A DNA stretch of 64,000 nucleotides, from positions 3,348,001 through 3,412,000 of the forward strand of contig NZ_QUMQ01000001.1 in NCBI RefSeq assembly GCF_003387075.1, read 5' to 3'. The notes beneath the pieces were generated by a model. It searched no databases, had not been told where the DNA came from, and saw only the letters and a program-made list of their open reading frames with translations. The DNA is from Asanoa ferruginea. GTDB lineage: Bacteria > Actinomycetota > Actinomycetes > Mycobacteriales > Micromonosporaceae. The first letter of the stretch is position 1. Each line of letters begins with the position of its first letter. A program made the position numbers and the translations under genes. Below are positions 1-64,000 of the stretch, in pieces.

Positions 1-823
1 CCGCGATGAACGTGATCAGCTCCTCCGGCGTCACCTGCAACTTGCCGCCGAAGCCGCCGCCGACGTCGGGCGCGATCACCCGTACCTTGTGCTCGGGCGT
101 GCCGGTCACGACGGAGAGCAGGAAGCGCAGGATGTGCGGGATCTGCGTCGCCGACCAGATCGAGTAGACGTCGCCGGTCGGGTCGACCACCACGCTGCGT
201 GGCTCCATGAAGGCTGGGATCAGCCGCTGCTGCACGTAGCGGCGGCGGATGACCAACTCGGCGCCGTCGATCGCCGCGGCCGCGTCGCCGCCGGTGCCGG
301 CCGCGGCCGAGTCGAACACCCAGGTGTAGCCCTTGTTGGTGCCCTTGTCGGCGTGCACCAGGTCGGCGTCGTCGGCGATCGCCGCTTCCAGGTCGAGCAC
401 GGTCGGCAGCGACTCGTAGTCGACCTCGATGGCCGCGATCGCGTCGAGTGCCGCCGCCCGCGACCGCGCGGCGACGACGGCGACCGCCTCGCCCATGAAG
501 CGCACCTCGTCGACCGCGATCGGCGGCCGGTCGGGGCGCACCATGTCTTCGGTGACCGGCCACGCGCACGGCAGCGAGCCCTGCACGTCGGCGACGTCGC
601 GGCCGGAGAAGACGTCGACCACGCCCTTGACCGCGAGGGCCGGCGCCACGTCGATGGCGGTGATCCGGGCGTGTGCCATCGGGCTGCGCAGGATCGCCAG
701 GTGCAGCATCCCGGGCAGGGTGACGTTTTCGGTCCAGGTGGTGCGGCCGGTGATCAGCCGGGCGTCTTCCTTGCGTCGTCGCGCGCTGCCGACCTCTAGC
801 GCGGGGCCTTCGGTGATGGTCAT
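1..823 (-). CDS. coxL: Xanthine/CO-dehydrogenase-family molybdopterin-binding large subunit, CoxL-like (C-terminus off window)
   Basis: The 5' part (about 274 codons) of a molybdenum hydroxylase large subunit; the gene runs off the left edge. The ATG at 823 opens [17 protein letters not shown], the usual N-terminus of this family. Further in are GEAVAVVAA, a FMEPR segment and the glycine-rich [10 protein letters not shown], which contacts the molybdopterin cofactor in known members. It starts 10 nt after the stop of the 2Fe-2S subunit gene, so the two form a heterotrimeric hydroxylase with a flavin subunit presumably further left. The active-site loop that separates form I CO dehydrogenase (AYXCSFR) from form II enzymes lies outside the window, so the substrate (CO, aldehyde or other) cannot be decided. 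Confidence 0.9.
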
Positions 824-833
824 CGGTTCTCCC

Positions 834-1436
834 TCACGGCACCGGCTGCGGGATGGTCTCGTCGGGCACGTCTTCGCGCCGCAGGCCCGAGTCGGGCGTC
901 TCGCCTTCGCCGGCGCGCGGGGTCGGCGGCGCCGGTTCGGCGGTGCCGTGGCCGGCGCGGATCTCCGCGCTCGCCTCGCGCACCGCACGCACGATGTTCT
1001 GATAGCCGGTGCACCGGCAGAGGTTGCCCTCCAGCCCTTCGCGGATCTCCTCTTCGGACGGGTCGGCATTCTCTTCGAGCAGGTCGACGGCGGCCATGAT
1101 CATGCCGGGGGTGCAGAAGCCGCATTGCAGGCCGTGTGCCTGGTGGAAGGCCCGCTGCACCGGGTGCAGCGTGCGGTCGGGACCGGACAGCCCCTCGATC
1201 GTGATGATCTCGCGATCGTTGGCCTGCACGGCCAGCACGGAGCAGCTCTTGACACTTCGCTGGTGGCCGTCGGCATCGCTCATCAGCACGGTGCATGCAC
1301 CACAGTTGCTGGTGTCGCAGCCGACCACAGTGCCAACCTTGCCGAGTTGTTCGCGTAGGTGATGGACGAGCAGGGTGCGCGGTTCGACGTCGTCCTCGTA
1401 GTCGACTCCGTCGACCTTGATGGATACCCGAGTCAT
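834..1436 (-). CDS. coxS: Molybdenum hydroxylase 2Fe-2S small subunit, CoxS-like
   Basis: A 200-residue iron-sulfur subunit that passes electrons from the Mo site to the flavin subunit. The N-terminal plant-type [2Fe-2S] site is visible as C40, C45, C48 and C65. The second cluster motifs CGFCTPG and CRCTGYQ follow. The family is usually about 160 residues, and the extra 40 residues are a Pro/Glu-rich tail after the last helix. The ATG at 1436 has a strong AGGAGG ribosome-binding site 5 nt upstream. It sits between coxE and coxL, the normal order for this operon type. Confidence 0.95.
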
Positions 1437-1540
1437 CAGGCCTCCTGGCTTGCTCAGGGACGGGCGCGCGGGGGTGGCGCGCTGATCTCAGCCAAACCCT
1501 TCCCGCGCGGCGAGGCAAGGTTTTTTGTGAAAGGGATCAC

Positions 1541-2650
1541 TTATTTCGCGATCACGCGGACCAGTTCGTCGAGGGCATCCACTGTGTGCCCGGCGACGAA
1601 ATCGTCGAGATGCGGCAATGCGGCCGCCATCCCGCCGGCCAACGGTGCGAAACCGGCCTTGCCGCGGTGCGGATTGACCCAGATCAGGCGGTACGCGAGG
1701 CGCGACAGCCGATGCGTCTGCGCGGCCAGGGCGTCGGGGGAGCCCCGCTCCCAGCCGTCGCTGAACACGACGACGATCGAGCCCCGGGCCGTGCCGCGCT
1801 GGCCCCAGCGGTCGAGGAACGCCTTCAGCGCGTCGGCCAGCCGGGTGCCGCCGTGCCAGTCCGGGATCGCCACCGAGGCGGCGTGCAGCGCGGCGTCGGG
1901 GTCGCGGTGGCGCAGCGCGCGGGTGATCCGGGTCAGTCGGGTGCCCAGCGTGAATACTTCGGTGCGGGTGGGGCGGCGGCGGACGGCCGCGTGCGCGAAC
2001 CGCAGCAACGCGTCGGCGTAGGGGCTCATCGAGCCGGACACGTCGACCAGCAGCACCAGCCGGCGAGGGCGCTCGTCGCGCCGCCGGCGGGCCAGCCTGG
2101 TCGGCTCGCCGGCGTGCCGGAGCGCGGCCCGCAGCGTGCGCGCCGGGTCGACCTCGCCGCCACGGGCCGGCCGGCGCCGCCGGCTGCGCCGGGTCGCCGG
2201 CTCCGGGCCGAGCAACGCGAGCAGCCGCCGCACCTCGTCGCGCTCGCGCGGGGTGAGTAGGGCGAAGTCGCGCTGGCGGAGGATCTCGACGGTGCTGGCC
2301 GAGAGACCGAGAAGCAGCGGCTCCTCGTCGGTGTCGCTCGCCTCGCCGGGCGGGCCAGACGTGTAGGGCGCCGCGATGCTGGGCGGCGCCGGCGCGGCGG
2401 GGCCGAACCGGTCGCCGGCCGGCCGGTGACCGCCGAAGTAGGCGGCGAAGGCGGCGTCGTAGATCGCCAGGTCGTCGGGCTCGGCACAGAGCGTCTGCCG
2501 GCCGGCCCAGTAGAGCCGGCCCGGCGTGATGTCGCCCAACGCGTCGACGGCGCGCAGCATCGTCTGCACCCGGTCGGGGCCGGCGGCGACGCCGGCGTGC
2601 CGCAGCGTGCGGGCGAACCCGACGAGCAGCGCGCTGACGTCGGCGCTCAT
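1541..2650 (-). CDS. coxE: VWA-domain protein, CoxE-like molybdenum hydroxylase maturation factor
   Basis: A 369-residue protein with a C-terminal von Willebrand A domain. The MIDAS metal site is DVSGSM in the segment LLVDVSGSMSPYAD, and a later SDGWERG gives another MIDAS residue. Arg-rich low-complexity sequence separates the N-terminal part from the VWA domain, as in CoxE proteins. CoxE works with the CoxD ATPase in assembling the Mo-containing active site. The ATG at 2650 overlaps the coxD stop (ATGA), so the pair is translationally coupled. The reading frame stays open far upstream, but that part is antisense-free coxD overlap and I do not include it. About 104 bp separate it from coxS. 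Confidence 0.9.
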   Translation of the reverse strand: MSADVSALLVGFARTLRHAGVAAGPDRVQTMLRAVDALGDITPGRLYWAGRQTLCAEPDDLAIYDAAFAAYFGGHRPAGDRFGPAAPAPPSIAAPYTSGPPGEASDTDEEPLLLGLSASTVEILRQRDFALLTPRERDEVRRLLALLGPEPATRRSRRRRPARGGEVDPARTLRAALRHAGEPTRLARRRRDERPRRLVLLVDVSGSMSPYADALLRFAHAAVRRRPTRTEVFTLGTRLTRITRALRHRDPDAALHAASVAIPDWHGGTRLADALKAFLDRWGQRGTARGSIVVVFSDGWERGSPDALAAQTHRLSRLAYRLIWVNPHRGKAGFAPLAGGMAAALPHLDDFVAGHTVDALDELVRVIAK

Positions 2651-3579
2651 GGCCGGGCGGCGACCAGGGCGTCGAGGCCGGTGGCCTGGACCCGGGTGAG
2701 GTCTTCGCGATATTTCAGAACCGCGCCCAGGGTGGCGGCGGCCAGGTCGGGGTCGAGGGTCTGCGCGCCCAGCGCGACCAGCGCGCCGGCCCAGTCGATC
2801 GACTCGGCGACACCGGGCGGTTTGATCAGATCGAGCTCGCGCATCCGCCCGGCCGCGGCCGCGACCTGGGCCGCCAACCGCTCCGTGACGGCCGGGAGCC
2901 GCTCGCGCAGGATGGCCACCTCGCGGTCGAACCCCGGGTGCTCCACCCAGTGGTAGAGGCAGCGGCGCTTGAGCGCGTCGTGCACCTCGCGGGTGCGGTT
3001 GCTGGTCAGCACCGTCAGCGGTGGCGTCTCGGCGGCGATCCGGCCCAGCTCCGGCACGGTGATCGCCGCTTCCGCGAGCACCTCCAGCAGGAACGCCTCG
3101 AACTCGTCGTCGGCCCGGTCGACCTCGTCGACCAGCAACACGCACGGGCTGGTCTCCAACGCCTGTAGCAGCGGGCGGGCGATCAGGAAGCGGCGGTCGT
3201 AGAGCCCGGCCTCGATCGCGGCGGCGTCCGGCGGCGTGCCGGTGGCGGTGGCCGCGGCGGTCGCGGCCGCCTCGGCCGCGCGCAGGTGCAGGATCTGCCG
3301 GGGGAAGTCCCAGTCGTAGAGCGCCTGCGCCGCGTCGAGCCCCTCGTAGCACTGGAGCCGGACGAACGTGGCGCCGGTCGCGGCCGCCAGCGCCTGCGCG
3401 AACGCGGTCTTGCCGACGCCGGCCTCGCCCTCGAGGAACAGCGGCCGGCCGAGCTTGAGCGCGAGGAAGCCGGCGGTGGCCAGGCCCTCGTCGGCGAGGT
3501 AGCCGGTCGTGGCCAGGGCTTCGGCCAGCGCCGCCGGCGATGCCAGCGCGCCGGGCCCGTCGGGCAGCGGGGTCGTCAC
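2647..3579 (-). CDS. coxD: MoxR-type AAA+ ATPase, CoxD-like
   Basis: A 310-residue MoxR-family AAA+ ATPase. Walker A is GEAGVGKT (about residues 51-58), Walker B is LLVDEVDRAD and sensor 1 is TSNRTREVHD. MoxR ATPases act as chaperones with VWA partners, and CoxD is needed for formation of the CO dehydrogenase active site. It is the first gene of the coxDESL-like operon and overlaps coxE by 4 bp. The GTG start at 3579 lies 7 nt after CATAGT, which could serve as a -10 box for a leaderless mRNA. Only about 30 bp separate it from the permease gene upstream, so read-through is possible. Confidence 0.92.
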   Translation of the reverse strand: MTTPLPDGPGALASPAALAEALATTGYLADEGLATAGFLALKLGRPLFLEGEAGVGKTAFAQALAAATGATFVRLQCYEGLDAAQALYDWDFPRQILHLRAAEAAATAAATATGTPPDAAAIEAGLYDRRFLIARPLLQALETSPCVLLVDEVDRADDEFEAFLLEVLAEAAITVPELGRIAAETPPLTVLTSNRTREVHDALKRRCLYHWVEHPGFDREVAILRERLPAVTERLAAQVAAAAGRMRELDLIKPPGVAESIDWAGALVALGAQTLDPDLAAATLGAVLKYREDLTRVQATGLDALVAARP

Positions 3580-3609
3580 GTGGCCAACTATGTCAGTCTG
3601 GCGGGTCCG

Positions 3610-6600
3610 TCAGAAGGCCGTCGCGCGGCGCTGCCGGACCAGCGCGAGCACCAGCAGCGGCACCGCGCAGGCCGCCCAGACCAGACCCAGCGTGATCGGG
3701 TTGGGCAGGGTCGGCAGCGCCAGTGGCCAGTCGGCGTCGAGGAAGACCGGGATGGCCGGGTTGGCCACCACCCAGGCGGCGATGGCCAGCGGCGGGCCGA
3801 GCAGCACGCCGAGCAGGACCGGCCAGAGCCGCAGGTGCCGGGCTGCCGAGCGGAGTGTCGGTGCCGGAACGCCCTGCGACCGCAGCACCCGGGTGCGGGC
3901 CGAGCGGTCCGCGTTTTCGGCCGCGGCCACCAGACCGAGGCCGAGCAGCACCAGCAACACCGCGAAACCGGCGCTGACCAGCTCGTAGCGGGAGGCCAGC
4001 GCGGCACCGTCACGGGCGGCGAGGTCTGCCACGTCGCGCACCGAGGTCTCGCCGAGCACGGTCAGGCCCACCGCGGCCAGCTGGGCGACGGCGTCGTCCG
4101 GCGCGTCGGGGCCGATCCAGACCTGCGGCGTGCCGCCGGCACCCATCGGCGCGGCGGTGTCGAGGTAGCCGATGTCGACCAGCAGGCCGGATGCGCCGAG
4201 GCCGGGCAGGGTAGCCAGCGCGCCGACGCTGTCGGCCGGGACCGTCTCGGTGCGGCCGGGCGAGGAGAGCGCCCAACCGGTGTCGGTCTCGCGAGCGGCG
4301 GCCGAGGTGGTGCGCAGGATCGGCAGCACGGGCGGCGCGTCGGCGACCAGCAACCGCTGCGGCACCTGGGTCGTCTGCAACACCACGGTGGCGCCGTCGG
4401 CCGCCGAGGTCAGCTTCGGCGCGGTCGACTCGATGCCGTCTTCGGTGGTGGCCCGCCAGCGGGTCGTGTCGCGCAGCACGTCGGGGCCGGCGACGACCTT
4501 GTCGGGACCGGTCGCGGCGATCTGGTGCACCGTCAGCTCGGTGGTGCCCCAGGTGGGTTGCACCTCCAACCCGATCAACCGGCAGGCCGGCTGGCATTGC
4601 GGGAGGCTGCCGTCGTAGCGGTGCCGTCCTGGCCGCAGCGGGCCCAGCGACACGGTGCGGTCGGCCTCGCCCGGCGCCTGCACGAGGGCGCGCAGTTCCG
4701 GCGTGTCGCCCTGGAAGAAGGGCCGGGTCAGCGGGTCGATGCTGTCGGCGACGACGGTCGCGTCGACCCGGATGTGGCTGCCGGCCACCGACAGCGAGGG
4801 CGCGCGTTGCGGGCGCAATCGGGCGCTCTGGTCGGCGGGCACCGAGCCGGGCCAGGCCACCGCCGAAAGCCGGTCGGTGTCGGCCGCGATGGTCGTCGGG
4901 CCGGAGCCGGTGGCGGGGATGCGCACCACCGCCATCGCCCAGCGACCGTCGGGATCGGCCTGCCGCACGGCGGTACGCAGCGCCCCGCCGGCGAGTTGGT
5001 TGACGTTGAACACCCGGTCGGCGCCGAGTTCGATGCCGGCCCGCTGCTCGCGGGCGGCGCCACCCAGGTCGACCGCGAGCACCGCGAAGCAGAGCAGCGC
5101 GACGCCCAGCACGGCCAGCGTCACCGCCCGGCGGGGTGCCGAGCGGCGGGACAGCTCGATGCCGGCCAGCGCCCCGGAGAGCCGACCGGCGAGCAACGCC
5201 CGGCCACCGACCCGGCGTGCGGCCGGCCCGAGCAGCCGGGCGACGAGCAGCGCACCGGCCAGGATGAGCAGCGCGGGCGCGAGGATGCCGAGGCCGCCGT
5301 GGACCGGGCCGGCCTCGCCGCGGGCCTCGACGGCGGTGAACACGGCCAGCGCGACCACCATCGCGTCGATCGTCGCCGACCGCCAGGCACCGCCCTGCCG
5401 GGTCACCTTCCGCAGCAGATCGATGGCCCGGCCGGTGATCAGTGGCCGGTAGGCGAGGGCGGCGGCGAGCAGGGCACCGGCGACCGCCACCACGGCATAG
5501 CGGACGGTGTCGCCGGGTAGGCCGAGGTCGACGCCGCCACCGGGCACGGCCCAGTCGCCCACAAGCTGGCCGGCGACGAAGCCGATGGGCGCACCGACGA
5601 GCAGCGCGGCCCAGTCCGGGCCGGCCGCGAGCCACCAGCGGTGCGGCAACGGCATGCCGCGCAGCGCCACCTGGCCCAGCTCGGTCCGGCGGGTGTCGGA
5701 TCCGGACGCCGCCGCCAGGAAGATCACGAACCAGCACAACGGCACGACGGTCAGCGCCAGCCAGGGCACCAGCGAACGCACCGCCGCGCGACTCTCCTCG
5801 ATCCGGGCGATCAGCGGGCCGGCGCCGCTGACCAGGGTGGCCTGGTTTTCGGTGGCCTTGTTGTTGAGCCGGTCGAGCTCGGCCGGATAGCGGTCGACCC
5901 ATCCGGTGGTGAGCTGGGCCGGATCGGCGATCAGGTCGTAGGACTGCGCCTCCGGCACCACGAGAGTGAACAGCTTGGCGGTGGCCCGCGAACCGAACAC
6001 CGGCTCGACACCGACGTTGTTGGCCACGTCGGTGCCGACCAGCCCGTTGGTCAGCAGCCCGGGCGGGAACGGCGGGGTGGCGCCCCAGTAGGCGGCGGCC
6101 GGATCGGTCGGCCGGTAGATGCCGACGACGGAGAGCGGCACGGCTTCGCCGAGCCGGTGCAACTCGTTGGCGCCGTCGGCGAGCACGAACTTGGACTGGC
6201 GGACCGACAGCGCGTCGCCGACCGACGCGTGGATCCGCTCGGCGGTGCGGAAGCCGAGCATCACCTCGCCGCGGCCGGTGGGGCAGCGGCCGGCGTCGAG
6301 GCTGACGTGCCCGCAGACCCGGTCGCGGTAGGACAGCTTGAACGCCACGTCGATGTTGGGCACGGCGATGTCGAAGGAGGCGCCGAAGATCGGCTCGAAC
6401 CCGGGCGTGCCGAAGGCGCCACCGCCGAGCCGCTCGAACGTGTCGCCGGCCGCGCCCGGGTCATCGCTGGGACGCTGGAAGCTGAGCACGGTCTCGCCCG
6501 GCGCGGCGCCGGCCACCTCGGTGGCGACGATGGTGCGCTGCGCGGCCGCCACGTAGGCCGGGCCGGCCACCGCCGCGGCCACCGGGAGGGTGCCCAACAG

Positions 6601-6660
6601 CAGCAGCACCGCGGTGCGGCCGCGGGCCGCCCGGAACAGGTCGAGGATCACGGCGATCAT
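3610..6660 (-). CDS. FtsX-type ABC transporter permease (large, 1016 residues)
   Basis: A large membrane protein beginning MIAVILDLFRAARGR with one N-terminal membrane segment and a long extracytoplasmic region. A group of membrane segments lies in the middle, followed by a second extracytoplasmic region and a C-terminal membrane group. This is the double FtsX/MacB-periplasmic-core layout of export or lipoprotein-handling permeases. Its ATG overlaps the stop of the preceding permease gene (ATGA at 6657-6660), so the two are coupled and probably form a heterodimer. The usual partner ATPase gene is not next to them; the next gene is coxD. Substrate unknown. The reading frame continues open upstream of 6660 but only as a shadow of the neighbouring gene. 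Confidence 0.88.
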   Translation of the reverse strand: MIAVILDLFRAARGRTAVLLLLGTLPVAAAVAGPAYVAAAQRTIVATEVAGAAPGETVLSFQRPSDDPGAAGDTFERLGGGAFGTPGFEPIFGASFDIAVPNIDVAFKLSYRDRVCGHVSLDAGRCPTGRGEVMLGFRTAERIHASVGDALSVRQSKFVLADGANELHRLGEAVPLSVVGIYRPTDPAAAYWGATPPFPPGLLTNGLVGTDVANNVGVEPVFGSRATAKLFTLVVPEAQSYDLIADPAQLTTGWVDRYPAELDRLNNKATENQATLVSGAGPLIARIEESRAAVRSLVPWLALTVVPLCWFVIFLAAASGSDTRRTELGQVALRGMPLPHRWWLAAGPDWAALLVGAPIGFVAGQLVGDWAVPGGGVDLGLPGDTVRYAVVAVAGALLAAALAYRPLITGRAIDLLRKVTRQGGAWRSATIDAMVVALAVFTAVEARGEAGPVHGGLGILAPALLILAGALLVARLLGPAARRVGGRALLAGRLSGALAGIELSRRSAPRRAVTLAVLGVALLCFAVLAVDLGGAAREQRAGIELGADRVFNVNQLAGGALRTAVRQADPDGRWAMAVVRIPATGSGPTTIAADTDRLSAVAWPGSVPADQSARLRPQRAPSLSVAGSHIRVDATVVADSIDPLTRPFFQGDTPELRALVQAPGEADRTVSLGPLRPGRHRYDGSLPQCQPACRLIGLEVQPTWGTTELTVHQIAATGPDKVVAGPDVLRDTTRWRATTEDGIESTAPKLTSAADGATVVLQTTQVPQRLLVADAPPVLPILRTTSAAARETDTGWALSSPGRTETVPADSVGALATLPGLGASGLLVDIGYLDTAAPMGAGGTPQVWIGPDAPDDAVAQLAAVGLTVLGETSVRDVADLAARDGAALASRYELVSAGFAVLLVLLGLGLVAAAENADRSARTRVLRSQGVPAPTLRSAARHLRLWPVLLGVLLGPPLAIAAWVVANPAIPVFLDADWPLALPTLPNPITLGLVWAACAVPLLVLALVRQRRATAF

Positions 6661-9600
6661 GTCGGCTCCCCACCGTTGCGGCGCAGCAGGCCGGCTGCCA
6701 ACAGCACGACGACCGCGTAGACCAGCGCCGCCGCGGCCAGCGCGAGCAGCAGCGGGACGGCCCGGACGGCGGCCGGCGGTGGCAGCACGTCCCAGCCGTC
6801 GGCGAACACGTTGAGCGGCGCGGCCAGCACCGTGCGGGCGGGCAGCGCGGCGAACACCCCGGCGACCAGCGCGACGCCTGACACGACCAGGTAGCCGCCG
6901 AGGGTGGCCCGGGTGACCGCCCGCGCGGTCAGGCCCTGCCGGCGCAGCGAGGTCAGCTCGGCGCCGCGGGGCCGCCGCTCGACCGCGACGATCACGCCCA
7001 GCGCACCGGCCGCGAGCAGCACCATCAGCGCGGCGGCGAGCAGTTGGAAGCGGACGGTCGACGGCGGCGCCTGGCGGCTGTAGCGGTCGGTCAGCGCGGC
7101 GATCGTGCCGGTGCTGAATGCGACCACGCCCTGCTCGGCGAGCCGGTCGGCGAGGTCGGCCGGTGCGTCGTCGGTCGCCCAGACCTGTAGCGACTCGCCG
7201 CCGCCGAGGTCGCCGCTGATCAGGTCGGCCGTCTCCAGGTCGACCAGCACCGCGTCGCGGCCAACCCGGGGCAGCGCGTGCGCGTCGCCGGTCACGTTGA
7301 CCGGGACCGAGGCGCCCGGGAACGCCACCACGTGGGGGTCGCCGGCGGAGAACTCGGCGCCGCGGACGCCGGCCGCGATGGCGGGCAGCCGGTCGGGGCT
7401 GTCGTCGACGAACACCGAAGGGTCGCTCTCGCCGGTCGGCCCGGGGGTGACCAAGAGGCCGGCGGTGCTGGTGGCGACGGCCGGTGGCTGCGGACCGGCA
7501 GCCACCGCGGTGCGCCAGCGCGACCGGTCGGCGAACGCGGCCGCGTCGACCCCGCCGCTCGCCCCGCGCAGCGCGGTGAGCCGGACCGCGTCGGGCGTCG
7601 GCCGGTCCGGTGGCAGTGGTGGCGCGTCGGGGCCGACCACCCGCTGGGGGACCTTGGTCAGACCGGTGAACCGGAAGGACACGAGCCGGCAACTGCTCTC
7701 GCACTCCGGCACCCGCTGGCGATAGTCGGCCGCGGCGCCGGCGACCGGGCCGAAGTCGGCGGTGACGGTGCCGCCGTCGGTGGCCTGTAGCAGGGCCTCG
7801 ACCTTGGTGCGGCCGCGCACGCCGGTCGCGGCGAGGGTCAGCTCGGTGCCGGTCACGTTGAGCGGCGCCGGAGCCTGGGGCCGCAGGCGCGCGGCGACCT
7901 GCGCGGGATCGGTGCCGCCGTAGTCGCCCCGCCACCGCGCGACGGCCGCGAGCCGGGTCGCGTCGACGGCCAGCACGCCGAGGTTGGGCGACGCCACGAC
8001 GGCCATCGCGAACCGGCCGTCGGGGTCGACCGCGCGGGTGGCGGCCAGCAGCCGGGCCCGGCTGGCCGCGCTCACCAGCAGCACTTTGTCGGCGCCGATC
8101 TCGGTCGAGGCCCGCTCGGCGCCGAGCCGGTTGGTGGTGTCCGAGGTGGTCACCGCGACGCAGAACAGGGTGACCGCGGCGGTCAGCAACGCGGTCAGCC
8201 GGGGCACCGCGGGCCGGCGGGCGAGCTCGGTGGCGGTGAACGCGACGCCGAGCCGGCCGGCGCGCAACGCCCGCTGCCCGACCTTGGCGGCGATCGGCAC
8301 CAGCACCCGGGCCAGCACCACGCCCAGCGCGAGGGCGAGCAGGGCCGGCGCGAGCAGCGCGAGCCAGGTGCTCTGCGGAGCCGCACCGGCCGCGACGTCG
8401 GTCTCGGCCACCGGCCGGCTGGCATAGGCCCAGGCCTCGTAGGCGCCGGCCAGGGCGAGGATCACCAGCACGCCGTCGATCGCGCCGTAGCGCCACCCGG
8501 TGTGCCGGGGCGGCACGGCCCGCATCAGCAGCGCGACCGGCGCACCCAACGCGCGCCGCTCGGCGATGGCCGCGGCCACGATCGCGCCGACGACGGTCAG
8601 CAGCGCGGCACCGACCGACAGCAGGTCGGTCGTCGTCGCCGAGGCCTTCGCGATGCCGCTGCCGGCGCGCAGCGGGAACGCCAGGGCGAGCCCGACGAGA
8701 CCGCCGGCGAGCATCGGCACGGCGCTCTGGCCCAGGGTGAGCGACAGGATCCGCGGCCGGCTGGCGCCGCGCAGCTTGAGCAGGCCGACGTCGCGATGGC
8801 GCTCGAGCGCGCCGTGCCGGACCGCGAGGAACAGCGCGATCCAGCAGAAGGCGAGCAGCTCGACGAGGCTGATCGGCACGGCGTACACGATGTCTAGTTG
8901 GCTGTTGTAGATGGTCACCGCGAGCACCCGAAGGGGCGTCTGCGGCTCGTAGCCCCGCCCGCCGAGCAGCCGCTGGCCGCTGACGATGTGGTCGCGCACG
9001 GTCAGCGGTGCGACGTGCGAGAACACGTCGCGGCTGGCGACCGTGTCAACGACCAGCGTGGTGCCCTGCGGCTTGGCGTCGACGATCGTCTCGGGCGTGG
9101 TGAGCAGCGGTGTCGAGGCCTGGCCGCCGACGTTGAGCAGCCCCGACGCGGCCCAGTAGTCGGAGTAGGGGTCCTTGATCCGGTAGACGGCGGAGACGGT
9201 GAGCGGGTATCGATCGACACCGGGTGCGTGGTATTGGATCGCGTCGCCGGGCTTGACCCCCAGTTGGCGGGCCGTGACCTCGTTGATCGCCACCTCGCCC
9301 GGTCGGGCCGGGCAGCTCCCGTCGACCACGATCTCGGCGCAGAAGCCCGTGCGGTGGACGAGCAACACCGTGGCCTGGTCGGTGCCGTGCAGCGCCGCGC
9401 CGTTGACCAGCAGGCTGCCGCGCACCGTCAGGTCGGGCAGCGCGAACGCGTCGCGCACCTCCTGCTCGGCCGAAGTGACCGAGTCGGGCCGCAGGTCGCC
9501 CTGGTCGACGCCGCGGCGCACGGTGGCGGAGCGGTCGCTGACCGGCGCCGCCTCGGCGCTCGCGGTCGCGAGGTCGCGGGTGGTCGCCGCGATGTATTGC

Positions 9601-9701
9601 GGTGCGGCGGCGGCCGCGCCCGCGGACAGCACGGTGAGCAGGAAAAGGGTGAGGGAGGGCGCGCGCCGGCTGGCGAGTGCACGCAGGATCAGCCCGAACA
9701 T
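6657..9701 (-). CDS. FtsX-type ABC transporter permease (large, 1014 residues)
   Basis: Paralogue and probable partner of the following permease. Translation from the ATG at 9701 (MFGLILRALASRR) is favoured because AGGAG lies about 6 nt upstream. A start at 9761 would add 20 residues that look unrelated to a signal anchor. One N-terminal membrane helix is followed by an extracytoplasmic domain. Central helices include the segment IVYAVPISLVELLAFCWIAL. A second large outside domain and C-terminal helices follow. Known relatives work with an MacB/LolD-like ATPase, but none is encoded nearby. It is divergent from the small membrane-protein gene at 9850. Confidence 0.88.
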   Translation of the reverse strand: MFGLILRALASRRAPSLTLFLLTVLSAGAAAAAPQYIAATTRDLATASAEAAPVSDRSATVRRGVDQGDLRPDSVTSAEQEVRDAFALPDLTVRGSLLVNGAALHGTDQATVLLVHRTGFCAEIVVDGSCPARPGEVAINEVTARQLGVKPGDAIQYHAPGVDRYPLTVSAVYRIKDPYSDYWAASGLLNVGGQASTPLLTTPETIVDAKPQGTTLVVDTVASRDVFSHVAPLTVRDHIVSGQRLLGGRGYEPQTPLRVLAVTIYNSQLDIVYAVPISLVELLAFCWIALFLAVRHGALERHRDVGLLKLRGASRPRILSLTLGQSAVPMLAGGLVGLALAFPLRAGSGIAKASATTTDLLSVGAALLTVVGAIVAAAIAERRALGAPVALLMRAVPPRHTGWRYGAIDGVLVILALAGAYEAWAYASRPVAETDVAAGAAPQSTWLALLAPALLALALGVVLARVLVPIAAKVGQRALRAGRLGVAFTATELARRPAVPRLTALLTAAVTLFCVAVTTSDTTNRLGAERASTEIGADKVLLVSAASRARLLAATRAVDPDGRFAMAVVASPNLGVLAVDATRLAAVARWRGDYGGTDPAQVAARLRPQAPAPLNVTGTELTLAATGVRGRTKVEALLQATDGGTVTADFGPVAGAAADYRQRVPECESSCRLVSFRFTGLTKVPQRVVGPDAPPLPPDRPTPDAVRLTALRGASGGVDAAAFADRSRWRTAVAAGPQPPAVATSTAGLLVTPGPTGESDPSVFVDDSPDRLPAIAAGVRGAEFSAGDPHVVAFPGASVPVNVTGDAHALPRVGRDAVLVDLETADLISGDLGGGESLQVWATDDAPADLADRLAEQGVVAFSTGTIAALTDRYSRQAPPSTVRFQLLAAALMVLLAAGALGVIVAVERRPRGAELTSLRRQGLTARAVTRATLGGYLVVSGVALVAGVFAALPARTVLAAPLNVFADGWDVLPPPAAVRAVPLLLALAAAALVYAVVVLLAAGLLRRNGGEPT

Positions 9702-9849
9702 CCCGCTCCTGTCGACCGGGCCCGGCGCCATCGCGCGGGCACGCATGGTGGACGCGGCCACCGAGGGGAGAGGTTGTCACGGTGCATCGATCTTGTCTGC
9801 CCCGTGACCCAACGACACAGAACTTGCGTACGCACCTCAGGATGGCTGC

Positions 9850-10104
9850 ATGGAACTCGTCCGCAAATGGTTCGCCCGTGTCGGCGCCGTCGTCACCACT
9901 GCCACCCTCGCGGTCTTCGTGCCCGCCGTCGCCTGGGCCAGCACCTCCGGCGCCTACGACGTCGCGGTCGAGGCGGCCCGCAGCCGCCGCCGCGGTGGCG
10001 GCATCGGTTTCTTCGGGGTCGCCGGCCTGCTCTGCTGCCTCGTGGTGGTCGCCGGCATCGTGCTGGCCGTCGTCCTGATCAGCCGCAACCGCAAGAAGCG
10101 TTAG
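9850..10104 (+). CDS. Small secreted or membrane protein of unknown function
   Basis: An 84-residue protein. The N-terminus has basic residues followed by a hydrophobic run ending in AWA-S, resembling a Sec signal peptide cleaved near residue 30. An Arg-rich patch comes next, and then a second hydrophobic helix (about residues 54-78) with a basic RNRKKR tail. The mature protein would be a single-helix membrane protein with its tail inside. It is divergent from the permease pair, with 148 bp between the starts, and its stop overlaps that of the lipoprotein gene on the other strand by 4 bp. I do not recognise a family. Confidence 0.65.
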   Translation: MELVRKWFARVGAVVTTATLAVFVPAVAWASTSGAYDVAVEAARSRRRGGGIGFFGVAGLLCCLVVVAGIVLAVVLISRNRKKR

Positions 10105-11363
10105 CGCGCGAGCGCGGCTTTGGCCTTGCGCAGGAAGTCGGCCGCCGCCTCGCCGGGGGTCGACTTCTCGCTGGCCACCCGGCCGGCTGCCGCCGCTAGC
10201 AGCGTCCGCAACTCGGCGTGTGCGGGCGGCGGCGGTGCCGGCGCCGGGCCGATCCGGTCGCTCACCGCGCTCTCGAACGCGAGCGCGGTGCGCGCCGGGC
10301 CCTCGGCCAGGTCGGCGGCGTTGGTCTCGCGCACCTCGAGGTTGGGCGCGAAGCCCCGGTCGTCGCCGAGCAGACGGCCGGCCTGCGGGTCGTTGGCCAG
10401 GAAGTCGATCACGTCGGCGACCGCGCCCGCGTCGCGGGTGCCGCGGAAGCCGGCCCAGTAGTAGCTGGCCCGGGCCCACTGCGCGCGCGGGTCGCCGGGA
10501 CAGGCGACCAGCGCGAGGTCGTCGTCGACCTGGCCCTGCCAGCCGGCGAACTCGCCCGACCAGCCGAACGCGGCCGCGGTCGCGCCGCCGACCAGGGCCC
10601 GCTCGCCGGTCGGCCCGCCGGCCGGCGGCGTCGCCTCGTCCCAGCGCGCCTCCTGCCACATCGCGAACCAGCGCGCCAGGTCGTCACTCTGGAAGCCCAG
10701 CCCGTCGGCCCGGTAGAGCTCGCGGCCCTGGGAGCGCAGCCACATCCAGAACGCGTCGAGGTCACCGGACGCGTCCGCGGTGCCGGCGACGTCGCCGCCG
10801 CTTTCCCGGGTCACCTGTGCCGCCCAGGCCAGGAACTGCGGATAGCTCATGCCGGTCTTCGGCTCGGCCACGCCGAGTTCCTTGACCAGCGTGCGGTTGT
10901 AGACGAGGGCCGCGGTCTCGGCACCGGCCGCGACGCCGACCACCCGGCCGCCGACGGTGCCGTAGTCGGAGAGCCCCGCCGGGAACCGGGTCACGTCGAT
11001 CCGGCCCTCGGTGACCGGCGTGGTCAGGTCGAGCAACAGCCCCCGGCCGGCGTAGTCGACCAACCGGGCGTCGTCGATCTGGAAGAGGTCGGGTGCGTTG
11101 CCGCCGACCGCCTGGGTCGCCAGCCGGTCGTAGTAGCCGTCGGCCGCCTGCCAGGTGATCTTGAACATGGTGCCGGGGTGCCGGGCCGAGTAGAGCTTGA
11201 GCGCCGCCTCGGTGCGTTCGGCGCGGGCCTGGTCACCCCACCAGAACACCGACAGCGTCACCGGACCGGACGACTTCGCGGGTGCGCCGGCCGAACAGCC
11301 TCCCAGTGCCAGGGCGACCGCGGCGAGCAGCGCCACCGGCGGCCGGCGAGAGAATCTGCGCAC
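10101..11363 (-). CDS. Extracellular solute-binding lipoprotein of an ABC sugar transporter
   Basis: A 420-residue family-1 solute-binding protein. A type II signal with lipobox LGGC places the lipid-modified cysteine at residue 23. The mature part opens with VTLSVFWWGD and contains APDLFQIDD and later AAAFGWSGEFAGWQ, typical of carbohydrate binders. No permease or ATPase genes for the transporter are adjacent, so it is an orphan binding protein here. AGGAG lies 7 nt before the ATG. A good promoter, TTGACA-N17-TGTAGT, is upstream on the same strand. The substrate is not predictable from the sequence. Confidence 0.88.
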   Translation of the reverse strand: MRRFSRRPPVALLAAVALALGGCSAGAPAKSSGPVTLSVFWWGDQARAERTEAALKLYSARHPGTMFKITWQAADGYYDRLATQAVGGNAPDLFQIDDARLVDYAGRGLLLDLTTPVTEGRIDVTRFPAGLSDYGTVGGRVVGVAAGAETAALVYNRTLVKELGVAEPKTGMSYPQFLAWAAQVTRESGGDVAGTADASGDLDAFWMWLRSQGRELYRADGLGFQSDDLARWFAMWQEARWDEATPPAGGPTGERALVGGATAAAFGWSGEFAGWQGQVDDDLALVACPGDPRAQWARASYYWAGFRGTRDAGAVADVIDFLANDPQAGRLLGDDRGFAPNLEVRETNAADLAEGPARTALAFESAVSDRIGPAPAPPPPAHAELRTLLAAAAGRVASEKSTPGEAAADFLRKAKAALAR

Positions 11364-11398
11364 GCACGAACTCCTGGGGCTGTCGGTCGCGGATCACC

Positions 11399-11427
11399 AC
11401 TACACCGCCCGTACCGAGCCGTGTCAA
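11399..11427 (-). promoter_or_regulatory. Housekeeping-type promoter of the solute-binding protein gene
   Basis: On the minus strand TTGACA (11427-11422) is followed after 17 bp by TGTAGT (11404-11399). This is close to the actinobacterial housekeeping sigma consensus. Transcription would start near 11392, about 30 nt before the ATG at 11363. Confidence 0.6.
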
Positions 11428-11449
11428 CGGCACGTGATCTACTGAAATC

Positions 11450-12280
11450 GTGGAGCTGGTGCACCAGGGCAAGGTCCGTGACCTCTATGCCGACGGCGAC
11501 GATCTGCTGCTGGTCGCGTCTGATCGGCTGTCCATCTACGACGTGGTGCTGCCGACCGCGATCCCGGACAAGGGCGCGATCCTGACCCGGCTGTCGCTGT
11601 GGTGGTTCGAGCGGCTAGCCGACATCGTGCCCAACCAGGTGATCTCCGCGACCGACGTGCCGGCCGAGTTCGCGGGCCGGGCGATCCGGGTCCGCCGCCT
11701 CGACATGCTGCCCGTGGAGTGCGTCGCGCGCGGCTATCTGACCGGCGGGGGAATGCGCGAGTACGAGCGCACCGGCGCCGTCTCCGGCATCCCGCTCGCG
11801 CCCGGCCTGGTCGAGGCGCAGCGGCTGCCCGAGCCGATCTTCACGCCGTCGACGAAGGCGCCGGCCGGTGCGCACGACGAGCCGATCTCCTTCGACCAGG
11901 TGATCGCCGAGGTCGGCCAGGACACCGCCGAGGCGATCCGGGAGATCACGCTCGCGGTATACCGGCGCGGTGCCGAGTTGGCCGCCGAGCGGGGCGTGCT
12001 GATCGCCGACACGAAGATCGAGCTCGGCCGCGCACCCGACGGCGGTCTGGTGCTCGCCGACGAGGTGCTGACGCCCGACTCGTCGCGCTTCTGGCCCGCC
12101 GACGACTACGAGCCCGGCCGCCCGCAGTTCTCGTTCGACAAGCAGTTCGTCCGCGACTGGGCGACCGGCGCCGGCTGGGACAAGAAGTCGCCGCCGCCCC
12201 CGGTGCCCGACGACGTCGTGGCCGTGACCCGCGCCCGCTACATCGACATCTACGAGCGCTTGACCGGCGAAAGCTGGTAA
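11450..12280 (+). CDS. purC: Phosphoribosylaminoimidazole-succinocarboxamide (SAICAR) synthase
   Basis: Catalyses the ATP-dependent joining of CAIR and aspartate in purine synthesis. The 276-residue protein has the family start GKVRDLY, then DRLSIYDVVLP, the signature LPVECVARGYLTGGG and DTKIELGR near the C-terminus. The GTG at 11450 is used. No Shine-Dalgarno is visible, and a T-rich hexamer TCTACT lies 6 nt upstream, so the mRNA may be leaderless. The gene is divergent from the solute-binding protein and convergent with glpK. A long inverted repeat begins at its stop codon. Confidence 0.96.
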   Translation: MELVHQGKVRDLYADGDDLLLVASDRLSIYDVVLPTAIPDKGAILTRLSLWWFERLADIVPNQVISATDVPAEFAGRAIRVRRLDMLPVECVARGYLTGGGMREYERTGAVSGIPLAPGLVEAQRLPEPIFTPSTKAPAGAHDEPISFDQVIAEVGQDTAEAIREITLAVYRRGAELAAERGVLIADTKIELGRAPDGGLVLADEVLTPDSSRFWPADDYEPGRPQFSFDKQFVRDWATGAGWDKKSPPPPVPDDVVAVTRARYIDIYERLTGESW

Positions 12281-12443
12281 GGGTCTGTCCTGCCGGTCAA
12301 CGCGGCCTGCGACGGGCCCAGCCGCCGCCTGGCGGCGTCCCGGGATCACCGAGATACAACACCGGTATCCCGGCAATCCCGGGCCACCACCAGACGACGC
12401 CTGGACTCCGTCTCGGCTCGCGCTGACCGGCAGGACAGACCCT

Positions 12444-12444
<1 letters not shown>
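12279..12444. repeat. 166-bp MITE-like inverted-repeat element between purC and glpK
   Basis: Two 26-bp arms (12279-12304 and 12419-12444) are inverted copies with one mismatch, reading AAGGGTCTGTCCTGCCGGTC on the outer side. They enclose 114 bp containing smaller internal hairpins, for example GCCGCC-GCCT-GGCGGC and a CCCGGGAT/ATCCCGGG pair. The arms end exactly at the stop codons of the two convergent genes. It carries no coding sequence. It could be a non-autonomous insertion element, since the GGGTCTGTCC end resembles IS ends in actinobacteria, or a large two-way terminator. No target-site duplication is obvious. Confidence 0.6.
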
Positions 12445-13901
<1,457 letters not shown>

Positions 13902-13935
13902 GCCGGCCATTGTGCCGAGGAAAATTGCCCCCGAA

Positions 13936-13941
13936 TAGGAT
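13936..13941 (+). promoter_or_regulatory. Leaderless -10 box of the prs homologue
   Basis: TAGGAT ends 6 nt before the GTG start at 13948, the spacing expected when transcription begins at the start codon. No Shine-Dalgarno sequence is present. Confidence 0.5.
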
Positions 13942-13947
13942 CGTGGC

Positions 13948-14883
13948 GTGCGCGAGATCGCGGTCTTCAGTGGTGGAGCCCATCCGGAACTGGCCGCCGA
14001 CATCTGTGAGCACCTCGGTGTGCCGTTGCAGCCGACCCGGATCTCCCGGTTCGCCAACGACTGCCTCGAAGTGCAGTTGCAGGCCAACTGCCGCGAGCGC
14101 GACGTCTTCCTGATCCAGCCGATCGTGGCGCCGACCCAGGAGAACCTGGTCGAGCTGCTGTTCATGATCGACGCGGCCCGGGGTGCGTCGGCCGGCCGGA
14201 TCACCGTGGTGCTGCCGCACTTCGCCTACGCCCGGTCCGACAAGAAAGACGCGCCGCGCATCTCGATCGGCGCCCGGCTGGTCGCCGACCTGCTGGTCTC
14301 CGCCGGCGCACACCGGGTGCTGGCGATGACCCTGCACTCGCCGCAGGTGCACGGCTTCTTCAGCGTCCCGGTCGACCACCTGCACGCGCTGCGCGAACTC
14401 GCCGACCACTTCCGCGGTGAAGACCTGAGCGAGACCGTGGTGGTCTCACCCGACCTCGGCAACGCGAAGGAGGCGGCGGCGTTCGCCCGGATGCTCGGCA
14501 CGCCGGTCGCCGCCGGTGCCAAGCAGCGCTTCCAGGACCGGGTCCGGATCAGCGCGGTGATCGGCGACGTCACCGACCGCGACGTGATCGTGCTCGACGA
14601 CGAGATCGCCAAGGGCAGCACGGTGATCGAGTTGGTCGACCACCTGCACCAGCTCAAGGCCCGCTCGATCCGGCTGGTCTGCACGCACGGCCTGTTCGCC
14701 GACGACGCGCTCGACCGGCTGGCCGCGCTGGAGGGGGTGCGGGAGATCATCTGCACCAACACCGTGCCGATCCCGGTCGAGAAGCGGATCCCGCAGCTCA
14801 CCGTGCTGTCGGTCGCCCCGGCGCTGGCCGAGGCGATGCGCCGCATCCACAACGGCGAGTCGGTCTCCGCCCTCTTCGCCTAG
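13948..14883 (+). CDS. Ribose-phosphate pyrophosphokinase (PRPP synthetase) homologue, atypical
   Basis: A 311-residue member of the PRPP synthetase family, which makes PRPP from ribose 5-phosphate and ATP. The N-terminal half is well conserved, with [17 protein letters not shown] and [21 protein letters not shown] matching the ATP-binding region. The C-terminal PRPP-binding loop reads [14 protein letters not shown], where typical enzymes have VDDMIDTAGT. It is also slightly shorter than the main actinobacterial Prs. It is probably a second, divergent paralogue rather than the housekeeping copy. The GTG start appears leaderless. Confidence 0.82.
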
Positions 14884-15758
14884 CGGAGCGCGGCCGCCGC
14901 CGCCCGGCGCACCGCCGCGGTGAGCGACGTCAGCACCGCGGAGCTGAGCTTCCAGTGCTGCCAGTAGAGCGAGATGTCGAGATGCTGGCCGCCGGCGAGC
15001 CGAACCACCCGGCCGGCGGCCAGGTCGCCGCCGGCGAGTTGCTCGGGCATCAGGCCCCAGCCGACGCCCAGCCGGATCGCCTCGGTGAACCCCCACGCCG
15101 ACGGCACGTAGTGGGTCGGCGGCTCGGCCGGTCGGGGGCTCAGCGAGCGGAGGAACCGGTGCTGCAACCGGTCCTTGCGATCGAGCACCAGCATCGGCGC
15201 CGCCGTGAACTCGGCTGTCGTGCCGCCGTCGGGGAACCAGCGCGCGGCCACCGCCGGCGACGCCGTCGCCAGGTAGCGCATCGCGCCCAGCCGCTCGGCC
15301 CGGCAGCCCTGCACCGCCTCGCGCTGCGCGGTGACCGCGGCCATCACGGCACCGTCGCGGAGCAGGTCGGCGGTGTGGTCCTGGTCGTCTTCGCGCACGT
15401 CGAAGAGGATCCGGTCACCGGCCATGGCCAGCGCCGGGAGGAACCAGGTGGCCAGCGAGTCGGCGTTGACCACGACCGCGGCGCGCGACCAGGGCACGTC
15501 GCGGTGGCCGGCCGCGGCCAGCGCCTCGCGTTCGAGCACCGCGATCTGGCCGGCCAGCCGGAGCAACGGCCGGCCCGCCGGGGTCGCCCGGCACGGCTTG
15601 GCCCGGCGCAGCACCACCTGGCCGACGGCCTGCTCGAGCGCCTTGATCCGCTGGCTGACCGCCGACGGGGTGACGTGCAGGGCCCGCGCCGCGGCCTCGA
15701 AGCTGCCCTCGTCGACCACGGCGGCGAACGTCGCGAGCTGCGTCGAGTCGAGCACCAT
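14880..15758 (-). CDS. lysG: LysR-family regulator of amino-acid export, LysG/ArgP type
   Basis: A 292-residue LysR regulator. The N-terminal winged helix-turn-helix includes LATFAAVVDEGSFEAAARAL and VTPSAVSQRIK, and the C-terminal part is an effector-binding domain. ArgP/LysG proteins sense basic amino acids and activate a divergent exporter gene. The lysE homologue lies exactly in that divergent position, about 70 bp away, which supports the assignment. The stop overlaps the end of the prs homologue by 4 bp. Confidence 0.9.
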   Translation of the reverse strand: MVLDSTQLATFAAVVDEGSFEAAARALHVTPSAVSQRIKALEQAVGQVVLRRAKPCRATPAGRPLLRLAGQIAVLEREALAAAGHRDVPWSRAAVVVNADSLATWFLPALAMAGDRILFDVREDDQDHTADLLRDGAVMAAVTAQREAVQGCRAERLGAMRYLATASPAVAARWFPDGGTTAEFTAAPMLVLDRKDRLQHRFLRSLSPRPAEPPTHYVPSAWGFTEAIRLGVGWGLMPEQLAGGDLAAGRVVRLAGGQHLDISLYWQHWKLSSAVLTSLTAAVRRAAAAALR

Positions 15759-15830
15759 GATGAGAAATTCTAAACAACCATGAAAAACCTTAGCTGGAGT
15801 ACGGGCAGCCGCTCACCGTACGGTTCGGCC
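15759..15830. promoter_or_regulatory. lysG-lysE divergent control region
   Basis: This short region between the divergent starts is unusually AT-rich for the window (GAGAAATTCTAAACAACC and on). LysR proteins bind such regions at T-N11-A type sites. Both promoters must lie here, but I cannot define their boxes with confidence. Confidence 0.5.
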
Positions 15831-16427
15831 ATGCTCACCTCCGTGCTCGCCGGCTTCGCCAACTCGATCGTGCTCATCGCGGCGATCGGCGCGCAGAACG
15901 CCTTCGTGCTCCGGCAAGGGTTGCGGCGCGAACACGTCTGGGCGGTGGTGGCCGTCTGCGCCCTCTCCGACGCCCTGCTGATCACGCTCGGCGTCGCCGG
16001 AATGGGCACCGCGATCGCCGACCGGCCGGCGCTGCTCCAGGCGGCCAAGTGGTGTGGCGCCGCCTTCCTGCTCGCCTACGCCGTGCTCGCCGTGCGCCGG
16101 GCGACCCGGCCGGCCGCGCTCGACCCGGGTGAGGCCCGACCCGCCACCCTGCGCGCCACGGTGATCGCCTGCCTGGCCTTCACCTACCTCAACCCGCACG
16201 TGTATCTCGACACCGTGCTGCTCCTCGGTGCGGTCGCCAGCCAGCACCGCTACCAGTGGGTGTTCGCGGCCGGCGCGGCCGCGGCCAGCGCGTTGTGGTT
16301 CACCGCGCTGGGCGGCGGCGCTCGCAAGTTGGCGCCGGTGTTGGCCCGCCCCGGCGCCTGGCGGGTGCTCGACGGCGTCATCGCGGCCATCATGGTCGCG
16401 ATCGCCGCGAGTCTCGTCCTTGGCTGA
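15831..16427 (+). CDS. lysE: LysE/ArgO-type amino-acid exporter
   Basis: A 198-residue inner-membrane exporter with about six hydrophobic segments. The family signature FANSIVLIAAIGAQNAFVLRQG is near the N-terminus and YLNPHVYLDTVLLLG in the middle. It exports lysine and/or arginine when these build up. I start it at the ATG at 15831, which matches the family N-terminus. An in-frame ATG at 15780 would add 17 polar residues inside the control region. The divergent lysG homologue is the likely activator. Confidence 0.92.
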   Translation: MLTSVLAGFANSIVLIAAIGAQNAFVLRQGLRREHVWAVVAVCALSDALLITLGVAGMGTAIADRPALLQAAKWCGAAFLLAYAVLAVRRATRPAALDPGEARPATLRATVIACLAFTYLNPHVYLDTVLLLGAVASQHRYQWVFAAGAAAASALWFTALGGGARKLAPVLARPGAWRVLDGVIAAIMVAIAASLVLG

Positions 16428-16492
16428 CCTCGACGGGTCCATCCTCGACGGTCCCCCCAGCGGGACTACAAAACGACGGGTTGCGCGCACGC

Positions 16493-16517
16493 GGTGTGCG
16501 ACTACACCCTCTTGACA
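16493..16517 (+). promoter_or_regulatory. Probable promoter upstream of the SsgA-like gene with an inverted repeat
   Basis: A -35-like TTGACA lies at 16512-16517, with no good -10 box at 17-18 bp. Just upstream is the inverted repeat GGTGT-N6-ACACC (16493-16508), placed where an activator could bind. The rest of 16428-16614 shows nothing further. Confidence 0.35.
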
Positions 16518-16614
16518 GGCGGCACCATTCACGAAACACGATCGGGTGAGGCTCAGTTGTCCGGGGCGCAGGTCGATCGGCGGAGGGTGCACGACCGGGT
16601 GAGAGGGGGACGGC

Positions 16615-17136
16615 ATGGATCGCGAGCCGGTTCCGGCGGTCGACGGGCCGGGCGGAGAGAAGTCGCGACAGCCGGCTGCCGTCGCGGTGGAGACGGTGGT
16701 GCGCCTGCTGGCGCCAGACGCGACGGGGGTGCCGGTGCACTGCGGCCTGCACTACGACCCGCATGATCCCTACGCGGTGCACGTGCGCTTCTTCCTCGAC
16801 CGGCGCCGGCAGGAGGCGATCAGCTGGTCGTTCGCGCGCGAGTTGCTCGCGGCCGGCCTGCACGAGCCCAGCGGCCTCGGCGACGTGCGCATCTGGCCGT
16901 GGCGCACCACCCAGGGCGACGCGGTCGCGCTGGCGCTGAGCTCACCCGACGGTCAGGCGTTGCTGGAGGCGCCGCGGGCGACGGTCGCCGCGTTCCTCGA
17001 CGACACCTACACGCTGGTGCCGCGCGGGCGCGAGTCTGACCGACTAGACCTCGATGCCGATGCGTGGCTGACGGGCCAACTCCTACCCGAGCTACCCGAC
17101 CAGGCCGACCCTGATCTCGATCAAGACGGCCGATAG
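16615..17136 (+). CDS. SsgA/SsgB-like sporulation and cell-division regulator (SALP)
   Basis: A 173-residue SsgA-like protein, a family confined to morphologically complex actinobacteria that helps to place FtsZ or cell-wall enzymes during sporulation septation. The recognisable core runs VPVHCGLHYDPHDPYAVHVRF, then FARELL, GLGDVRIWP and the C-terminal ALSSPDGQALLEAPR. The N-terminal 25 residues and the acidic C-terminal tail are extra relative to a 130-residue SsgB. A GAGAGGGGG ribosome-binding site precedes the ATG. It overlaps the convergent STAS gene by 16 bp. Confidence 0.9.
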   Translation: MDREPVPAVDGPGGEKSRQPAAVAVETVVRLLAPDATGVPVHCGLHYDPHDPYAVHVRFFLDRRRQEAISWSFARELLAAGLHEPSGLGDVRIWPWRTTQGDAVALALSSPDGQALLEAPRATVAAFLDDTYTLVPRGRESDRLDLDADAWLTGQLLPELPDQADPDLDQDGR

Positions 17137-17504
17137 CCCAGCGAGGCGTCAACCCCGCTGATCTCGATCACCCGGGCCACGTGGCCGTGCGCACCGGTCA
17201 GCCGGAGCCAGCCGCCGGCCTCGGCACAGCGCCGGTCGCCGCGCACAAACGTGGTCAGCCCGGCCGAGTCGCAGAAGGTCAGCGCGCTCAGGTCGACCAC
17301 CAGCCGGGGCGTGTCGCCGGTGGCCAGCGCGGTGATCCGCGCCAGCAACTCCGGTGAGCTCGACATGTCGAGTTCGCCGGCCAACCGCAACAGGACCGCG
17401 TCGCCGACCCGCCCGGTGGTCACCACCAGGGGCGCGACGACCTCGGTCTCCTCGATGCGCGGCCCGCCCGTGGCCTGTCTGGGCGCCGCGGGATCCGTGC
17501 TCAC
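17121..17504 (-). CDS. STAS-domain anti-sigma-factor antagonist
   Basis: A 127-residue STAS protein of the SpoIIAA/RsbV type. The core LVVDLSALTFCDSAGL holds the conserved Asp79-Ser80, the serine that partner kinases phosphorylate. When unphosphorylated such proteins free a sigma factor by binding its anti-sigma kinase. The GTG start at 17504 overlaps the stop of the upstream RsbW-like gene (GTGA), so kinase and antagonist are made together. It converges with the SsgA-like gene. Confidence 0.9.
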   Translation of the reverse strand: MSTDPAAPRQATGGPRIEETEVVAPLVVTTGRVGDAVLLRLAGELDMSSSPELLARITALATGDTPRLVVDLSALTFCDSAGLTTFVRGDRRCAEAGGWLRLTGAHGHVARVIEISGVDASLGYRPS

Positions 17505-17986
17505 TCCACCCGCTCCCCGGTCCCGGCCGCCTCGGCCCGCCTGGAGTTGTTGCCGTCGATAGTGGTGCTGATCCGCACCGTCGTGCCGGCGGGGCCGGTC
17601 GCCACCTTCATGCTGTCGCTGAGCTGACCGGCGAGCCACAACCCCCAGCCGCCCGCCGTGTCGGGTGCCGGCCGCTCGTGGTTGGCCAACTGGTCGGGGC
17701 CGATCCCGCCGCCGCCGTCGGACACCTCGCAGACCAGCGCGTGGCCGGCCCGCCAGAGCCGCAACTCGCCCGCGCCGCCGCCGTGCCGGACCGCGTTGGT
17801 GATCAGCTCGTTGACGGCCAGGACGAAGTCGTCGAGCCGTTGGTCGCGCAACCCGGCGGCTTCCGCACAGGCGGTCAGGGCGTGCCGGAGATCGGTCACC
17901 TGACCCCGGGAGAACGTCTCGGCGAGCAATGCCGACTCGGTGGTGGGCACAACCGCATCCGGCAGATGGTGCCCGTCGTCGGTCAT
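17501..17986 (-). CDS. RsbW-like anti-sigma factor / serine kinase (HATPase)
   Basis: A 161-residue GHKL ATPase of the RsbW/SpoIIAB family. The N box is NELITNAVRHGGG, the G1 box EVSDGGGGIG and the G2 box GGWGLWLAGQ, so ATP binding appears intact. It should phosphorylate the STAS protein encoded immediately downstream (4-bp overlap). The divergent gene encodes a PP2C-type phosphatase that could reverse this, which completes a partner-switching set. The cognate sigma factor is not identified; the sigma-STAS protein at 23063 is one candidate. Confidence 0.9.
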   Translation of the reverse strand: MTDDGHHLPDAVVPTTESALLAETFSRGQVTDLRHALTACAEAAGLRDQRLDDFVLAVNELITNAVRHGGGAGELRLWRAGHALVCEVSDGGGGIGPDQLANHERPAPDTAGGWGLWLAGQLSDSMKVATGPAGTTVRISTTIDGNNSRRAEAAGTGERVE

Positions 17987-18160
17987 GTGCCGCCCCGGAA
18001 TTGCTAGTCACGTGGGCGCCTCGCGGCACCCCGGAGCAACCGTCAGCGCGGCGGCAGCCCTCAATCACACTACGTCCTGCCGGCCAGGCCCGCATCCGGC
18101 CGCCACAGCGTGGATCTCAAGCGTGTGCCACGGCGGCCGGGTCTGTGGGATCGTCGGAGC

Positions 18161-20428
18161 GTGCCGGACAACCGGATGGCCCCGGGTGCGGACGGCCCGC
18201 TGGCCGCCCTGATCGACGCCGCGGTGGCGGTGTTGGCAGAGCGGCTGGAGTGCTCGGTGGGAGAGGCGCGACAGCGGTTGCGCGAGCTCGCCAACCGGTC
18301 CGGGGTGTCCGAGGCGGAGACGGCGGCGGCGGTGCTCGACAGCACCCGACCGCCCAACCCGGAGGCACCGTTCGAAGAGGTCCGCCGGATGGCCACGGCC
18401 GCGGCCAACGAGGCCGCCGCGATGGCCGCCCGGGCGGTCGCGGCACCCGGCCGGGAACCGCTGGCCGACCTCGCCGGCACGCTGCGCGAGCGGCTCGCCC
18501 GGGAGGCGGGCAGCGACGCGGTCGCCGTTTACGCCGTGGAGCCCGACGGGTCCCTGCAACTCGTCGGCGCGGCCGGGGTGCCGGCGGCGGTGGTCGACGC
18601 GTGGAGCCGGGTGCCGGCGCATCCGCCCACCGAGGCCGGCTACGTCGCGCGTACCCGGGAACCGCTCTTCCTGGCCGACCGCACCGCGACGCCGCCGCAC
18701 TACCTGCTGGTCGGTGGCCCTGGTGCGGAGTGGCCGTCGCGCGCGGTAGTCCCGGTCGGCGGCGAGGCCGCGGTCGCGGTCGTGGTCGCCTTCTTCGTCA
18801 AGCAGCAACCCTTCCCGCCGGCCGTCCAGGATGCGGTCACCCGGGTCGTCGGCGACGTCGCGGGCGAGATCGTCGAGCGGTTGCGGGTGCATCCGCACCA
18901 GGCCGGCTGGATCACCGACGCGCAGTCGATGCTCGACGCGATGCCCGGCGCCGTCGGTGTCTCCGTGCCGATCCGCGACCCGGCCGGCGAGATCGTCGAC
19001 TGGGTCGTGGTCGCGGCCAGCCCGGAGGCCACCGACGTGACCGGCAAGCGCGGCCGGGAACTGGTCGGCACCAGCACCGCGACCGCCTACCCGACCATCG
19101 TCGGCACCGAGCTGTGGCACTCGCTGGCCCAGGTGCTCGACTCGGGCCGGCCGCGCGAGGTGGGCCCGTTCACCTACCTGGCCCAGGTGCCGGGCATCGA
19201 GCCGGCGGTGTTCACCGTGCGGATCTCCCGGTTCGGCGGTGGCATCCTGCTCACCTGGACCCGGCACGACGAGGAGCGTCGGCTGGCCTCGCGGATCGCG
19301 CAGACCGAGCGGCTCGGCCGGCTCGGCTGGGGCGAGTGGGACCTGACCACCGGCGAGGTCTACTGGTCGGCCGGGCTCTACGCGATCTTCCGGCGCGACC
19401 CGGAAGCCGGGCCGCCGACGCTCGAGGAGGCCGCCGACCAGCTGCACCCCCAGGACGCGCCGCGGATCGCGCCGCAGCTCGCCCGGGTCTTCGAGCACGG
19501 TCAGCCGGCCGACCTCAACTACCGGATCGTCATCGGTGGCGAGGAGCGGCACCTGCGGGCCCGGTTCGAGACGATCCGCGACCGCACGGGGCGGGTGCTC
19601 AAGGTCTACGGCATCGTGCAGGACGTCTCGGCGCGCGAGGCGGCCGCCCGGGACCGGGCCCGGCTGGTCGACATCGAGGCCGAGCTGGCCGAGCGGCTGC
19701 GCAGCCAGCAGACCGAGCACCGGCTGGTGACCGCGCTCCAGCAGATCATCCTGCCGATCCCGACCGGCGTGCTGCACCTGCCCGAGCTCGACGTCGCGGT
19801 CCGCTACCTGCCGGCCGAGGTGGTCAGCCGGGTCGGCGGCGACTGGTATGACGTGGTCGAGCTGCCCGGCGGCCGGAGCCTGCTGGCGGTCGGCGACGTC
19901 GCCGGGCACGGCATCACCGCCGCCGCGACGATGGCCCGGCTGCGCCACTCGGTGGCGGCGCTCGCCGTCACCAGCACCGACCCCGGCGAACTGCTCCGCT
20001 ATCTCAACCGGATCGTGCACGACGATGCCAGCGAACCCACGGCGACCGTGGTGGTGGCACACTTCGATCCCGTGACACGCGCGCTGACCTGGGCCCAGGC
20101 CGGGCACCCACCGCCGATCCTGCTCTCCGGTGGCACCGCCGCGGCGCTCACCCGGCCACCCGGGATGATCGTCGGCGCGCGCCCGGACAGCACCTACGAG
20201 ACCGTCACGACCACGCTGGCCGAGGGCGACACCGTGCTGCTCTACACCGACGGCCTGATCGAGCGGCGGGGCAGCTACGATGCCGACTGGCTCGGCCCGC
20301 TGCTGCGCAGCCTCGCCGGCACCGGCGACCTGCCCGTCGACGCGCTGATCGAGCGCCTCCAGCCGGCCAACCCGGGCGACGACACCTGCGTGCTGGCTTT
20401 GCGGCTCCGCCCGGCCGATGCCGGGTAA
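18161..20428 (+). CDS. GAF/PAS-sensor PP2C-type serine phosphatase (SpoIIE domain)
   Basis: A multidomain protein of about 755 residues. The N-terminal ARQRLRELANRSGVSEAETA resembles an ANTAR or helical RNA-binding module. A GAF-like domain, a PAS-like region and a clearer PAS fold (LGRLGWGEWDLTTGEVYWS) follow. The C-terminal SpoIIE/PP2C phosphatase contains GGDWYDVVELPGG, VGDVAGHG and DGLIERR. The metal-binding aspartates are present. It probably dephosphorylates STAS proteins such as the one at 17121. The start is uncertain: the GTG at 18161 is chosen, with an ATG at 18110 or 18176 as alternatives. Confidence 0.87.
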   Translation: MPDNRMAPGADGPLAALIDAAVAVLAERLECSVGEARQRLRELANRSGVSEAETAAAVLDSTRPPNPEAPFEEVRRMATAAANEAAAMAARAVAAPGREPLADLAGTLRERLAREAGSDAVAVYAVEPDGSLQLVGAAGVPAAVVDAWSRVPAHPPTEAGYVARTREPLFLADRTATPPHYLLVGGPGAEWPSRAVVPVGGEAAVAVVVAFFVKQQPFPPAVQDAVTRVVGDVAGEIVERLRVHPHQAGWITDAQSMLDAMPGAVGVSVPIRDPAGEIVDWVVVAASPEATDVTGKRGRELVGTSTATAYPTIVGTELWHSLAQVLDSGRPREVGPFTYLAQVPGIEPAVFTVRISRFGGGILLTWTRHDEERRLASRIAQTERLGRLGWGEWDLTTGEVYWSAGLYAIFRRDPEAGPPTLEEAADQLHPQDAPRIAPQLARVFEHGQPADLNYRIVIGGEERHLRARFETIRDRTGRVLKVYGIVQDVSAREAAARDRARLVDIEAELAERLRSQQTEHRLVTALQQIILPIPTGVLHLPELDVAVRYLPAEVVSRVGGDWYDVVELPGGRSLLAVGDVAGHGITAAATMARLRHSVAALAVTSTDPGELLRYLNRIVHDDASEPTATVVVAHFDPVTRALTWAQAGHPPPILLSGGTAAALTRPPGMIVGARPDSTYETVTTTLAEGDTVLLYTDGLIERRGSYDADWLGPLLRSLAGTGDLPVDALIERLQPANPGDDTCVLALRLRPADAG

Positions 20429-21548
20429 GCCGGCGGTGGGCCTTCAGGGCCCGTTGTGGCGCGCCATCGTGGTGTTCCGGTTCGCCTCGCTGGCCTTCGC
20501 GCTGGCCTTGATCGCCGGCAACGTGCGCTACTACGCGCGGCCGCTCGGCGCGGTCCCGGTGGCCCTCGTGATGATCGGCTGGACGATCGCCGCGAGCTGG
20601 CTCTACGCCCGGCCGCGGCGGCGCGGCTGGCCGCTGCTGATCGCCGACGTCGCGGTCACCGCCGCGGTGCTGCTCTCCGCACAGTGGGTGATCGGCAGCG
20701 CGGCCCTCGGCCGGGGCACCCCCGGGCTGGCCGTCGCCTGGCTCGCCGCCCCGGTGCTGGCCTGGGCGGTCGCCGGCGGCCGGCGGCTCGGCGTCGTGGC
20801 GGCGCTGCTGGTCGGCCTGGCCGACATCGCCGTGCGCCCGCGGCTCAACCAGGCATCGGTGACCGGCACGACGCTGATGCTGCTGGCGGCCGTCGGCGTC
20901 GGGCACGTCACCCGGCTGGCCGCGATCGCCGAGGCGCGGCTACAGCGGGCGGTCGAGCTCGAATCGGCCAACCGGGAACGCGAGCGGCTGGCCCGCGACA
21001 TCCACGACTCGGTGCTCCAGGTGCTCGCGCTGGTCCGGCGGCGTGGTGCCAGCCTCGACGGTGAGGCCGGCGAGCTGGCCCGGCTGGCGGGGGAGCAGGA
21101 GGCCGCGCTGCGCCGGCTGATCGCGACGGCCACGCCGCCGCCGTCGCCGAGCGGCATCGTCGACCTCGGTGCGCTCGTCACGGCGTACGCCAGTGATGTG
21201 GTCTCGGTCGCCGCCCCCGCGACGGCGGTGCCGCTGCCGGCGGAGATCTCCACCCAGGTCGCCGCGGCCGTCGGTGCCGCGGTCGACAACGCCGCCCGGC
21301 ACGCCGGCCCGGCCGCGCGGGTCTTCGTGCTGGTCGAAGACGAGCCCGGCGCGGTCACCGTGACGGTCCGCGACGACGGCGCCGGCATCCCCGCCGGGCG
21401 GCTCGAAGCGGCCGAGCGGGAGGGCCGGCTCGGCGTCGCGCAGGCGATCCGCGGCCGGATCGCCGACCTGGGCGGCACCGTGCGGATCCACTCCGCGCCC
21501 GGACAGGGCACCGAGATCGAGATGACGGTCCCTAAGGTGTCGGCATGA
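20418..21548 (+). CDS. Membrane sensor histidine kinase, MacS/DUF5931-like (NarL-type partner)
   Basis: A 376-residue kinase with about four to five N-terminal membrane helices, a dimerisation/phospho-acceptor helix (RERLARDIHDSVLQVLALV, HisKA_3 type) and a C-terminal HATPase with VDNAARHAG and VRDDGAGIP. It overlaps the upstream phosphatase gene by 11 bp, and its stop overlaps the response-regulator start (ATGA). The three genes therefore look like one transcription unit. The N-terminal layout resembles MacS of Streptomyces, but the signal is unknown. Confidence 0.9.
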   Translation: MPGKPAVGLQGPLWRAIVVFRFASLAFALALIAGNVRYYARPLGAVPVALVMIGWTIAASWLYARPRRRGWPLLIADVAVTAAVLLSAQWVIGSAALGRGTPGLAVAWLAAPVLAWAVAGGRRLGVVAALLVGLADIAVRPRLNQASVTGTTLMLLAAVGVGHVTRLAAIAEARLQRAVELESANRERERLARDIHDSVLQVLALVRRRGASLDGEAGELARLAGEQEAALRRLIATATPPPSPSGIVDLGALVTAYASDVVSVAAPATAVPLPAEISTQVAAAVGAAVDNAARHAGPAARVFVLVEDEPGAVTVTVRDDGAGIPAGRLEAAEREGRLGVAQAIRGRIADLGGTVRIHSAPGQGTEIEMTVPKVSA

Positions 21549-22201
21549 CCGACGCGATCCGGGTGATGGTGGTCGACGACCATCCGATGTGGCGCAGCGG
21601 TGTCGCCCGCGACCTGGCCGAGGCCGGCTACGACGTGGTGGCGACCATCGGGGAGGGCCAGCAGGCGGTGCGGATCGCCGGCGCGACCCGGCCCGACGTG
21701 GTGGTGCTCGACCTGCAACTGCCCGACATCTCCGGCGTCGAGGTGATCCGCGGCCTGCGGGCCAACCTGCCCGAGGTCCGGGTGCTGATGCTGTCGGCCA
21801 GCGGTGAGCAGCAGAGCGTGCTCGACGCGGTGAAGGCGGGTGCCGCGGGCTACCTGCTGAAGTCGGCGGCGCCCGAGGAGTTCCTGGCCGCGGTCGCACG
21901 CACGGCCGCCGGCGAGGCGGTCTTCACGCCCGGCCTGGCCGGCCTGGTGCTGGGCGAGTACCGGCGGCTGGCGGCCACGCCGGAGCCGGCCGACCGCGCG
22001 GCGCCGGCGTTGACCGACCGCGAGACCGAGGTGCTCCGGCTGGTGGCCAAAGGGTTGTCCTACAAGCAGATCGCCGAGCGGCTGGGCGTCTCCCACCGCA
22101 CGGTGCAGAACCATGTGCAGAACACGCTGGGCAAGCTCCAGTTGCACAACCGGGTGGAGCTCACCCGCTATGCCATCGAACAGGGCCTGGACCAGCCCTA
22201 G
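21545..22201 (+). CDS. NarL/LuxR-family response regulator
   Basis: A 218-residue regulator. The receiver has the acidic pair DD (VMVVDDHPMW), the phospho-acceptor Asp in VVVLDLQLPD, Thr/Ser in MLSASGE and Lys in LLKSAAPEE. The C-terminal LuxR helix-turn-helix is TDRETEVLRLVAKGLSYKQIAERLG. It overlaps the kinase gene by 4 bp, so the two form a two-component system. The stop is 3 bp from that of the convergent DUF5709 gene. Confidence 0.95.
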   Translation: MTDAIRVMVVDDHPMWRSGVARDLAEAGYDVVATIGEGQQAVRIAGATRPDVVVLDLQLPDISGVEVIRGLRANLPEVRVLMLSASGEQQSVLDAVKAGAAGYLLKSAAPEEFLAAVARTAAGEAVFTPGLAGLVLGEYRRLAATPEPADRAAPALTDRETEVLRLVAKGLSYKQIAERLGVSHRTVQNHVQNTLGKLQLHNRVELTRYAIEQGLDQP

Positions 22202-22204
22202 CTT

Positions 22205-22804
22205 TTACTCGTACGGCGGATCCTCGGTCTCGTGCATGGCCAGTTCCTCCGCGGTGGCACCGCCGCCGGCCGCGCCCGCGTCGTCGGCGATCGAGTCGCC
22301 TTCGTCGTCGAAGAGCGCACCCTCCGGCTCGTCTTCACCCGCGAACTGCGCCGGGTCGACCAGTCGCCCTATCGGCGCGCCACCGTCGCCGATCTCGAGA
22401 CCGTCGGTGTCGTAGAGCGACGACTCCGAGCCCGAGTCGTCGGCCGGACCGTCGTCGAGCACGTCGGCGTCGAGCTGCGACTGGGCGCGCTCGGTGCCGA
22501 GGTCCTCCTCGTCGCGGATCTTCGCGTCGGCCGGGGTCGCCAGCGGATCGTCGACGTCTTCGTCGAGGTTCTCCCGGGCGAGCTTGTAGTCGAGCGACTC
22601 ACCCTCCTCGGCCTCCTCACCGGTGGTGCCGAACCGGTCGACCGCCTGGGGCGAGTCGGTCGGGAACGCGGTCGGGTCCGGGCCGCTGGTCTCCCGCTCG
22701 GACTCCACCTCGTCGTAGGCGGTCGAGTCGTCGTCGGCGGTGCCCGGCAGGCCTTCGCTCTCCGGGTCGGACCAGGGCCGTGGGTATTCGTCTTCGCGCG
22801 GCAT
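22205..22804 (-). CDS. DUF5709 family acidic protein
   Basis: A 199-residue strongly acidic, probably disordered protein. It carries the DUF5709 signatures SLDYKLARE and GRLVDP near the C-terminal half. The family is common in actinobacteria and its function is unknown. No membrane segment or signal peptide is visible. The nearest gene on the other side is the divergent sigma-STAS gene, about 260 bp away. Confidence 0.82.
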   Translation of the reverse strand: MPREDEYPRPWSDPESEGLPGTADDDSTAYDEVESERETSGPDPTAFPTDSPQAVDRFGTTGEEAEEGESLDYKLARENLDEDVDDPLATPADAKIRDEEDLGTERAQSQLDADVLDDGPADDSGSESSLYDTDGLEIGDGGAPIGRLVDPAQFAGEDEPEGALFDDEGDSIADDAGAAGGGATAEELAMHETEDPPYE

Positions 22805-22893
22805 ACCGGGCGTCTACCCGCCCGGCCGGCAACACAACCGGCCGTGACCCCACGTGATAGATGCCTCATGGCAACTAATCGGTTCGGTTTTCA

Positions 22894-22923
22894 TTGCTCC
22901 GTTCGCGCACAGCGACGTAGGGT
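22894..22923 (+). promoter_or_regulatory. Candidate promoter of the sigma-STAS gene
   Basis: TTGCTC (22894-22899) and TAGGGT (22918-22923) are 18 bp apart, giving a 5' leader of about 130 nt. No GTTT-N15-GGGTA autoregulatory SigF-type promoter was found. The rest of 22805-23062 shows no clear structure. Confidence 0.35.
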
Positions 22924-23062
22924 CACGTTTAGGGGATGGCTGCGCTTTGCGGCGGTCTCCGGGGTGCTCATCACGCGGGCATCAGATCGCAATTTCCAGA
23001 ATCCGGTGCCGACTCTCCCCGCCCCACCAGGGCGGCGGCGAGGCGAACGAGGAGGCTGCGCG

Positions 23063-24211
23063 ATGACCCTTCAAAGCGGCTTGCCCGCTTCCGGTGAACT
23101 AGATCTTCCGGCCCTCGACGCGGTCGCCATGTCGTATGCCCAGCGTTCGGGAGATGATGCACGGCGGTTGGCGCGGGAACGCCTGGTGCGCTCGGCGATG
23201 CCCTTCGCGGGCCGGTTGGCGCGGCGCTATCGGGGCCGCGGTGAACCGATGGACGACCTGGAGCAGGTGGCCCGTCTGGGCCTCTTGAAGGCCGTCGACC
23301 GCTTTGACCCCGAACGCGGCGCTTTCACCGGTTTCGCGGCGGCGACAATTATCGGCGAACTCCGCCGGCATTTCCGCGACCGCACCTGGGGCGTCCACGT
23401 CCCGCGGCGGATGCAGGAGCTCAGCATCGAGGTCAACCGGGCATCCACCGAGATGACCGCGAAGCTGCGCCGCTCGCCGACGGTGCCAGAGCTGGCCGAA
23501 CGCCTGCGGGTCGACGAAGACGACGTGCTGGCGGCGCTGGAGACGGCGGCCGCCTACACACCGTTGTCGCTCAACATGCCGGCCCGCGCCGAGAGCGAGG
23601 CCGAGCTGGGCGACCTGATCGGCGGCGCCGACGTGGGCCTGGAGGCGGTCGACGACCGCCTGACGGTCGCCAGCCTGCTGTGCCGGCTACCGGAACGCGA
23701 GCGCCGCATCCTGGCGCTGCGCTTCTACGGCAACAAGACGCAGACCGAGATCGCCACCGAACTGGGCATCTCCCAGATGCACGTGTCCCGCCTGCTGTCC
23801 CGCGCGCTGGCCTGGCTCCGCGAGGCGATGCTGAGCGACGCCCCGAAGCAGTGGCAGGCCGGCATGGGCCCGGGCGAACACCACGAGATCACCGTGCAGC
23901 GCCGCGACAAGGCGAGCCTGGTCCGCCTGGACGTGGCCGGCGAGGTCGACCGCGACACGGCCGACCCGTTGCGGGCGGCACTGTTGGAGGCGGTGCAGGC
24001 GGTGTCGGACCGCCCACAGCCACGCGAGGTGGCCGTGAGCCTGGCGGGCGTGCCGATCATCGACGCCGCGGGCGTTTCCGCGCTGCTGGCGGGCCTGGAG
24101 GCCGCCCGCGCAGCCGGCGTGCGCCTGCGCATCGGCGACATGCAGGTCTACGTCCGCCGCACCCTGCGGGTGGCCGGCCTCAACCCCATCATGTCGGCGC
24201 CACACGCCTAG
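23063..24211 (+). CDS. SigB/SigF-family sigma factor fused to a C-terminal STAS domain
   Basis: A 382-residue protein in two parts. Residues about 35-260 form a complete SigB/SigF/SigG-type sigma-70 factor: region 2 (MDDLEQVARLGLLKAVDRFDP), region 3 (MQELSIEVNRA, LRRSPTVPELAERL) and region 4 (ERERRILALRFYGNKTQTEI and a helix-turn-helix ISQMHVSRLL). Residues about 275-375 are a STAS domain, normally a separate anti-sigma antagonist. At the usual phosphorylation site it reads DAAG (D334 to G337), with no Ser or Thr. Family sigma factors are about 260 residues, so the STAS part is a true addition. AGGAGG lies 7 nt before the ATG. How the STAS controls its own sigma factor is not known to me. Confidence 0.9.
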   Translation: MTLQSGLPASGELDLPALDAVAMSYAQRSGDDARRLARERLVRSAMPFAGRLARRYRGRGEPMDDLEQVARLGLLKAVDRFDPERGAFTGFAAATIIGELRRHFRDRTWGVHVPRRMQELSIEVNRASTEMTAKLRRSPTVPELAERLRVDEDDVLAALETAAAYTPLSLNMPARAESEAELGDLIGGADVGLEAVDDRLTVASLLCRLPERERRILALRFYGNKTQTEIATELGISQMHVSRLLSRALAWLREAMLSDAPKQWQAGMGPGEHHEITVQRRDKASLVRLDVAGEVDRDTADPLRAALLEAVQAVSDRPQPREVAVSLAGVPIIDAAGVSALLAGLEAARAAGVRLRIGDMQVYVRRTLRVAGLNPIMSAPHA

Positions 24212-24217
24212 GCCCGT

Positions 24218-24796
24218 TCAGAGCCGGCGGACGACCGGCTCCAGGACCTTGACGAGTTCGGCGGTGTTGCCGCTGCGGTAGTGGTCCTGGCAGGCGGCGA
24301 TGTTGTCATGCTGGGACAGCTCGGACCAGTCCAGCCGGTATCCGGCGGCCGCTGCGAGTTGACGGAGAAACGCCCGGATCGCTCGCCCGTTGCCCTCGCG
24401 GAACGGATGCCGCACGTTGAGTTCGCCGTAGTAATGGGCGAGGGCGGGGACGAACGCGTCGATCCTGATGCCGGCCAGGAAACCGTCATCCTTCAACCGG
24501 TCGAGCACCGCGGTGACCTCGTCTTCGACGAACCGCCAGTTGCAGAAATACACCCCAGGCTTGCTGATGTCGACGGTGCGGGCCTGCCCCGCCCACGCGT
24601 AGACATCGCGGAACAGCAGCTCGTGAAATCGGAACAGATGGGATGCGTTGTAACTGCCGGGAACCGTCGAACGGGAGATTTCCACGTCACGGATCGACGC
24701 GACTTGAGCTTCGACTTCGTGTAACTGGTCGGCGTCGGTGATTCCCAACAGATTCGCGAGGCAGTTCGTGCCTGGAACGCAGTAGGGATCATCCAC
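24218..24796 (-). CDS. Fic-domain protein (probable AMPylating toxin)
   Basis: A 192-residue Fic protein. The active motif HPFREGNGR (residues 130-138, plus R141) matches the consensus HxFx(D/E)GNGRxxR fully, so it should transfer AMP or another nucleotide to a target protein. The upstream flap and core are seen in FHELLFRDVYAWAGQ and VYFCNWRFVEDE. It has no own inhibitory (S/T)xxxE(G/N) helix at either end, as in class I Fic toxins that need a separate antitoxin. Its start overlaps the end of the Panacea-domain gene by 8 bp, the arrangement of antitoxin-toxin pairs. Codon use is less GC-rich than in neighbouring genes. Confidence 0.93.
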   Translation of the reverse strand: MDDPYCVPGTNCLANLLGITDADQLHEVEAQVASIRDVEISRSTVPGSYNASHLFRFHELLFRDVYAWAGQARTVDISKPGVYFCNWRFVEDEVTAVLDRLKDDGFLAGIRIDAFVPALAHYYGELNVRHPFREGNGRAIRAFLRQLAAAAGYRLDWSELSQHDNIAACQDHYRSGNTAELVKVLEPVVRRL

Positions 24797-25379
24797 GGTT
24801 GAGCCGGCCGATCACCTCGGCCACGAGATCGTCGGCAGTGATCCGGCCGGTCGCCACGTCTCGGAGCCTGTCCTGCCAATCTTCGGTGAACTCGACGCCC
24901 TCGATAGCTGCGTTGGAGGTGGCGAGGGCGACCGAGGTCTCGGCCTCGGCGATCTGACGTGCGTAGTAGATCCGCATGAGGTCGGTGCTGATCGGCGCGT
25001 CCGAGGGCTGTGAATCAGACAGGCCGACCCTGGCCGCCTTCCAGGGCAGCTCCTGATGGGTCATCTCGGAGAGCTCGCTGGCAGTGAACTTGCCGTATTC
25101 GGAAACGACCCATCGCACCGACGACAGCTCCATCGGCGTCAAGTTTTTCGCGGACCCGAGAGGCCAATTCGCGACCTCGCGCTGTTGCCGGTGATGCTTG
25201 AAAAGGGCAGGTGCGACCGGACCCTGTTGCCAGGCTTCGAGCGTTTCGTCAAACAACGGCGAGCCGTGTCGCGCCAGATGCCATCCCTGGCAGTAATAGA
25301 CAAGCTTTTCCAGCTTCATCGTCGTCGTGCGACCGTGGCGTTCGAGAACGGCGGCGGCGACATCGTGCACGGTGGCCAT
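24789..25379 (-). CDS. Panacea (SocA/DUF4065) domain protein with VbhA-like tail, probable antitoxin of the Fic toxin
   Basis: A 196-residue protein. Residues about 5-130 are a Panacea/SocA-like (DUF4065) domain: KLEKLVYYCQGWHLARHGSPLF, then WQQGPVAPALFKHHRQQ. Panacea domains are known as general antitoxin domains paired with many toxin types. The last 50 residues resemble the small antitoxin VbhA. SNAAIEG (S155-G161) sits where VbhA-type antitoxins have the (S/T)xxxEG inhibitory motif, followed by a GRITADDLVAEVI helix. It is placed before the Fic gene with an 8-bp overlap. The in-register serine appears to be an Asn here, so the exact inhibitory contact is uncertain. Confidence 0.85.
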   Translation of the reverse strand: MATVHDVAAAVLERHGRTTTMKLEKLVYYCQGWHLARHGSPLFDETLEAWQQGPVAPALFKHHRQQREVANWPLGSAKNLTPMELSSVRWVVSEYGKFTASELSEMTHQELPWKAARVGLSDSQPSDAPISTDLMRIYYARQIAEAETSVALATSNAAIEGVEFTEDWQDRLRDVATGRITADDLVAEVIGRLNRG

Positions 25380-25460
25380 GGCACCCCCTTCGGTCGCCGA
25401 CAGTAACGGCGCGCACGATCCGTTGACTGGAGGTGCGCGCGGCGTGTTGCTTGACTTTTG

Positions 25461-25466
25461 ATTCTA
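25461..25466 (-). promoter_or_regulatory. Candidate -10 box of the Panacea-Fic cassette
   Basis: TAGAAT on the minus strand lies in a markedly AT-rich stretch (about 25440-25500), some 80 bp before the antitoxin start. No good -35 is seen. A TTGCTC/GAGCAA inverted pair flanks the region and might be an autoregulatory site. Confidence 0.35.
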
Positions 25467-25513
25467 GCTGAGGCAGTTGCTCATTCCTAGAACGTATGTG
25501 CGACGAGCAATCG

Positions 25514-26239
25514 CTAATCGGCGTGGTCGTAGTCGGGGGCCACGACTGACCAGACGACCTTGCCGTCGGGTAGGTCAGTGACGCCCCAGCGCAGGGCTAC
25601 CGCCTGGATCAACAGCAAACCTCGGCCGCCGTACGCGGTCGTCGGCACCGGGCCCGCGTAGACCGGGACCGCGGTCGACCAGTCGCGGACCGACAGGTGC
25701 AGGGTGTCGCCGTCGGCGCCGCGGCCGACCAGGACCGTCATTGCCGTCTGGGCGTGTGCCACCACGTTGTTGACCAGCTCGGTGACCACGATGCAGGCCG
25801 CGCCGGCGACCGCCGGTTGTTCCCAGCGGGCGCACGCCTCGGTGACCAGCTCGCGCGCGCGGCGGGCGGCGCCGGTGACCGGGTCGAGGTCGGCGCGGAG
25901 CAATGACTCGGTGGAGTGCGGCGGCGGGTGGTCGGCGCGGTCGGCCACGCGGAAGCCGACGTTTTCCCATGGCCCCGCGAACGCGTGCGGCACGCTGATC
26001 ATCGGCTGGCGCGACGGCCAGTCGGCGGTTTCCCGGGCCACTTCCTCGAAGGTCGACAGGACGGTCGGGTCGTCGATCCGCGGGCCGGTCACCTCGATCA
26101 CGGCGGGCGTGCGGTCGGCCACGACCGACAGCAGGGCACCGCGCAGCGCCTCGGCCGACCGCTGGTCGAGCACGCCCTGGAGCTGAACGACCGCGTAGGG
26201 CTCGTCGTCGGCCACCAGAAAATGCACATCGGTCGGCAT
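25514..26239 (-). CDS. STAS-like / HATPase fusion regulator (RsbW-type)
   Basis: A protein of about 241 residues. The N-terminal half has a STAS- or MEDS-like fold (VVQLQGVLDQRSAEALRGALL) but no DSxG phosphosite. The C-terminal half is a GHKL ATPase with N box VTELVNNVVAHA and G2 box YGGRGLLLIQ. The combined layout suggests an anti-sigma-type regulator. The start at 26239 is favoured because GGAG lies 5 nt before that ATG; ATGs at 26257 and 26290 are alternatives. It follows the SDR gene by 44 bp on the same strand. Confidence 0.78.
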   Translation of the reverse strand: MPTDVHFLVADDEPYAVVQLQGVLDQRSAEALRGALLSVVADRTPAVIEVTGPRIDDPTVLSTFEEVARETADWPSRQPMISVPHAFAGPWENVGFRVADRADHPPPHSTESLLRADLDPVTGAARRARELVTEACARWEQPAVAGAACIVVTELVNNVVAHAQTAMTVLVGRGADGDTLHLSVRDWSTAVPVYAGPVPTTAYGGRGLLLIQAVALRWGVTDLPDGKVVWSVVAPDYDHAD

Positions 26240-26283
26240 GATCGCTCCATTGTGCATGTCGGGGACGTACTCATGCGTCTTCG

Positions 26284-27165
26284 TCACCATCGCCGGCTCC
26301 GTGCGTGACGGCGGGTGACGGCCGCGATCGTGCCCGCCGCGGTGCCGGCGGCCAGGCCGAGCAGCGCACCGACCCGCACTGTGGCGCGGCGGCGGTCGCC
26401 TTCGGTCGGGATCGGCGTGGCACGCCAGTTGACCCGCAACCGGGCGGCGATCCCACCGGCGTACGCCTCCCGGCGGGGTCGGGTCAGCAACCGCACGATC
26501 GTGTGGGCCGCCACCTCCGGCGGCTGGACCGGTGGTGGCGGCGCGATTCGCCGGCCGGCGGCGTATTGGCGGACCGGAGCGGCCGTGCCGGCCGGCAGCA
26601 CGGTGCAGATCGAGATCCGCTTCTCGCCGGTGACCCGCAACTCCTGGCGGACCGTGTCGGCGAGGCCGCGTACGCCCTGCTTGGCCGCGTTGTAGACCGA
26701 CTGGTAGGGCAGCGCGACGGCGGCCAGCGCGGAGGCGTTGTTGACCAGCACGCCGCCGCCGGCCGCGCGCAGGTGTGGCAGGGCGGCCCGCATCCCGTAG
26801 GCGGCGCCCAGCAGGTTGACCTCGATGACCTGGCGGAGTTGCCCGAGCGGGATCTCCTCGAACAGGCCCACCGCGCCCGTGGTGGCGTTGTTGACCCAGG
26901 CGTCCACCCGGCCGAACAGGGCCGCCGATCCCTCGGCCAGGCGCTGCACGGCGGCCGGATCGGTCACGTCGGTCGGCAGCACCGCCGTCCGGCCGCCGAA
27001 CGCCCGGCAGCGCTCGGCGACCGCGTCCAGCGCTGGTTCACCACGGGCGGCGAGCACCACCGTGCCGCCCTGCCTCGCCACCTCCAGCGCGGTCGCCGCG
27101 CCGGCGCCGCTGGAGGCGCCGGTGATCACGACCACCGCTTGGGCGAGCGGGCGGGTAAGCGCCAT
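26284..27165 (-). CDS. Short-chain dehydrogenase/reductase with C-terminal membrane segment
   Basis: A 293-residue classical SDR. The cofactor loop is TGASSGAGAATA, followed by NNAT, the catalytic Ser in NNASALAAVALPYQ and YNAAK with Tyr and Lys. The C-terminal 40 residues contain a hydrophobic stretch (VGALLGLAAGTAAGTIAAV) and an Arg-rich tail, suggesting membrane association. Substrate unknown. The ATG at 27165 gives the usual family N-terminus. The frame stays open far upstream, but that is a shadow of the transporter gene. Confidence 0.88.
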   Translation of the reverse strand: MALTRPLAQAVVVITGASSGAGAATALEVARQGGTVVLAARGEPALDAVAERCRAFGGRTAVLPTDVTDPAAVQRLAEGSAALFGRVDAWVNNATTGAVGLFEEIPLGQLRQVIEVNLLGAAYGMRAALPHLRAAGGGVLVNNASALAAVALPYQSVYNAAKQGVRGLADTVRQELRVTGEKRISICTVLPAGTAAPVRQYAAGRRIAPPPPVQPPEVAAHTIVRLLTRPRREAYAGGIAARLRVNWRATPIPTEGDRRRATVRVGALLGLAAGTAAGTIAAVTRRHARSRRW

Positions 27166-27254
27166 ATCAGCCCGATACCCCATCTGGGGCGGCATCATGC
27201 GGATTCGCTGCCGCCCACTCCAGCCACAGGGCCGGCAAACCGACGCAAGGCCGG

Positions 27255-28247
27255 CTAGCGGCGCTGTGGACCGGACCTGGTCGGGCCCGCCGGCATGGGC
27301 CGGGCGACCACCGTGCGGGCCGCGTCGGCGGCCACCAGGCGGGCGGCCAGCGCCCGGGCCTTGAGCGCCCGGGGGCCGGCGGTCAGCGCCCGCGGGTTGG
27401 CCTCGCCGGTCGCGTGGTGGTGCTGCGGTTCCGCGTAGCGGGTCAGGCCGATCACCGCGGTCAGCGTGATGAAGAAGCCGAGCCCGGCCACCCACTCGCG
27501 GCCTGGCTGGATCTTGTCGCCGAGGAAGAGCAGGCCGATCACGGCGGCGGGGATGGCGCCGGCGGCGTCCATCGACGCGACGGCCGCGGTGGTCGAGCCG
27601 CGCTGCATCGCTAGGCCGAGCAGCAACTGGCCCAGGATCGAGGCGCCGACGAGCACGTAGAGCAGCGGGCTGGAGACGAACTCGGGGATCGAGTGGCTGG
27701 ACGCCAGCGGGCGGCCGGCGACCGCGGCGGCGGAGAACGCCATCCCAGCCAGCGAACCGAGGGCGACCGAGCCGGGTGCGCCGTGCAACCGGGCCGCGAA
27801 GACGCCGATCACCGCGATGCCCGCGAGCCAGCAGAGCAGCAGGACCACGCCGGTGGACCCGATCGAGTGCGCCGGCGCCGGTTTCGCGGCGATGACCAGC
27901 GCGAAGAGCCCGCCGAAGAGGAGGGCCAGCAGGCCCACCTCGGCCTTCGGCAGCCGCCACCGGAGGATGAGCACCCCACAGAGCGCGGTCACCCCGAGGC
28001 CGGCGGAGGCGGCCGCCTGCACGAGGAACAGCGGCAGGTCCTTGCGGGCGACGAAGGCCAGCAGGAAGCCGAGGATCTGGAAACCCAGGCCGTAGACATA
28101 GATGCGGTGGCTCGCCAGCCGGACCAGGAGCTTCGGGTTGCACGACGTGTGCAGCTTGGTCCGTGTTGCCGCGACCGATTGGAGGAGGTTGGCGACCCCG
28201 TACGCGAAGACCATCGCGGCTAGGAAGCCCCAACTGGTGGACAGCAC
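27255..28247 (-). CDS. EamA/DMT-like membrane transporter
   Basis: A protein of about 330 residues with nine to ten hydrophobic segments in two halves, as in drug/metabolite (EamA or DUF-type) transporters. The C-terminal 55 residues are Ala/Arg-rich and cytoplasmic. The GTG at 28247 is chosen because TACTGT lies exactly 6 nt upstream and fits a leaderless -10 box. Starting further up would add a polar segment lying in the promoter region. The substrate is unknown. About 90 bp separate its stop from the SDR gene. Confidence 0.75.
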   Translation of the reverse strand: MLSTSWGFLAAMVFAYGVANLLQSVAATRTKLHTSCNPKLLVRLASHRIYVYGLGFQILGFLLAFVARKDLPLFLVQAAASAGLGVTALCGVLILRWRLPKAEVGLLALLFGGLFALVIAAKPAPAHSIGSTGVVLLLCWLAGIAVIGVFAARLHGAPGSVALGSLAGMAFSAAAVAGRPLASSHSIPEFVSSPLLYVLVGASILGQLLLGLAMQRGSTTAAVASMDAAGAIPAAVIGLLFLGDKIQPGREWVAGLGFFITLTAVIGLTRYAEPQHHHATGEANPRALTAGPRALKARALAARLVAADAARTVVARPMPAGPTRSGPQRR

Positions 28248-28375
28248 CCGCGCACAGTAACGGAGATTCCTGTCACCCCGCTCGGCGACCGGCCGAACTG
28301 GCTGACCAGCGGCTACCCCGGGTATTTCGATCAAAACAGCAGGTCAGAGATGATCTCGGAAAACCCGACAAGGCG

Positions 28376-29170
28376 TCAGCTCAAGCGGGTAAGCACCTCT
28401 TCGTGAATTTTTCCGTTCGTGGCGACGGCGCTCCCACCTGCCGGACCCGGACGACCCGTCAGATCGGTGAAACTGCCACCCGCCTCGGTGACGATCGGGA
28501 TGAGCGCCGCCAGGTCCCACAACGAAAGTTCGGGCTCCACCATGATGTCGACGGCGCCCTCGGCCACCAGCATGTAGCCGTAGAAGTCGCCGTAGGCCCG
28601 GCTGCGCCAGCTCTGCCGGATCAGATCCAGCACGGGGTCGAGGCGGTTCGTCTCCTCCCACCCGTGCAGGCTCGAATAGCAGAAACTGGCATCACTGATC
28701 CGGCGTACGCCAGAGACCCGAATGGGTGTCGCCGCGGCGGTGTGCCGGCCGGCGAACGCACCGTGCCCGAGGGCCGCCCACCACCGCCGGCCGAGCGCCG
28801 GTGCGGAGACCAGCCCGACCACCGGCTGGTCGCCTTCCATCAGGGCGATCAGCGTGGCCCAGATCGGCACACCGCGGATGTAGTTCTTGGTGCCGTCGAT
28901 CGGGTCGATCACCCACTGCCGGTGCCCGGGCCCGGCGGCCGCCTCCGACGCGCCGAACTCCTCGCCGAGCACGCTGTCGCGCGGCCGGGTGCGGCCCAGG
29001 GTCGATCGCAGCGCCCGCTCCACGGCCTGATCGGCGTCGGAGACCGGGGTCAGGTCGGGCTTCGACTCGACCCGGAGGTCGAGGGCCCGGAACCGGTCCA
29101 TCGAGATCTTGTCGGCGGTGTCGGCGAGAACGTGCGCGAGCGAAAGGTCGTCCGAATACCGGGGGGCCAT
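28376..29170 (-). CDS. hisN: Histidinol-phosphatase of the inositol-monophosphatase family
   Basis: A 264-residue Mg-dependent phosphatase. The metal and substrate motifs GEEFG, DPIDGTKNY and the C-terminal WDLAALIPIVTEAGG are all present. In actinobacteria this subgroup (HisN) removes phosphate from histidinol phosphate in histidine synthesis. The assignment rests on family resemblance and on position next to rsgA-aroA, where hisN commonly sits. The ATG at 29170 lies 14 bp after the rsgA stop, so the genes are probably co-transcribed. Confidence 0.87.
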   Translation of the reverse strand: MAPRYSDDLSLAHVLADTADKISMDRFRALDLRVESKPDLTPVSDADQAVERALRSTLGRTRPRDSVLGEEFGASEAAAGPGHRQWVIDPIDGTKNYIRGVPIWATLIALMEGDQPVVGLVSAPALGRRWWAALGHGAFAGRHTAAATPIRVSGVRRISDASFCYSSLHGWEETNRLDPVLDLIRQSWRSRAYGDFYGYMLVAEGAVDIMVEPELSLWDLAALIPIVTEAGGSFTDLTGRPGPAGGSAVATNGKIHEEVLTRLS

Positions 29171-29184
29171 GGCGGCAGACGTTA

Positions 29185-30198
29185 CTAGGATTCGGTGTCT
29201 TCCCCGGCCCGGGAGGCCAGCAGCCGGCGATAGCTCGCGAGGCGGCGGGGGTCGGCGTTGCCGGCGGCGACCCAGGCGTCCAGCGCGCAGTCCTGGTCGT
29301 GCGGGGTGTGCTCGCAGTTGGGCCGGCACTCGACGGTGCCCTCGACCAGGTCCGGGAAGCCGTGCAGCAGGCTGTCGGCGGAGACGTGGGCGAGCCCGAA
29401 GCTGCGTACGCCGGGCGTGTCGATGATCCAGCCGTCGTCGCCGGGCAGCTTCAGCGCCACCGCGCTGGTCGAGGTGTGCCGGCCGCGGCCGATCGCGCTG
29501 ACCACGCCCACCGCCCGGTAGGCGTCTGGCACCAGGCGGTTGACCAGCGTCGACTTGCCCACGCCGGAGTGACCGACCATCACCGAGGCCAGCCCGGACA
29601 GCCGCTCGCGGACCCCGGCCAGGTCGCTGTCGGGGCGCACCAGCACGTGTGGCAGGTCGAGTTCGGCGTAGTAGTCGAGCACCTCCTCGGGCCCGGCCAG
29701 GTCGGCCTTGGTGAGGCAGAGCAGCGGCTCGATGTCGGCGTCGTAGGCGGCGACCAGGCAGCGGTCGATGAATCCGGTGCGCGGCGGCGGATCCGACAGG
29801 GAGCTGACGATGACGAGTTGGTCGGCGTTGGCCACGACCACCCGCTCCAGGCGGCCCTCGGGCGTGCTGTCGTCATCGTCGGCGGTGCGGCGCAGCACCG
29901 AGGTGCGCTCGGCGATCCGGACGATCCGGGCCAGCGCACCGGCCGAGCCCGAGGTGTCGCCGACCAGCGCCACCCGGTCGCCCACCACGACCGACTTGCG
30001 ACCCAGCTCGCGGGCGCGCATCGCGGTGACCGGCGGGCCGCCGTCGACCTCGACCGTGTAGCGGCCCCGGTCGACCGCCATCACGAAGCCGTCGATCGCG
30101 TCGGTGTGCCGCGGGCGGGTGCGGGTGCGGGGACGCGAAGATCGGCCCGGGCGGACCCGGACATCGTCCTCGTCGTACTCCCGTTTCTTGCCCGCCAG
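29185..30198 (-). CDS. rsgA: Ribosome small-subunit-dependent GTPase A, probable CTG start
   Basis: A circularly permuted GTPase that helps mature the 30S subunit. The order is OB-fold (GRYTVEVDG, VVGDRVAL), G4 LTKADL, G1 GHSGVGKSTL, G3 DTPGVRSFG, then the zinc site CRPNCEHTPHDQDC. The first ATG (30084) would delete the basic N-terminus that relatives have. The frame continues upstream through GKKREYDEDDVRVRP and PRHTDAIDGFV to a CTG at 30198, which has a perfect AAGGAG six bases before it. I therefore call a rare CTG start (337 residues). It follows aroA by about 10 bp. Confidence 0.9.
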   Translation of the reverse strand: MAGKKREYDEDDVRVRPGRSSRPRTRTRPRHTDAIDGFVMAVDRGRYTVEVDGGPPVTAMRARELGRKSVVVGDRVALVGDTSGSAGALARIVRIAERTSVLRRTADDDDSTPEGRLERVVVANADQLVIVSSLSDPPPRTGFIDRCLVAAYDADIEPLLCLTKADLAGPEEVLDYYAELDLPHVLVRPDSDLAGVRERLSGLASVMVGHSGVGKSTLVNRLVPDAYRAVGVVSAIGRGRHTSTSAVALKLPGDDGWIIDTPGVRSFGLAHVSADSLLHGFPDLVEGTVECRPNCEHTPHDQDCALDAWVAAGNADPRRLASYRRLLASRAGEDTES

Positions 30199-30208
30199 AG
30201 CCTTCTCC

Positions 30209-31501
30209 TTAGTTTTTGCCGGTCACCATCGCTGACCATAGTGCCGGGAAGTCCGGCATGGTCTTCGAGGTGCATGCCACGTCGTCGAGTTCGATGCCGG
30301 GCACGACCAGCCCGACCACCGCGCCGGCGTGTGCCATCCGGTGGTCGTCGTAGGTGTGGAAGACGCCGCCACGCAGCGGCCGCGGGGTGATCTCCAGCCC
30401 GTCGGCGGTGTCGGTGACCGAGGCGCCGAGCGCCGTCAGCTCGGTGGCCAGCGCGGCCAACCGGTCGGTCTCGTGGCCCCGGATGTGGCCGACGCCGCGC
30501 AGGCTCGATGGTGAATCGGCCACCGCACCGAGCGCGGCCAGCACCGGGGTCATCTCGCCCACCTCGGAGAGGTCGGCGTCGAGCCCGTGCACCACTCCCG
30601 TGCCGCGCACGGTCAGCCCCTCGGTGCCCAGGGTGACCTCGCCGCCCATCTGGCCCAGCAGCGCCCGCAACCGGTCGACCGGCTGGGCGCTGCTGCGCGG
30701 CCAGCCGAGCAGGGTGACCGAGCCGCCGGTGACCAGAGCCGCGGCGAAGAACGGCATGGCGCCGGAGAGGTCGGGCTCGATGGTCCAGCCGCGCCCGGAG
30801 AGCTTGCCCGGCTCGACCACCCAGATGTCGGGTGCCGAGTCGTCGATGCCGGCCCCGGCCGCCCGGAGCATCTGCACGGTCATCCGCACGTGCGGCGCGG
30901 ACGGCAGCGGCGGGCCGACGTGGCGCACCACGACGCCGCGGTCGAAATCGGGCGCGGCCAGCAGCAGGCCGGAGACGAGTTGGCTGGACGCGGATGCGTC
31001 GATGACCACCTCACCGCCGGCGACCCGGCCGGTGCCGCGGACGGTCAGCGGCAGGCTCAGGCTGGACGGGGTGTCGATGGCCACGCCGAGCGTGCGCAGC
31101 GCGTCGACCAGGGGGCGCAGCGGGCGCTGCCGCACCGACGGGTCGCCGTCGAAGGTGACCGGGCCCTGCGCCAGGCCGGCGATCGCCGGCATGAACCGCA
31201 TCACCGTGCCGGCCTGGCCGACGTCGACGTGTGCCGGGCCCTGGAGGGTGCCCGGGCGGACCACCCAGCGGTCGTCGTCGACGGTGGAGACGCTGAGGCC
31301 CATCGCCCGCAGGCCGCCGGCCATCAGCACGGTGTCGCGGGCCCGCAGGGGGCGGGACAGCGTCGACGGGCCGACGCCGATGGCGCCGAGCACGAGCGCC
31401 CGCGCGGTCATCGACTTGGAACCGGGCAGCTGGACCGTCGCGCTGACCGGGTCGGCGGCAGTCGGCGGGGTCCACGGCACGTGTGCGGTCTGGTTGGCCA
31501 C
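30209..31501 (-). CDS. aroA: 3-phosphoshikimate 1-carboxyvinyltransferase (EPSP synthase)
   Basis: The sixth step of the shikimate pathway, joining shikimate 3-phosphate and PEP. The 430-residue protein shows PGSKSMTARALVLGA, GQAGTVMRFMP, FDGDPSVRQRPLRPL, SASSQLVSGLLL and YDDHRMAHAGAVVGL. The GTG at 31501 is chosen: GGAG is 3 nt upstream, and CAGACT could be a leaderless -10. Its end carries the ribosome-binding site of rsgA. The order aroA-rsgA-hisN is conserved in actinobacteria. Confidence 0.95.
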   Translation of the reverse strand: MANQTAHVPWTPPTAADPVSATVQLPGSKSMTARALVLGAIGVGPSTLSRPLRARDTVLMAGGLRAMGLSVSTVDDDRWVVRPGTLQGPAHVDVGQAGTVMRFMPAIAGLAQGPVTFDGDPSVRQRPLRPLVDALRTLGVAIDTPSSLSLPLTVRGTGRVAGGEVVIDASASSQLVSGLLLAAPDFDRGVVVRHVGPPLPSAPHVRMTVQMLRAAGAGIDDSAPDIWVVEPGKLSGRGWTIEPDLSGAMPFFAAALVTGGSVTLLGWPRSSAQPVDRLRALLGQMGGEVTLGTEGLTVRGTGVVHGLDADLSEVGEMTPVLAALGAVADSPSSLRGVGHIRGHETDRLAALATELTALGASVTDTADGLEITPRPLRGGVFHTYDDHRMAHAGAVVGLVVPGIELDDVACTSKTMPDFPALWSAMVTGKN

Positions 31502-31577
31502 GTACTCCAGTCTGACTGGCCCGAGGGCCGAGCCGCGATCGACATTCGGCACTCCCGCGTGCCGGGACGAGTTGCGC

Positions 31578-31583
31578 TAGCGT
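31578..31583 (+). promoter_or_regulatory. Leaderless -10 box of the SRAP gene
   Basis: TAGCGT ends 7 nt before the ATG at 31591 and no ribosome-binding site is visible, so the mRNA is probably leaderless. Confidence 0.5.
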
Positions 31584-31590
31584 GACGGGC

Positions 31591-32304
31591 ATGTGCGGGC
31601 GCTACGCGACCACGAAGGACGCGCCGGACCTCAGCGTGCTCTTCGACGCGTTCGACGACACCCGCGACGGCCTGGTGGCCGACTACAACGTCGCGCCGAC
31701 CGACCCCGTGCCGATGATCCGGATGTCGCAGCGCCTGGGTGGCCGCACCCTCTCGGTGGCTCGCTGGGGCCTGGTGCCGAGCTGGGCCGGCGACACCAAG
31801 GGCGCCGCCCGCATGATCAACGCCCGCGCGGAGACGGTCGCGACCACGCCGGCTTACGCGCGGTCCTTCGCCAATCGGCGCTGCCTGGTGCCGGCCGACG
31901 GCTGGTATGAGTGGGTGCGCCGGCCCGGTGGCGGCAAGCAGGCCTATTTCATGACCGCCCCGGAGCCGGTGGTGTTCGGTGGCCTGTGGGCCGCGTGGGG
32001 CGACCAGAAGCTGCTGACGTGCAGCATCGTGACCATGCCGGCACTCGGTGACCTGGCGTTGGTGCACAACCGCATGCCGTTGGTGCTCACGCCCGACCGG
32101 TGGTCGGCCTGGCTGGCCGGCGGCGGCGGGGCCGACGAGGTGCTCGCGCCGCCCACCGACGAGACGCTGGCCGGCATCGAGATCCGCCCGGTCGGCCCCG
32201 GGGTCGGCGACGTGCGCAACGACGGCCCCGATCTGGTGACCCGCGTAGCCGCCGCGGCATTGGGTGCGCCACGGGAAGAACCGGTCGAGCTGACGCTCTT
32301 TTGA
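31591..32304 (+). CDS. SOS-response-associated peptidase / abasic-site DNA-protein crosslinking protein (SRAP, YedK/HMCES)
   Basis: A 237-residue SRAP protein that forms a covalent bond with abasic sites in single-stranded DNA through its N-terminal cysteine. The start must be the ATG at 31591, because the next residue is then Cys2 (MCGRYA). An in-frame ATG three codons earlier would destroy this. Further active-site residues are in NARAETV, RRCLVPADGWYEW and the His in VHNRMP. A leaderless -10 TAGCGT ends 7 nt before the ATG. It is divergent from aroA, as the SRAP gene is in mycobacteria. Confidence 0.94.
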   Translation: MCGRYATTKDAPDLSVLFDAFDDTRDGLVADYNVAPTDPVPMIRMSQRLGGRTLSVARWGLVPSWAGDTKGAARMINARAETVATTPAYARSFANRRCLVPADGWYEWVRRPGGGKQAYFMTAPEPVVFGGLWAAWGDQKLLTCSIVTMPALGDLALVHNRMPLVLTPDRWSAWLAGGGGADEVLAPPTDETLAGIEIRPVGPGVGDVRNDGPDLVTRVAAAALGAPREEPVELTLF

Positions 32305-32393
32305 TCAATGATTTATGCCGGTTGATTTTTCCCTTTCTGTAAACCTTGTATCGATTTCCCGTCGCAGAGTTTGCGCAGGTTCGATGCAAACCC

Positions 32394-32423
32394 TTGTCTC
32401 CGATGTCACGAGTGCGATAGAAC
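32394..32423 (+). promoter_or_regulatory. Candidate promoter of the WhiB-family gene
   Basis: TTGTCT (32394-32399) and TAGAAC (32418-32423) are 18 bp apart, giving a leader of about 100 nt. The preceding 32305-32390 is AT-rich for this genome and has no other clear structure. Confidence 0.4.
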
Positions 32424-32533
32424 ACAGCGCCGGCAATGGGTGCCTTCTCGCACCGGGCGACGACACCCATTGATCCTTGATCTTCCGTTCACCACTGGCG
32501 GAAAGCCGGCCCCACGGGGGAGGTGGGTTGTTG

Positions 32534-32923
32534 ATGACACGGGCGCGTATGCCACGCCCGCACGAGGTCGCCGCCGCACGTCGAGATCCTCGATTGCTGC
32601 GCGCGTCGGCCGAAAGACAGCTCGACGAAGCCTGGCGCACACGGGGCGCCTGCCAGGCCGTCGACCCAGAGACGTTCTTCCCGGCACCGAGCGAGCCGGC
32701 CGACACCGCCATCTCGCTGTGCCGCGGTTGCGACGTGCAGGGCGCCTGCCTCGCGTGGGCGCTCGAGGTCGGTGACTGCCACGGCGTCTGGGGTGGCACC
32801 ACACCACGCGAACGGCGGGCGATGCTGGTCGCCTGGCGTGGCCAGCTCACCCGGGGCGCCGAAACGATCGACTCGGGCCCACCGATGCGCGACCTGTCGC
32901 TCGAACTGGTGCCGGTGAGCTGA
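32534..32923 (+). CDS. WhiB-family iron-sulfur regulator
   Basis: A 129-residue WhiB-like protein. The four [4Fe-4S] ligands are C40, C63, C66 and C72, followed by the GVWGG turn (84-88) and a basic helix (PRERRAML). An extra C82 is present. WhiB proteins bind the housekeeping sigma factor and respond to oxygen, NO or redox state. The 38-residue N-terminal extension and SLELVPVS tail do not match WhiB1, so the subtype is unresolved. The ATG at 32534 lies about 10 nt after a GGAGG. Confidence 0.9.
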   Translation: MTRARMPRPHEVAAARRDPRLLRASAERQLDEAWRTRGACQAVDPETFFPAPSEPADTAISLCRGCDVQGACLAWALEVGDCHGVWGGTTPRERRAMLVAWRGQLTRGAETIDSGPPMRDLSLELVPVS

Positions 32924-32954
32924 CCTGGGCCTCCGGGCCAGCACAATGGTGGTC

Positions 32955-33569
32955 ATGGGGGTCACACAGATCGCGACACCGCACGGTCCGGCCGTCGCCG
33001 ACACCGACGAGGTCGACGGCCGGCCGTCGGCGCTGCTCATTCTCGGGCACGGCGCCGGCGGCGGCGTCGACGCGCCCGACCTGATGGCGGTCCGCCGTGC
33101 CGCCGTCGCGGCGGGCGTCACCGTCGTGCGCGTCACACAGCCTTACCGGGTCGCCGGCCGGCGGGCGCCGGCACCGGCGGCGCAACTCGACGCTGCCTGG
33201 ACGGCGGTCGTCCACGAGATCGTCAAGGGCTATCCGGAGCCGCCGCCACTGGTCGTCGGCGGGCGGTCCAGCGGCGCGCGGGTGGCCTGCCGCACCTCGG
33301 TCGCGCTCGGCGCCGCAGGCATCGTCTGTCTCGCCTTCCCGCTGCATCCGCCCGGCCGGCCGGAGAAGTCGCGGGCCGACGAGTTGCTCACCGGCGTGCC
33401 GACCCTGGTCGTCAACGGCGATCGTGACCCGTTCGGGGTTCCTGAGCCGTCGCCGGGCGTCGAGGTGGCGGTCCGCTCCGGCCAGCGGCACGACCTGCGG
33501 GGTGATCCGCGCGGGTTGGGGCTGCTGGTGGTGGAGTGGCTGCGCGGCAACGGTTGGGCCCGTCCGTAA
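32955..33569 (+). CDS. Alpha/beta-hydrolase-family protein (Tex30/KANL3-like)
   Basis: A protein of about 204 residues with the hydrolase core LLILGHGAGGGVDAPDL, the nucleophile elbow VGGRSSGARVA (Ser in GRSSG), the acid-containing LVVNGDRDPFG and a final His in SGQRHDL. These make a plausible catalytic triad. The substrate is unknown. The ATG at 32955 is 7 nt after CACAAT, a possible leaderless -10; an ATG at 32946 is the alternative. It lies 30 bp after the WhiB gene. Confidence 0.75.
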   Translation: MGVTQIATPHGPAVADTDEVDGRPSALLILGHGAGGGVDAPDLMAVRRAAVAAGVTVVRVTQPYRVAGRRAPAPAAQLDAAWTAVVHEIVKGYPEPPPLVVGGRSSGARVACRTSVALGAAGIVCLAFPLHPPGRPEKSRADELLTGVPTLVVNGDRDPFGVPEPSPGVEVAVRSGQRHDLRGDPRGLGLLVVEWLRGNGWARP

Positions 33570-33579
33570 CTGTCCGGAG

Positions 33580-33704
33580 GCGGGCTCGTTGATTTGGGTG
33601 AGCCAGGCATGCCCTGGGGACTCCCTCCACGAGTCCGCGGACCCCCCGGTCCGCATCAACCTCCCAGGCCCACCTGGCCCCGGGGACCACGTCCCCGGGG
33701 CCAG
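33580..33704. other. Multibranched hairpin cluster between a hydrolase gene and sigR (structured RNA or terminator candidate)
   Basis: Three perfect hairpins stand directly end to end: 33603-33617 (CCAGG/CCTGG), 33618-33636 (GGACTC/GAGTCC) and 33637-33654 (GCGGACC/GGTCCGC). They are enclosed by GTTGAT (33588-33593) pairing with ATCAAC (33655-33660), which makes a four-way junction. A fourth hairpin with a 13-bp perfect stem, CTGGCCCCGGGGA and its complement with loop CCACG, follows at 33674-33704. No T-tract follows. It may end the hydrolase transcript or form a regulatory RNA. It is not a tRNA: no TTCGA loop and wrong arm sizes. Confidence 0.55.
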
Positions 33705-33717
33705 TGGGTTGGGCCAT

Positions 33718-33744
33718 GGGAATTCGTTAGGTCCCCCCGCTGTT
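33718..33744 (+). promoter_or_regulatory. Sigma-R-type autoregulatory promoter of sigR
   Basis: GGGAAT (33718-33723) and GTT (33742-33744) are separated by exactly 18 bp, matching the published SigR consensus GGAAT-N18-GTT. The sigR gene starts 216 bp downstream, so SigR probably activates its own operon under thiol stress. The intervening 33745-33959 holds no gene. A vegetative promoter may also lie there, but I cannot mark one. Confidence 0.75.
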
Positions 33745-33959
33745 TAAGCCACCGGATGCAACGGATGGCAAGGGGGCTTTTCCCAGTGCAAGCAGCTACG
33801 CGGGGCAACCGCGACACCGGCCGAGTGCGCGCGCTTCTGACCGCGCCCGAATGGTCGGCGAGCGACGTTAGTCACGCCCTCATCGGGGGCAACCCACCAG
33901 CAACTGAAACTGTCGAGCGCGCGCGACGCGTATCCTCGGCGGGACAGTCAAGGGGGGAC

Positions 33960-34598
33960 GTGCGGTTGACGCAGCCGGAGAAGACCCGAACCGAGGAGCC
34001 GACCGACGAACGGCGGGCCCGGTTCGAGCGTGACGCGCTGCCCTTCGTCGACCAGCTCTACGCCGCGGCCCTGCGGATGACCCGGAACCCGGCCGACGCG
34101 GAAGACCTGGTGCAGGAGACGTTCCTCAAGGCCTACGCCGCCTTCCACCAGTTCGAGGAAGGCACCAACCTCAAGGCGTGGCTCTACCGGATCCTCACCA
34201 ACACCTACATCAACTCCTACCGGCGCCGGCAACGCCAGCCCATCCAGGCGCCGACGGAGGAGATCACCGACTGGCAGCTCGCCAGCGCTGAGTCGCACAC
34301 GTCCAGCGGCCTGCGCTCGGCCGAGACCGAGGCGCTCGACCGGCTGCCCGACAGCGACGTGAAAAACGCGCTCCAGCAGCTCCCGGAGGAGTTCCGGCTG
34401 GCTGTCTACCTGGCCGACGTCGAGGGGTTCTCCTACAAGGAGATCGCCGACATCATGAACACGCCGATCGGCACGGTCATGTCGCGACTTCACCGAGGCC
34501 GCCGCAACCTGCGCAACCTTCTGGAGCGCTACGCTGCGGATCGAGGTTTCACCCGCACTCCGTCGGGTGACGCGGCCGCTGCCCGCCAGGAGGTGTGA
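33960..34598 (+). CDS. sigR: Thiol-oxidative-stress ECF sigma factor SigR
   Basis: A 212-residue ECF sigma factor of the SigR/SigH (ECF12) group. Region 2 is [30 protein letters not shown] with [18 protein letters not shown], and region 4 is [26 protein letters not shown] with [15 protein letters not shown]. It directs thioredoxin and mycothiol genes under disulfide stress. The GTG at 33960 follows an AGGGGGG sequence. The rsrA gene is 6 bp downstream, and a SigR-type promoter is upstream. Confidence 0.95.
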
Positions 34599-34604
34599 GG
34601 AACC

Positions 34605-34865
34605 GTGAGTTGCGGTAACCCCCACGAGACCGACTGCAGCGAAGTGCTCGACGAGGTCTACCTCTACCTCGATCTCGAATGCGCTGACCAGCGCCGCGAC
34701 CTGATCCGTCACCACCTCGACGAGTGCTCGCCGTGCCTGCGCGAATATGGCATCGAGCAAGAGGTGAAGGCGCTGGTCGCCCGCTGCTGCGGCAACGAGA
34801 CCGCACCGGCGGAGCTGCTTGCCCGCCTGCGCACCAAGCTCACCGAGCTGCGCACCGACGTCTGA
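34605..34865 (+). CDS. rsrA: Mycothiol-system zinc anti-sigma factor RsrA
   Basis: An 86-residue ZAS anti-sigma factor that holds SigR until its cysteines are oxidised. The zinc/redox residues C11, H37, C41 and C44 fall at the same numbers as in the Streptomyces coelicolor protein, in the HxxxCxxC motif. C3, C61 and C62 are conserved too, so there are seven cysteines in all. The GTG start at 34605 sits just after sigR. A strong hairpin terminator follows the stop. Confidence 0.96.
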   Translation: MSCGNPHETDCSEVLDEVYLYLDLECADQRRDLIRHHLDECSPCLREYGIEQEVKALVARCCGNETAPAELLARLRTKLTELRTDV

Positions 34866-34879
34866 GCCCTAGATACGCC

Positions 34880-34907
34880 CGTCGCCGGCCCGAATGGGCC
34901 GGCGACG
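34880..34907. terminator. Two-way hairpin terminator between rsrA and the bL37 gene
   Basis: A perfect 12-bp stem, CGTCGCCGGCCC with loop GAAT and its complement, lies 15 bp after the rsrA stop and 8 bp from the stop of the convergent bL37 gene. The following bases are TCGTCTATT on the plus strand. Confidence 0.75.
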
Positions 34908-34914
34908 TCGTCTA

Positions 34915-34989
34915 TTAGGAGTTAGGGCGCTTGCCGTGGTTGGCGGCGCTCTTCTTACGGGCCTTCTTCTTGCGACTCTTCTTCGCCAT
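34915..34989 (-). CDS. 50S ribosomal protein bL37, 24 residues
   Basis: A 24-codon gene translating to MAKKSRKKKARKKSA followed by ANHGKRPNS. Over half of the residues are Lys or Arg. It matches the tiny protein bL37 seen in mycobacterial ribosome structures, especially the ANHGKRPN ending. The ATG at 34989 has GGAGGT with 6-nt spacing. The neighbourhood (sigR-rsrA on one side, the 71-residue biotinyl protein on the other) is where actinobacteria carry it. It is shorter than usual gene-calling limits. Confidence 0.88.
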   Translation of the reverse strand: MAKKSRKKKARKKSAANHGKRPNS

Positions 34990-35120
34990 ATGTCGACCTC
35001 CGTCTGTCCGGTGACCTGACGATCCTAGACGGCCCGCCACCGACGCACCGACGGCCGGCGCATGGTTGGATGCTGACGCGGGCCGACGCCGGCCGCGAGA
35101 GGCGAGGGAGGGACCGCGCG

Positions 35121-35336
35121 ATGTCCGAGGAGATCCGCGCCGAGATGGTGGCGAACGTGTGGAAGGTCGTCGCTACCAAGGGCGACACCGTGGCCGAGGG
35201 CGACACGCTGGTCATTCTCGAGTCGATGAAGATGGAGATCCCGGTCATCACCGAGTCCGACGGGGTCATCGCGCAGCTCGCCGTCAACGAGGGCGACGTC
35301 GTCCAGGAGGGCGACCTGATCGCCGTCATCGAATGA
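35121..35336 (+). CDS. Biotin/lipoyl-attachment carrier protein, 71 residues
   Basis: A stand-alone biotinyl/lipoyl domain of 71 residues. The attachment site is LESMKME, where the Lys between the two Met residues is modified. The mycobacterial homologue beside sigH-rshA has the same size and context. No carboxylase gene is adjacent, so its partner is unknown. The ATG at 35121 follows GGGAGGGA. The stop overlaps the GNAT gene start (ATGA). Confidence 0.92.
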   Translation: MSEEIRAEMVANVWKVVATKGDTVAEGDTLVILESMKMEIPVITESDGVIAQLAVNEGDVVQEGDLIAVIE

Positions 35337-35833
35337 CCGTCCGGGTGCGGCCGGCCACGCCGGCAGACTTCCCGGCGGTCGCCCGGCTCACCGTCGACGC
35401 CTATCGCGAAGACGGTCAGCTCGCGGGCGACCACGGTTACGACAAGAAACTGGCCGACGTGGAGACCCGGGCCGAGGCCGGCGTGCTGCTGATCGCGGCC
35501 GACGACGAGACCGGCCAGGTGCTCGGCTCGGTCACCTTCGTGTTGCCCGGCAGCGCCTATGCGGAACTGTCCGGCCCCGGCGAGGCCGAATTCCGGATGC
35601 TCGCCGTCGACCCGGCCGCGCAGGGCCGCGGTGCCGGTGCCGCGCTGGTGCGGGCCTGCGTCGAGCGGGCGACCGGCCTCGGCTGCGGTGCGATCGTGAT
35701 CTGCGTACGCAGCTTCTCCGAGCCGGCCAAACGGCTCTACGCCCGGTTGGGGTTCACTCGCATCCCGGAGCGCGACTGGTCGCCCTTCCCGGGTGTCGAC
35801 CTCGAGGCGCTCCGGCTGCCGCTCGCGGGCTGA
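35333..35833 (+). CDS. GNAT-family N-acetyltransferase
   Basis: A 166-residue acetyltransferase. The acetyl-CoA loop is RMLAVDPAAQGRGAGAALV (Q/RxxGxG/A), and the C-terminal AKRLYARLGFTRIPERDW is typical. It is translationally coupled to the biotinyl-protein gene by a 4-bp overlap. The substrate is unknown. Its last 80 bp overlap the 3' end of the convergent TetR gene. Confidence 0.9.
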   Translation: MTVRVRPATPADFPAVARLTVDAYREDGQLAGDHGYDKKLADVETRAEAGVLLIAADDETGQVLGSVTFVLPGSAYAELSGPGEAEFRMLAVDPAAQGRGAGAALVRACVERATGLGCGAIVICVRSFSEPAKRLYARLGFTRIPERDWSPFPGVDLEALRLPLAG

Positions 35834-36380
35834 CCGGCGACCGCCACAGGTCTTCGGCCATCTCCAGCGCCAACTGCTTGCGCTCGGGGATGCCGAGGTT
35901 GGGGTCGCGGATCGCGAACCAACTGCCGTGCACGGCGAACAGCGCCAACGTGGAGCGGAGCTGGTCGGCCGGCTCGGTCGAGCCGTTGGACAGCAGCGCG
36001 GCCACCCGCATCATCCGGTCGCGCATGTCCATGCCGGCCGACATGCTCTTGATCACCGTCTGGTTCTGCTCGAAGAAGCGCATCACCGACGGCTGGTCGC
36101 CACCGAAGAACTCGTCGGCGTAGCGGGAGATCAACCGCTGGCGCCGCTCGGTGCTCGGCGGCTGCGTCTCGGCCCACTCGATGAGCCGGTCGAGCCCGGC
36201 CAGCCGGTCTTCGGCGAAGCTCGAGACGATCTCTTCCTTGCTCTTGAAGTGGTAGTAGAGGGCGGCCTTGGTCACTCCGAGCCGCTCGGCGATCTCGCGG
36301 AGCGAGGTTTTCTCGTACCCGTTCTCCGTGAAGAGCTCGAGCGCGACGGCCTGGATTCGGCCTCGCGTGCTCTCGGTCAC
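35754..36380 (-). CDS. TetR-family repressor of the divergent MFS pump
   Basis: A 208-residue TetR regulator. The N-terminal helix-turn-helix is LFTENGYEKTSLREIAERLGVTKAALYYHF, and the C-terminal domain binds the ligand. It is divergent from the MFS efflux gene with palindromes between them, the usual layout for drug-induced pumps. The final 27 residues are Arg/Pro-rich and lie antisense to the end of the GNAT gene, so the natural C-terminus is probably less conserved there. Confidence 0.92.
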   Translation of the reverse strand: MTESTRGRIQAVALELFTENGYEKTSLREIAERLGVTKAALYYHFKSKEEIVSSFAEDRLAGLDRLIEWAETQPPSTERRQRLISRYADEFFGGDQPSVMRFFEQNQTVIKSMSAGMDMRDRMMRVAALLSNGSTEPADQLRSTLALFAVHGSWFAIRDPNLGIPERKQLALEMAEDLWRSPVSPRAAAGAPRGRHPGRATSRAPGCE

Positions 36381-36391
36381 TCTGACCCCCT

Positions 36392-36451
36392 AACTAACTT
36401 GACGACCGGTTAGTTCGCAGCTTACCGTGCGGCTAGTAAGAAAGACTAGCC
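36392..36451. promoter_or_regulatory. TetR operator palindromes and pump promoter
   Basis: Two inverted repeats lie between the divergent genes: AACTAAC-N10-GTTAGTT (36392-36415) and GGCTAGT-N7-ACTAGCC (36431-36451). A plus-strand promoter TTGACG (36399-36404)-N18-TACCGT (36423-36428) has its -35 box inside the first repeat. The second repeat lies just after the -10. Repressor binding at either would block the pump gene. Confidence 0.65.
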
Positions 36452-36491
36452 GGGCGGCAAGTAAGGCCCATCACGCTGGGGGGCGTTCCAG

Positions 36492-38096
36492 ATGACCACC
36501 GCCGACGCGCCAGCCATCGCACCACAGAAGATCCGCGGCATTCTCGCGGGTCTGATGATCGCGATGATGCTCGCGATGCTCGACAACATGATCGTTAGCA
36601 CGGCGCTGCCGCACATCGTCAGCGAATTCGGTGGCCTCAACCACTTCACCTGGGTCGTCACCGCCTACGTGCTCGGCACAACCGTTTCGACGCCGATCTG
36701 GGGAAAGCTCGGCGACCTTTACGGCCGCAAATCGGTCTTCCTTACGTCGATCATTATCTTCCTGATCGGGTCGGCGCTCTGCGGAATGGCCGGCTCCGCG
36801 ATGCTCGGCGGCACCGCTGACGGCATGATCGAGCTGATCGGCTTCCGCGCGGTGCAGGGCCTCGGCGCCGGCGGCCTGATGGTCGGCGTCATGGCCATCA
36901 TCGGCGACCTGGTCCCGCCCCGCGAGCGCGGCCGCTACCAGGGCATGATCGCCGGCATCATGGCGATCGCCATGGTCGCGGGCCCGCTGGTCGGCGGCTT
37001 CATCACCGACAACCTGTCGTGGCGCTGGGCGTTCTACGTCAACCTGCCGCTCGGCGGCGTGGCCCTGCTGGTGCTGGCCACCCGGATGCACCTGCCGCGC
37101 TACCGCACCGAGCACCGGATCGACTACCTCGGCGCCGGGCTGCTCTCCGTCGGCATCACCGCGCTGGTGCTGATCACCACCTGGGGCGGCAACCAATACG
37201 ACTGGGGCTCGCCGCAGATCCTCGGCCTGGCCGCGCTGACCGTGGTCTCCCTGGCGGTCTTCGGTGTTGTCGAGCGCCGCGCGCCGGAGCCGATCCTGCC
37301 GCTGCACCTGTTCCTCAACCGCAACTTCGCCCTGATCTCCGCGGTCGGCTTCCTGCTCGGCTTCGCGATGTTCGGTGCGATGAACTTCCTGCCGCTGTTC
37401 CAGCAGACCGTGCAGGGTGCCTCGGCGACGAACAGCGGCCTGCTGCTGCTCCCGCTGATGGCCGGCATGCTGGTCGTCTCGGTGATCACCGGCCGGGTGA
37501 TCACGAAGACCGGGCGCTACCGGATCTTCCCGATCGCCGGCGGCGTGGCCCTGCTGGCCGGCATGGCCCTGCTCTCCACGATCAACGCCGACACGACCAA
37601 GCTGACCCTGGCGCTCTACATGGTGGTGCTCGGCCTCGGCATGGGCGGCCTGATGCAGACGTCGATGCTGATCGCGCAGAACAGCGTCGAGCAGAAGGAC
37701 CTCGGTGCGGGCAGCGGCGCCGCGACGTTCTTTCGCTCCATCGGCGGCTCCATCGGCATCGCCCTCTTCGGTGCGCTCTTCGTGCACCATCTGGCGAAGT
37801 CGCCGGCCGGCGGCGCGCTGGCCGGGGACGGCGGCGGGGCGGGCGTCGACCCGACCGCCCTCCAGAAGCTCCCGGCGGAGATCCGCGACGCGGTGATGGG
37901 CGGCCTGGCCGACTCGATCGCCTACGTCTTCGTCTGGGCCGCGGTGATCGTGATCCTGGTGCCGGTGCTGGCCTGGTTCGTCAAGGAGATCCCGCTGCGC
38001 GGTGCCGGCGACCAGCTCAAGCCGGGCGAGAAGCGGGAGACCCCGGCCGACGAAGCCGAGGTCGCGCTGGCCAAGGCCGAAGCCATCGCCGACTGA
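36492..38096 (+). CDS. MFS drug-efflux transporter (DHA2/EmrB-QacA family, 14 helices)
   Basis: A 534-residue major-facilitator antiporter that would export drugs using the proton gradient. The motif MLAMLDNMIVSTALPHI, motif A GKLGDLYGRKSVF and motif C-like GPLVGGFITDNLSWRWAF assign it to the 14-helix DHA2 group. The C-terminal tail is charged. It is divergent from its likely TetR repressor and is followed by a strong terminator. Confidence 0.93.
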   Translation: MTTADAPAIAPQKIRGILAGLMIAMMLAMLDNMIVSTALPHIVSEFGGLNHFTWVVTAYVLGTTVSTPIWGKLGDLYGRKSVFLTSIIIFLIGSALCGMAGSAMLGGTADGMIELIGFRAVQGLGAGGLMVGVMAIIGDLVPPRERGRYQGMIAGIMAIAMVAGPLVGGFITDNLSWRWAFYVNLPLGGVALLVLATRMHLPRYRTEHRIDYLGAGLLSVGITALVLITTWGGNQYDWGSPQILGLAALTVVSLAVFGVVERRAPEPILPLHLFLNRNFALISAVGFLLGFAMFGAMNFLPLFQQTVQGASATNSGLLLLPLMAGMLVVSVITGRVITKTGRYRIFPIAGGVALLAGMALLSTINADTTKLTLALYMVVLGLGMGGLMQTSMLIAQNSVEQKDLGAGSGAATFFRSIGGSIGIALFGALFVHHLAKSPAGGALAGDGGGAGVDPTALQKLPAEIRDAVMGGLADSIAYVFVWAAVIVILVPVLAWFVKEIPLRGAGDQLKPGEKRETPADEAEVALAKAEAIAD

Positions 38097-38112
38097 CGCG
38101 CTGTTCGCGAGG

Positions 38113-38140
38113 ACGCCCCCGGATCACTCCGGGGGCGTTT
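38113..38140 (+). terminator. Rho-independent terminator after the MFS gene
   Basis: An 11-bp stem ACGCCCCCGGA with loop TCAC and its complement is followed by TTTCTC. It begins 16 bp after the MFS stop and can also serve the minus-strand small genes from the other side. Confidence 0.85.
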
Positions 38141-38141
38141 C

Positions 38142-38243
38142 TCATGTCTGGCGCCGTGCCACGATCGCGGCCGCGATCCCGACGAGAATCGGCGCGTAGA
38201 CCACGGCGACCTTGATCAGCTCCCACTTGCCGGCACGCGTCAC
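38142..38243 (-). CDS. 33-residue single-helix membrane protein
   Basis: A GTG start at 38243 overlaps the stop of the 91-residue gene (GTGA), giving a 33-residue peptide with basic ends around one hydrophobic helix (VAVVYAPILVGIAAAIVA). The reading frame is open upstream but without membrane character. Translational coupling and the clear helix support it. Function unknown. Confidence 0.55.
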   Translation of the reverse strand: MTRAGKWELIKVAVVYAPILVGIAAAIVARRQT

Positions 38244-38515
38244 CCCGACCCCTTCCGCCGGCGGTCGCGGATCGCCGCCACCACTCCGACCGTGACCAGG
38301 CAGACGAGCAGGCTGACCAGGGCCGCCGGCAGCACCCACAGCACGAGCACGAAGAGCGAACCGTCGCGCGGCGACATCGTGCAGCCCCAGCCGATGCCCT
38401 CGCATTGGCCCTCCGGCACCTGATCCGACTGCGTCAGCACGCCGACACCGCAGGCCGCGAGCACCGCCACGTGCGCGGCCACCAGCCAGAGCGCGGCCTT
38501 CCCCGTGCGCTTCAT
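38240..38515 (-). CDS. Small two-helix membrane protein, unknown function
   Basis: A 91-residue protein with an N-terminal helix (AALWLVAAHVAVLAACGVGV), a short outside loop with two cysteines (GQCEGIGWGC) that could form a disulfide, and a second helix ending in a basic RDRRRKG tail. It is coupled to the 33-residue membrane peptide and opposed by the MFS terminator. I do not recognise a family. Confidence 0.7.
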   Translation of the reverse strand: MKRTGKAALWLVAAHVAVLAACGVGVLTQSDQVPEGQCEGIGWGCTMSPRDGSLFVLVLWVLPAALVSLLVCLVTVGVVAAIRDRRRKGSG

Positions 38516-38643
38516 AGCGACGACGCTAGTGGGGCGGGAGGCAACGCGCGTGAGTGCGGATGCTCAGGGCCCGGTGATCGGAACGTTGCGATAAAGCGGA
38601 GTTCCGTGCAGAATCGAGCAGACAGCGCGCAGGGGAGGCACGG

Positions 38644-39699
38644 ATGGGGACACCGGGCGCCGGCATGGCCGCCGACATCGCCGAGCAGCCGGAGGTGTTC
38701 GCCGGGTTGCTCGAGCCGGCCAACGCCGACCCGATCGCCGCCGTCGCGGCCGCGATCGTGGCCCGCCGGCCGCGGCACGTGGTGTTCACCGCGCGCGGCA
38801 CCTCCGACCACGCCGCGCTCTACGGCGCCTACCTGGCCGAGATCCGCCTGGGCCTGGCCGCCGGGTTGGCCTCGCCGAGCGCGGTCACCGTCTACGGCGC
38901 CCGCCCCGACCTGTCCGACGCCCTGGTCGTCGGGGTCAGCCAGAGCGGTGGCTCGCCCGACCTCACCGAGGTGGTCCGGGTGGCCCGCGAGAGCGGCGCG
39001 CTCACCCTGGCGATCACCAACAACCCCGACTCGCCGCTGGCCGGCGCGGCCGAGTTGCACATCGACGTGGCCGCCGGGCACGAGCGCGCGGTCGCCGCGA
39101 CGAAGACCTACACGGCCGAGCTGCTCGCGCTGCTGCTGCTGGTCGAGGGGATCCGCGGCGGCACCGGCGTGGTGCCGGCCGACGAGCTGCGTACCCTCGC
39201 TGAGCTCCCTGCCCTGGCCGCGACGGCGCTGGCCGACCCGACGGCGCCCGACCTGGCGCGGCGCTACCGGTTCGCGGCCCGGATGGTGACCACTGGTCGC
39301 GGCTACGCCTACCCGACCGCCCGCGAGGCCGCCCTCAAGCTGATGGAGACCTCCTACCTGCCGGCGCTGTCGTTCTCCGGCGCCGACCTGCTGCACGGCC
39401 CGCTCGCCCTGGCCGACCCCGACGTGCCGGTGCTCGCGGTGGTCGGCGCCGGCCCCGGCGGTGCCGCCATGCGCGAGGTGCTGGCCCGGCTCGGCGAGCG
39501 CCGCGCCGACGTGGTCACCGTCGGCCCGGCCGACGTGCCCGGCTCCTCCGCCCGGCTCGCCGTGCCCGAGGTCGACGAGCGGCTCGCCCCGCTGCTCGAC
39601 ATCCTCCCGCTGCAACGCCTGGCCCTCGCGCTGGCGCTGGCCCGTGGTGAGAACCCCGACGCACCCCGTGGCCTCGCCAAAGTGACCTCCACGCTCTGA
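38644..39699 (+). CDS. SIS-domain sugar-phosphate isomerase/deaminase (GlmS/NagB-II-like)
   Basis: A 351-residue protein with two SIS domains but no glutaminase domain, so it resembles the isomerase half of GlmS. Sugar-phosphate sites are ARGTSDHAA and VGVSQSGGSPDL in the first domain, and AREAALKLMETSYLPALSFSGADLLHGP in the second. NagB-II-type enzymes of this layout deaminate glucosamine 6-phosphate. The reaction here is inferred from the family. AGGGGAGG precedes the ATG. Confidence 0.88.
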   Translation: MGTPGAGMAADIAEQPEVFAGLLEPANADPIAAVAAAIVARRPRHVVFTARGTSDHAALYGAYLAEIRLGLAAGLASPSAVTVYGARPDLSDALVVGVSQSGGSPDLTEVVRVARESGALTLAITNNPDSPLAGAAELHIDVAAGHERAVAATKTYTAELLALLLLVEGIRGGTGVVPADELRTLAELPALAATALADPTAPDLARRYRFAARMVTTGRGYAYPTAREAALKLMETSYLPALSFSGADLLHGPLALADPDVPVLAVVGAGPGGAAMREVLARLGERRADVVTVGPADVPGSSARLAVPEVDERLAPLLDILPLQRLALALALARGENPDAPRGLAKVTSTL

Positions 39700-39718
39700 G
39701 CGTGTCAGGCTTGCGGGC

Positions 39719-41218
39719 GTGTCCACGCTGCGTGACCTAGTCGAAGAGCACACCTCCCTGCGCCGGGGCGACATCGACCACCTCCACCGGATCGCCGGCG
39801 AGTGGCAGTTGCTCTCCGACCTGTCCTTCGCCGACCTGCTGCTCTGGGTGCCCGTCGACGACGGCACGTTCCTCTGCGTGGCCCAGGTCCGCCCGACCAC
39901 GGCACCCACCGCCTACGAGAACGACCAGGTCGGCCGGATCGTCGGCGGGCCCGAGGTGGCGCATCTCGACATCGCCTTCCGCGAGGGCCGGATCTGGCGC
40001 GAGGGCGACCCGGTCTGGTACGGCGACACCCCGGCCCGCCACGAGGCCATCCCGGTGCGGCTGCGCTCGGCCGACGGGGAGAGCGGCGAGGTGATCGCGG
40101 TGGTCGGCCGGGACACCAACCTGTCGACCGCCCGGACGCCCAGCCAGCTCGAGCTCAACTATCTGACGACGGCCGACGACCTGGCCCAGATGACCTCCGA
40201 CGGCACCTTCCCGCCGCGCCGGCACCCGGGCGAGACCACCTCCGCCCCGCGGGTGGGCGACGGGCTGGTCCGGCTCGACGCCAACGGCAAGGTGACCTAC
40301 GCGAGCCCCAACGCCCAGTCCGCCTACCGGCGGCTGGGTTTCGCCGCCCACCTGGTCGGCGAAGACCTGGCCGCGCTGATCAAACGGCTGGCCGACGACC
40401 CGCTGGAAGGCACCGACGCGGCCAATCGGGTGCTCTCCTCGCTGCGCGGCGAGGCGCCGGCCCGCAAGGAGGTCGACGCCCGCGGCGCGACGGTCCTGCA
40501 CCGCGCGCTGCCACTGATGCCCGCGGGCGTGCCGATCGGGTCGCTGGTCCTGGTCCGCGACATCACCGAGGTACGCCGCCGCGACCGCGCCCTGGTCACC
40601 AAGGACGCGACGATCCGCGAGATCCACCACCGGGTGAAGAACAACCTCCAGACGGTCGCGGCGCTGCTGCGCCTCCAGGCCCGCCGGGTCGGCATCCCGG
40701 CGGCGAAGGCCGCGCTGGAGGAGTCGGTGCGCCGGGTCGCCTCGATCGCCCTGGTGCACGAGACGCTGTCGATGTCGAGCGACGAGGCGGTCGAGTTCGA
40801 CGGCATCGTCGACAAGGTCGCCGGGGCCGCGACCGAGGTCGCGAGCACCGAGCTCGCTGTCCGGATGCGGCGCGAGGGCTCGTTCGGGGTGCTGCCGGCG
40901 GAGATCGCCACCTCCCTGGTGATGGTCCTCAACGAGCTGCTGCTCAACGCGGCGGAGCACGGCTTCTCGGGCGACGGCGCGGTCGAGCCGGAGGTGGTCG
41001 TGGCGGTGCACCGGTTCCGCAAGCAGTTGCACGTCACGGTGGCTGACAACGGGCGTGGCCTGCCGCCGGACTTCGATCCCGACAAGGGCGGCCGGCTGGG
41101 TCTCCAGATCGTCCGGGCGCTGGCGACGGGGGAGTTGCGGGGCTCGATCGAGCTGCGCAACCGGGCTGAGGGCGGCACCGAGGCGGTCCTGGTGGTCCCG
41201 CTGGGCAAGGCCCGTTGA
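39719..41218 (+). CDS. pdtaS: PdtaS-type sensor histidine kinase (GAF-PAS-HisKA_2)
   Basis: A 499-residue soluble kinase. The GAF-like N-terminus is LVEEHTSLRRGDIDHLHRIAGEW, a PAS-like middle includes RLDANGKVTYASPNAQ, and the phospho-acceptor box IHHRVKNNLQTVAALLRLQ is of the HisKA_2/HWE type. The HATPase contains LNELLLNAAEHGF and VADNGRGLPPDFD. This matches mycobacterial PdtaS, which works through an ANTAR antiterminator (PdtaR) usually encoded elsewhere. The GTG start may be leaderless (CAGGCT 7 nt upstream). A large palindrome begins at its stop. Confidence 0.92.
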   Translation: MSTLRDLVEEHTSLRRGDIDHLHRIAGEWQLLSDLSFADLLLWVPVDDGTFLCVAQVRPTTAPTAYENDQVGRIVGGPEVAHLDIAFREGRIWREGDPVWYGDTPARHEAIPVRLRSADGESGEVIAVVGRDTNLSTARTPSQLELNYLTTADDLAQMTSDGTFPPRRHPGETTSAPRVGDGLVRLDANGKVTYASPNAQSAYRRLGFAAHLVGEDLAALIKRLADDPLEGTDAANRVLSSLRGEAPARKEVDARGATVLHRALPLMPAGVPIGSLVLVRDITEVRRRDRALVTKDATIREIHHRVKNNLQTVAALLRLQARRVGIPAAKAALEESVRRVASIALVHETLSMSSDEAVEFDGIVDKVAGAATEVASTELAVRMRREGSFGVLPAEIATSLVMVLNELLLNAAEHGFSGDGAVEPEVVVAVHRFRKQLHVTVADNGRGLPPDFDPDKGGRLGLQIVRALATGELRGSIELRNRAEGGTEAVLVVPLGKAR

Positions 41219-41304
41219 TCTCCTCTTGCTCTGCACCCCTATAGGCAGCGCCCGAGCGCTCGGGCGCTGCCTACAAGGGTGCAGAGCAAGAGGGAGATCA
41301 ACGG
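41212..41304. terminator. 93-bp near-perfect palindrome between convergent pdtaS and glycosyltransferase genes
   Basis: Two arms of about 46 bp meet at 41257/41258 (CCCGAGC|GCTCGGG) and differ by only a few bases near CCCTATAGG and one extra C. Left-arm segments such as TTGCTCTGCACCC have their complements in the right arm. The stop codons of both genes (TGA 41216-41218 and, on the other strand, 41300-41298) lie inside the arms at mirror positions. The RNA from either strand would form one very long hairpin, so it should stop transcription both ways. Confidence 0.8.
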
Positions 41305-42752
41305 CGGGTCAACAGCGCGACGGTCAGGCCCGGCTCGTGCCAGACCTGGTGGGTCGCGTAGGCCGCACGGAGGGCCGCGCCCTTCGAACCCGGCACCATG
41401 GCCAGCGGCGACAGCCGGTCGCCGCTGGTCAGCAGCCAGATCCGCGGCGCGCCCGCGGCGGCCAGACAGGCGCCCGGGTCCGCGCATTCGGTGGCCCGCA
41501 ACTCGCCCCGCTCGACCGCCGTCTGCCGCACGAGCACATCGCGCGGCGCCCCGGAGCCCAAGCCATAGGCCACCGCGACGTCGAGCATCTTCCAGCCGCC
41601 GCGCGGCTCGTAGACGATCGCGTCGCCCGGCTGGGCGTTGGCCCGGATCACCGCCACCGCACCCGGGTAGTCGACCGGCGCCGAGCGCGGCCACTCGTGC
41701 GTCCGCCGCAGCGCGGCCTGTGTCGGGCCGCCGAGCGCGGCCACCAACACCACCAGCGCCAGCGCGTAGACCAGCCTGACGCGACGCAGCGCGACAGTGG
41801 CCAGCAGGCAAATGAACGGCACCGTGACCACCAGATAGCGCGGCACCCAGTAGGGCCCGACCAGGCCGGCCAGGAACAGCAGCGCCGCCGGGAGTAGTGC
41901 CGACAACCCCAGCACGGTTGGCCAGCGGTCGTCCCCCACGGCCCAGCCGAGCGCTGCCAGGGCGACCAGCGCGCCGCCGACCGCGCTTGCCTGTAGCACG
42001 CTGCCGGGCAGGCCGAGCAAGTCGCCGGCCCCGGGCCGGAGCACCCAGTCGAGCTGTACGCCGGCCTGGCCACGAGCGACGACGACCAGCGGCACGAGCA
42101 GCACGGCGGCGGCACCGACCGCGGCGGCGAAGCCGAGTGCCGCCCGCCGCCGTCCGATCACCGCCGCCGCGTGGCCGGCCAGCACCAGCAGCGCCACCAG
42201 GTTGCACAGGCCGAGCCCGAGCACCGCCGCGCCGTAGCCGGCGAACCGCGGCCACGCCGGCCGATCGACCGCCCGGGCCAGCATCAGGGTCGCGAGCACG
42301 GCGAACAGGGTCGCGAACGCGTACCCCCGAGCCTCCTGGCCATAGCGCGACGTGCTCGGTACGACCGCGAACAGCAACCCGGCGACCAGGCCGGCGCGAT
42401 CACCGAACAGCCGGGCGCCGAGTTGAGCCGTGACAGCGGCGGCCCCGGCCATGGCGAGCAGCGACGGGAGTCGCAGTGCCAGGGCCGAGTCGCCGAACAG
42501 CCGGATCCAGCCGTGCAGGAACAGGTAGTAGGGCCCGGTCACCGCGTCGATGCCCGCGAGCATCCGCCACAGGTCGGGCAGTGGGCGGGTGGCGGCGCTC
42601 CAGGTCGCCAGTTCGTCGCGCCAGAGCGGAGCCCGGTCGAGCTGGAAACCGACGATCAACAAGGTCAGGGCGGCCGGGGCCCACGGTCCGGCGATGAACC
42701 GGCGCGGACCGGCACCGACCCCCGCCCGGGCAGGGTCCAACTGCTGCGTCAT
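41298..42752 (-). CDS. GT-C family membrane glycosyltransferase (PMT/ArnT-like, mannosyltransferase)
   Basis: A 484-residue polytopic protein with about ten or more membrane segments. The first loop carries the DE-type catalytic acid motif (LWRDELATW), followed by PYYLFLHGWIRLFG and SRYGQEARGYA, which are typical of GT39/GT83 enzymes using polyprenyl-phosphate sugars. The C-terminal 110 residues form an outside domain. Acceptor and sugar are unknown. GGGAGG precedes the ATG. Confidence 0.85.
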   Translation of the reverse strand: MTQQLDPARAGVGAGPRRFIAGPWAPAALTLLIVGFQLDRAPLWRDELATWSAATRPLPDLWRMLAGIDAVTGPYYLFLHGWIRLFGDSALALRLPSLLAMAGAAAVTAQLGARLFGDRAGLVAGLLFAVVPSTSRYGQEARGYAFATLFAVLATLMLARAVDRPAWPRFAGYGAAVLGLGLCNLVALLVLAGHAAAVIGRRRAALGFAAAVGAAAVLLVPLVVVARGQAGVQLDWVLRPGAGDLLGLPGSVLQASAVGGALVALAALGWAVGDDRWPTVLGLSALLPAALLFLAGLVGPYWVPRYLVVTVPFICLLATVALRRVRLVYALALVVLVAALGGPTQAALRRTHEWPRSAPVDYPGAVAVIRANAQPGDAIVYEPRGGWKMLDVAVAYGLGSGAPRDVLVRQTAVERGELRATECADPGACLAAAGAPRIWLLTSGDRLSPLAMVPGSKGAALRAAYATHQVWHEPGLTVALLTRR

Positions 42753-42873
42753 CGCCGGCCTCCCGCGCTACGCCGCAAATGTCCCTATTGCCCCATCAGG
42801 CTAGCGTGAAGCAGGCCACACCGGGGCCCGGCATCTGGGACTGCCCGAGGTAATCGCAGCGTGCTGTGGCAGC

Positions 42874-42984
42874 ATGATGAGCGTGACTGCGACTGCCGAC
42901 GAGCGCATGGTGAACCTGGGCCTGACGGTCCGGCGCCATGTCGACTACGGCCGGGTCCGCAGCGCCATGTGTCCGGCTCACTGA
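42874..42984 (+). CDS. Leader peptide of the sulfur-assimilation operon (cysteine attenuator)
   Basis: A short reading frame of up to 36 codons upstream of sirA. Its C-terminal part, RRHVDYGRVRSAMCPAH, matches the R-x-HVD-x-x-R-x-x-SA-x-C pattern of actinobacterial leader peptides found before sulfur genes. A cysteine codon (TGT 42970-42972) lies four codons before the stop. Ribosome stalling there when cysteine is short would alter the hairpins downstream. The start could be the ATG at 42874, 42877 or 42907; TGCTGT lies 6 nt before the first. Confidence 0.72.
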   Translation: MMSVTATADERMVNLGLTVRRHVDYGRVRSAMCPAH

Positions 42985-42987
42985 CGA

Positions 42988-43020
42988 CGCCCGACTCACG
43001 TCCGGGCGCGTCCGCGCCGG
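42988..43020 (+). promoter_or_regulatory. Attenuator hairpins after the leader peptide
   Basis: Two mutually exclusive stems share bases. Stem A is CGCCCG (42988-42993) with CGGGCG (43003-43008). Stem B is GGCGC (43005-43009) with GCGCC (43014-43018) and is followed by GCCTTTCC. This is the antiterminator/terminator choice expected of an attenuator. The run of Ts is weak, so translational control is also possible. Confidence 0.5.
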
Positions 43021-43086
43021 GCCTTTCCATGTGTTCCCCCGGTCGCGCGCCGCGCCGCACTTGCGACCTTCGGAGGAACGCCCGCG

Positions 43087-44769
43087 ATGGCGGTCAGCAG
43101 CACCCCAGCCCGTTCGCCTCGCCGCGCCCGGGGCGAGGGCCAATGGGCTCTCGGGCACCGCGAGCCGCTCAACGCCAACGAGCGCACGAAGAAGGACGAC
43201 AACCCGCTCAACGTGCGGGCGCGGATCGAAAACATCTACGCGCACGGTGGCTTCGCCTCGATCGACCCCGCTGACCTGCGCGGCCGGTTCCGCTGGTGGG
43301 GCCTCTACACCCAGCGCAAGGCCGGCATCGACGGTGGTCGCACCGCGGTGCTCGAGCCGCACGAGCTCGAAGACGAATACTTCATGCTCCGGGTCCGGGT
43401 CGACGGCGGCCAGCTCAGCCTCGAGCAGCTCCGGGTGATCGCCGGGATCTCGCGGGAGTTCGCGCGCGACTCCGCTGACATCACCGACCGGCAGAACATC
43501 CAGCTCCACTGGATCCGGGTCGAAGACATGCCGGAGATCTGGCGCCGGCTCGAAGCCGTCGGCCTCCAGACCACCGAGGCGTGCGGCGACTGCCCGCGGG
43601 TGGTGCTGGGCAGCCCGGTCGCCGGTGTCGCCGCCGACGAGGTGCTCGACCCCACGCCGGCCATCGACGCGATCGTCGAGCAGTTCGTCGGCAACAAAGA
43701 CTTCTCCAACCTGCCGCGCAAGTTCAAGTCGTCGATCTCCTGGCTCGCCGACATGCCCTACGAGATCAACGACATCTCGTTCCTCGGCGTCGAGCACCCC
43801 GACTACGGCCCCGGCTTTGATCTCTGGGTCGGCGGCGGCCTGTCGACCAACCCGATGCTCGCCCAGCGCCTCGGCGTCTGGGTGCCGCTGGCCGAGGTGC
43901 CCGACGTCTGGGCCGGCGTGGTCAGCATCTTCCGCGACTACGGCTATCGCCGGCTGCGGCACCGGGCCCGGCTCAAGTTCCTCGTCGCCGACTGGGGCGT
44001 GGAGAAGTTCCGCGAGGTGCTGGAGAAGGAATACCTCGGTCGGTCGCTTGTAGACGGTCCGGCTCCGGCGTTGCCGGACAAGCCGATCGACCACATCGGC
44101 GTGCACCAGCAGCGCGACGGGCGTTTCTACGTCGGCGCCGCGCCGGTCGTCGGCCGGATCTCCGGCACCCAGCTCACCCAGCTCGCCGATGTCGTCGAGG
44201 CGCACGGGAGTGGCCGGGTGAGCCTTACGCCCTACCAGAAGCTGCTTGTCCTCGATGTTCCCGAAGAGCGGGTCGAGTCTCTCGTGACCGGGCTGCGCGG
44301 GATCGGGCTCGAGGCCCGCCCGTCGACCTGGCGGCGCGCCACGATGGCCTGCACCGGCATCGAATACTGCAAGCTCGCCATCGTCGAGACCAAGGCCCGC
44401 GGTCAGGAACTGGTCGCCCGCCTCGAAGAGCGGCTCGGCGACATCGACGCCGACATCACCATCAACATCAACGGTTGCCCCAACGCCTGCGCCCGCACCC
44501 AGACTGCCGACATCGGCCTCAAAGGACAGTTGGTGATCGGGCCCGACGGCCGCCAGGTCGAAGGCTTCCAGGTGCATCTCGGCGGCGCGCTCGGGATGGC
44601 GCAGGGCCAGACCGCCGGTTTCGGCCGCAAGCTGCGCGGCCTCAAGACAACCGCGGAGGAGCTTCCCGAGTACGTCGAGCGGGTGGCCCGCCGTTACCTC
44701 GACGGTCGCACCGAGGGCGAGGCGTTCGCTCAGTGGGTGATGCGGGCCGACGAGGAGGCGCTGCGATGA
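43087..44769 (+). CDS. sirA: Ferredoxin-dependent sulfite (or nitrite) reductase
   Basis: A 560-residue siroheme/[4Fe-4S] reductase that takes sulfite to sulfide. The shared cluster-siroheme cysteines are in MACTGIEYC and NGCPNAC. Siroheme-contacting segments ITDRQNIQLHW and VSLTPYQKLLVLD are present in both halves. Nitrite reductases look alike, but the operon with cysH and a siroheme chelatase indicates sulfite. The ATG at 43087 follows GGAGG. The stop overlaps the next start (ATGA). Confidence 0.93.
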   Translation: MAVSSTPARSPRRARGEGQWALGHREPLNANERTKKDDNPLNVRARIENIYAHGGFASIDPADLRGRFRWWGLYTQRKAGIDGGRTAVLEPHELEDEYFMLRVRVDGGQLSLEQLRVIAGISREFARDSADITDRQNIQLHWIRVEDMPEIWRRLEAVGLQTTEACGDCPRVVLGSPVAGVAADEVLDPTPAIDAIVEQFVGNKDFSNLPRKFKSSISWLADMPYEINDISFLGVEHPDYGPGFDLWVGGGLSTNPMLAQRLGVWVPLAEVPDVWAGVVSIFRDYGYRRLRHRARLKFLVADWGVEKFREVLEKEYLGRSLVDGPAPALPDKPIDHIGVHQQRDGRFYVGAAPVVGRISGTQLTQLADVVEAHGSGRVSLTPYQKLLVLDVPEERVESLVTGLRGIGLEARPSTWRRATMACTGIEYCKLAIVETKARGQELVARLEERLGDIDADITININGCPNACARTQTADIGLKGQLVIGPDGRQVEGFQVHLGGALGMAQGQTAGFGRKLRGLKTTAEELPEYVERVARRYLDGRTEGEAFAQWVMRADEEALR

Positions 44770-44945
44770 GCTCCGAGAGCCGGGCCGCGCCGATGCACTG
44801 CCCTTACTGCGCCGAAGAAGACATCCGCCCGCACGAGGAGTCGCACGGTGCATGGGAGTGCCGCGGCTGCCAGCGGGTTTTCTCGGTCAAGTTCCTCGGC
44901 CTGCGAGCAGCGGGCGTCCAAACCAGGACGGAAGAGGTGAGGTAG
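44766..44945 (+). CDS. Zinc-ribbon-like small protein of the cys operon
   Basis: A 59-residue protein with two CxxC pairs (HCPYCAEED and ECRGCQRVF), probably binding zinc or a cluster. It overlaps sirA by 4 bp and lies directly before cysH. A small protein of this kind is common between sirA and cysH in actinobacteria. Its role is unknown; help with electron delivery or assembly is a guess. Confidence 0.82.
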   Translation: MSSESRAAPMHCPYCAEEDIRPHEESHGAWECRGCQRVFSVKFLGLRAAGVQTRTEEVR

Positions 44946-44949
44946 CCAG

Positions 44950-45711
44950 ATGAGTGCCGTCAACGCGGTCGATCTGGGACTGGTGTCGCTGGGCGGTCCC
45001 CGCCCGGCTCAAACCGATCGGCGTTCCGCCGACGAGCTCAAGGCCCTCGCCGACGCGGCGGGCCGTGACCTGGAAGGCGCGCCGGCGCTGGAGATCGCCC
45101 GTTGGGCGGCCACCACGTTCGGCCCGCGGTTCTGTGTGACCAGCTCGATGGCCGACGGCGTGGTCGCCCATCTCATCTCGCGTGTGGCACCCGGCGTCGA
45201 CGTGGTGTTCCTCGACACCGGCCTGCACTTCCCGGAAACCCTCAAGGTGCGTGACGCGGTCGCCCGCACCATGCCGGTCAACGTCCGGTCGATCCGCCCG
45301 CGGCTGACGGTGGGCCAGCAAGACGGCGAATACGGTCCGCGGCTGTTCAACCGCGCGCCCGACGAGTGCTGCTTCATCCGCAAGGTCGAGCCGCTGGAGC
45401 GGGCGCTCGGCGACTACGACGCCTGGGCCGCCGGCCTGCGCCGCGACGAGTCACCGACCCGGGCCAACACGCCGGTGGTCGGCTTCGACCCCAAGCGCGG
45501 CAAGGTGAAGGTCAACCCAATCGCCGCCTGGAGCCAGTCCGACGTCGACTCCTACATCTCCCGCTGGAACGTGCCGGTCAACGAGCTGTTCAAGCAGGGC
45601 TACGGCTCGATCGGCTGCTGGCCGTGCACCCGGCGCACCAAGGCCGGCGAAGACCCGCGCGCCGGTCGGTGGGCGATGTTCGACAAGACCGAATGCGGCC
45701 TGCACGTATGA
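44950..45711 (+). CDS. cysH: Phosphoadenylyl/adenylyl-sulfate reductase
   Basis: A 253-residue assimilatory reductase. C140-C141 and C223-xx-C226 give the four [4Fe-4S] ligands that mark the APS-using type, and the catalytic Cys is C249 in TECGLHV. The P-loop-like SSMADGV and LDTGLHFPET are also present. It converts (P)APS to sulfite for the reductase encoded upstream. No sulfate-activating genes follow; the next gene is a siroheme chelatase, overlapping by 4 bp. Confidence 0.94.
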   Translation: MSAVNAVDLGLVSLGGPRPAQTDRRSADELKALADAAGRDLEGAPALEIARWAATTFGPRFCVTSSMADGVVAHLISRVAPGVDVVFLDTGLHFPETLKVRDAVARTMPVNVRSIRPRLTVGQQDGEYGPRLFNRAPDECCFIRKVEPLERALGDYDAWAAGLRRDESPTRANTPVVGFDPKRGKVKVNPIAAWSQSDVDSYISRWNVPVNELFKQGYGSIGCWPCTRRTKAGEDPRAGRWAMFDKTECGLHV

Positions 45712-46520
45712 CGCTTCACCTGTGGCTTCCCGCCGCGCCCGGCCCGCTGGTGCTGGTCGCGCACGGCAGCCGCGACCCGCGCGCGGCCCGGGCCAACGCG
45801 GCCCTGGTCGACGCGGTGCGCCGGGCCCGTCCGGGCACGCCGGTGCGGTTGGCCTTCCTCGACCACAGCGGGCCGCGGCCGGCGGAGACGTTGCTCGCGC
45901 TGGAGGCGGCCGGCGAGAAGCGGGCCACGCTGGTGCCGTTGCTGCTGACGTCGGCCTACCACGTGCGGGTCGACGTGCCGGCCGCGTTGATGGACGCGCG
46001 CGCCGCTGGGCTCCGGATGCCGGTCGCGGTGGCCGACGTGCTCGGCCCGGTCAGCGGGGTTACCGAGCCGTTGCTGCTGAGCGCGTTGCGCCGGCGGCTG
46101 GCGGCGGCGTCGACCGCGGCCGGGGTGTGGGCGCCGGGCGTGGTGCCGCTCGACGGCGTGGTGTTGGCCGCGGCGGGCACCCGCGACGACGCGGCCCGGT
46201 CGACGGTCGAGACGGTCGCCGGAAACCTGTCGACCGCGCTGGGCGGCGTGCCGTGCCAGGTGGCCTACGCGTCGGCGGCGAAGCCGACCGGCGACGAGGC
46301 GGTTGCCGCACTGCGGGCGGGTGGCGCGCGCCACATCGGTGTCGCGTCCTACTTCCTGGCGCCCGGCCTGCTACATGAGACGGTCGTCACGGCCGCCCGC
46401 CGGGCCGGCGCCGCGGTGGTGGCCGAGCCGCTCGGCGGTGCGCCGGAATTGGCCCGACTGGTGCTGGCCCGCACGGCGACGGCCCGCGAACCGATCTGCG
46501 ACCTGGCCAAGGCGGCGTGA
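45708..46520 (+). CDS. Sirohydrochlorin chelatase (CbiX/SirB-like)
   Basis: A 270-residue chelatase with two CbiX-type repeats. The metal-binding HGSRDPRA and LVPLLLTSAYHVRVDVP are in the first, and VASYFLAPGLLHE in the second. It probably inserts iron into sirohydrochlorin to make siroheme for the sulfite reductase in the same operon. Cobalt insertion for B12 is less likely by context. It overlaps cysH by 4 bp. Confidence 0.9.
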   Translation: MTLHLWLPAAPGPLVLVAHGSRDPRAARANAALVDAVRRARPGTPVRLAFLDHSGPRPAETLLALEAAGEKRATLVPLLLTSAYHVRVDVPAALMDARAAGLRMPVAVADVLGPVSGVTEPLLLSALRRRLAAASTAAGVWAPGVVPLDGVVLAAAGTRDDAARSTVETVAGNLSTALGGVPCQVAYASAAKPTGDEAVAALRAGGARHIGVASYFLAPGLLHETVVTAARRAGAAVVAEPLGGAPELARLVLARTATAREPICDLAKAA

Positions 46521-46593
46521 CCGGGGCGGCTTGACCCGCCCACTTTGGAGCGATTGCCGGAAGATGCGGCGGGCCGCTGGATAGCTTGCGCGC

Positions 46594-46998
46594 GTGACGC
46601 ACGACATGTCCCGCCGGCCGGCGAAACCAGGGTTCTGGGACACGCTGCCCGGAGTGTTCACGGTCCTCGGCCTGTTGGCCCTGGTCACACTCGTGGTGCT
46701 GCTGCGGGTCGGAAACGGCCGCAGCCAGTCGGACCTGGTCGCCGACATCGCCTCGTGCGAGTTTCACGGCTCGTCGGTCGCGGTGTCGCTGACCATCCGG
46801 AACGACGGCGAGGAAGCCGGATCGGCCCGGATCGAGTGGGAGTATCGCGACGCCAAGGGTGGCGTCGTCGGCAAGGACTCGGTCGTCGTGTCTGACGCGG
46901 CGCCTGGTCAGACCGTGCGTCGTGAGGTGACCACCTCGCTCGACGCACCGACATCGAAGGGCACCTGCGAGATCACGGTGGTGCTGAACCGGAGTTGA
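46594..46998 (+). CDS. Membrane-anchored FxLYD-like domain protein
   Basis: A 134-residue protein with an N-terminal membrane helix (GVFTVLGLLALVTLVVLLRV) and an outside beta-rich domain with two cysteines (ASCEFHG and GTCEITV) likely to be bridged. The pattern VSLTIRNDGEEAGSARIEWEYRDAKG resembles FxLYD or CARDB domains. Function unknown. The start could be the GTG at 46594 or the ATG at 46606. Confidence 0.75.
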   Translation: MTHDMSRRPAKPGFWDTLPGVFTVLGLLALVTLVVLLRVGNGRSQSDLVADIASCEFHGSSVAVSLTIRNDGEEAGSARIEWEYRDAKGGVVGKDSVVVSDAAPGQTVRREVTTSLDAPTSKGTCEITVVLNRS

Positions 46999-47038
46999 CC
47001 TCAGGATGACCAGCAGGTGTACGGAACCCGCAAACGCA

Positions 47039-47064
47039 GGACGCCCCGGTTGCCCGGGGCGTCC
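47039..47064. terminator. Two-way terminator between the FxLYD-like gene and whiB1
   Basis: An 11-bp perfect stem GGACGCCCCGG with loop TTGC and its complement. It lies 41 bp after one stop and 25 bp from the stop of the convergent whiB1. Confidence 0.8.
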
Positions 47065-47088
47065 TTGCGTGGTGCTGGTGTTTCGTTG

Positions 47089-47346
47089 TCAGGCGGAGTG
47101 AGCGCGCAGGACCCGCAGGCCACCGCGGCGCTTGACCGCGCGCCGCTCTTCCTCGCTCATCCCGCCCCAGACGCCGGCGTCCTGACCTGATTCCAGTGCC
47201 CACTGCAGGCACTGGTCGGTCGCGGGGCACCGCCGGCAGACGGCCTTGGCCTGCTCGACCTGCAACAGAGCCGGGCCGGACGTCCCGATCGGGAAGAACA
47301 GCTCCGGGTCTTCGTCGCGGCAGGCAGCATGGTGGCGCCAGTCCAT
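47089..47346 (-). CDS. whiB1: WhiB1-type iron-sulfur regulator
   Basis: An 85-residue protein at the normal WhiB1 length. The cluster ligands are C9, C37, C40 and C46; the GVWGG turn is followed by the basic ERRAVKRRGG. WhiB1 is an essential, NO-sensitive regulator in mycobacteria that binds the housekeeping sigma factor. The ATG at 47346 follows ACGAGGAG. A TATAAA -10 and a distant CRP-like site lie upstream. Confidence 0.92.
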   Translation of the reverse strand: MDWRHHAACRDEDPELFFPIGTSGPALLQVEQAKAVCRRCPATDQCLQWALESGQDAGVWGGMSEEERRAVKRRGGLRVLRAHSA

Positions 47347-47393
47347 GGCGGCAACACTCCTCGTTCAGCGATGGCAAACAATGCGGGTGGATC

Positions 47394-47399
47394 TTTATA
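47394..47399 (-). promoter_or_regulatory. whiB1 -10 box
   Basis: TATAAA on the minus strand sits about 48 bp before the ATG. A weak -35, TCACGG, is 17 bp further up. Confidence 0.45.
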
Positions 47400-47535
47400 T
47401 GCGCGCGCGTTGCACTCCGTGACGGTGAGCATCCGCCACGTTGGCAGCGCGTGGGCAGGCGATTAGCCCCGAGGAACGGCGCCGAGGGTGCGTGCGGAGT
47501 GCTCGCAGGCAACGTTCCCGTAACTCGTTTTCGCT

Positions 47536-47551
47536 TGTGAATACTTTCACG
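47536..47551. promoter_or_regulatory. CRP-like binding site upstream of whiB1
   Basis: TGTGA-N6-TCACG closely matches the CRP consensus TGTGA-N6-TCACA. It is about 190 bp upstream of the whiB1 start. The mycobacterial whiB1 promoter is known to be controlled by CRP. The rest of the 418-bp gap 47347-47764 holds no supported gene. Confidence 0.6.
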
Positions 47552-47764
47552 AACTGTCGCGATGTCAAGAGGGACGCCGCGAAAAAGTCTAAGCGGGTGA
47601 GCAAGCTCACGACCCCTTTGTCCGGTTTTCGAGCATGTGCTCGGCACCCGGATTTCGCCAGCCGCAATCAATGTAGTACGGTCCGCGCCACATTACTGGC
47701 ATTTCCGGCACGTGTCACCCCTGCGGCTGCCAGAATCGGCGCCTTGACACCTCGTACCCGCTCC

Positions 47765-48715
47765 TCAGCAGATTACTCTCAGCGCTTGCGCCACGGAGGT
47801 AAATCTAACTTTTTCCCGCTCACCGAGATAGTCACCGTCTAGTTGGAACGCCTCCGGACGGCTCGCGAGCAGGGTGAATTCGTGAACATCATGGAGTTGG
47901 AAGACTTGGCGGCCGTGCGGATTCGTTCGCGGCGACAGGATTTGGGTGACTGTGCGTGTCGTCTTGGCGACCGCTAGCTGACGGACGGCCAGTACGTCAA
48001 GTCCGAGGTCGAACGACGCGTCCGGATTGGGGCTTACGGGGCGATCGCCGAGATAGGTCCACGGCGTGGTGTTCTGGATGATCACCGTGGACAGTTCATC
48101 GATCACCGTCTCGGCCGGGCGCTCCAGCGAGATCGCCGGATGGCGTCGGTCGGTCGCCAGAAACTCACCGAGCGTCGACCGCAGATAAAGTGACGAGCTC
48201 GACACCCGGCCGCGCGATCGGGCCCGCTCGACCCGCCGGATGACGGCCGCGTCGAGACCGAATCCTGCACAGAACGTGAAGTAGCGATCGTCGGCGCGGC
48301 CGAGCCCGATGGTCCGCGACCGCCCGGCCCGCAACCCCTCGAGGATCACGCCGGTGCCCTCTATCCAGTCCTTGGGTAGACCGATCGCCCGGGCGAACAC
48401 GTTCGTCGAGCCGCCGGGAACGACGGCGAGCGCCGGCAGCCGCTCGGCCGGGGGCGCGTCGCCCATCTCCCGCATGTCGGGCAATGCGCCCATCAAGCCG
48501 TTGACTGCCTCGTTGACCGTGCCGTCCCCACCCAGGGTGACAACGACATCGACACCGAGTGTGGCCGCTTCGCGGACCAGCTTGACCGCGTGCCCGCGCC
48601 GGCGGGTGAACTCGACCCGCAGGTCGACAGCGCTGCGCAAGGCGCGGATCAGGACATCACGGCTGCGTTCTGAGGTCGTGGTGGCCTTCGGGTTGACCAC
48701 GAGCAGGGCCCGCAT
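47765..48715 (-). CDS. Diacylglycerol/lipid kinase family protein (YegS-like)
   Basis: A 316-residue lipid kinase. The nucleotide loop is LGGDGTVNEAVNG, then VVPGGSTNVFARAIGLP and the C-terminal DGDYLGE. It phosphorylates a diacylglycerol or related lipid; the substrate is uncertain. Transcription is probably leaderless: TACAGT on the minus strand (48728-48723) ends 7 nt before the ATG. It is divergent from the small membrane-protein gene. Confidence 0.9.
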   Translation of the reverse strand: MRALLVVNPKATTTSERSRDVLIRALRSAVDLRVEFTRRRGHAVKLVREAATLGVDVVVTLGGDGTVNEAVNGLMGALPDMREMGDAPPAERLPALAVVPGGSTNVFARAIGLPKDWIEGTGVILEGLRAGRSRTIGLGRADDRYFTFCAGFGLDAAVIRRVERARSRGRVSSSSLYLRSTLGEFLATDRRHPAISLERPAETVIDELSTVIIQNTTPWTYLGDRPVSPNPDASFDLGLDVLAVRQLAVAKTTRTVTQILSPRTNPHGRQVFQLHDVHEFTLLASRPEAFQLDGDYLGEREKVRFTSVAQALRVIC

Positions 48716-48796
48716 GTGGCGGACTGTACCCGCGAGTGCTCACCCTCTGTGCGCCTTCCGCGCGCCCCGGAGCAGCTGTGTCGTACGGCACGGCGG

Positions 48797-48802
48797 TATC
48801 GT
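48797..48802 (+). promoter_or_regulatory. Leaderless -10 box of the four-helix membrane protein gene
   Basis: TATCGT ends 6 nt before the GTG start at 48809. No Shine-Dalgarno is present. Confidence 0.5.
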
Positions 48803-48808
48803 GGCGGC

Positions 48809-49201
48809 GTGTCCGAGAACCCCGCCGAGACCGCGCCGTCGACGTTGCGCGCCGCTGTGTGGTTGCTCTTCGCGGAAGCCGCCGGGATGGTCGCGCTGAC
48901 CCTCTATCTGGGCTTCGAGTCAGCGACCGCCGATTCGGTCGACCTGACCTCGGCGCTGCTGCTGACGGTCTTCGCGGCGCTGGGCGCCGTGGCGCTGTTC
49001 TTCATCGGTCGGTTGCTGACCGCGGGGCGGGCCGGTGCGCGCGCCCCCGCGATCGTCCTGCAACTCATGCTCTGCGCGGTCGGCTACTACATGATCCAGG
49101 GCGGGCTGGCCTGGCTGGGCGTCCTGTTGATCGCGCTCGGCCTGCTGATCTGCGGCCTGCTGGTCGCACCGGCCAGCAACAAGGCGCTCGGCGTCGGCTG
49201 A
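48809..49201 (+). CDS. Four-helix integral membrane protein, unknown function
   Basis: A 130-residue protein with four hydrophobic segments: AAVWLLFAEAAGMVALTLYL, ALLLTVFAALGAVALFFIG, APAIVLQLMLCAVGYYMI and LGVLLIALGLLICGLLVA. The N-terminal 12 residues are polar. The GTG start is chosen because of the -10 box placed for a leaderless message. It converges with the quinone oxidoreductase gene. I recognise no function. Confidence 0.78.
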   Translation: MSENPAETAPSTLRAAVWLLFAEAAGMVALTLYLGFESATADSVDLTSALLLTVFAALGAVALFFIGRLLTAGRAGARAPAIVLQLMLCAVGYYMIQGGLAWLGVLLIALGLLICGLLVAPASNKALGVG

Positions 49202-49206
49202 CGTTC

Positions 49207-50157
49207 TCAGGCCGTGTGATCCAGCACGATCTTGCCGAAGATGCCGCCCTCACGCAGGTGCGCGAACGCCCGCTCCACCTCGGAGAAGCCGATCACCTGG
49301 TCGACGATCGGCCGGACGGCCTTGTCGGCGCAGAACGCGAGCAGCGCGGCGAGCTCGCCCGGGCTCCCCATCGAGGAGCCGAGGATCTCGAGCTGCATGG
49401 CGTACACCCGGCGCAGGTCGATTTTCGGTAGGTAGCCGGACGTCGCGCCGGACACTACGATCCGCCCGCCCGGAGCGGTCGCCTTCATCGAGTGCTCGAA
49501 CGTCGCCTCGCCGACCGTCTCGATCACCACGCCGACCCGCTCGGGCAGCCGCGCACCCGGCTCCAGCGCGGTCGCCCCGATGCCGGTGATCCGCTCACGC
49601 TTCTTGGCGTCGCGGCTGGTGACGTAGACCCGCTTGTCCATCGCCACCGCGATCAGCGCGGCCGCGGTCGCGACCCCACCGCCGGCGCCCTGGATCAGCA
49701 CGGCGTCGGTCTCTTCGACGCGGCCCTTGGTGGTCAACATCCGGTAGGCGGTCAGCCACGCCGTCGGCAGGCAGGCCACGTCTTCCCAGGAAAGATCGGC
49801 GGGCTTAGGGACAAGATTCTCCACGGGTACGGACACCCGCTCGGCCAGCGTCCCCGGAAAGTGCTCGGAAAGCAGCGAGTAGCCCCGCGGGTCGCTCGGC
49901 GTGGTGATCACCGGGTAGACGACGACCTCCTCGCCGCCCGGGGCGATGCCGGCCGCGTCGCAGCCCAGGATCATCGGTAGCTGCTGCTCGCGCAGGCCGA
50001 CCCCGCGCAGCGACCAGAGGTCGTGGTGGTTGAGCGAACTGGTGCGCACCTCGACGGTGGCCCAGCCGTCGCGCGGCTCGGGCTCGGGCAGGTCACCGAC
50101 GGCGAGCGCGGACAGTGGGTTGGCGTCATCGAACCGGGTGGCGAAGGCAGCGCGCAT
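49207..50157 (-). CDS. Zinc-binding MDR-family quinone oxidoreductase
   Basis: A 316-residue medium-chain reductase. The substrate half has the SSLNHHDLWSLRG and GCDAAGIA segments, and the NAD(P) loop is VLIQGAGGGVATAAALIA. Catalytic-zinc cysteines are not evident, so it is more like the quinone/crotonyl reductase branch than alcohol dehydrogenase. TAGATT (minus strand, 50169-50164) ends 6 nt before the ATG, so it is probably leaderless. Confidence 0.88.
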   Translation of the reverse strand: MRAAFATRFDDANPLSALAVGDLPEPEPRDGWATVEVRTSSLNHHDLWSLRGVGLREQQLPMILGCDAAGIAPGGEEVVVYPVITTPSDPRGYSLLSEHFPGTLAERVSVPVENLVPKPADLSWEDVACLPTAWLTAYRMLTTKGRVEETDAVLIQGAGGGVATAAALIAVAMDKRVYVTSRDAKKRERITGIGATALEPGARLPERVGVVIETVGEATFEHSMKATAPGGRIVVSGATSGYLPKIDLRRVYAMQLEILGSSMGSPGELAALLAFCADKAVRPIVDQVIGFSEVERAFAHLREGGIFGKIVLDHTA

Positions 50158-50295
50158 GGTTGGAATCTAATCGCTCGGGGTGTCGGTCGTGCGGGTCGGC
50201 GGTTGACCTGGCACCGCGAGCCTGGCAGCGATGCGAAGCGAGCGGTGCCCGGCGGGAGCGACGGTCGCGCCCCCGACGGGCCCGGGAACAGCTCT

Positions 50296-51477
50296 TTAGA
50301 TCCGTGCCACGCCGTCGCGGCGGGCGGCCTCGGCCACCGCGGCCGCCACCGCGGGTGCCACGCGCGGGTCGAGTGGCGACGGGACGAACGCGTCGGGGTG
50401 CAGGTTGTCGGCCACCACCCCGGCGATGGCGTCGGCGGCCGCCACCTTCATGCCCTCGGTGATGCGGGTCGCGCGGGCGTCGAGGGCGCCGCGGAACACG
50501 CCCGGGAACGCGAGCACGTTGTTGATCTGGTTGGGGAAGTCGCTGCGGCCGGTGGCGACCAGCGCCGCGTGCCGGGACGCGATGTCGGGGTGGACCTCGG
50601 GGGTCGGGTTGGCCAGCGCGAAGACGATCGCGCCCGGGGCCATCGTGGCCACCGCCGACTCGGGGATCTCGCCGCCGGAGACGCCGATCAGCACGTCGGC
50701 GCCCGCCAGCGCCTCGGCGATGCCACCGGCCCGGCGGTGCGGGTTGGTCATCGCGGCCATCTCGGCCTTCGCGACCGCCGCGGGCGCGGCCAGGTCGGGC
50801 CGGTCGGAGTGCAGGATGCCGCGCGAGTCGACGACCAGCACCTCGGCGGGATTGACGCCGCCCGCGACCAGCATCTTCGTCACCGCGATGCCCGCCGCGC
50901 CGGCGCCGCTGACCACCACGCGCAGGTCGGTGAGCTTGCGTTCGAGCAGGGTCGCGGCGTTGCGCAGCGCGGCGAGCACGACGATCGCGGTGCCGTGCTG
51001 GTCGTCGTGGAAGACCGGGATCGGCAGCGCCTCGTCGAGCCGGCGTTCGATCTCGAAGCAGCGCGGCGCGCTGATGTCTTCGAGGTTGATGCCGCCGAAC
51101 GACGGTGCGAGTGCGGTGACCGTCGCGATGATGCCGTCGATGTCTTGCGTGTCGAGGCAGATCGGCACCGCGTCGACGCCGCCGAACTGCTTGAACAGCA
51201 CGGCTTTGCCCTCCATCACCGGCATCGCGGCGCGCGGGCCGATGTTGCCGAGACCGAGCACAGCGGAACCGTCGGTCACGACGGCGACCGTGTGCGCGAC
51301 CCAGGTGTAGTCGTCGACCAGGGCGGGGTCGGCGGCGATCGCCTCACAAACCTGGGCGACGCCCGGCGTGTAGGCCAGCGAGAGGTCTTCGCGGCTGGTC
51401 AGCGGCACGGTCGAAGTGACCGCCATCTTGCCGCCGCGGTGCAGTTCGAAAACAGGATCCTCGGACGAGGGTGCCAT
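50296..51477 (-). CDS. NAD(P)-dependent malic enzyme
   Basis: Oxidative decarboxylation of malate to pyruvate. The 393-residue protein has the malic fold start ELHRGGKMAV, the substrate Tyr in LAYTPGVA, DGSAVLGLGNIG, the metal acids in FHDDQHGTA, and the cofactor loop VVSGAGAAGIA. It lacks an ACT or phosphotransacetylase extension. The ATG at 51477 is favoured over an upstream one because GGAG is 7 nt before it. It is followed (50158-50295) by a gap with no gene. Confidence 0.94.
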   Translation of the reverse strand: MAPSSEDPVFELHRGGKMAVTSTVPLTSREDLSLAYTPGVAQVCEAIAADPALVDDYTWVAHTVAVVTDGSAVLGLGNIGPRAAMPVMEGKAVLFKQFGGVDAVPICLDTQDIDGIIATVTALAPSFGGINLEDISAPRCFEIERRLDEALPIPVFHDDQHGTAIVVLAALRNAATLLERKLTDLRVVVSGAGAAGIAVTKMLVAGGVNPAEVLVVDSRGILHSDRPDLAAPAAVAKAEMAAMTNPHRRAGGIAEALAGADVLIGVSGGEIPESAVATMAPGAIVFALANPTPEVHPDIASRHAALVATGRSDFPNQINNVLAFPGVFRGALDARATRITEGMKVAAADAIAGVVADNLHPDAFVPSPLDPRVAPAVAAAVAEAARRDGVARI

Positions 51478-51579
51478 TGTGGTACTCCAGTTCGCGTCGA
51501 AGAGTTGCAAACAGCCGGCAGAGAGGTGCCGGCTCGACGCGAGGTCAGCGGTGACCGGCGAAGCAAGCGGGGGTACCCG

Positions 51580-51963
51580 CTAGTTGTCGAGCATAATGCT
51601 TGACCGCGGCCGTCCGGGCCGCGGCCAGTAACGGAACACGACGCGACCGCTCACGTCGGCCACGCCGTAGGCCCGCGAGTCGTCGGTGACGAACTCGTTG
51701 TCGCCGCGTATCCACCAGCCGCCGTCCTGCGCGCGCACCGCGCGCTTGACCACCAGAAGGTCGGGGCGTGCGCGGAAAGTTGCGACGACGATGTCACCGG
51801 GCCGGATCGGCCGTCCGCCGCGGAGCACCAACAGCGCGTCGCCGTCACGCAAGGTAGGCACCATCGAGGGGCCGCGCACCAGAGCGGCGAAAAGTGACGC
51901 CACGAACGCACCTCCGCGACGTTTCGGTGCAGCGCCGGGGGTAATGTCCTCAGCGAGGATCAT
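51580..51963 (-). CDS. sodX: S26-family peptidase that matures nickel superoxide dismutase
   Basis: A 127-residue signal-peptidase-like protein. The catalytic serine is S33 in GPSMVPTL and the lysine K73 in LLVVKRAV, both typical of S26 enzymes. It is known to cut the N-terminal extension of SodN to expose the His-Cys nickel hook. The gene is divergent from sodN with only 27 bp between starts, which supports this assignment. Confidence 0.93.
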   Translation of the reverse strand: MILAEDITPGAAPKRRGGAFVASLFAALVRGPSMVPTLRDGDALLVLRGGRPIRPGDIVVATFRARPDLLVVKRAVRAQDGGWWIRGDNEFVTDDSRAYGVADVSGRVVFRYWPRPGRPRSSIMLDN

Positions 51964-51990
51964 CGTATGTCTTCCCTTGGAGGAGTCCTG

Positions 51991-52395
51991 ATGCGACTTC
52001 CTAGTTTCCTTGCGCCGCGCACCGTCGTCAGCGCTCACTGCGACCTGCCTTGCGGCGTTTACGACCCGGCGCAAGCCAGGATCGAAGCCGAGTCGATCAA
52101 GGCGATCATGGAGAAGTACCAGGCCAACCAGGACCCGGTCTACCGCACCCGCGCCTTGATCATCAAGGAGCAGCGTTCGGAGCTGGTCAAGCACCACCTG
52201 TGGGTGCTCTGGACCGACTACTTCAAGCCGCCGCACTTCGAGAAATACCCCAACCTGCACGCGCTCTTCAACGAGACCACCAAGCTGGCCGGCGGCGCCG
52301 GCTCCAAGGAGTCCGTTGACCCCGCCGACGGCGACAAGCTGCTGGCGAAGATCGACGAGATCGCGAAGATCTTCTGGGAGACCAAGAAGGCCTGA
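51991..52395 (+). CDS. sodN: Nickel-containing superoxide dismutase
   Basis: A 134-residue precursor. After removal of 15 residues (ending VVSA) the mature N-terminus is HCDLPCGVYDP, the nickel hook with His1, Cys2 and Cys6. The rest is the four-helix bundle with EKYQANQDPVY and KHHLWVLWTDYFKPPHFEKYP. The ATG at 51991 follows TTGGAGGAG. No Nur operator could be defined. A 15-bp-stem terminator follows the stop. Confidence 0.97.
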   Translation: MRLPSFLAPRTVVSAHCDLPCGVYDPAQARIEAESIKAIMEKYQANQDPVYRTRALIIKEQRSELVKHHLWVLWTDYFKPPHFEKYPNLHALFNETTKLAGGAGSKESVDPADGDKLLAKIDEIAKIFWETKKA

Positions 52396-52416
52396 TCGAG
52401 ACCCTTCGACGCATGA

Positions 52417-52450
52417 GCCGGCCGGCACCCCGCATGGGGTGCCGGCCGGC
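52417..52450 (+). terminator. Strong hairpin terminator after sodN
   Basis: A perfect 15-bp stem GCCGGCCGGCACCCC with loop GCAT and its complement, 21 bp after the sodN stop. No T-tract follows, as is common in this group. Confidence 0.8.
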
Positions 52451-52484
52451 GCTGTAGAGTCCGCGATCGAGGGGATGGCAGCCG

Positions 52485-52892
52485 GTGAGTCAACTGACAA
52501 CTTCGGGCGCGAACGTCGACGACGACGTCGTGCTCCTCACGGTGCCCGCTGACGGCGGCTACCTGGGCGTCCTGCGCACCGCGACGGCCACGCTCGCCGC
52601 CCGCCTCCAGTTCGCCCTCGACGAGATCGAAGATCTCCGCATCGCGGTCGACGAGGCCTGCGCGATGCTCCTGGTCGTGGCGACGCCCGAGGCCGAGCTC
52701 GAATGCCGATTCGCGGTGACCGACGACGCGCTGCTGGTCGAGGTGACCGTGCCCACCGTGCGCGGTGCACGCCTCCCGGCGGAGAGCTCCTTCGCGTGGA
52801 AGGTGCTGACGGCGCTGACCACCTTCGCCAACGCCGAGGTCGCCGACGGTCGCGCCACCATCCGACTGATCACCCGCCGGGTCGGACACTAG
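52485..52892 (+). CDS. Degenerate RsbW-like anti-sigma factor homologue
   Basis: A 135-residue protein of the RsbW fold (IEDLRIAVDEACAMLLVVATPE then RFAVTDDALLVEVTVP). The Asn of the N box is missing (DEACAMLL), and neither the DxGxG nor the GxGL box is visible, so kinase activity is doubtful. In relatives the sigma factor gene follows directly. Here an AT-rich, gene-free stretch follows instead. The GTG start at 52485 comes after GAGGGG. Confidence 0.82.
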   Translation: MSQLTTSGANVDDDVVLLTVPADGGYLGVLRTATATLAARLQFALDEIEDLRIAVDEACAMLLVVATPEAELECRFAVTDDALLVEVTVPTVRGARLPAESSFAWKVLTALTTFANAEVADGRATIRLITRRVGH

Positions 52893-53169
52893 CCCGGACC
52901 TGGGCAAATCAATCTGGTTACGGGCTCCAGGATGCCCCAATCTCGGCTGACGAGAAACCGGACTTTTTGGAGAGTTCAAATCGGACAAATGCTGGTTATA
53001 AGCGAATTGAAATCTGCTTGATAAGGCCTAACAAAGAGGTTCTTAAGGATCACTAAAGACTAGATCCACAACGGATTTTTTGTCCGTCAGCGCTTTTCCG
53101 CACGGCCGGTAAAGTCGGCTCCGTTCCGCGGTGGCAACCCACGGAAAGTTCTCAAAGGAGTTTGATTCG
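52893..53169 (+). promoter_or_regulatory. AT-rich intergenic region and 5' leader of the beta-helix gene
   Basis: This 277-bp stretch is far less GC-rich than its surroundings. Visible elements are ACGGA-TTTTTTG-TCCGT, a short T-loop hairpin near 53074-53092, and a GGTGGCAACCCAC stem near 53130. I could not match any known riboswitch. It may hold a promoter and structured leader for the secreted protein. Confidence 0.4.
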
Positions 53170-54558
53170 ATGTTCTCGGCAGCGCGCAAAGGCACCCGCC
53201 GGGCGCCGCGCACCACTGGCGGACGCTTCGGCTTCCGGCGGCCCGGGCGTGCCCTCGTGATGGTGCTGACCACGCTCGGCCTCGCAGCCGCCGGCGTCGG
53301 GGTCGCGGTCGCGTCCTCCGGCTCCGTCACGGTGACCAAAGCGGGGACCGTGATCGATGGGCAGACGATCAACGGATACCTCTACGTAAAGGCTGACAAC
53401 GTCACCATCCGGAATACCACCATTCGCTACGGGGGCTATCACTCCCTGCGGATCTATGACGGTTTCTCCGGCACGCGCATTGAAGACACGAAGATCTTCT
53501 GTCAGGAAAGCAAGACCAACGGGATCGTCTTCGGCAACTACACCGCCGTGCGGGTTGAGCTGCAGGGATGCCGCAACGGCTTCATGTACTCCGACGCGCT
53601 GCCCGCGACGATCATCGATTCCACCTGGAACGGGCAGAAGATCAACGTCAACGCGGGTGAGGCCGTGCCGACCCCGCCGGCCAAGCCGACGCAGCCGACG
53701 CCGGCACCGAGCGCGACGCCCACCCCGACCGCGAGCCCGACCGCCAAGCCGCCGGCCCCGAAGCCGCCGACGAAGCCGGTCGAGCAGCCGCCGGCCGGCG
53801 GTGGCCAGGGGCCCGGCATCCCGAGTTCGTTCCCCGGCCCGTCCAACACCGGCGTGCCCGACGGCCTCGCGCTCAAGGCCTCCGGTGGGCTCACCCTCTC
53901 GAAGGCCGGCCAGGTGGTCAGCGGGCTCGACATCAAGGGCTGCGTGACCGTCACCGCCAAGAACGTGACGATCCGCAACTCGAAGATCACCTGCACGAGC
54001 AACTACTCGATCAAGGTGAGTGACGCCAACGCCAACCTGCTCGTCGAGAACGTGACGATGGACGGCGCGGGCAAGAACTCGGCGACGGTGTGCTGCGGCG
54101 GCTACACGCTCAAGAAGGTGGAGATCTTCAACACGATCGACGGGCCGCGGCTGGGCGACAACAGCCAGGTCATCGACTCGTGGATCCACCACCTGACCCG
54201 GGCCGACGGCTCGCACAACGACGCGATGCAGACCACGGCCGGCAAGAACATCGTGGTCCGGCACAACACCATCGAGGCCTATAACCCGAACACCAAGGAT
54301 CCGTTCAACGCCTGCCTGATGATCGGGTCGACGACCGGTCCGAGCGTCACCAACCTGGTGTTCGAGCAGAACTTCTGCAACGGCGGCAACTACTCGATCG
54401 GCGTGCGAACCGACCTCACCGCGTCGGGCATCGTGATCCGCGACAACCTCTACGGGCACGACTTCCGCTACGGCGTGATCGCCCGCACCACCCAGTCCGG
54501 CATCTCCTACGAGGCCAGCACCAACCTGTTCGCGGACACCCGCAAACCGGTCAAGTAA
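53170..54558 (+). CDS. Secreted right-handed parallel beta-helix protein with duplicated domain
   Basis: A protein of about 462 residues. A basic N-terminus and one hydrophobic stretch (LVMVLTTLGLAAAGVGVAVA) give a Sec signal. Two homologous beta-helix halves follow, with VTVTKAGTVIDGQTINGYL and LTLSKAGQVVSGLDIKGCV as the equivalent openings, joined by a Pro/Thr/Ala-rich linker of about 65 residues. Such repeats occur in polysaccharide lyases and adhesins; catalytic residues are not identifiable. AAAGGAG precedes the ATG, and a strong terminator follows. Confidence 0.85.
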   Translation: MFSAARKGTRRAPRTTGGRFGFRRPGRALVMVLTTLGLAAAGVGVAVASSGSVTVTKAGTVIDGQTINGYLYVKADNVTIRNTTIRYGGYHSLRIYDGFSGTRIEDTKIFCQESKTNGIVFGNYTAVRVELQGCRNGFMYSDALPATIIDSTWNGQKINVNAGEAVPTPPAKPTQPTPAPSATPTPTASPTAKPPAPKPPTKPVEQPPAGGGQGPGIPSSFPGPSNTGVPDGLALKASGGLTLSKAGQVVSGLDIKGCVTVTAKNVTIRNSKITCTSNYSIKVSDANANLLVENVTMDGAGKNSATVCCGGYTLKKVEIFNTIDGPRLGDNSQVIDSWIHHLTRADGSHNDAMQTTAGKNIVVRHNTIEAYNPNTKDPFNACLMIGSTTGPSVTNLVFEQNFCNGGNYSIGVRTDLTASGIVIRDNLYGHDFRYGVIARTTQSGISYEASTNLFADTRKPVK

Positions 54559-54571
54559 CTAGCGCGAGGCG

Positions 54572-54604
54572 GCGGCGGGATCCACTTCGGATCCCGCCGC
54601 TTTT
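54572..54604 (+). terminator. Rho-independent terminator after the beta-helix gene
   Basis: A 12-bp stem GCGGCGGGATCC with loop ACTTC and its complement, directly followed by TTTT. It also lies at the end of the convergent hydrolase gene. Confidence 0.9.
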
Positions 54605-54605
54605 C

Positions 54606-55628
54606 TCACAGCCGGTCGTCGAGCGTGGCGACATCGCCCTGCCCCGCGGCCTTGTCGATGCGCGGCTTGGCCGCCGAGTCGCCATACAGCGCGTAACGCA
54701 GGAACTCCGTGGTCGCGTCGGCCAGCACCTCGAACGACGCGCCACCGTCGCGCAGCAGCGTCTCGCCGTGGTCACCCTTCGGGAACGACAACATCGCCTT
54801 CGGCCACGGCACGGCGTCATAGGCGGCCTTACCCGACGCATACGAGATCGTCTCGTCCCGCTTCCCGTGCACGAACAGCATCGGGGCGGCGGCGCCGCGG
54901 AACCCGGTGCCCGCGCCGAGCGCATTCCCGGACAGCACGATCCCGGCATCCAGCCGCGGGTCCCGGGCCAGCGTGAACATCCCGACCGTGGTGATGCCGC
55001 CCGCGGAGTGCCCGGCGGCGGCGACCCGATCGATGGCGAGGCGCCCGAAGAACCGGTCACCACTTCGCTTGTCGAGGGCGAGGACCTTCCCGATGACGTA
55101 CGAGGCGTCGGCCGGCTGATTGACCACGTCGAGCACGTCGTAGTCACGCACCCCGCCACTGGTGTGCGGGTAGGCCGGCGCCGCCACCACGAACCCGGCC
55201 GCCGTCCACCGCCGCAACAGCGGTGCGTAGTCGCTGGGCCGCCCACCGAGCCCATGGCTGAACAACACGAGCGGGAAGCGTCCGGTCCCCTCGGGGTAGT
55301 AGATGGTCGTGGCCAGCGCCCGCCCATCCCGCGAGAGGTCCAGCTCCCGCACGCCCACGTCGAACGACTTGGTGGGTGCCTTTCCCGTGAACGGCGTCGG
55401 CGACACCGCGGTTGGCGACGCTGCCGGAGTCCGGAATACCGGGGTGACCTGCCGCGCGTCAGCACCGCACCCGGCCAGCGCGGCCGCACCGACCAAGGCC
55501 GCCACGAGCCCGACCGCGACCCGTGGTGAGGTCGATCGGTGTGTGACGGGCCGGTCCTGGGCGCCGAAATGACCCGCATTGGCGACAGAGGGAGCCGGGT
55601 CGGTCGGGCCGCCGGTGCGCGAGGTCAT
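54606..55628 (-). CDS. Alpha/beta-hydrolase lipoprotein (PET-hydrolase/chlorophyllase-like fold)
   Basis: A 340-residue probable lipoprotein. The lipobox is LAGC after a hydrophobic run, preceded by an unusually long polar N-region of about 36 residues from the ATG at 55628. No later start codon is available before the signal. The hydrolase core has FSHGLGGRPSDYAPLL, the nucleophile in AAGHSAGG and a His in PKGDHGE. It is a paralogue of the next gene upstream on the same strand. Substrate unknown. Confidence 0.82.
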   Translation of the reverse strand: MTSRTGGPTDPAPSVANAGHFGAQDRPVTHRSTSPRVAVGLVAALVGAAALAGCGADARQVTPVFRTPAASPTAVSPTPFTGKAPTKSFDVGVRELDLSRDGRALATTIYYPEGTGRFPLVLFSHGLGGRPSDYAPLLRRWTAAGFVVAAPAYPHTSGGVRDYDVLDVVNQPADASYVIGKVLALDKRSGDRFFGRLAIDRVAAAGHSAGGITTVGMFTLARDPRLDAGIVLSGNALGAGTGFRGAAAPMLFVHGKRDETISYASGKAAYDAVPWPKAMLSFPKGDHGETLLRDGGASFEVLADATTEFLRYALYGDSAAKPRIDKAAGQGDVATLDDRL

Positions 55629-55737
55629 TCGCCGACCCTAGCGTCGCTGGTCACGCCCGTTCTGTCGCATCAGCGTGCTCGCCCCGCGGGCGAAGCGCCC
55701 CGGGCGTGTCGTGGAGCCGGCGGGTAGGTCTGCGCGG

Positions 55738-55781
55738 GCGTACATAACAAAACGTGTGGCTACATGTTTTGTTATGTACGC
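55738..55781. promoter_or_regulatory. 16-bp-arm AT-rich palindrome between paralogous hydrolase genes
   Basis: GCGTACATAACAAAAC (55738-55753) and its exact complement (55766-55781) flank a 12-nt centre. It lies about 110 bp before one hydrolase start and 49 bp after the stop of the other. It stands out as AT-rich in a GC-rich region. Operator, terminator or recombination site are all possible. Confidence 0.6.
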
Positions 55782-55829
55782 CGCGACGAGGTGGTCGGCT
55801 CCCGGCGCGACCCGAAGAGAACCAGCCCT

Positions 55830-56750
55830 TCAGCCGCACAGGGGTTCGTCGGGGCCGAAGGTGATGCGGAGGGGCCCCGGAGCGCAGCGGGCGTGTTTGT
55901 CGCCGTCGAGGCGCCAGCGGAGGAAGTCGGTCGTCGAGGTCATCACCTCGTTGAAGCCGGGGCGGCCCGGGCTCAGGTAGGAACCGTGGTTGAGGCCCGG
56001 CAAGGTCAGGAAGCCCTTGTCCCACGGGACGCGGGCGAACACGGCGCGGCCGGTCGAGTAGGGGACCGTCGGGTCGGCGTCGCCGTGGATGAAGAGCATC
56101 GCCGCCGGTGGGCCGCCGAACTCGAAGCGTGGGCGGGCGCCGGCGATGACGATCGCGCCCTTCAGCCGGGCGGAGTGGCCCTGCTGGAACATCGCCGCCG
56201 CGGTGTAGGCGCCGCCCGAGTGGCCGGCCGCCACCACGTCGCGGGTGTCCAGGTGGCCGGCGAACAGGTCGTCGGGTGCGGCGTCGAGCTTGCTGACGGC
56301 GAGCACGACCGCCCAGGCGTCGGCGGGCTGGTTGACCAGGTCGTCGCGGGTGTAGGCCGGGGCGTTCTTCTTCGTGTGCGGGAACGCGGGGGCCATCACC
56401 ACGAAGCCGGCCGCGGCCCAGCGGGTGGTCATCTGCACGTGGTCTTCCGGGCGGCTCTGCAGGCCGTGGCTGAAGATGACCAGCGGGAAGCGGCCGGCGG
56501 CCACGGCCGCGTCGCGAGTCACCGTGCCGGTGCCGGGGCGACCGGCTGACAGGGACGCCGGGTACCAGATGGTGGTGGGCAGCGGGCGGTCTGGGCCGCG
56601 GGCCAGGGCCAACGTGCGGACGCCGACCGGGTAGGCGCCGGCGGCACTGAAAACGGTGTCGCCGGGTGCCGCCGCCGCCGGGACAAAAGCGGATATGGCG
56701 AACAGCAACAGCAAGGCGACTAATGCGAGTACGGACCGCCTTCCCCCCAT
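55830..56750 (-). CDS. Secreted alpha/beta-hydrolase, paralogue of the lipoprotein hydrolase
   Basis: A protein of about 306 residues with a clear Sec signal (VLALVALLLLFAISAFVPAAAA). The oxyanion and nucleophile motifs are FSHGLQSRPEDHV and AAGHSGGAYTA, and the catalytic His is in GLNHGSY. It ends with LRITFGPDEPLCG. Similarity to the gene at 54606 includes FPLVIFSHGL and DDLVNQPADAWAV, so the two arose by duplication. The ATG at 56750 is 6 nt after TACCGT, so the message is probably leaderless. Confidence 0.84.
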   Translation of the reverse strand: MGGRRSVLALVALLLLFAISAFVPAAAAPGDTVFSAAGAYPVGVRTLALARGPDRPLPTTIWYPASLSAGRPGTGTVTRDAAVAAGRFPLVIFSHGLQSRPEDHVQMTTRWAAAGFVVMAPAFPHTKKNAPAYTRDDLVNQPADAWAVVLAVSKLDAAPDDLFAGHLDTRDVVAAGHSGGAYTAAAMFQQGHSARLKGAIVIAGARPRFEFGGPPAAMLFIHGDADPTVPYSTGRAVFARVPWDKGFLTLPGLNHGSYLSPGRPGFNEVMTSTTDFLRWRLDGDKHARCAPGPLRITFGPDEPLCG

Positions 56751-56800
56751 GACCACACGGTAAGTGCTGGGAACCGGACAGACGTCAGCCTTTTCGGTGT

Positions 56801-56829
56801 TTGGGGTGGTCGATGCGGTTCGCTAAGGT
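56801..56829 (+). promoter_or_regulatory. Promoter of the 61-residue membrane protein gene
   Basis: TTGGGG (56801-56806) and TAAGGT (56824-56829) are 17 bp apart. The ATG follows 7 nt after the -10 box, so the mRNA is leaderless. Confidence 0.55.
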
Positions 56830-56836
56830 CGTTCGC

Positions 56837-57018
56837 ATGTCTGACGACTACCGGGACCCGAGCGGCAACACGGAGGCTTTCCGCGCCTTCGTGCGCAGCG
56901 ACGAGGCGCCTGCCCCCACCGCACCACCCGCCCCCGCGGCCAACCGCACGCCCCTGCTGATCGGTGGCGCGGTTATCGCCGTCGTCGTGATCGTCGTCCT
57001 GGTGTTCGCACTGACCCG

Positions 57019-57022
<4 letters not shown>
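56837..57022 (+). CDS. Small C-terminally anchored membrane protein
   Basis: A 61-residue protein: a charged N-terminal 23 residues, a Pro/Ala linker, and one C-terminal hydrophobic helix (PLLIGGAVIAVVVIVVLVFAL) with a final Arg. It looks tail-anchored. Its stop overlaps that of ackA on the other strand by 4 bp. I do not recognise the family. Confidence 0.7.
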
Positions 57023-58160
<1,138 letters not shown>

Positions 58161-58164
<4 letters not shown>

Positions 58165-60260
58165 CGGGCGGCCGCCTGGATGGCCGTGATCGCCACCGTG
58201 TTGACGATGTCCTTCACCGTGGCGCCGCGGGACAGGTCGTTGACCGGGCGGCGCAGGCCCTGCATCACCGGGCCGACGGCGACCGCGCCGGCCGAGCGTT
58301 GCACCGCCTTGTAGGTGTTGTTGCCGGTGTTGAGGTCCGGGAAGATGAAGACCGTCGCGTGGCCGGCCACCTCGCTGCCGGGCATCTTGGCCGCCGCCAC
58401 CTCGGCGTCGATCGCGGCGTCATATTGGATCGGGCCCTCCACCGGCAGGTCCGGCCGGCGTTCGCGGACCAGCGCGGTCGCCGCCGCCACCTTGTCGACG
58501 TCGGCGCCGGAGCCCGACGTGCCGGTCGAGTAGGACAGCATCGCGACCCTCGGCTCGATCCCGAACGCGGCGGCGGTGTCGGCGCTCGACAGCGCGATGT
58601 CGGCCAGTTGCGCGGCGTCGGGGTCGGGGTTGACGGCGCAGTCGCCGTAGACCAGCACCCGGTCGGCGAGCAGCATGAAGAACACGCTCGACGCGACCGA
58701 CACCCCCGGCACGGTCTTGATCACCTCGAACGCCGGGCGGATCGTCGCGGCCGTGGTGTGTGTCGAGCCGGAGACCATGCCGTCGGCCTGGCCGGCCAGC
58801 ACCATCAGGGTGCCGAAATAGTTGGGGTCGGCCACCACGTCGTGGGCCAGGTCAAGGGTGACGCCCTTGTGCGACCGCAGCTTGGCGTAGGTGGCCGCGA
58901 ACTCGTCGCGCCACGGGCTGGTCGCCGGGTCGACCACGTCGGCGCCGGAGATGTCGACGCCGATCTCGCGGGTTCGGCGGGCGATCTCGTCTTTGCCGCC
59001 GAGCAGGGTCAGGTCGGCGACGCCGCGGCGCAGCAGGATCTCGGCCGCCCGCAGGATCCGTTCCTCGGTGCCTTCGGGCAACACGAGCCGGCATGACCGG
59101 AAGGCGTCGGGACGCGCCAGCGTGCCGGCGGCTGAGGACCTTAGTGGGCGTCGCGCCGAGCGGGCGCGGTCGATCAGGTCGTATTCGAACATCAGCGGGG
59201 TGACCCGCGACGAGCGTGCCACCTGGAGGCGGTCGGCGAGCGCCGCGGTGTCCACGTTCGACTCGAAGGCGCCGAGCGCGGCCTCCACCTTGCGCGGGCT
59301 GCTGGCGCTCGGCCGGCCCTCGATGCGGGACGCCGCCGCGACCGTGTGGTAGCTGTCGGATCCGACCGAGAGCACCGCGAGCCCGGTGTCGAGGCGGTCG
59401 ATCAGCCGCATCACCCGCTCGTCGGGCTGCTCGCCCAGGGTCAACATCACCCCGGCCACCGCGACCATCCCGCTCGCGTGCGCGCTGGACGCGGCGAGCA
59501 GCAGGTCGGCCCGGTCGCCCGGGGTGATCACCAGGCAGCCGTCGGTCAGGTGGTCGAGGAAGGCCGGCACGTGCGCACCACCGACCACATAGTCGAGCAC
59601 GTCTCGGTCGAGCGCGCGGGCGTCGCCGGCCAGCACCGTGGCGCCCAGGGCGGTGGCCACCTCGCCCACCGTTGGTGCGGAGACGGTGGCCACCTCGGGG
59701 ATCACGTAGGCCGGAACGGGTAGGGCCGGCGGCACGACACCGGCCGGGGCCCGGTTGGCGATCACCGCCAGCACGGTGGCGCCGAGGTCGGTCAGGCTGT
59801 GGTAGGCCGTGCTCATCGCCGACGCCGGGTCGTCGGTCTGCCCGTCGACCACGGCGACTGCCACGCTGCCCAGCTCGGTCGCCAGCCGGGCGTTGAAGCC
59901 GAGCTGGCGGGGGTCGTCGCTGTCTTCCAGGTCGCTGCCGATCACCACCATCGCCGGCACCTGGTCCTCGACGGCCCGATAGCGCTCGACGATCCGGGAG
60001 ATCAGCTCCTCGCGGTTGCCGGCCGCCACCAGCGCGGCCGCCTCGGCGTAGGTCATACCGTGCAGGTCAGCGGCCGGCAGCGAGATCGCGTAGCGCTCCC
60101 GCAACAGGTCGAGGATCGGGTCGTGCCCGGGTCTGGTGACCAATGGCCGGAACGCGCCGATCCGACCGACCTGTCGGGAAAGGAGCTCGGCCAGACCGAG
60201 TGCCACCGTCGACTTGCCGCCACCTTCGCCGAAACCGGCGATATAGACACTGCGCCCCAC
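58161..60260 (-). CDS. pta: Phosphate acetyltransferase
   Basis: Converts acetyl-CoA to acetyl phosphate. It is the long, about 700-residue form: an N-terminal P-loop/BioD-like domain (AGFGEGGGKSTVALGLAE), a DRTGG-like middle and the C-terminal catalytic domain (RLVLPEGTEERILRAAEILL, GSTHTTAATIRPAFEV, LSYSTGTSGSG). The GTG at 60260 is chosen over the TTG three nt earlier because TAGGTT lies 6 nt before it (leaderless). Confidence 0.95.
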
Positions 60261-60307
60261 CAACCCAACCTACCGAGGTGGGCCTGTGGGGCGCAGTGAT
60301 CGGCGCG

Positions 60308-60484
60308 TCAGTCTTCGTCGTCGTCGAGGCGGGCCAGGAAGGTGGCGAAGCGCTCCATCGGCGTCTCGAACTCCGGGTTGTCGTCGACGAAGTCGCGGAG
60401 CCGGTCGGCGACCCACTCCAGCGACACCGTCTCGGCACCTCGGCGCTCGGTCAGCTCCTCGATGCCCCGGTCGGTGAAGTACAC
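60308..60484 (-). CDS. DUF6104 family small protein
   Basis: A 58-residue acidic protein starting VYFTDRGIEELTERRG and ending ARLDDDED, matching the actinobacterial DUF6104 family. The GTG at 60484 has AGGAAC upstream. It lies 5 bp after the kgd stop on the same strand. Function unknown. Confidence 0.82.
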   Translation of the reverse strand: MYFTDRGIEELTERRGAETVSLEWVADRLRDFVDDNPEFETPMERFATFLARLDDDED

Positions 60485-60488
60485 GTTC

Positions 60489-63400
60489 CTACCCCTCAGC
60501 GGGCCGAGGCAGTGCGGCCTCGATCAGCGCGCTCTGCTCGGCGTCGTGCAGCCGGGTCGAGCCCACCGACGGCGCCGCGGCCGCCGGGCGGGAGATCCGC
60601 CGCAGCCGCACGCCCTCGAGGTGCTCGAGCAGGTTGAGCGCGACGAACGACCAGGCACCCTGGTTGGCCGGCTCTTCCTGCACCCAGGCGAAGTCGACCG
60701 CGTTGGGGAACTGCGCCAGCGCCGCCTTTACCTCGTCGACGGGGAGCGGGTAGAGCTGCTCCATGCGTACGAGTGCGGTGTCGGTGATCTTGCGCTCGGC
60801 GCGGGCCTGCACCAGGTCGTAGTAGAGCTTGCCGGAGCAGAGCAGCACCCGCCGCACACCGGCCGGGTCGAGCCCGCTGGTGTCGGGGATGACCGGCTGG
60901 AAGCTGCCGGTGGCGAAGTCTTCCACCGACGAGACGACCAGCTTGTGCCGCAGCAGCGACTTGGGCGTGAAGACCACCAGCGGCTTGCGCTTCGACGACA
61001 GGGCCTGCCGGCGCAGCAGGTGGAAGTAGTTGGCCGGGGTGGTCGGGATGGCCACCCGCATGTTGTCTTCGGCGCACATCTGGAGCCAGCGCTCGGGCCG
61101 GCCGGAGGTGTGGTCGGGACCCTGGCCCTCGTGGCCGTGCGGGAGCAGCAGCGTCAGCGCCGACTGCTGGCCCCACTTGACCTCGCCCGAAGTGATGAAC
61201 TCGTCGATCACCGACTGGGCGCCGCTGGCGAAGTCGCCGAACTGGGCCTCCCACAACACCAGCGCCTCGGTGTTCTCCACCGAGTAGCCGTATTCGAAGC
61301 CCATCGCGGCGTATTCGGAGAGCAGCGAGTCGTGGATGAAGAACCGGGCGCGGTCCTTCGTGAGCGTCTGCAGCGGCAGGAAGTCTTTGCCGGTGTCGGC
61401 GTCGACGACCGAGGCGTGCCGCTGCACGAACGTGCCGCGGCGCGAGTCCTGGCCGGCCAGCCGGACGGTGAGCCCGTCGGCCAGCAGCGTGCCGAACGCG
61501 ATGATCTCGCCGAAGCCCCAGTCGATGTTGCCCTCGACAGACATCTTGTGGCGCCGGTCGAGCAACTGCTGGAGCCGCTTGTGCGGGGTGAAGCCCTCCG
61601 GCAGGTTGACGTGTGCCTCGCCGACCGCGCGGACCGCCTCGATCGGAACGGCCGTCTCGACCGCCGGCTCCGGCTCGGGCTGACGGCTGCGCACCGGCCG
61701 GGTGCCGCTGGCCGCCGCGTCGCGGGTCGCCTTGAACACCTGCTCGAGCTGGGCCTGGTAGTCACGGAGCAGCTCTTCGGCGTCGTCGACGGTGATGTCG
61801 CCGCGGCCGATCAGCTCCTCGGTGTAGAGCTTCCGGACCGAACGCTTCTGGTCGATGATCGCGTACATCAGCGGGTTGGTCATCGAAGGGTCGTCGCCCT
61901 CGTTGTGACCGCGGCGCCGGTAGCAGACCAGGTCGATCACCACGTCTTTGTTGAACGCCTGGCGGTATTCGAACGCCAGCCGCGCGACCCGGACGACGGC
62001 TTCGGGGTCGTCGCCGTTGACGTGGAAGATCGGCGCCTGGATCATCCGGGCGACGTCGGTCGAGTAGAGCGACGAGCGCGAGTATTCCGGCGCGGTGGTG
62101 AAGCCGACCTGGTTGTTGACCACCACGTGCACGGTGCCGCCGGTGCGGTAGCCGCGCAGCTGCGAGAGGTTGAGCGTCTCCGCGACCACGCCCTGGCCCG
62201 CGAAGGCCGCGTCGCCGTGGATGGCCAGCGGCAGGACGGTGTAGCCCTCCAGCTTGAGGTCGATGCGGTCCTGCTTGGCCCGGACGATGCCTTCCATCAC
62301 CGGGTCGACGGCTTCGAGGTGCGACGGGTTGGCGGTCACCGAGACGCTGATCGCGTGCTCACCGTCGGGCGTCGTGAACTTGCCGTTCTGGCCCAGGTGG
62401 TATTTCACGTCGCCGGAGCCGTGCGCCGACTTCGGGTCGATGTGCCCCTCGAACTCGGAGAAGATCTTCTCGTAGGGCTTGCCGACGATGTTGGCGAGCA
62501 CGTTGAGCCGGCCGCGGTGGGCCATCCCGATCACGACCTCGTCGAGGTCGCCCTCGGCGGCGGTCTGGAGCACCTCGTCGAGCAGCGGGATCAGCGACTC
62601 TCCACCTTCGAGCGAGAAGCGCTTCTGGCCTACGTATTTCGTCTGCAGGAAGGTTTCGAACGCCTCGGCCGCGTTGAGCCGGTTGAGGATGTGCTTCTGC
62701 TCCTCCGGCGTCGGCTTCTCGTATTTGCGCTCTATCCGGTCCTGGATCCAGCGCCGCTCTTCCGGGTCCTGGATGTGCATGTATTCGATGCCGACCCGGC
62801 GGCAGTAGCTGTCGCGCAGCACGCCGAGGATGTCGCGCAGCTTGAGCGTCTGCTTGCCCGCGAAACCGCCGACCGGGAAGCTGCGGTCGAGGTCCCACAG
62901 GGTCAGATCGTGCTGGAGCACGTCGAGGTCGGGGTGCCTGCGCATCTTGAACTCGAGCGGGTCGGTGTCGGCCATCAGGTGACCGCGCACCCGGTAGGCG
63001 TGGATCAGCTCGATCACCCGCGCGGTCTTGTCGATCGCGCCCTCGGAGCTGACCGCGACGTCGCGCATCCAGCGGACCGGCTCGTAGGGGATCCGCAGCG
63101 AGGTGAAGATCTGGTCGTAGAAGCCGCGCTCGCCGAGCACCAGCTCGTGGATCGCCTTGAGGAACTCGCCGGACTGCGCGCCCTGGATGATCCGGTGGTC
63201 GTAGGTGCTGGTCAGCGTGATGATCTTGCTGACGGCGAGGTCGGCCAGCCGCTCTTCGGACATGCCGGCGTAGGGGGCCGGGTATTCCATCGCGCCGACG
63301 CCGATGATCGTGCCCTGGCCGACCATCAGCCGGGGCTGCGAGTGCACGGTGCCGATGCCGCCCGGGTTGGTCAGCGAGATCGTCGTGCCGGCGTAGTCGT

Positions 63401-64000
63401 CCATGGTCAGCTCGTTGCGCCGGGCCCGCCGGACGATGTCCTCATAGGCCTGCCAGAACTGCCGGAAGTCCATCGCCTCGGCGCCCTTGATCGACGGCAC
63501 GACCAGAGTGCGGGTGCCGTCGGGACGCTTGAGGTCGATCGCGATGCCCAGGTTGATGTGGTTGGGCTGCACGACCGCGGGCTTGCCGCCGACCTCGGTG
63601 AACGAGTTGTTCATCTCCGGGATCTCGCGCAGCGCGCGGACCATCGCCCAGCCGATCAGGTGGGTGAAGCTGACCTTGCCACCCCGGCCGCGGGCCAGGT
63701 GGTTGTTGATCACGATGCGGTTGTCGACCAGGAGCTTCGCGGGCACGGCCCGGACGCTGGTCGCGGTCGGGACCGCGAGAGAGGCGTCCATGTTCTGGAC
63801 GATGCGCGCGGCGACGCCACGCAAGGGGGTGGTCTCGGCAGCCTTATCGGCCGCGGGCGCCGCGGCCTTGCTGGCGGGAGGAGAGGTCTTGGCGGGGGCG
63901 GGGGTCGTGGCGGGTCGCGGCTGCGCCGGGGCCTTGACGGCCTTCGCGGGGGTTTCCACCTTGCCGTCACTCTTCGCAGTTGCCGGGGTTACCTTCGCGG
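60489..64000 (-). CDS. kgd: Multifunctional 2-oxoglutarate dehydrogenase/decarboxylase (E2-E1 fusion), N-terminus off window
   Basis: The 3' part (about 1,170 codons) of the actinobacterial fused enzyme of the TCA cycle. Its frame is open to the right edge, so the N-terminal segment is missing. A Pro/Ala-rich linker is followed by the succinyltransferase (E2) domain with [12 protein letters not shown]. The thiamine-dependent E1 part then shows [29 protein letters not shown] and [11 protein letters not shown]. The C-terminal region has [13 protein letters not shown]. The internal GTG at 63959 is not a true start. Confidence 0.95.

Follow-up and report, generated by a model that had tools for sequence, protein, structure and literature searches.

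The gene at 23063-24211 of the 64-kb stretch of DNA from the soil bacterium Asanoa ferruginea analysed here (the window) encodes a sigma factor of the SigB/F/G type with a STAS domain at the C-terminal end of the same chain, and we consider it probable that this STAS domain serves as a never-phosphorylated dock by which a dedicated SipA-type anti-sigma factor, here named SipA2, inhibits the sigma factor. A preliminary description of the DNA had seen the fusion correctly and the observation is real; its novelty was misjudged, and probably also the sign of its action. The features discussed below are:

22205-22804, minus strand: DUF5709 gene, divergent neighbour of the fusion and candidate target (Pfam 27.8 bits, cut-off 27.5; conserved beside sipA2)
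22815-22839, minus strand: GGTT-N15-CGGGTA, a SigB/F-type promoter-like site before DUF5709, resembling GnTT-n14-CGGGTA
23063-24211, plus strand: sigma-STAS fusion gene of the sigma-SsdA family, 382 aa (translation, Pfam, NCBIfam, conservation in the genus)
23063-23836, plus strand: sigma part, residues 1-258, with regions 2, 3 and 4 (Pfam; conservation of D65 and F88)
23891-24208, plus strand: fused STAS domain, residues 277-382
24065-24067, plus strand: codon of A335, at the position of the phosphorylated Ser of RsbV and SpoIIAA; first residue of helix 335-350 in the model
24218-24796, minus strand: Fic gene between the fusion and sipA2, outside the proposed switch (Pfam Fic)
24789-25379, minus strand: Panacea (SocA-like)/VbhA-like antitoxin gene overlapping the Fic gene, outside the proposed switch (Pfam)
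25514-26290, minus strand: sipA2, proposed dedicated anti-sigma factor, with an N-terminal STAS domain (about 18-128) and a C-terminal RsbW-like HATPase domain (about 126-253)

The fusion and its published relative

The reading frame is translated as a single chain without internal stop, and its ATG at 23063 is preceded by gaggagg. Pfam places Sigma70 region 2 at residues 41-109 (1.5e-16), region 3 at 120-186 (2.1e-15) and region 4 at 206-254 (7e-17), followed by STAS_2 at 289-373 (9.5e-13) and STAS at 278-377 (8e-10), and the NCBIfam SigBFG model TIGR02980 gives 262 bits against a cut-off of 234; the complete sigma factor of the preliminary description is thereby borne out. That the STAS domain belongs to the same chain is indicated by Pfam, the profile search against PDB, the model and VIA-align, and its fold resembles RsbV and SpoIIAA in VIA-align and in the profile search; a PDB search with the single sequence of the STAS part gave no match, whereas the profile search did. 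A sequencing error that joined two genes, a doubt raised at the outset, is excluded because the ORF is full length in all six Asanoa genomes (89-100% identical) and in four named Asanoa assemblies (hainanensis, ishikariensis, siamensis and iriomotensis).

The novelty implied earlier for such a fusion did not stand, as sigma-SsdA of Actinoplanes missouriensis (AMIS_54240; 379 aa, sigma part 37-260, STAS 282-377) was published in 2023 together with SipA (AMIS_54230; 243 aa, STAS 6-103, RsbW-like part 158-239) (PMC10733313). According to that paper, the sporangia of a sipA-less strain barely open, an effect that depends on sigma-SsdA; in two-hybrid assays the RsbW-like part of SipA binds the STAS domain of sigma-SsdA and the sigma part gives no signal, such that genetics and two-hybrid together have SipA restrain sigma-SsdA through its STAS domain. 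Recombinant sigma-SsdA transcribes in vitro, its promoter motif is GnTT-n14-CGGGTA, and suppressor mutations hit D68, F91 and L372: changes at the first two inactivate the sigma factor, and L372P, within the STAS domain, is a loss-of-function suppressor. The authors know of no earlier sigma factor with an anti-sigma antagonist domain, and report one sigma-STAS fusion outside the Micromonosporaceae, in Nonomuraea; the main text does not name Asanoa and does not seem to discuss the missing phosphosite (PMC10733313).

Locus L161 (genome G142) is probably the gene of sigma-SsdA, since the length of its fusion (379 aa), the four named residues (D68, F91, S100 and L372) and a convergent neighbour of 243 aa with S229, 81 bp away, all agree. 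The Asanoa protein (P0001) is 54% identical to it (204/375), with 66% in the sigma part and 38% in the STAS domain, and the L161 STAS also reads DAAG. D68 corresponds to Asanoa D65 (kept in 90/90 fusions), F91 to F88 (89/90) and L372 to L373 (86/88); S100 is not kept and reads I97.

The search for fusions and the alignment of phosphosites, both proposed in the preliminary description, gave 90 loci from 71 genomes of the family, with the STAS domain aligned in 88 of them (not in L167 and L196); in the homologues, therefore, STAS is not a separate gene, the same chain being found in 88/90 loci. A peculiarity of the A. ferruginea strain is ruled out, for at least 71 of 150 Micromonosporaceae genomes match at E<=1e-75, a lower bound given that 12 candidates were scored per genome. 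Across the class, the fusion profile hits 97 of 394 genomes at E<=1e-95 (four candidates scored per genome), and among the matches listed only three run through STAS, all in Micromonosporaceae; in the phylum search two of 396 genomes match at E<=1e-76, both again of this family. A wide spread of fusions in the class was not found at E<=1e-95, a threshold that weaker fusions would escape.

In the tree of sigma domains, 87 of the 90 loci form one clade, and L180, L182 and L196 lie among plain sigma factors. With a support of 0.95, L113 and L114 cluster with the Asanoa fusion, and the node that joins it to L161 has a support of 0.043; given this value and the different clade of its SipA (see below), we regard it, on these sequence trees, as a paralogue or an early branch within the sigma-SsdA family. 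Two Asanoa genomes carry further sigma-STAS fusions beside the conserved one, three in G005 (L177, L191 and L194) and two in G004 (L190 and L192).

The phosphosite of the fused STAS domain

Residues D334-A335-A336-G337, encoded at 24062-24073 (GACGCCGCGGGC), align with the D-S-x-G of RsbV and SpoIIAA in the profile search against PDB, and the early statement that the domain cannot be phosphorylated there holds for A335 and for the family: Ser or Thr occurs in none of the 88 aligned fused STAS domains, which instead carry Ala (76), Gly (7), Pro (2) or, in single cases, His, Met or Val. The alternative considered at the outset, that homologous STAS domains are normally phosphorylated, is contradicted by the same count. 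D334, A335 and G337 hardly vary across an alignment of 46 fusions, and in 28 STAS parts the D and G never change and the A almost never does. Among the other 17 STAS_2 matches in the A. ferruginea genome, 11 have Ser or Thr at the site and six do not, none of the six being D-A-x-G; a missing Ser alone is not rare for STAS domains of this genome. Searched against PDB, the STAS profile matches best the SpoIIAA chain 1tid_B (DASG), which we take to be an engineered form, with 1th8_B (DSSG) ranking behind.

A resemblance of this kind would suit the idea that the fused STAS domain permanently occupies an RsbW-type anti-sigma factor, such as those encoded at 17501 or 52485, so that the sigma factor stays free. 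By the mechanism of partner switching, a STAS domain with Ser changed to Ala would bind the anti-sigma factor and escape phosphorylation, and RsbW-like ORFs are indeed present in the window: that at 17501-17986 (minus strand) is recognised by Pfam, and the separate STAS gene with an intact DSAG was also found as described (match at 17148-17390, minus strand). The second ORF, 52485-52892 (plus strand), exists, but its designation as RsbW is weaker, with HATPase_c_2 at 25.1 bits, below the cut-off of 27.4. No other SigB/F/G-type sigma gene than the fusion lies in the 64-kb window, so that this ORF, if it encodes an anti-sigma factor, stands alone. Permanent occupation is nevertheless quite improbable in our judgement, as the RsbW-like gene of 17501 lies in a gene block that persists where no fusion sits in it, and in the characterised relative the protein that binds the STAS domain inhibits the sigma factor (PMC10733313). 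Since SipA inhibits sigma-SsdA through STAS, the likeliest mechanism would be opposite in sign to the titration or self-protection proposed early; the third early reading, STAS recruited as another kind of module, comes closest of the three to the docking that we favour.

Changed DxxG motifs (DGPA, EPGG and EHGG) occur in two genera, g11 (L135, L139 and L140) and g32 (L143, L145, L150, L151, L152, L153 and L157), and nearly all the genomes concerned are without a close SipA-type gene. D-A-x-G is found in 69 of 78 fusions from genomes with a SipA-type gene (E<=1e-20) versus one of 10 from genomes without, the nine changed-motif fusions of the latter all coming from g11 and g32. It may be that loss of SipA was followed by decay of the motif, as these sequences hint; it is a hint only, because the changes come from two genera and because, for five of those 10 genomes (G061, G104, G112, G119 and G120), a distant SipA-type gene of full length does emerge from a search by profile. 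The genome of the DGPA fusion L152 has SipA-type genes. The ratio of STAS to sigma divergence is highest in g32 (20.9), and the 7.7 of g11 falls within the 1.9 to 12.4 of four other groups, so that no clear relaxation of STAS is seen there.

These changed motifs, and the faster divergence of STAS relative to the sigma part (38% vs 66% identity to L161), could also be read as signs of a decaying leftover without function. We regard this as very improbable: the near-invariance of D334, A335 and G337 in the 46 sampled fusions and the retention of the domain in 88/90 loci argue against it, as does L372P, a loss-of-function change in the sigma-SsdA STAS (PMC10733313) at a Leu that all but two of 88 fusions keep.

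SipA2, its linkage to the fusion and the conserved block

As partners of the fusion, the RsbW genes proposed early fit less well than sipA2, a STAS-HATPase gene that the preliminary description had missed. It lies 1.3 kb downstream of the fusion in convergent orientation; its start codon is uncertain, with ATG also at residues 12 and 18. The C-terminal half of SipA2 folds like SpoIIAB and RsbW in VIA-align, and no second full-length SipA-type match was found in the A. ferruginea genome. The ATP-binding boxes of GHKL proteins are an N-box with E/N, a G1 box DxGxG and a G2 box GxG. In 49 sampled SipA-type proteins, E171, N175, H179, D203 and G224 are present in all and G222 in 48, and position 205, the Gly of the G1 motif, is Ser in 44 and Gly in none. 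The STAS domain of SipA itself has Ser or Thr at the canonical site in 0/49, with Pro or Arg there. In the SipA tree (midpoint-rooted, without support values), the Asanoa gene falls with lone SipA genes of other genera, apart from the L161 neighbour; by this comparison SipA2 is not the orthologue of the SipA that was tested (AMIS_54230). The presumed A. missouriensis genome holds two further SipA-type genes that PMC10733313 does not seem to mention: one at 1149-1886 (plus strand) of L161, 3.1 kb from the presumed sigma-SsdA gene, and one of the SipA2 type at 5001-5750 (plus strand) of L197, in the conserved block without a fusion.

Of the 90 fusion loci, 56 (in 49/71 genomes; the match of L195 is weak, 36 bits) have a full-length SipA-type ORF no more than 5 kb away, 37 no more than 1.5 kb away and 32 no more than 500 bp away, and SipA-type genes (E<=1e-20) occur in 61/71 genomes with a fusion versus 20/79 without, all raw counts not corrected for kinship. 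The nearest SipA-type ORF is on the 3' side of the fusion and in opposite orientation in 39 of the 56. Plain SigB-type loci had a SipA-type ORF in their 1.5-kb flanks in 0/13 cases (against 37/90, Fisher p 0.0036, a rough value as the gene must fit into the control flank). The other 34 fusion loci lack a full-length SipA-type ORF over the 5 kb, and in five of the 71 genomes (G015, G052, G071, G080 and G093) the profile search found no full-length SipA-type gene among the candidates scored.

In 54 neighbouring pairs, the SipA HATPase domain co-varies with the fused STAS domain given the sigma part (partial rank r 0.30, reached in 0/500 permutations) and less with the sigma part given STAS (0.16); for SipA's own STAS domain the order is reversed (0.12 with the fused STAS, 0.23 with the sigma part). 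This pattern fits the published two-hybrid result (PMC10733313).

In the window, sipA2 belongs to a block of aroA, rsgA, hisN, EamA-like, SDR, sipA2, DUF5709, response regulator, DUF5931 kinase and RsbW genes, of which the first five were named by eye and the others by Pfam; in the comparison of loci not every gene was seen in every one. The lone SipA genes that group with the Asanoa gene in the tree occupy this block too. The fusion sits between sipA2 and DUF5709, convergent to the former, in 6/6 Asanoa genomes and in G079, G041 and G032. Comparison with the five other Asanoa loci did not turn up the Panacea/Fic pair (24218-25379, minus strand), which is thus probably a recent insertion.

It could be argued that SipA2 has another target or targets, that its adjacency to the fusion is incidental and that the fused STAS domain docks some other protein. 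The genome does encode five other SigB/F/G-type sigma factors, and among 13 loci with a lone sipA2, picked from a longer list, 11 have sipA2 and DUF5709 without a fusion (L207 and L208 being without DUF5709). Such a reading seems unlikely to us in view of the loci of Asanoa and of G079, G041 and G032 where the fusion lies between the two genes, of two Asanoa pairs less than 20 bp apart (L109 and L112), and of SipA2 being the only full-length SipA-type match in the genome.

The promoter-like site GGTT-N15-CGGGTA stops 10 bp short of the DUF5709 start. Of 20 loci with the gene, 13 show the pattern GnTT-N13-17-GGGTA with its end 7-11 bp ahead of the projected start, among them 6/6 from Asanoa and 0/3 from g29, the genus of the L161 genome; the background in the same loci is 20 of 3896 windows of 120 bp. 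The site also occurs where the fusion sits elsewhere, so that some SigB/F-type factor may read it, and the fusion is a candidate only for this role. No strict SigB-type promoter matched directly before the fusion itself.

Proposed mechanism and comparison with known systems

By analogy with SipA of A. missouriensis, we infer that SipA2 is the partner of the fusion and acts in the same manner. Its RsbW-like domain would grip the fused STAS domain, and the sigma part tethered to it would be kept from working, such that partner switching would run backwards, with the anti-anti-sigma fold as the handle of the inhibitor and not its antagonist. As the phospho-acceptor is missing in both STAS domains (88 fusions and 49 SipA-type proteins), a classical kinase switch has no canonical site on which to act, and release must depend on a different signal, which may come through SipA's own STAS domain.

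More tentatively, and with doubts that outweigh our confidence, we suggest that SipA2 represents a second arm of sigma-SsdA regulation, with a fixed place in a conserved gene block of the Micromonosporaceae that it retains even in genomes whose fusion is located outside the block. It might control fused sigma factors, whether encoded nearby or at a distance (in cis or in trans), purely through domain docking and without phosphorylation at either canonical site (Ala or Gly in the STAS of the sigma factor, Pro or Arg in that of SipA), in which case the release signal would have to act on SipA's own STAS domain.

New here are the absence of the phosphosite in 88/88 fused and 49/49 SipA STAS sequences, a fusion-SipA pair from another branch, and a SipA in a conserved locus of the family, often without an adjacent fusion. 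The loss in both partners sharpens the question of how SipA controls the sigma factor, which the sigma-SsdA study leaves unanswered (PMC10733313), and the Asanoa locus offers another type of SipA, seated in a conserved locus, along with a further natural pair on which binding could be tested.

Like sigma-SsdA, the Asanoa protein is a SigB/F/G-type sigma factor with a C-terminal STAS domain, and it has a convergent neighbour with an N-terminal STAS and a C-terminal RsbW-like domain. Unlike the A. missouriensis genes, Asanoa sipA2 falls in another SipA clade, lies in a block that ends with DUF5709, response regulator and kinase, and in A. ferruginea is separated from the fusion by the Panacea/Fic pair. 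The pair shares its STAS and RsbW-type folds with RsbV/RsbW/sigma-B and SpoIIAA/SpoIIAB/sigma-F; however, the antagonist-type STAS is fused to the sigma factor instead of being a separate protein, it has A335 in place of the phosphorylatable residue of D-S/T-x-G, and SipA2, unlike RsbW and SpoIIAB, is fused to a second STAS domain. PhyR joins a receiver to a sigma-like domain that is a decoy for NepR, and like it the Asanoa protein combines a sigma-type domain with a partner-switch module in a single polypeptide. Unlike in PhyR, the sigma part of the Asanoa protein is complete, and its relative sigma-SsdA is active in transcription in vitro; in A. missouriensis, in contrast to canonical switching, the STAS domain is the place where inhibition acts (PMC10733313).
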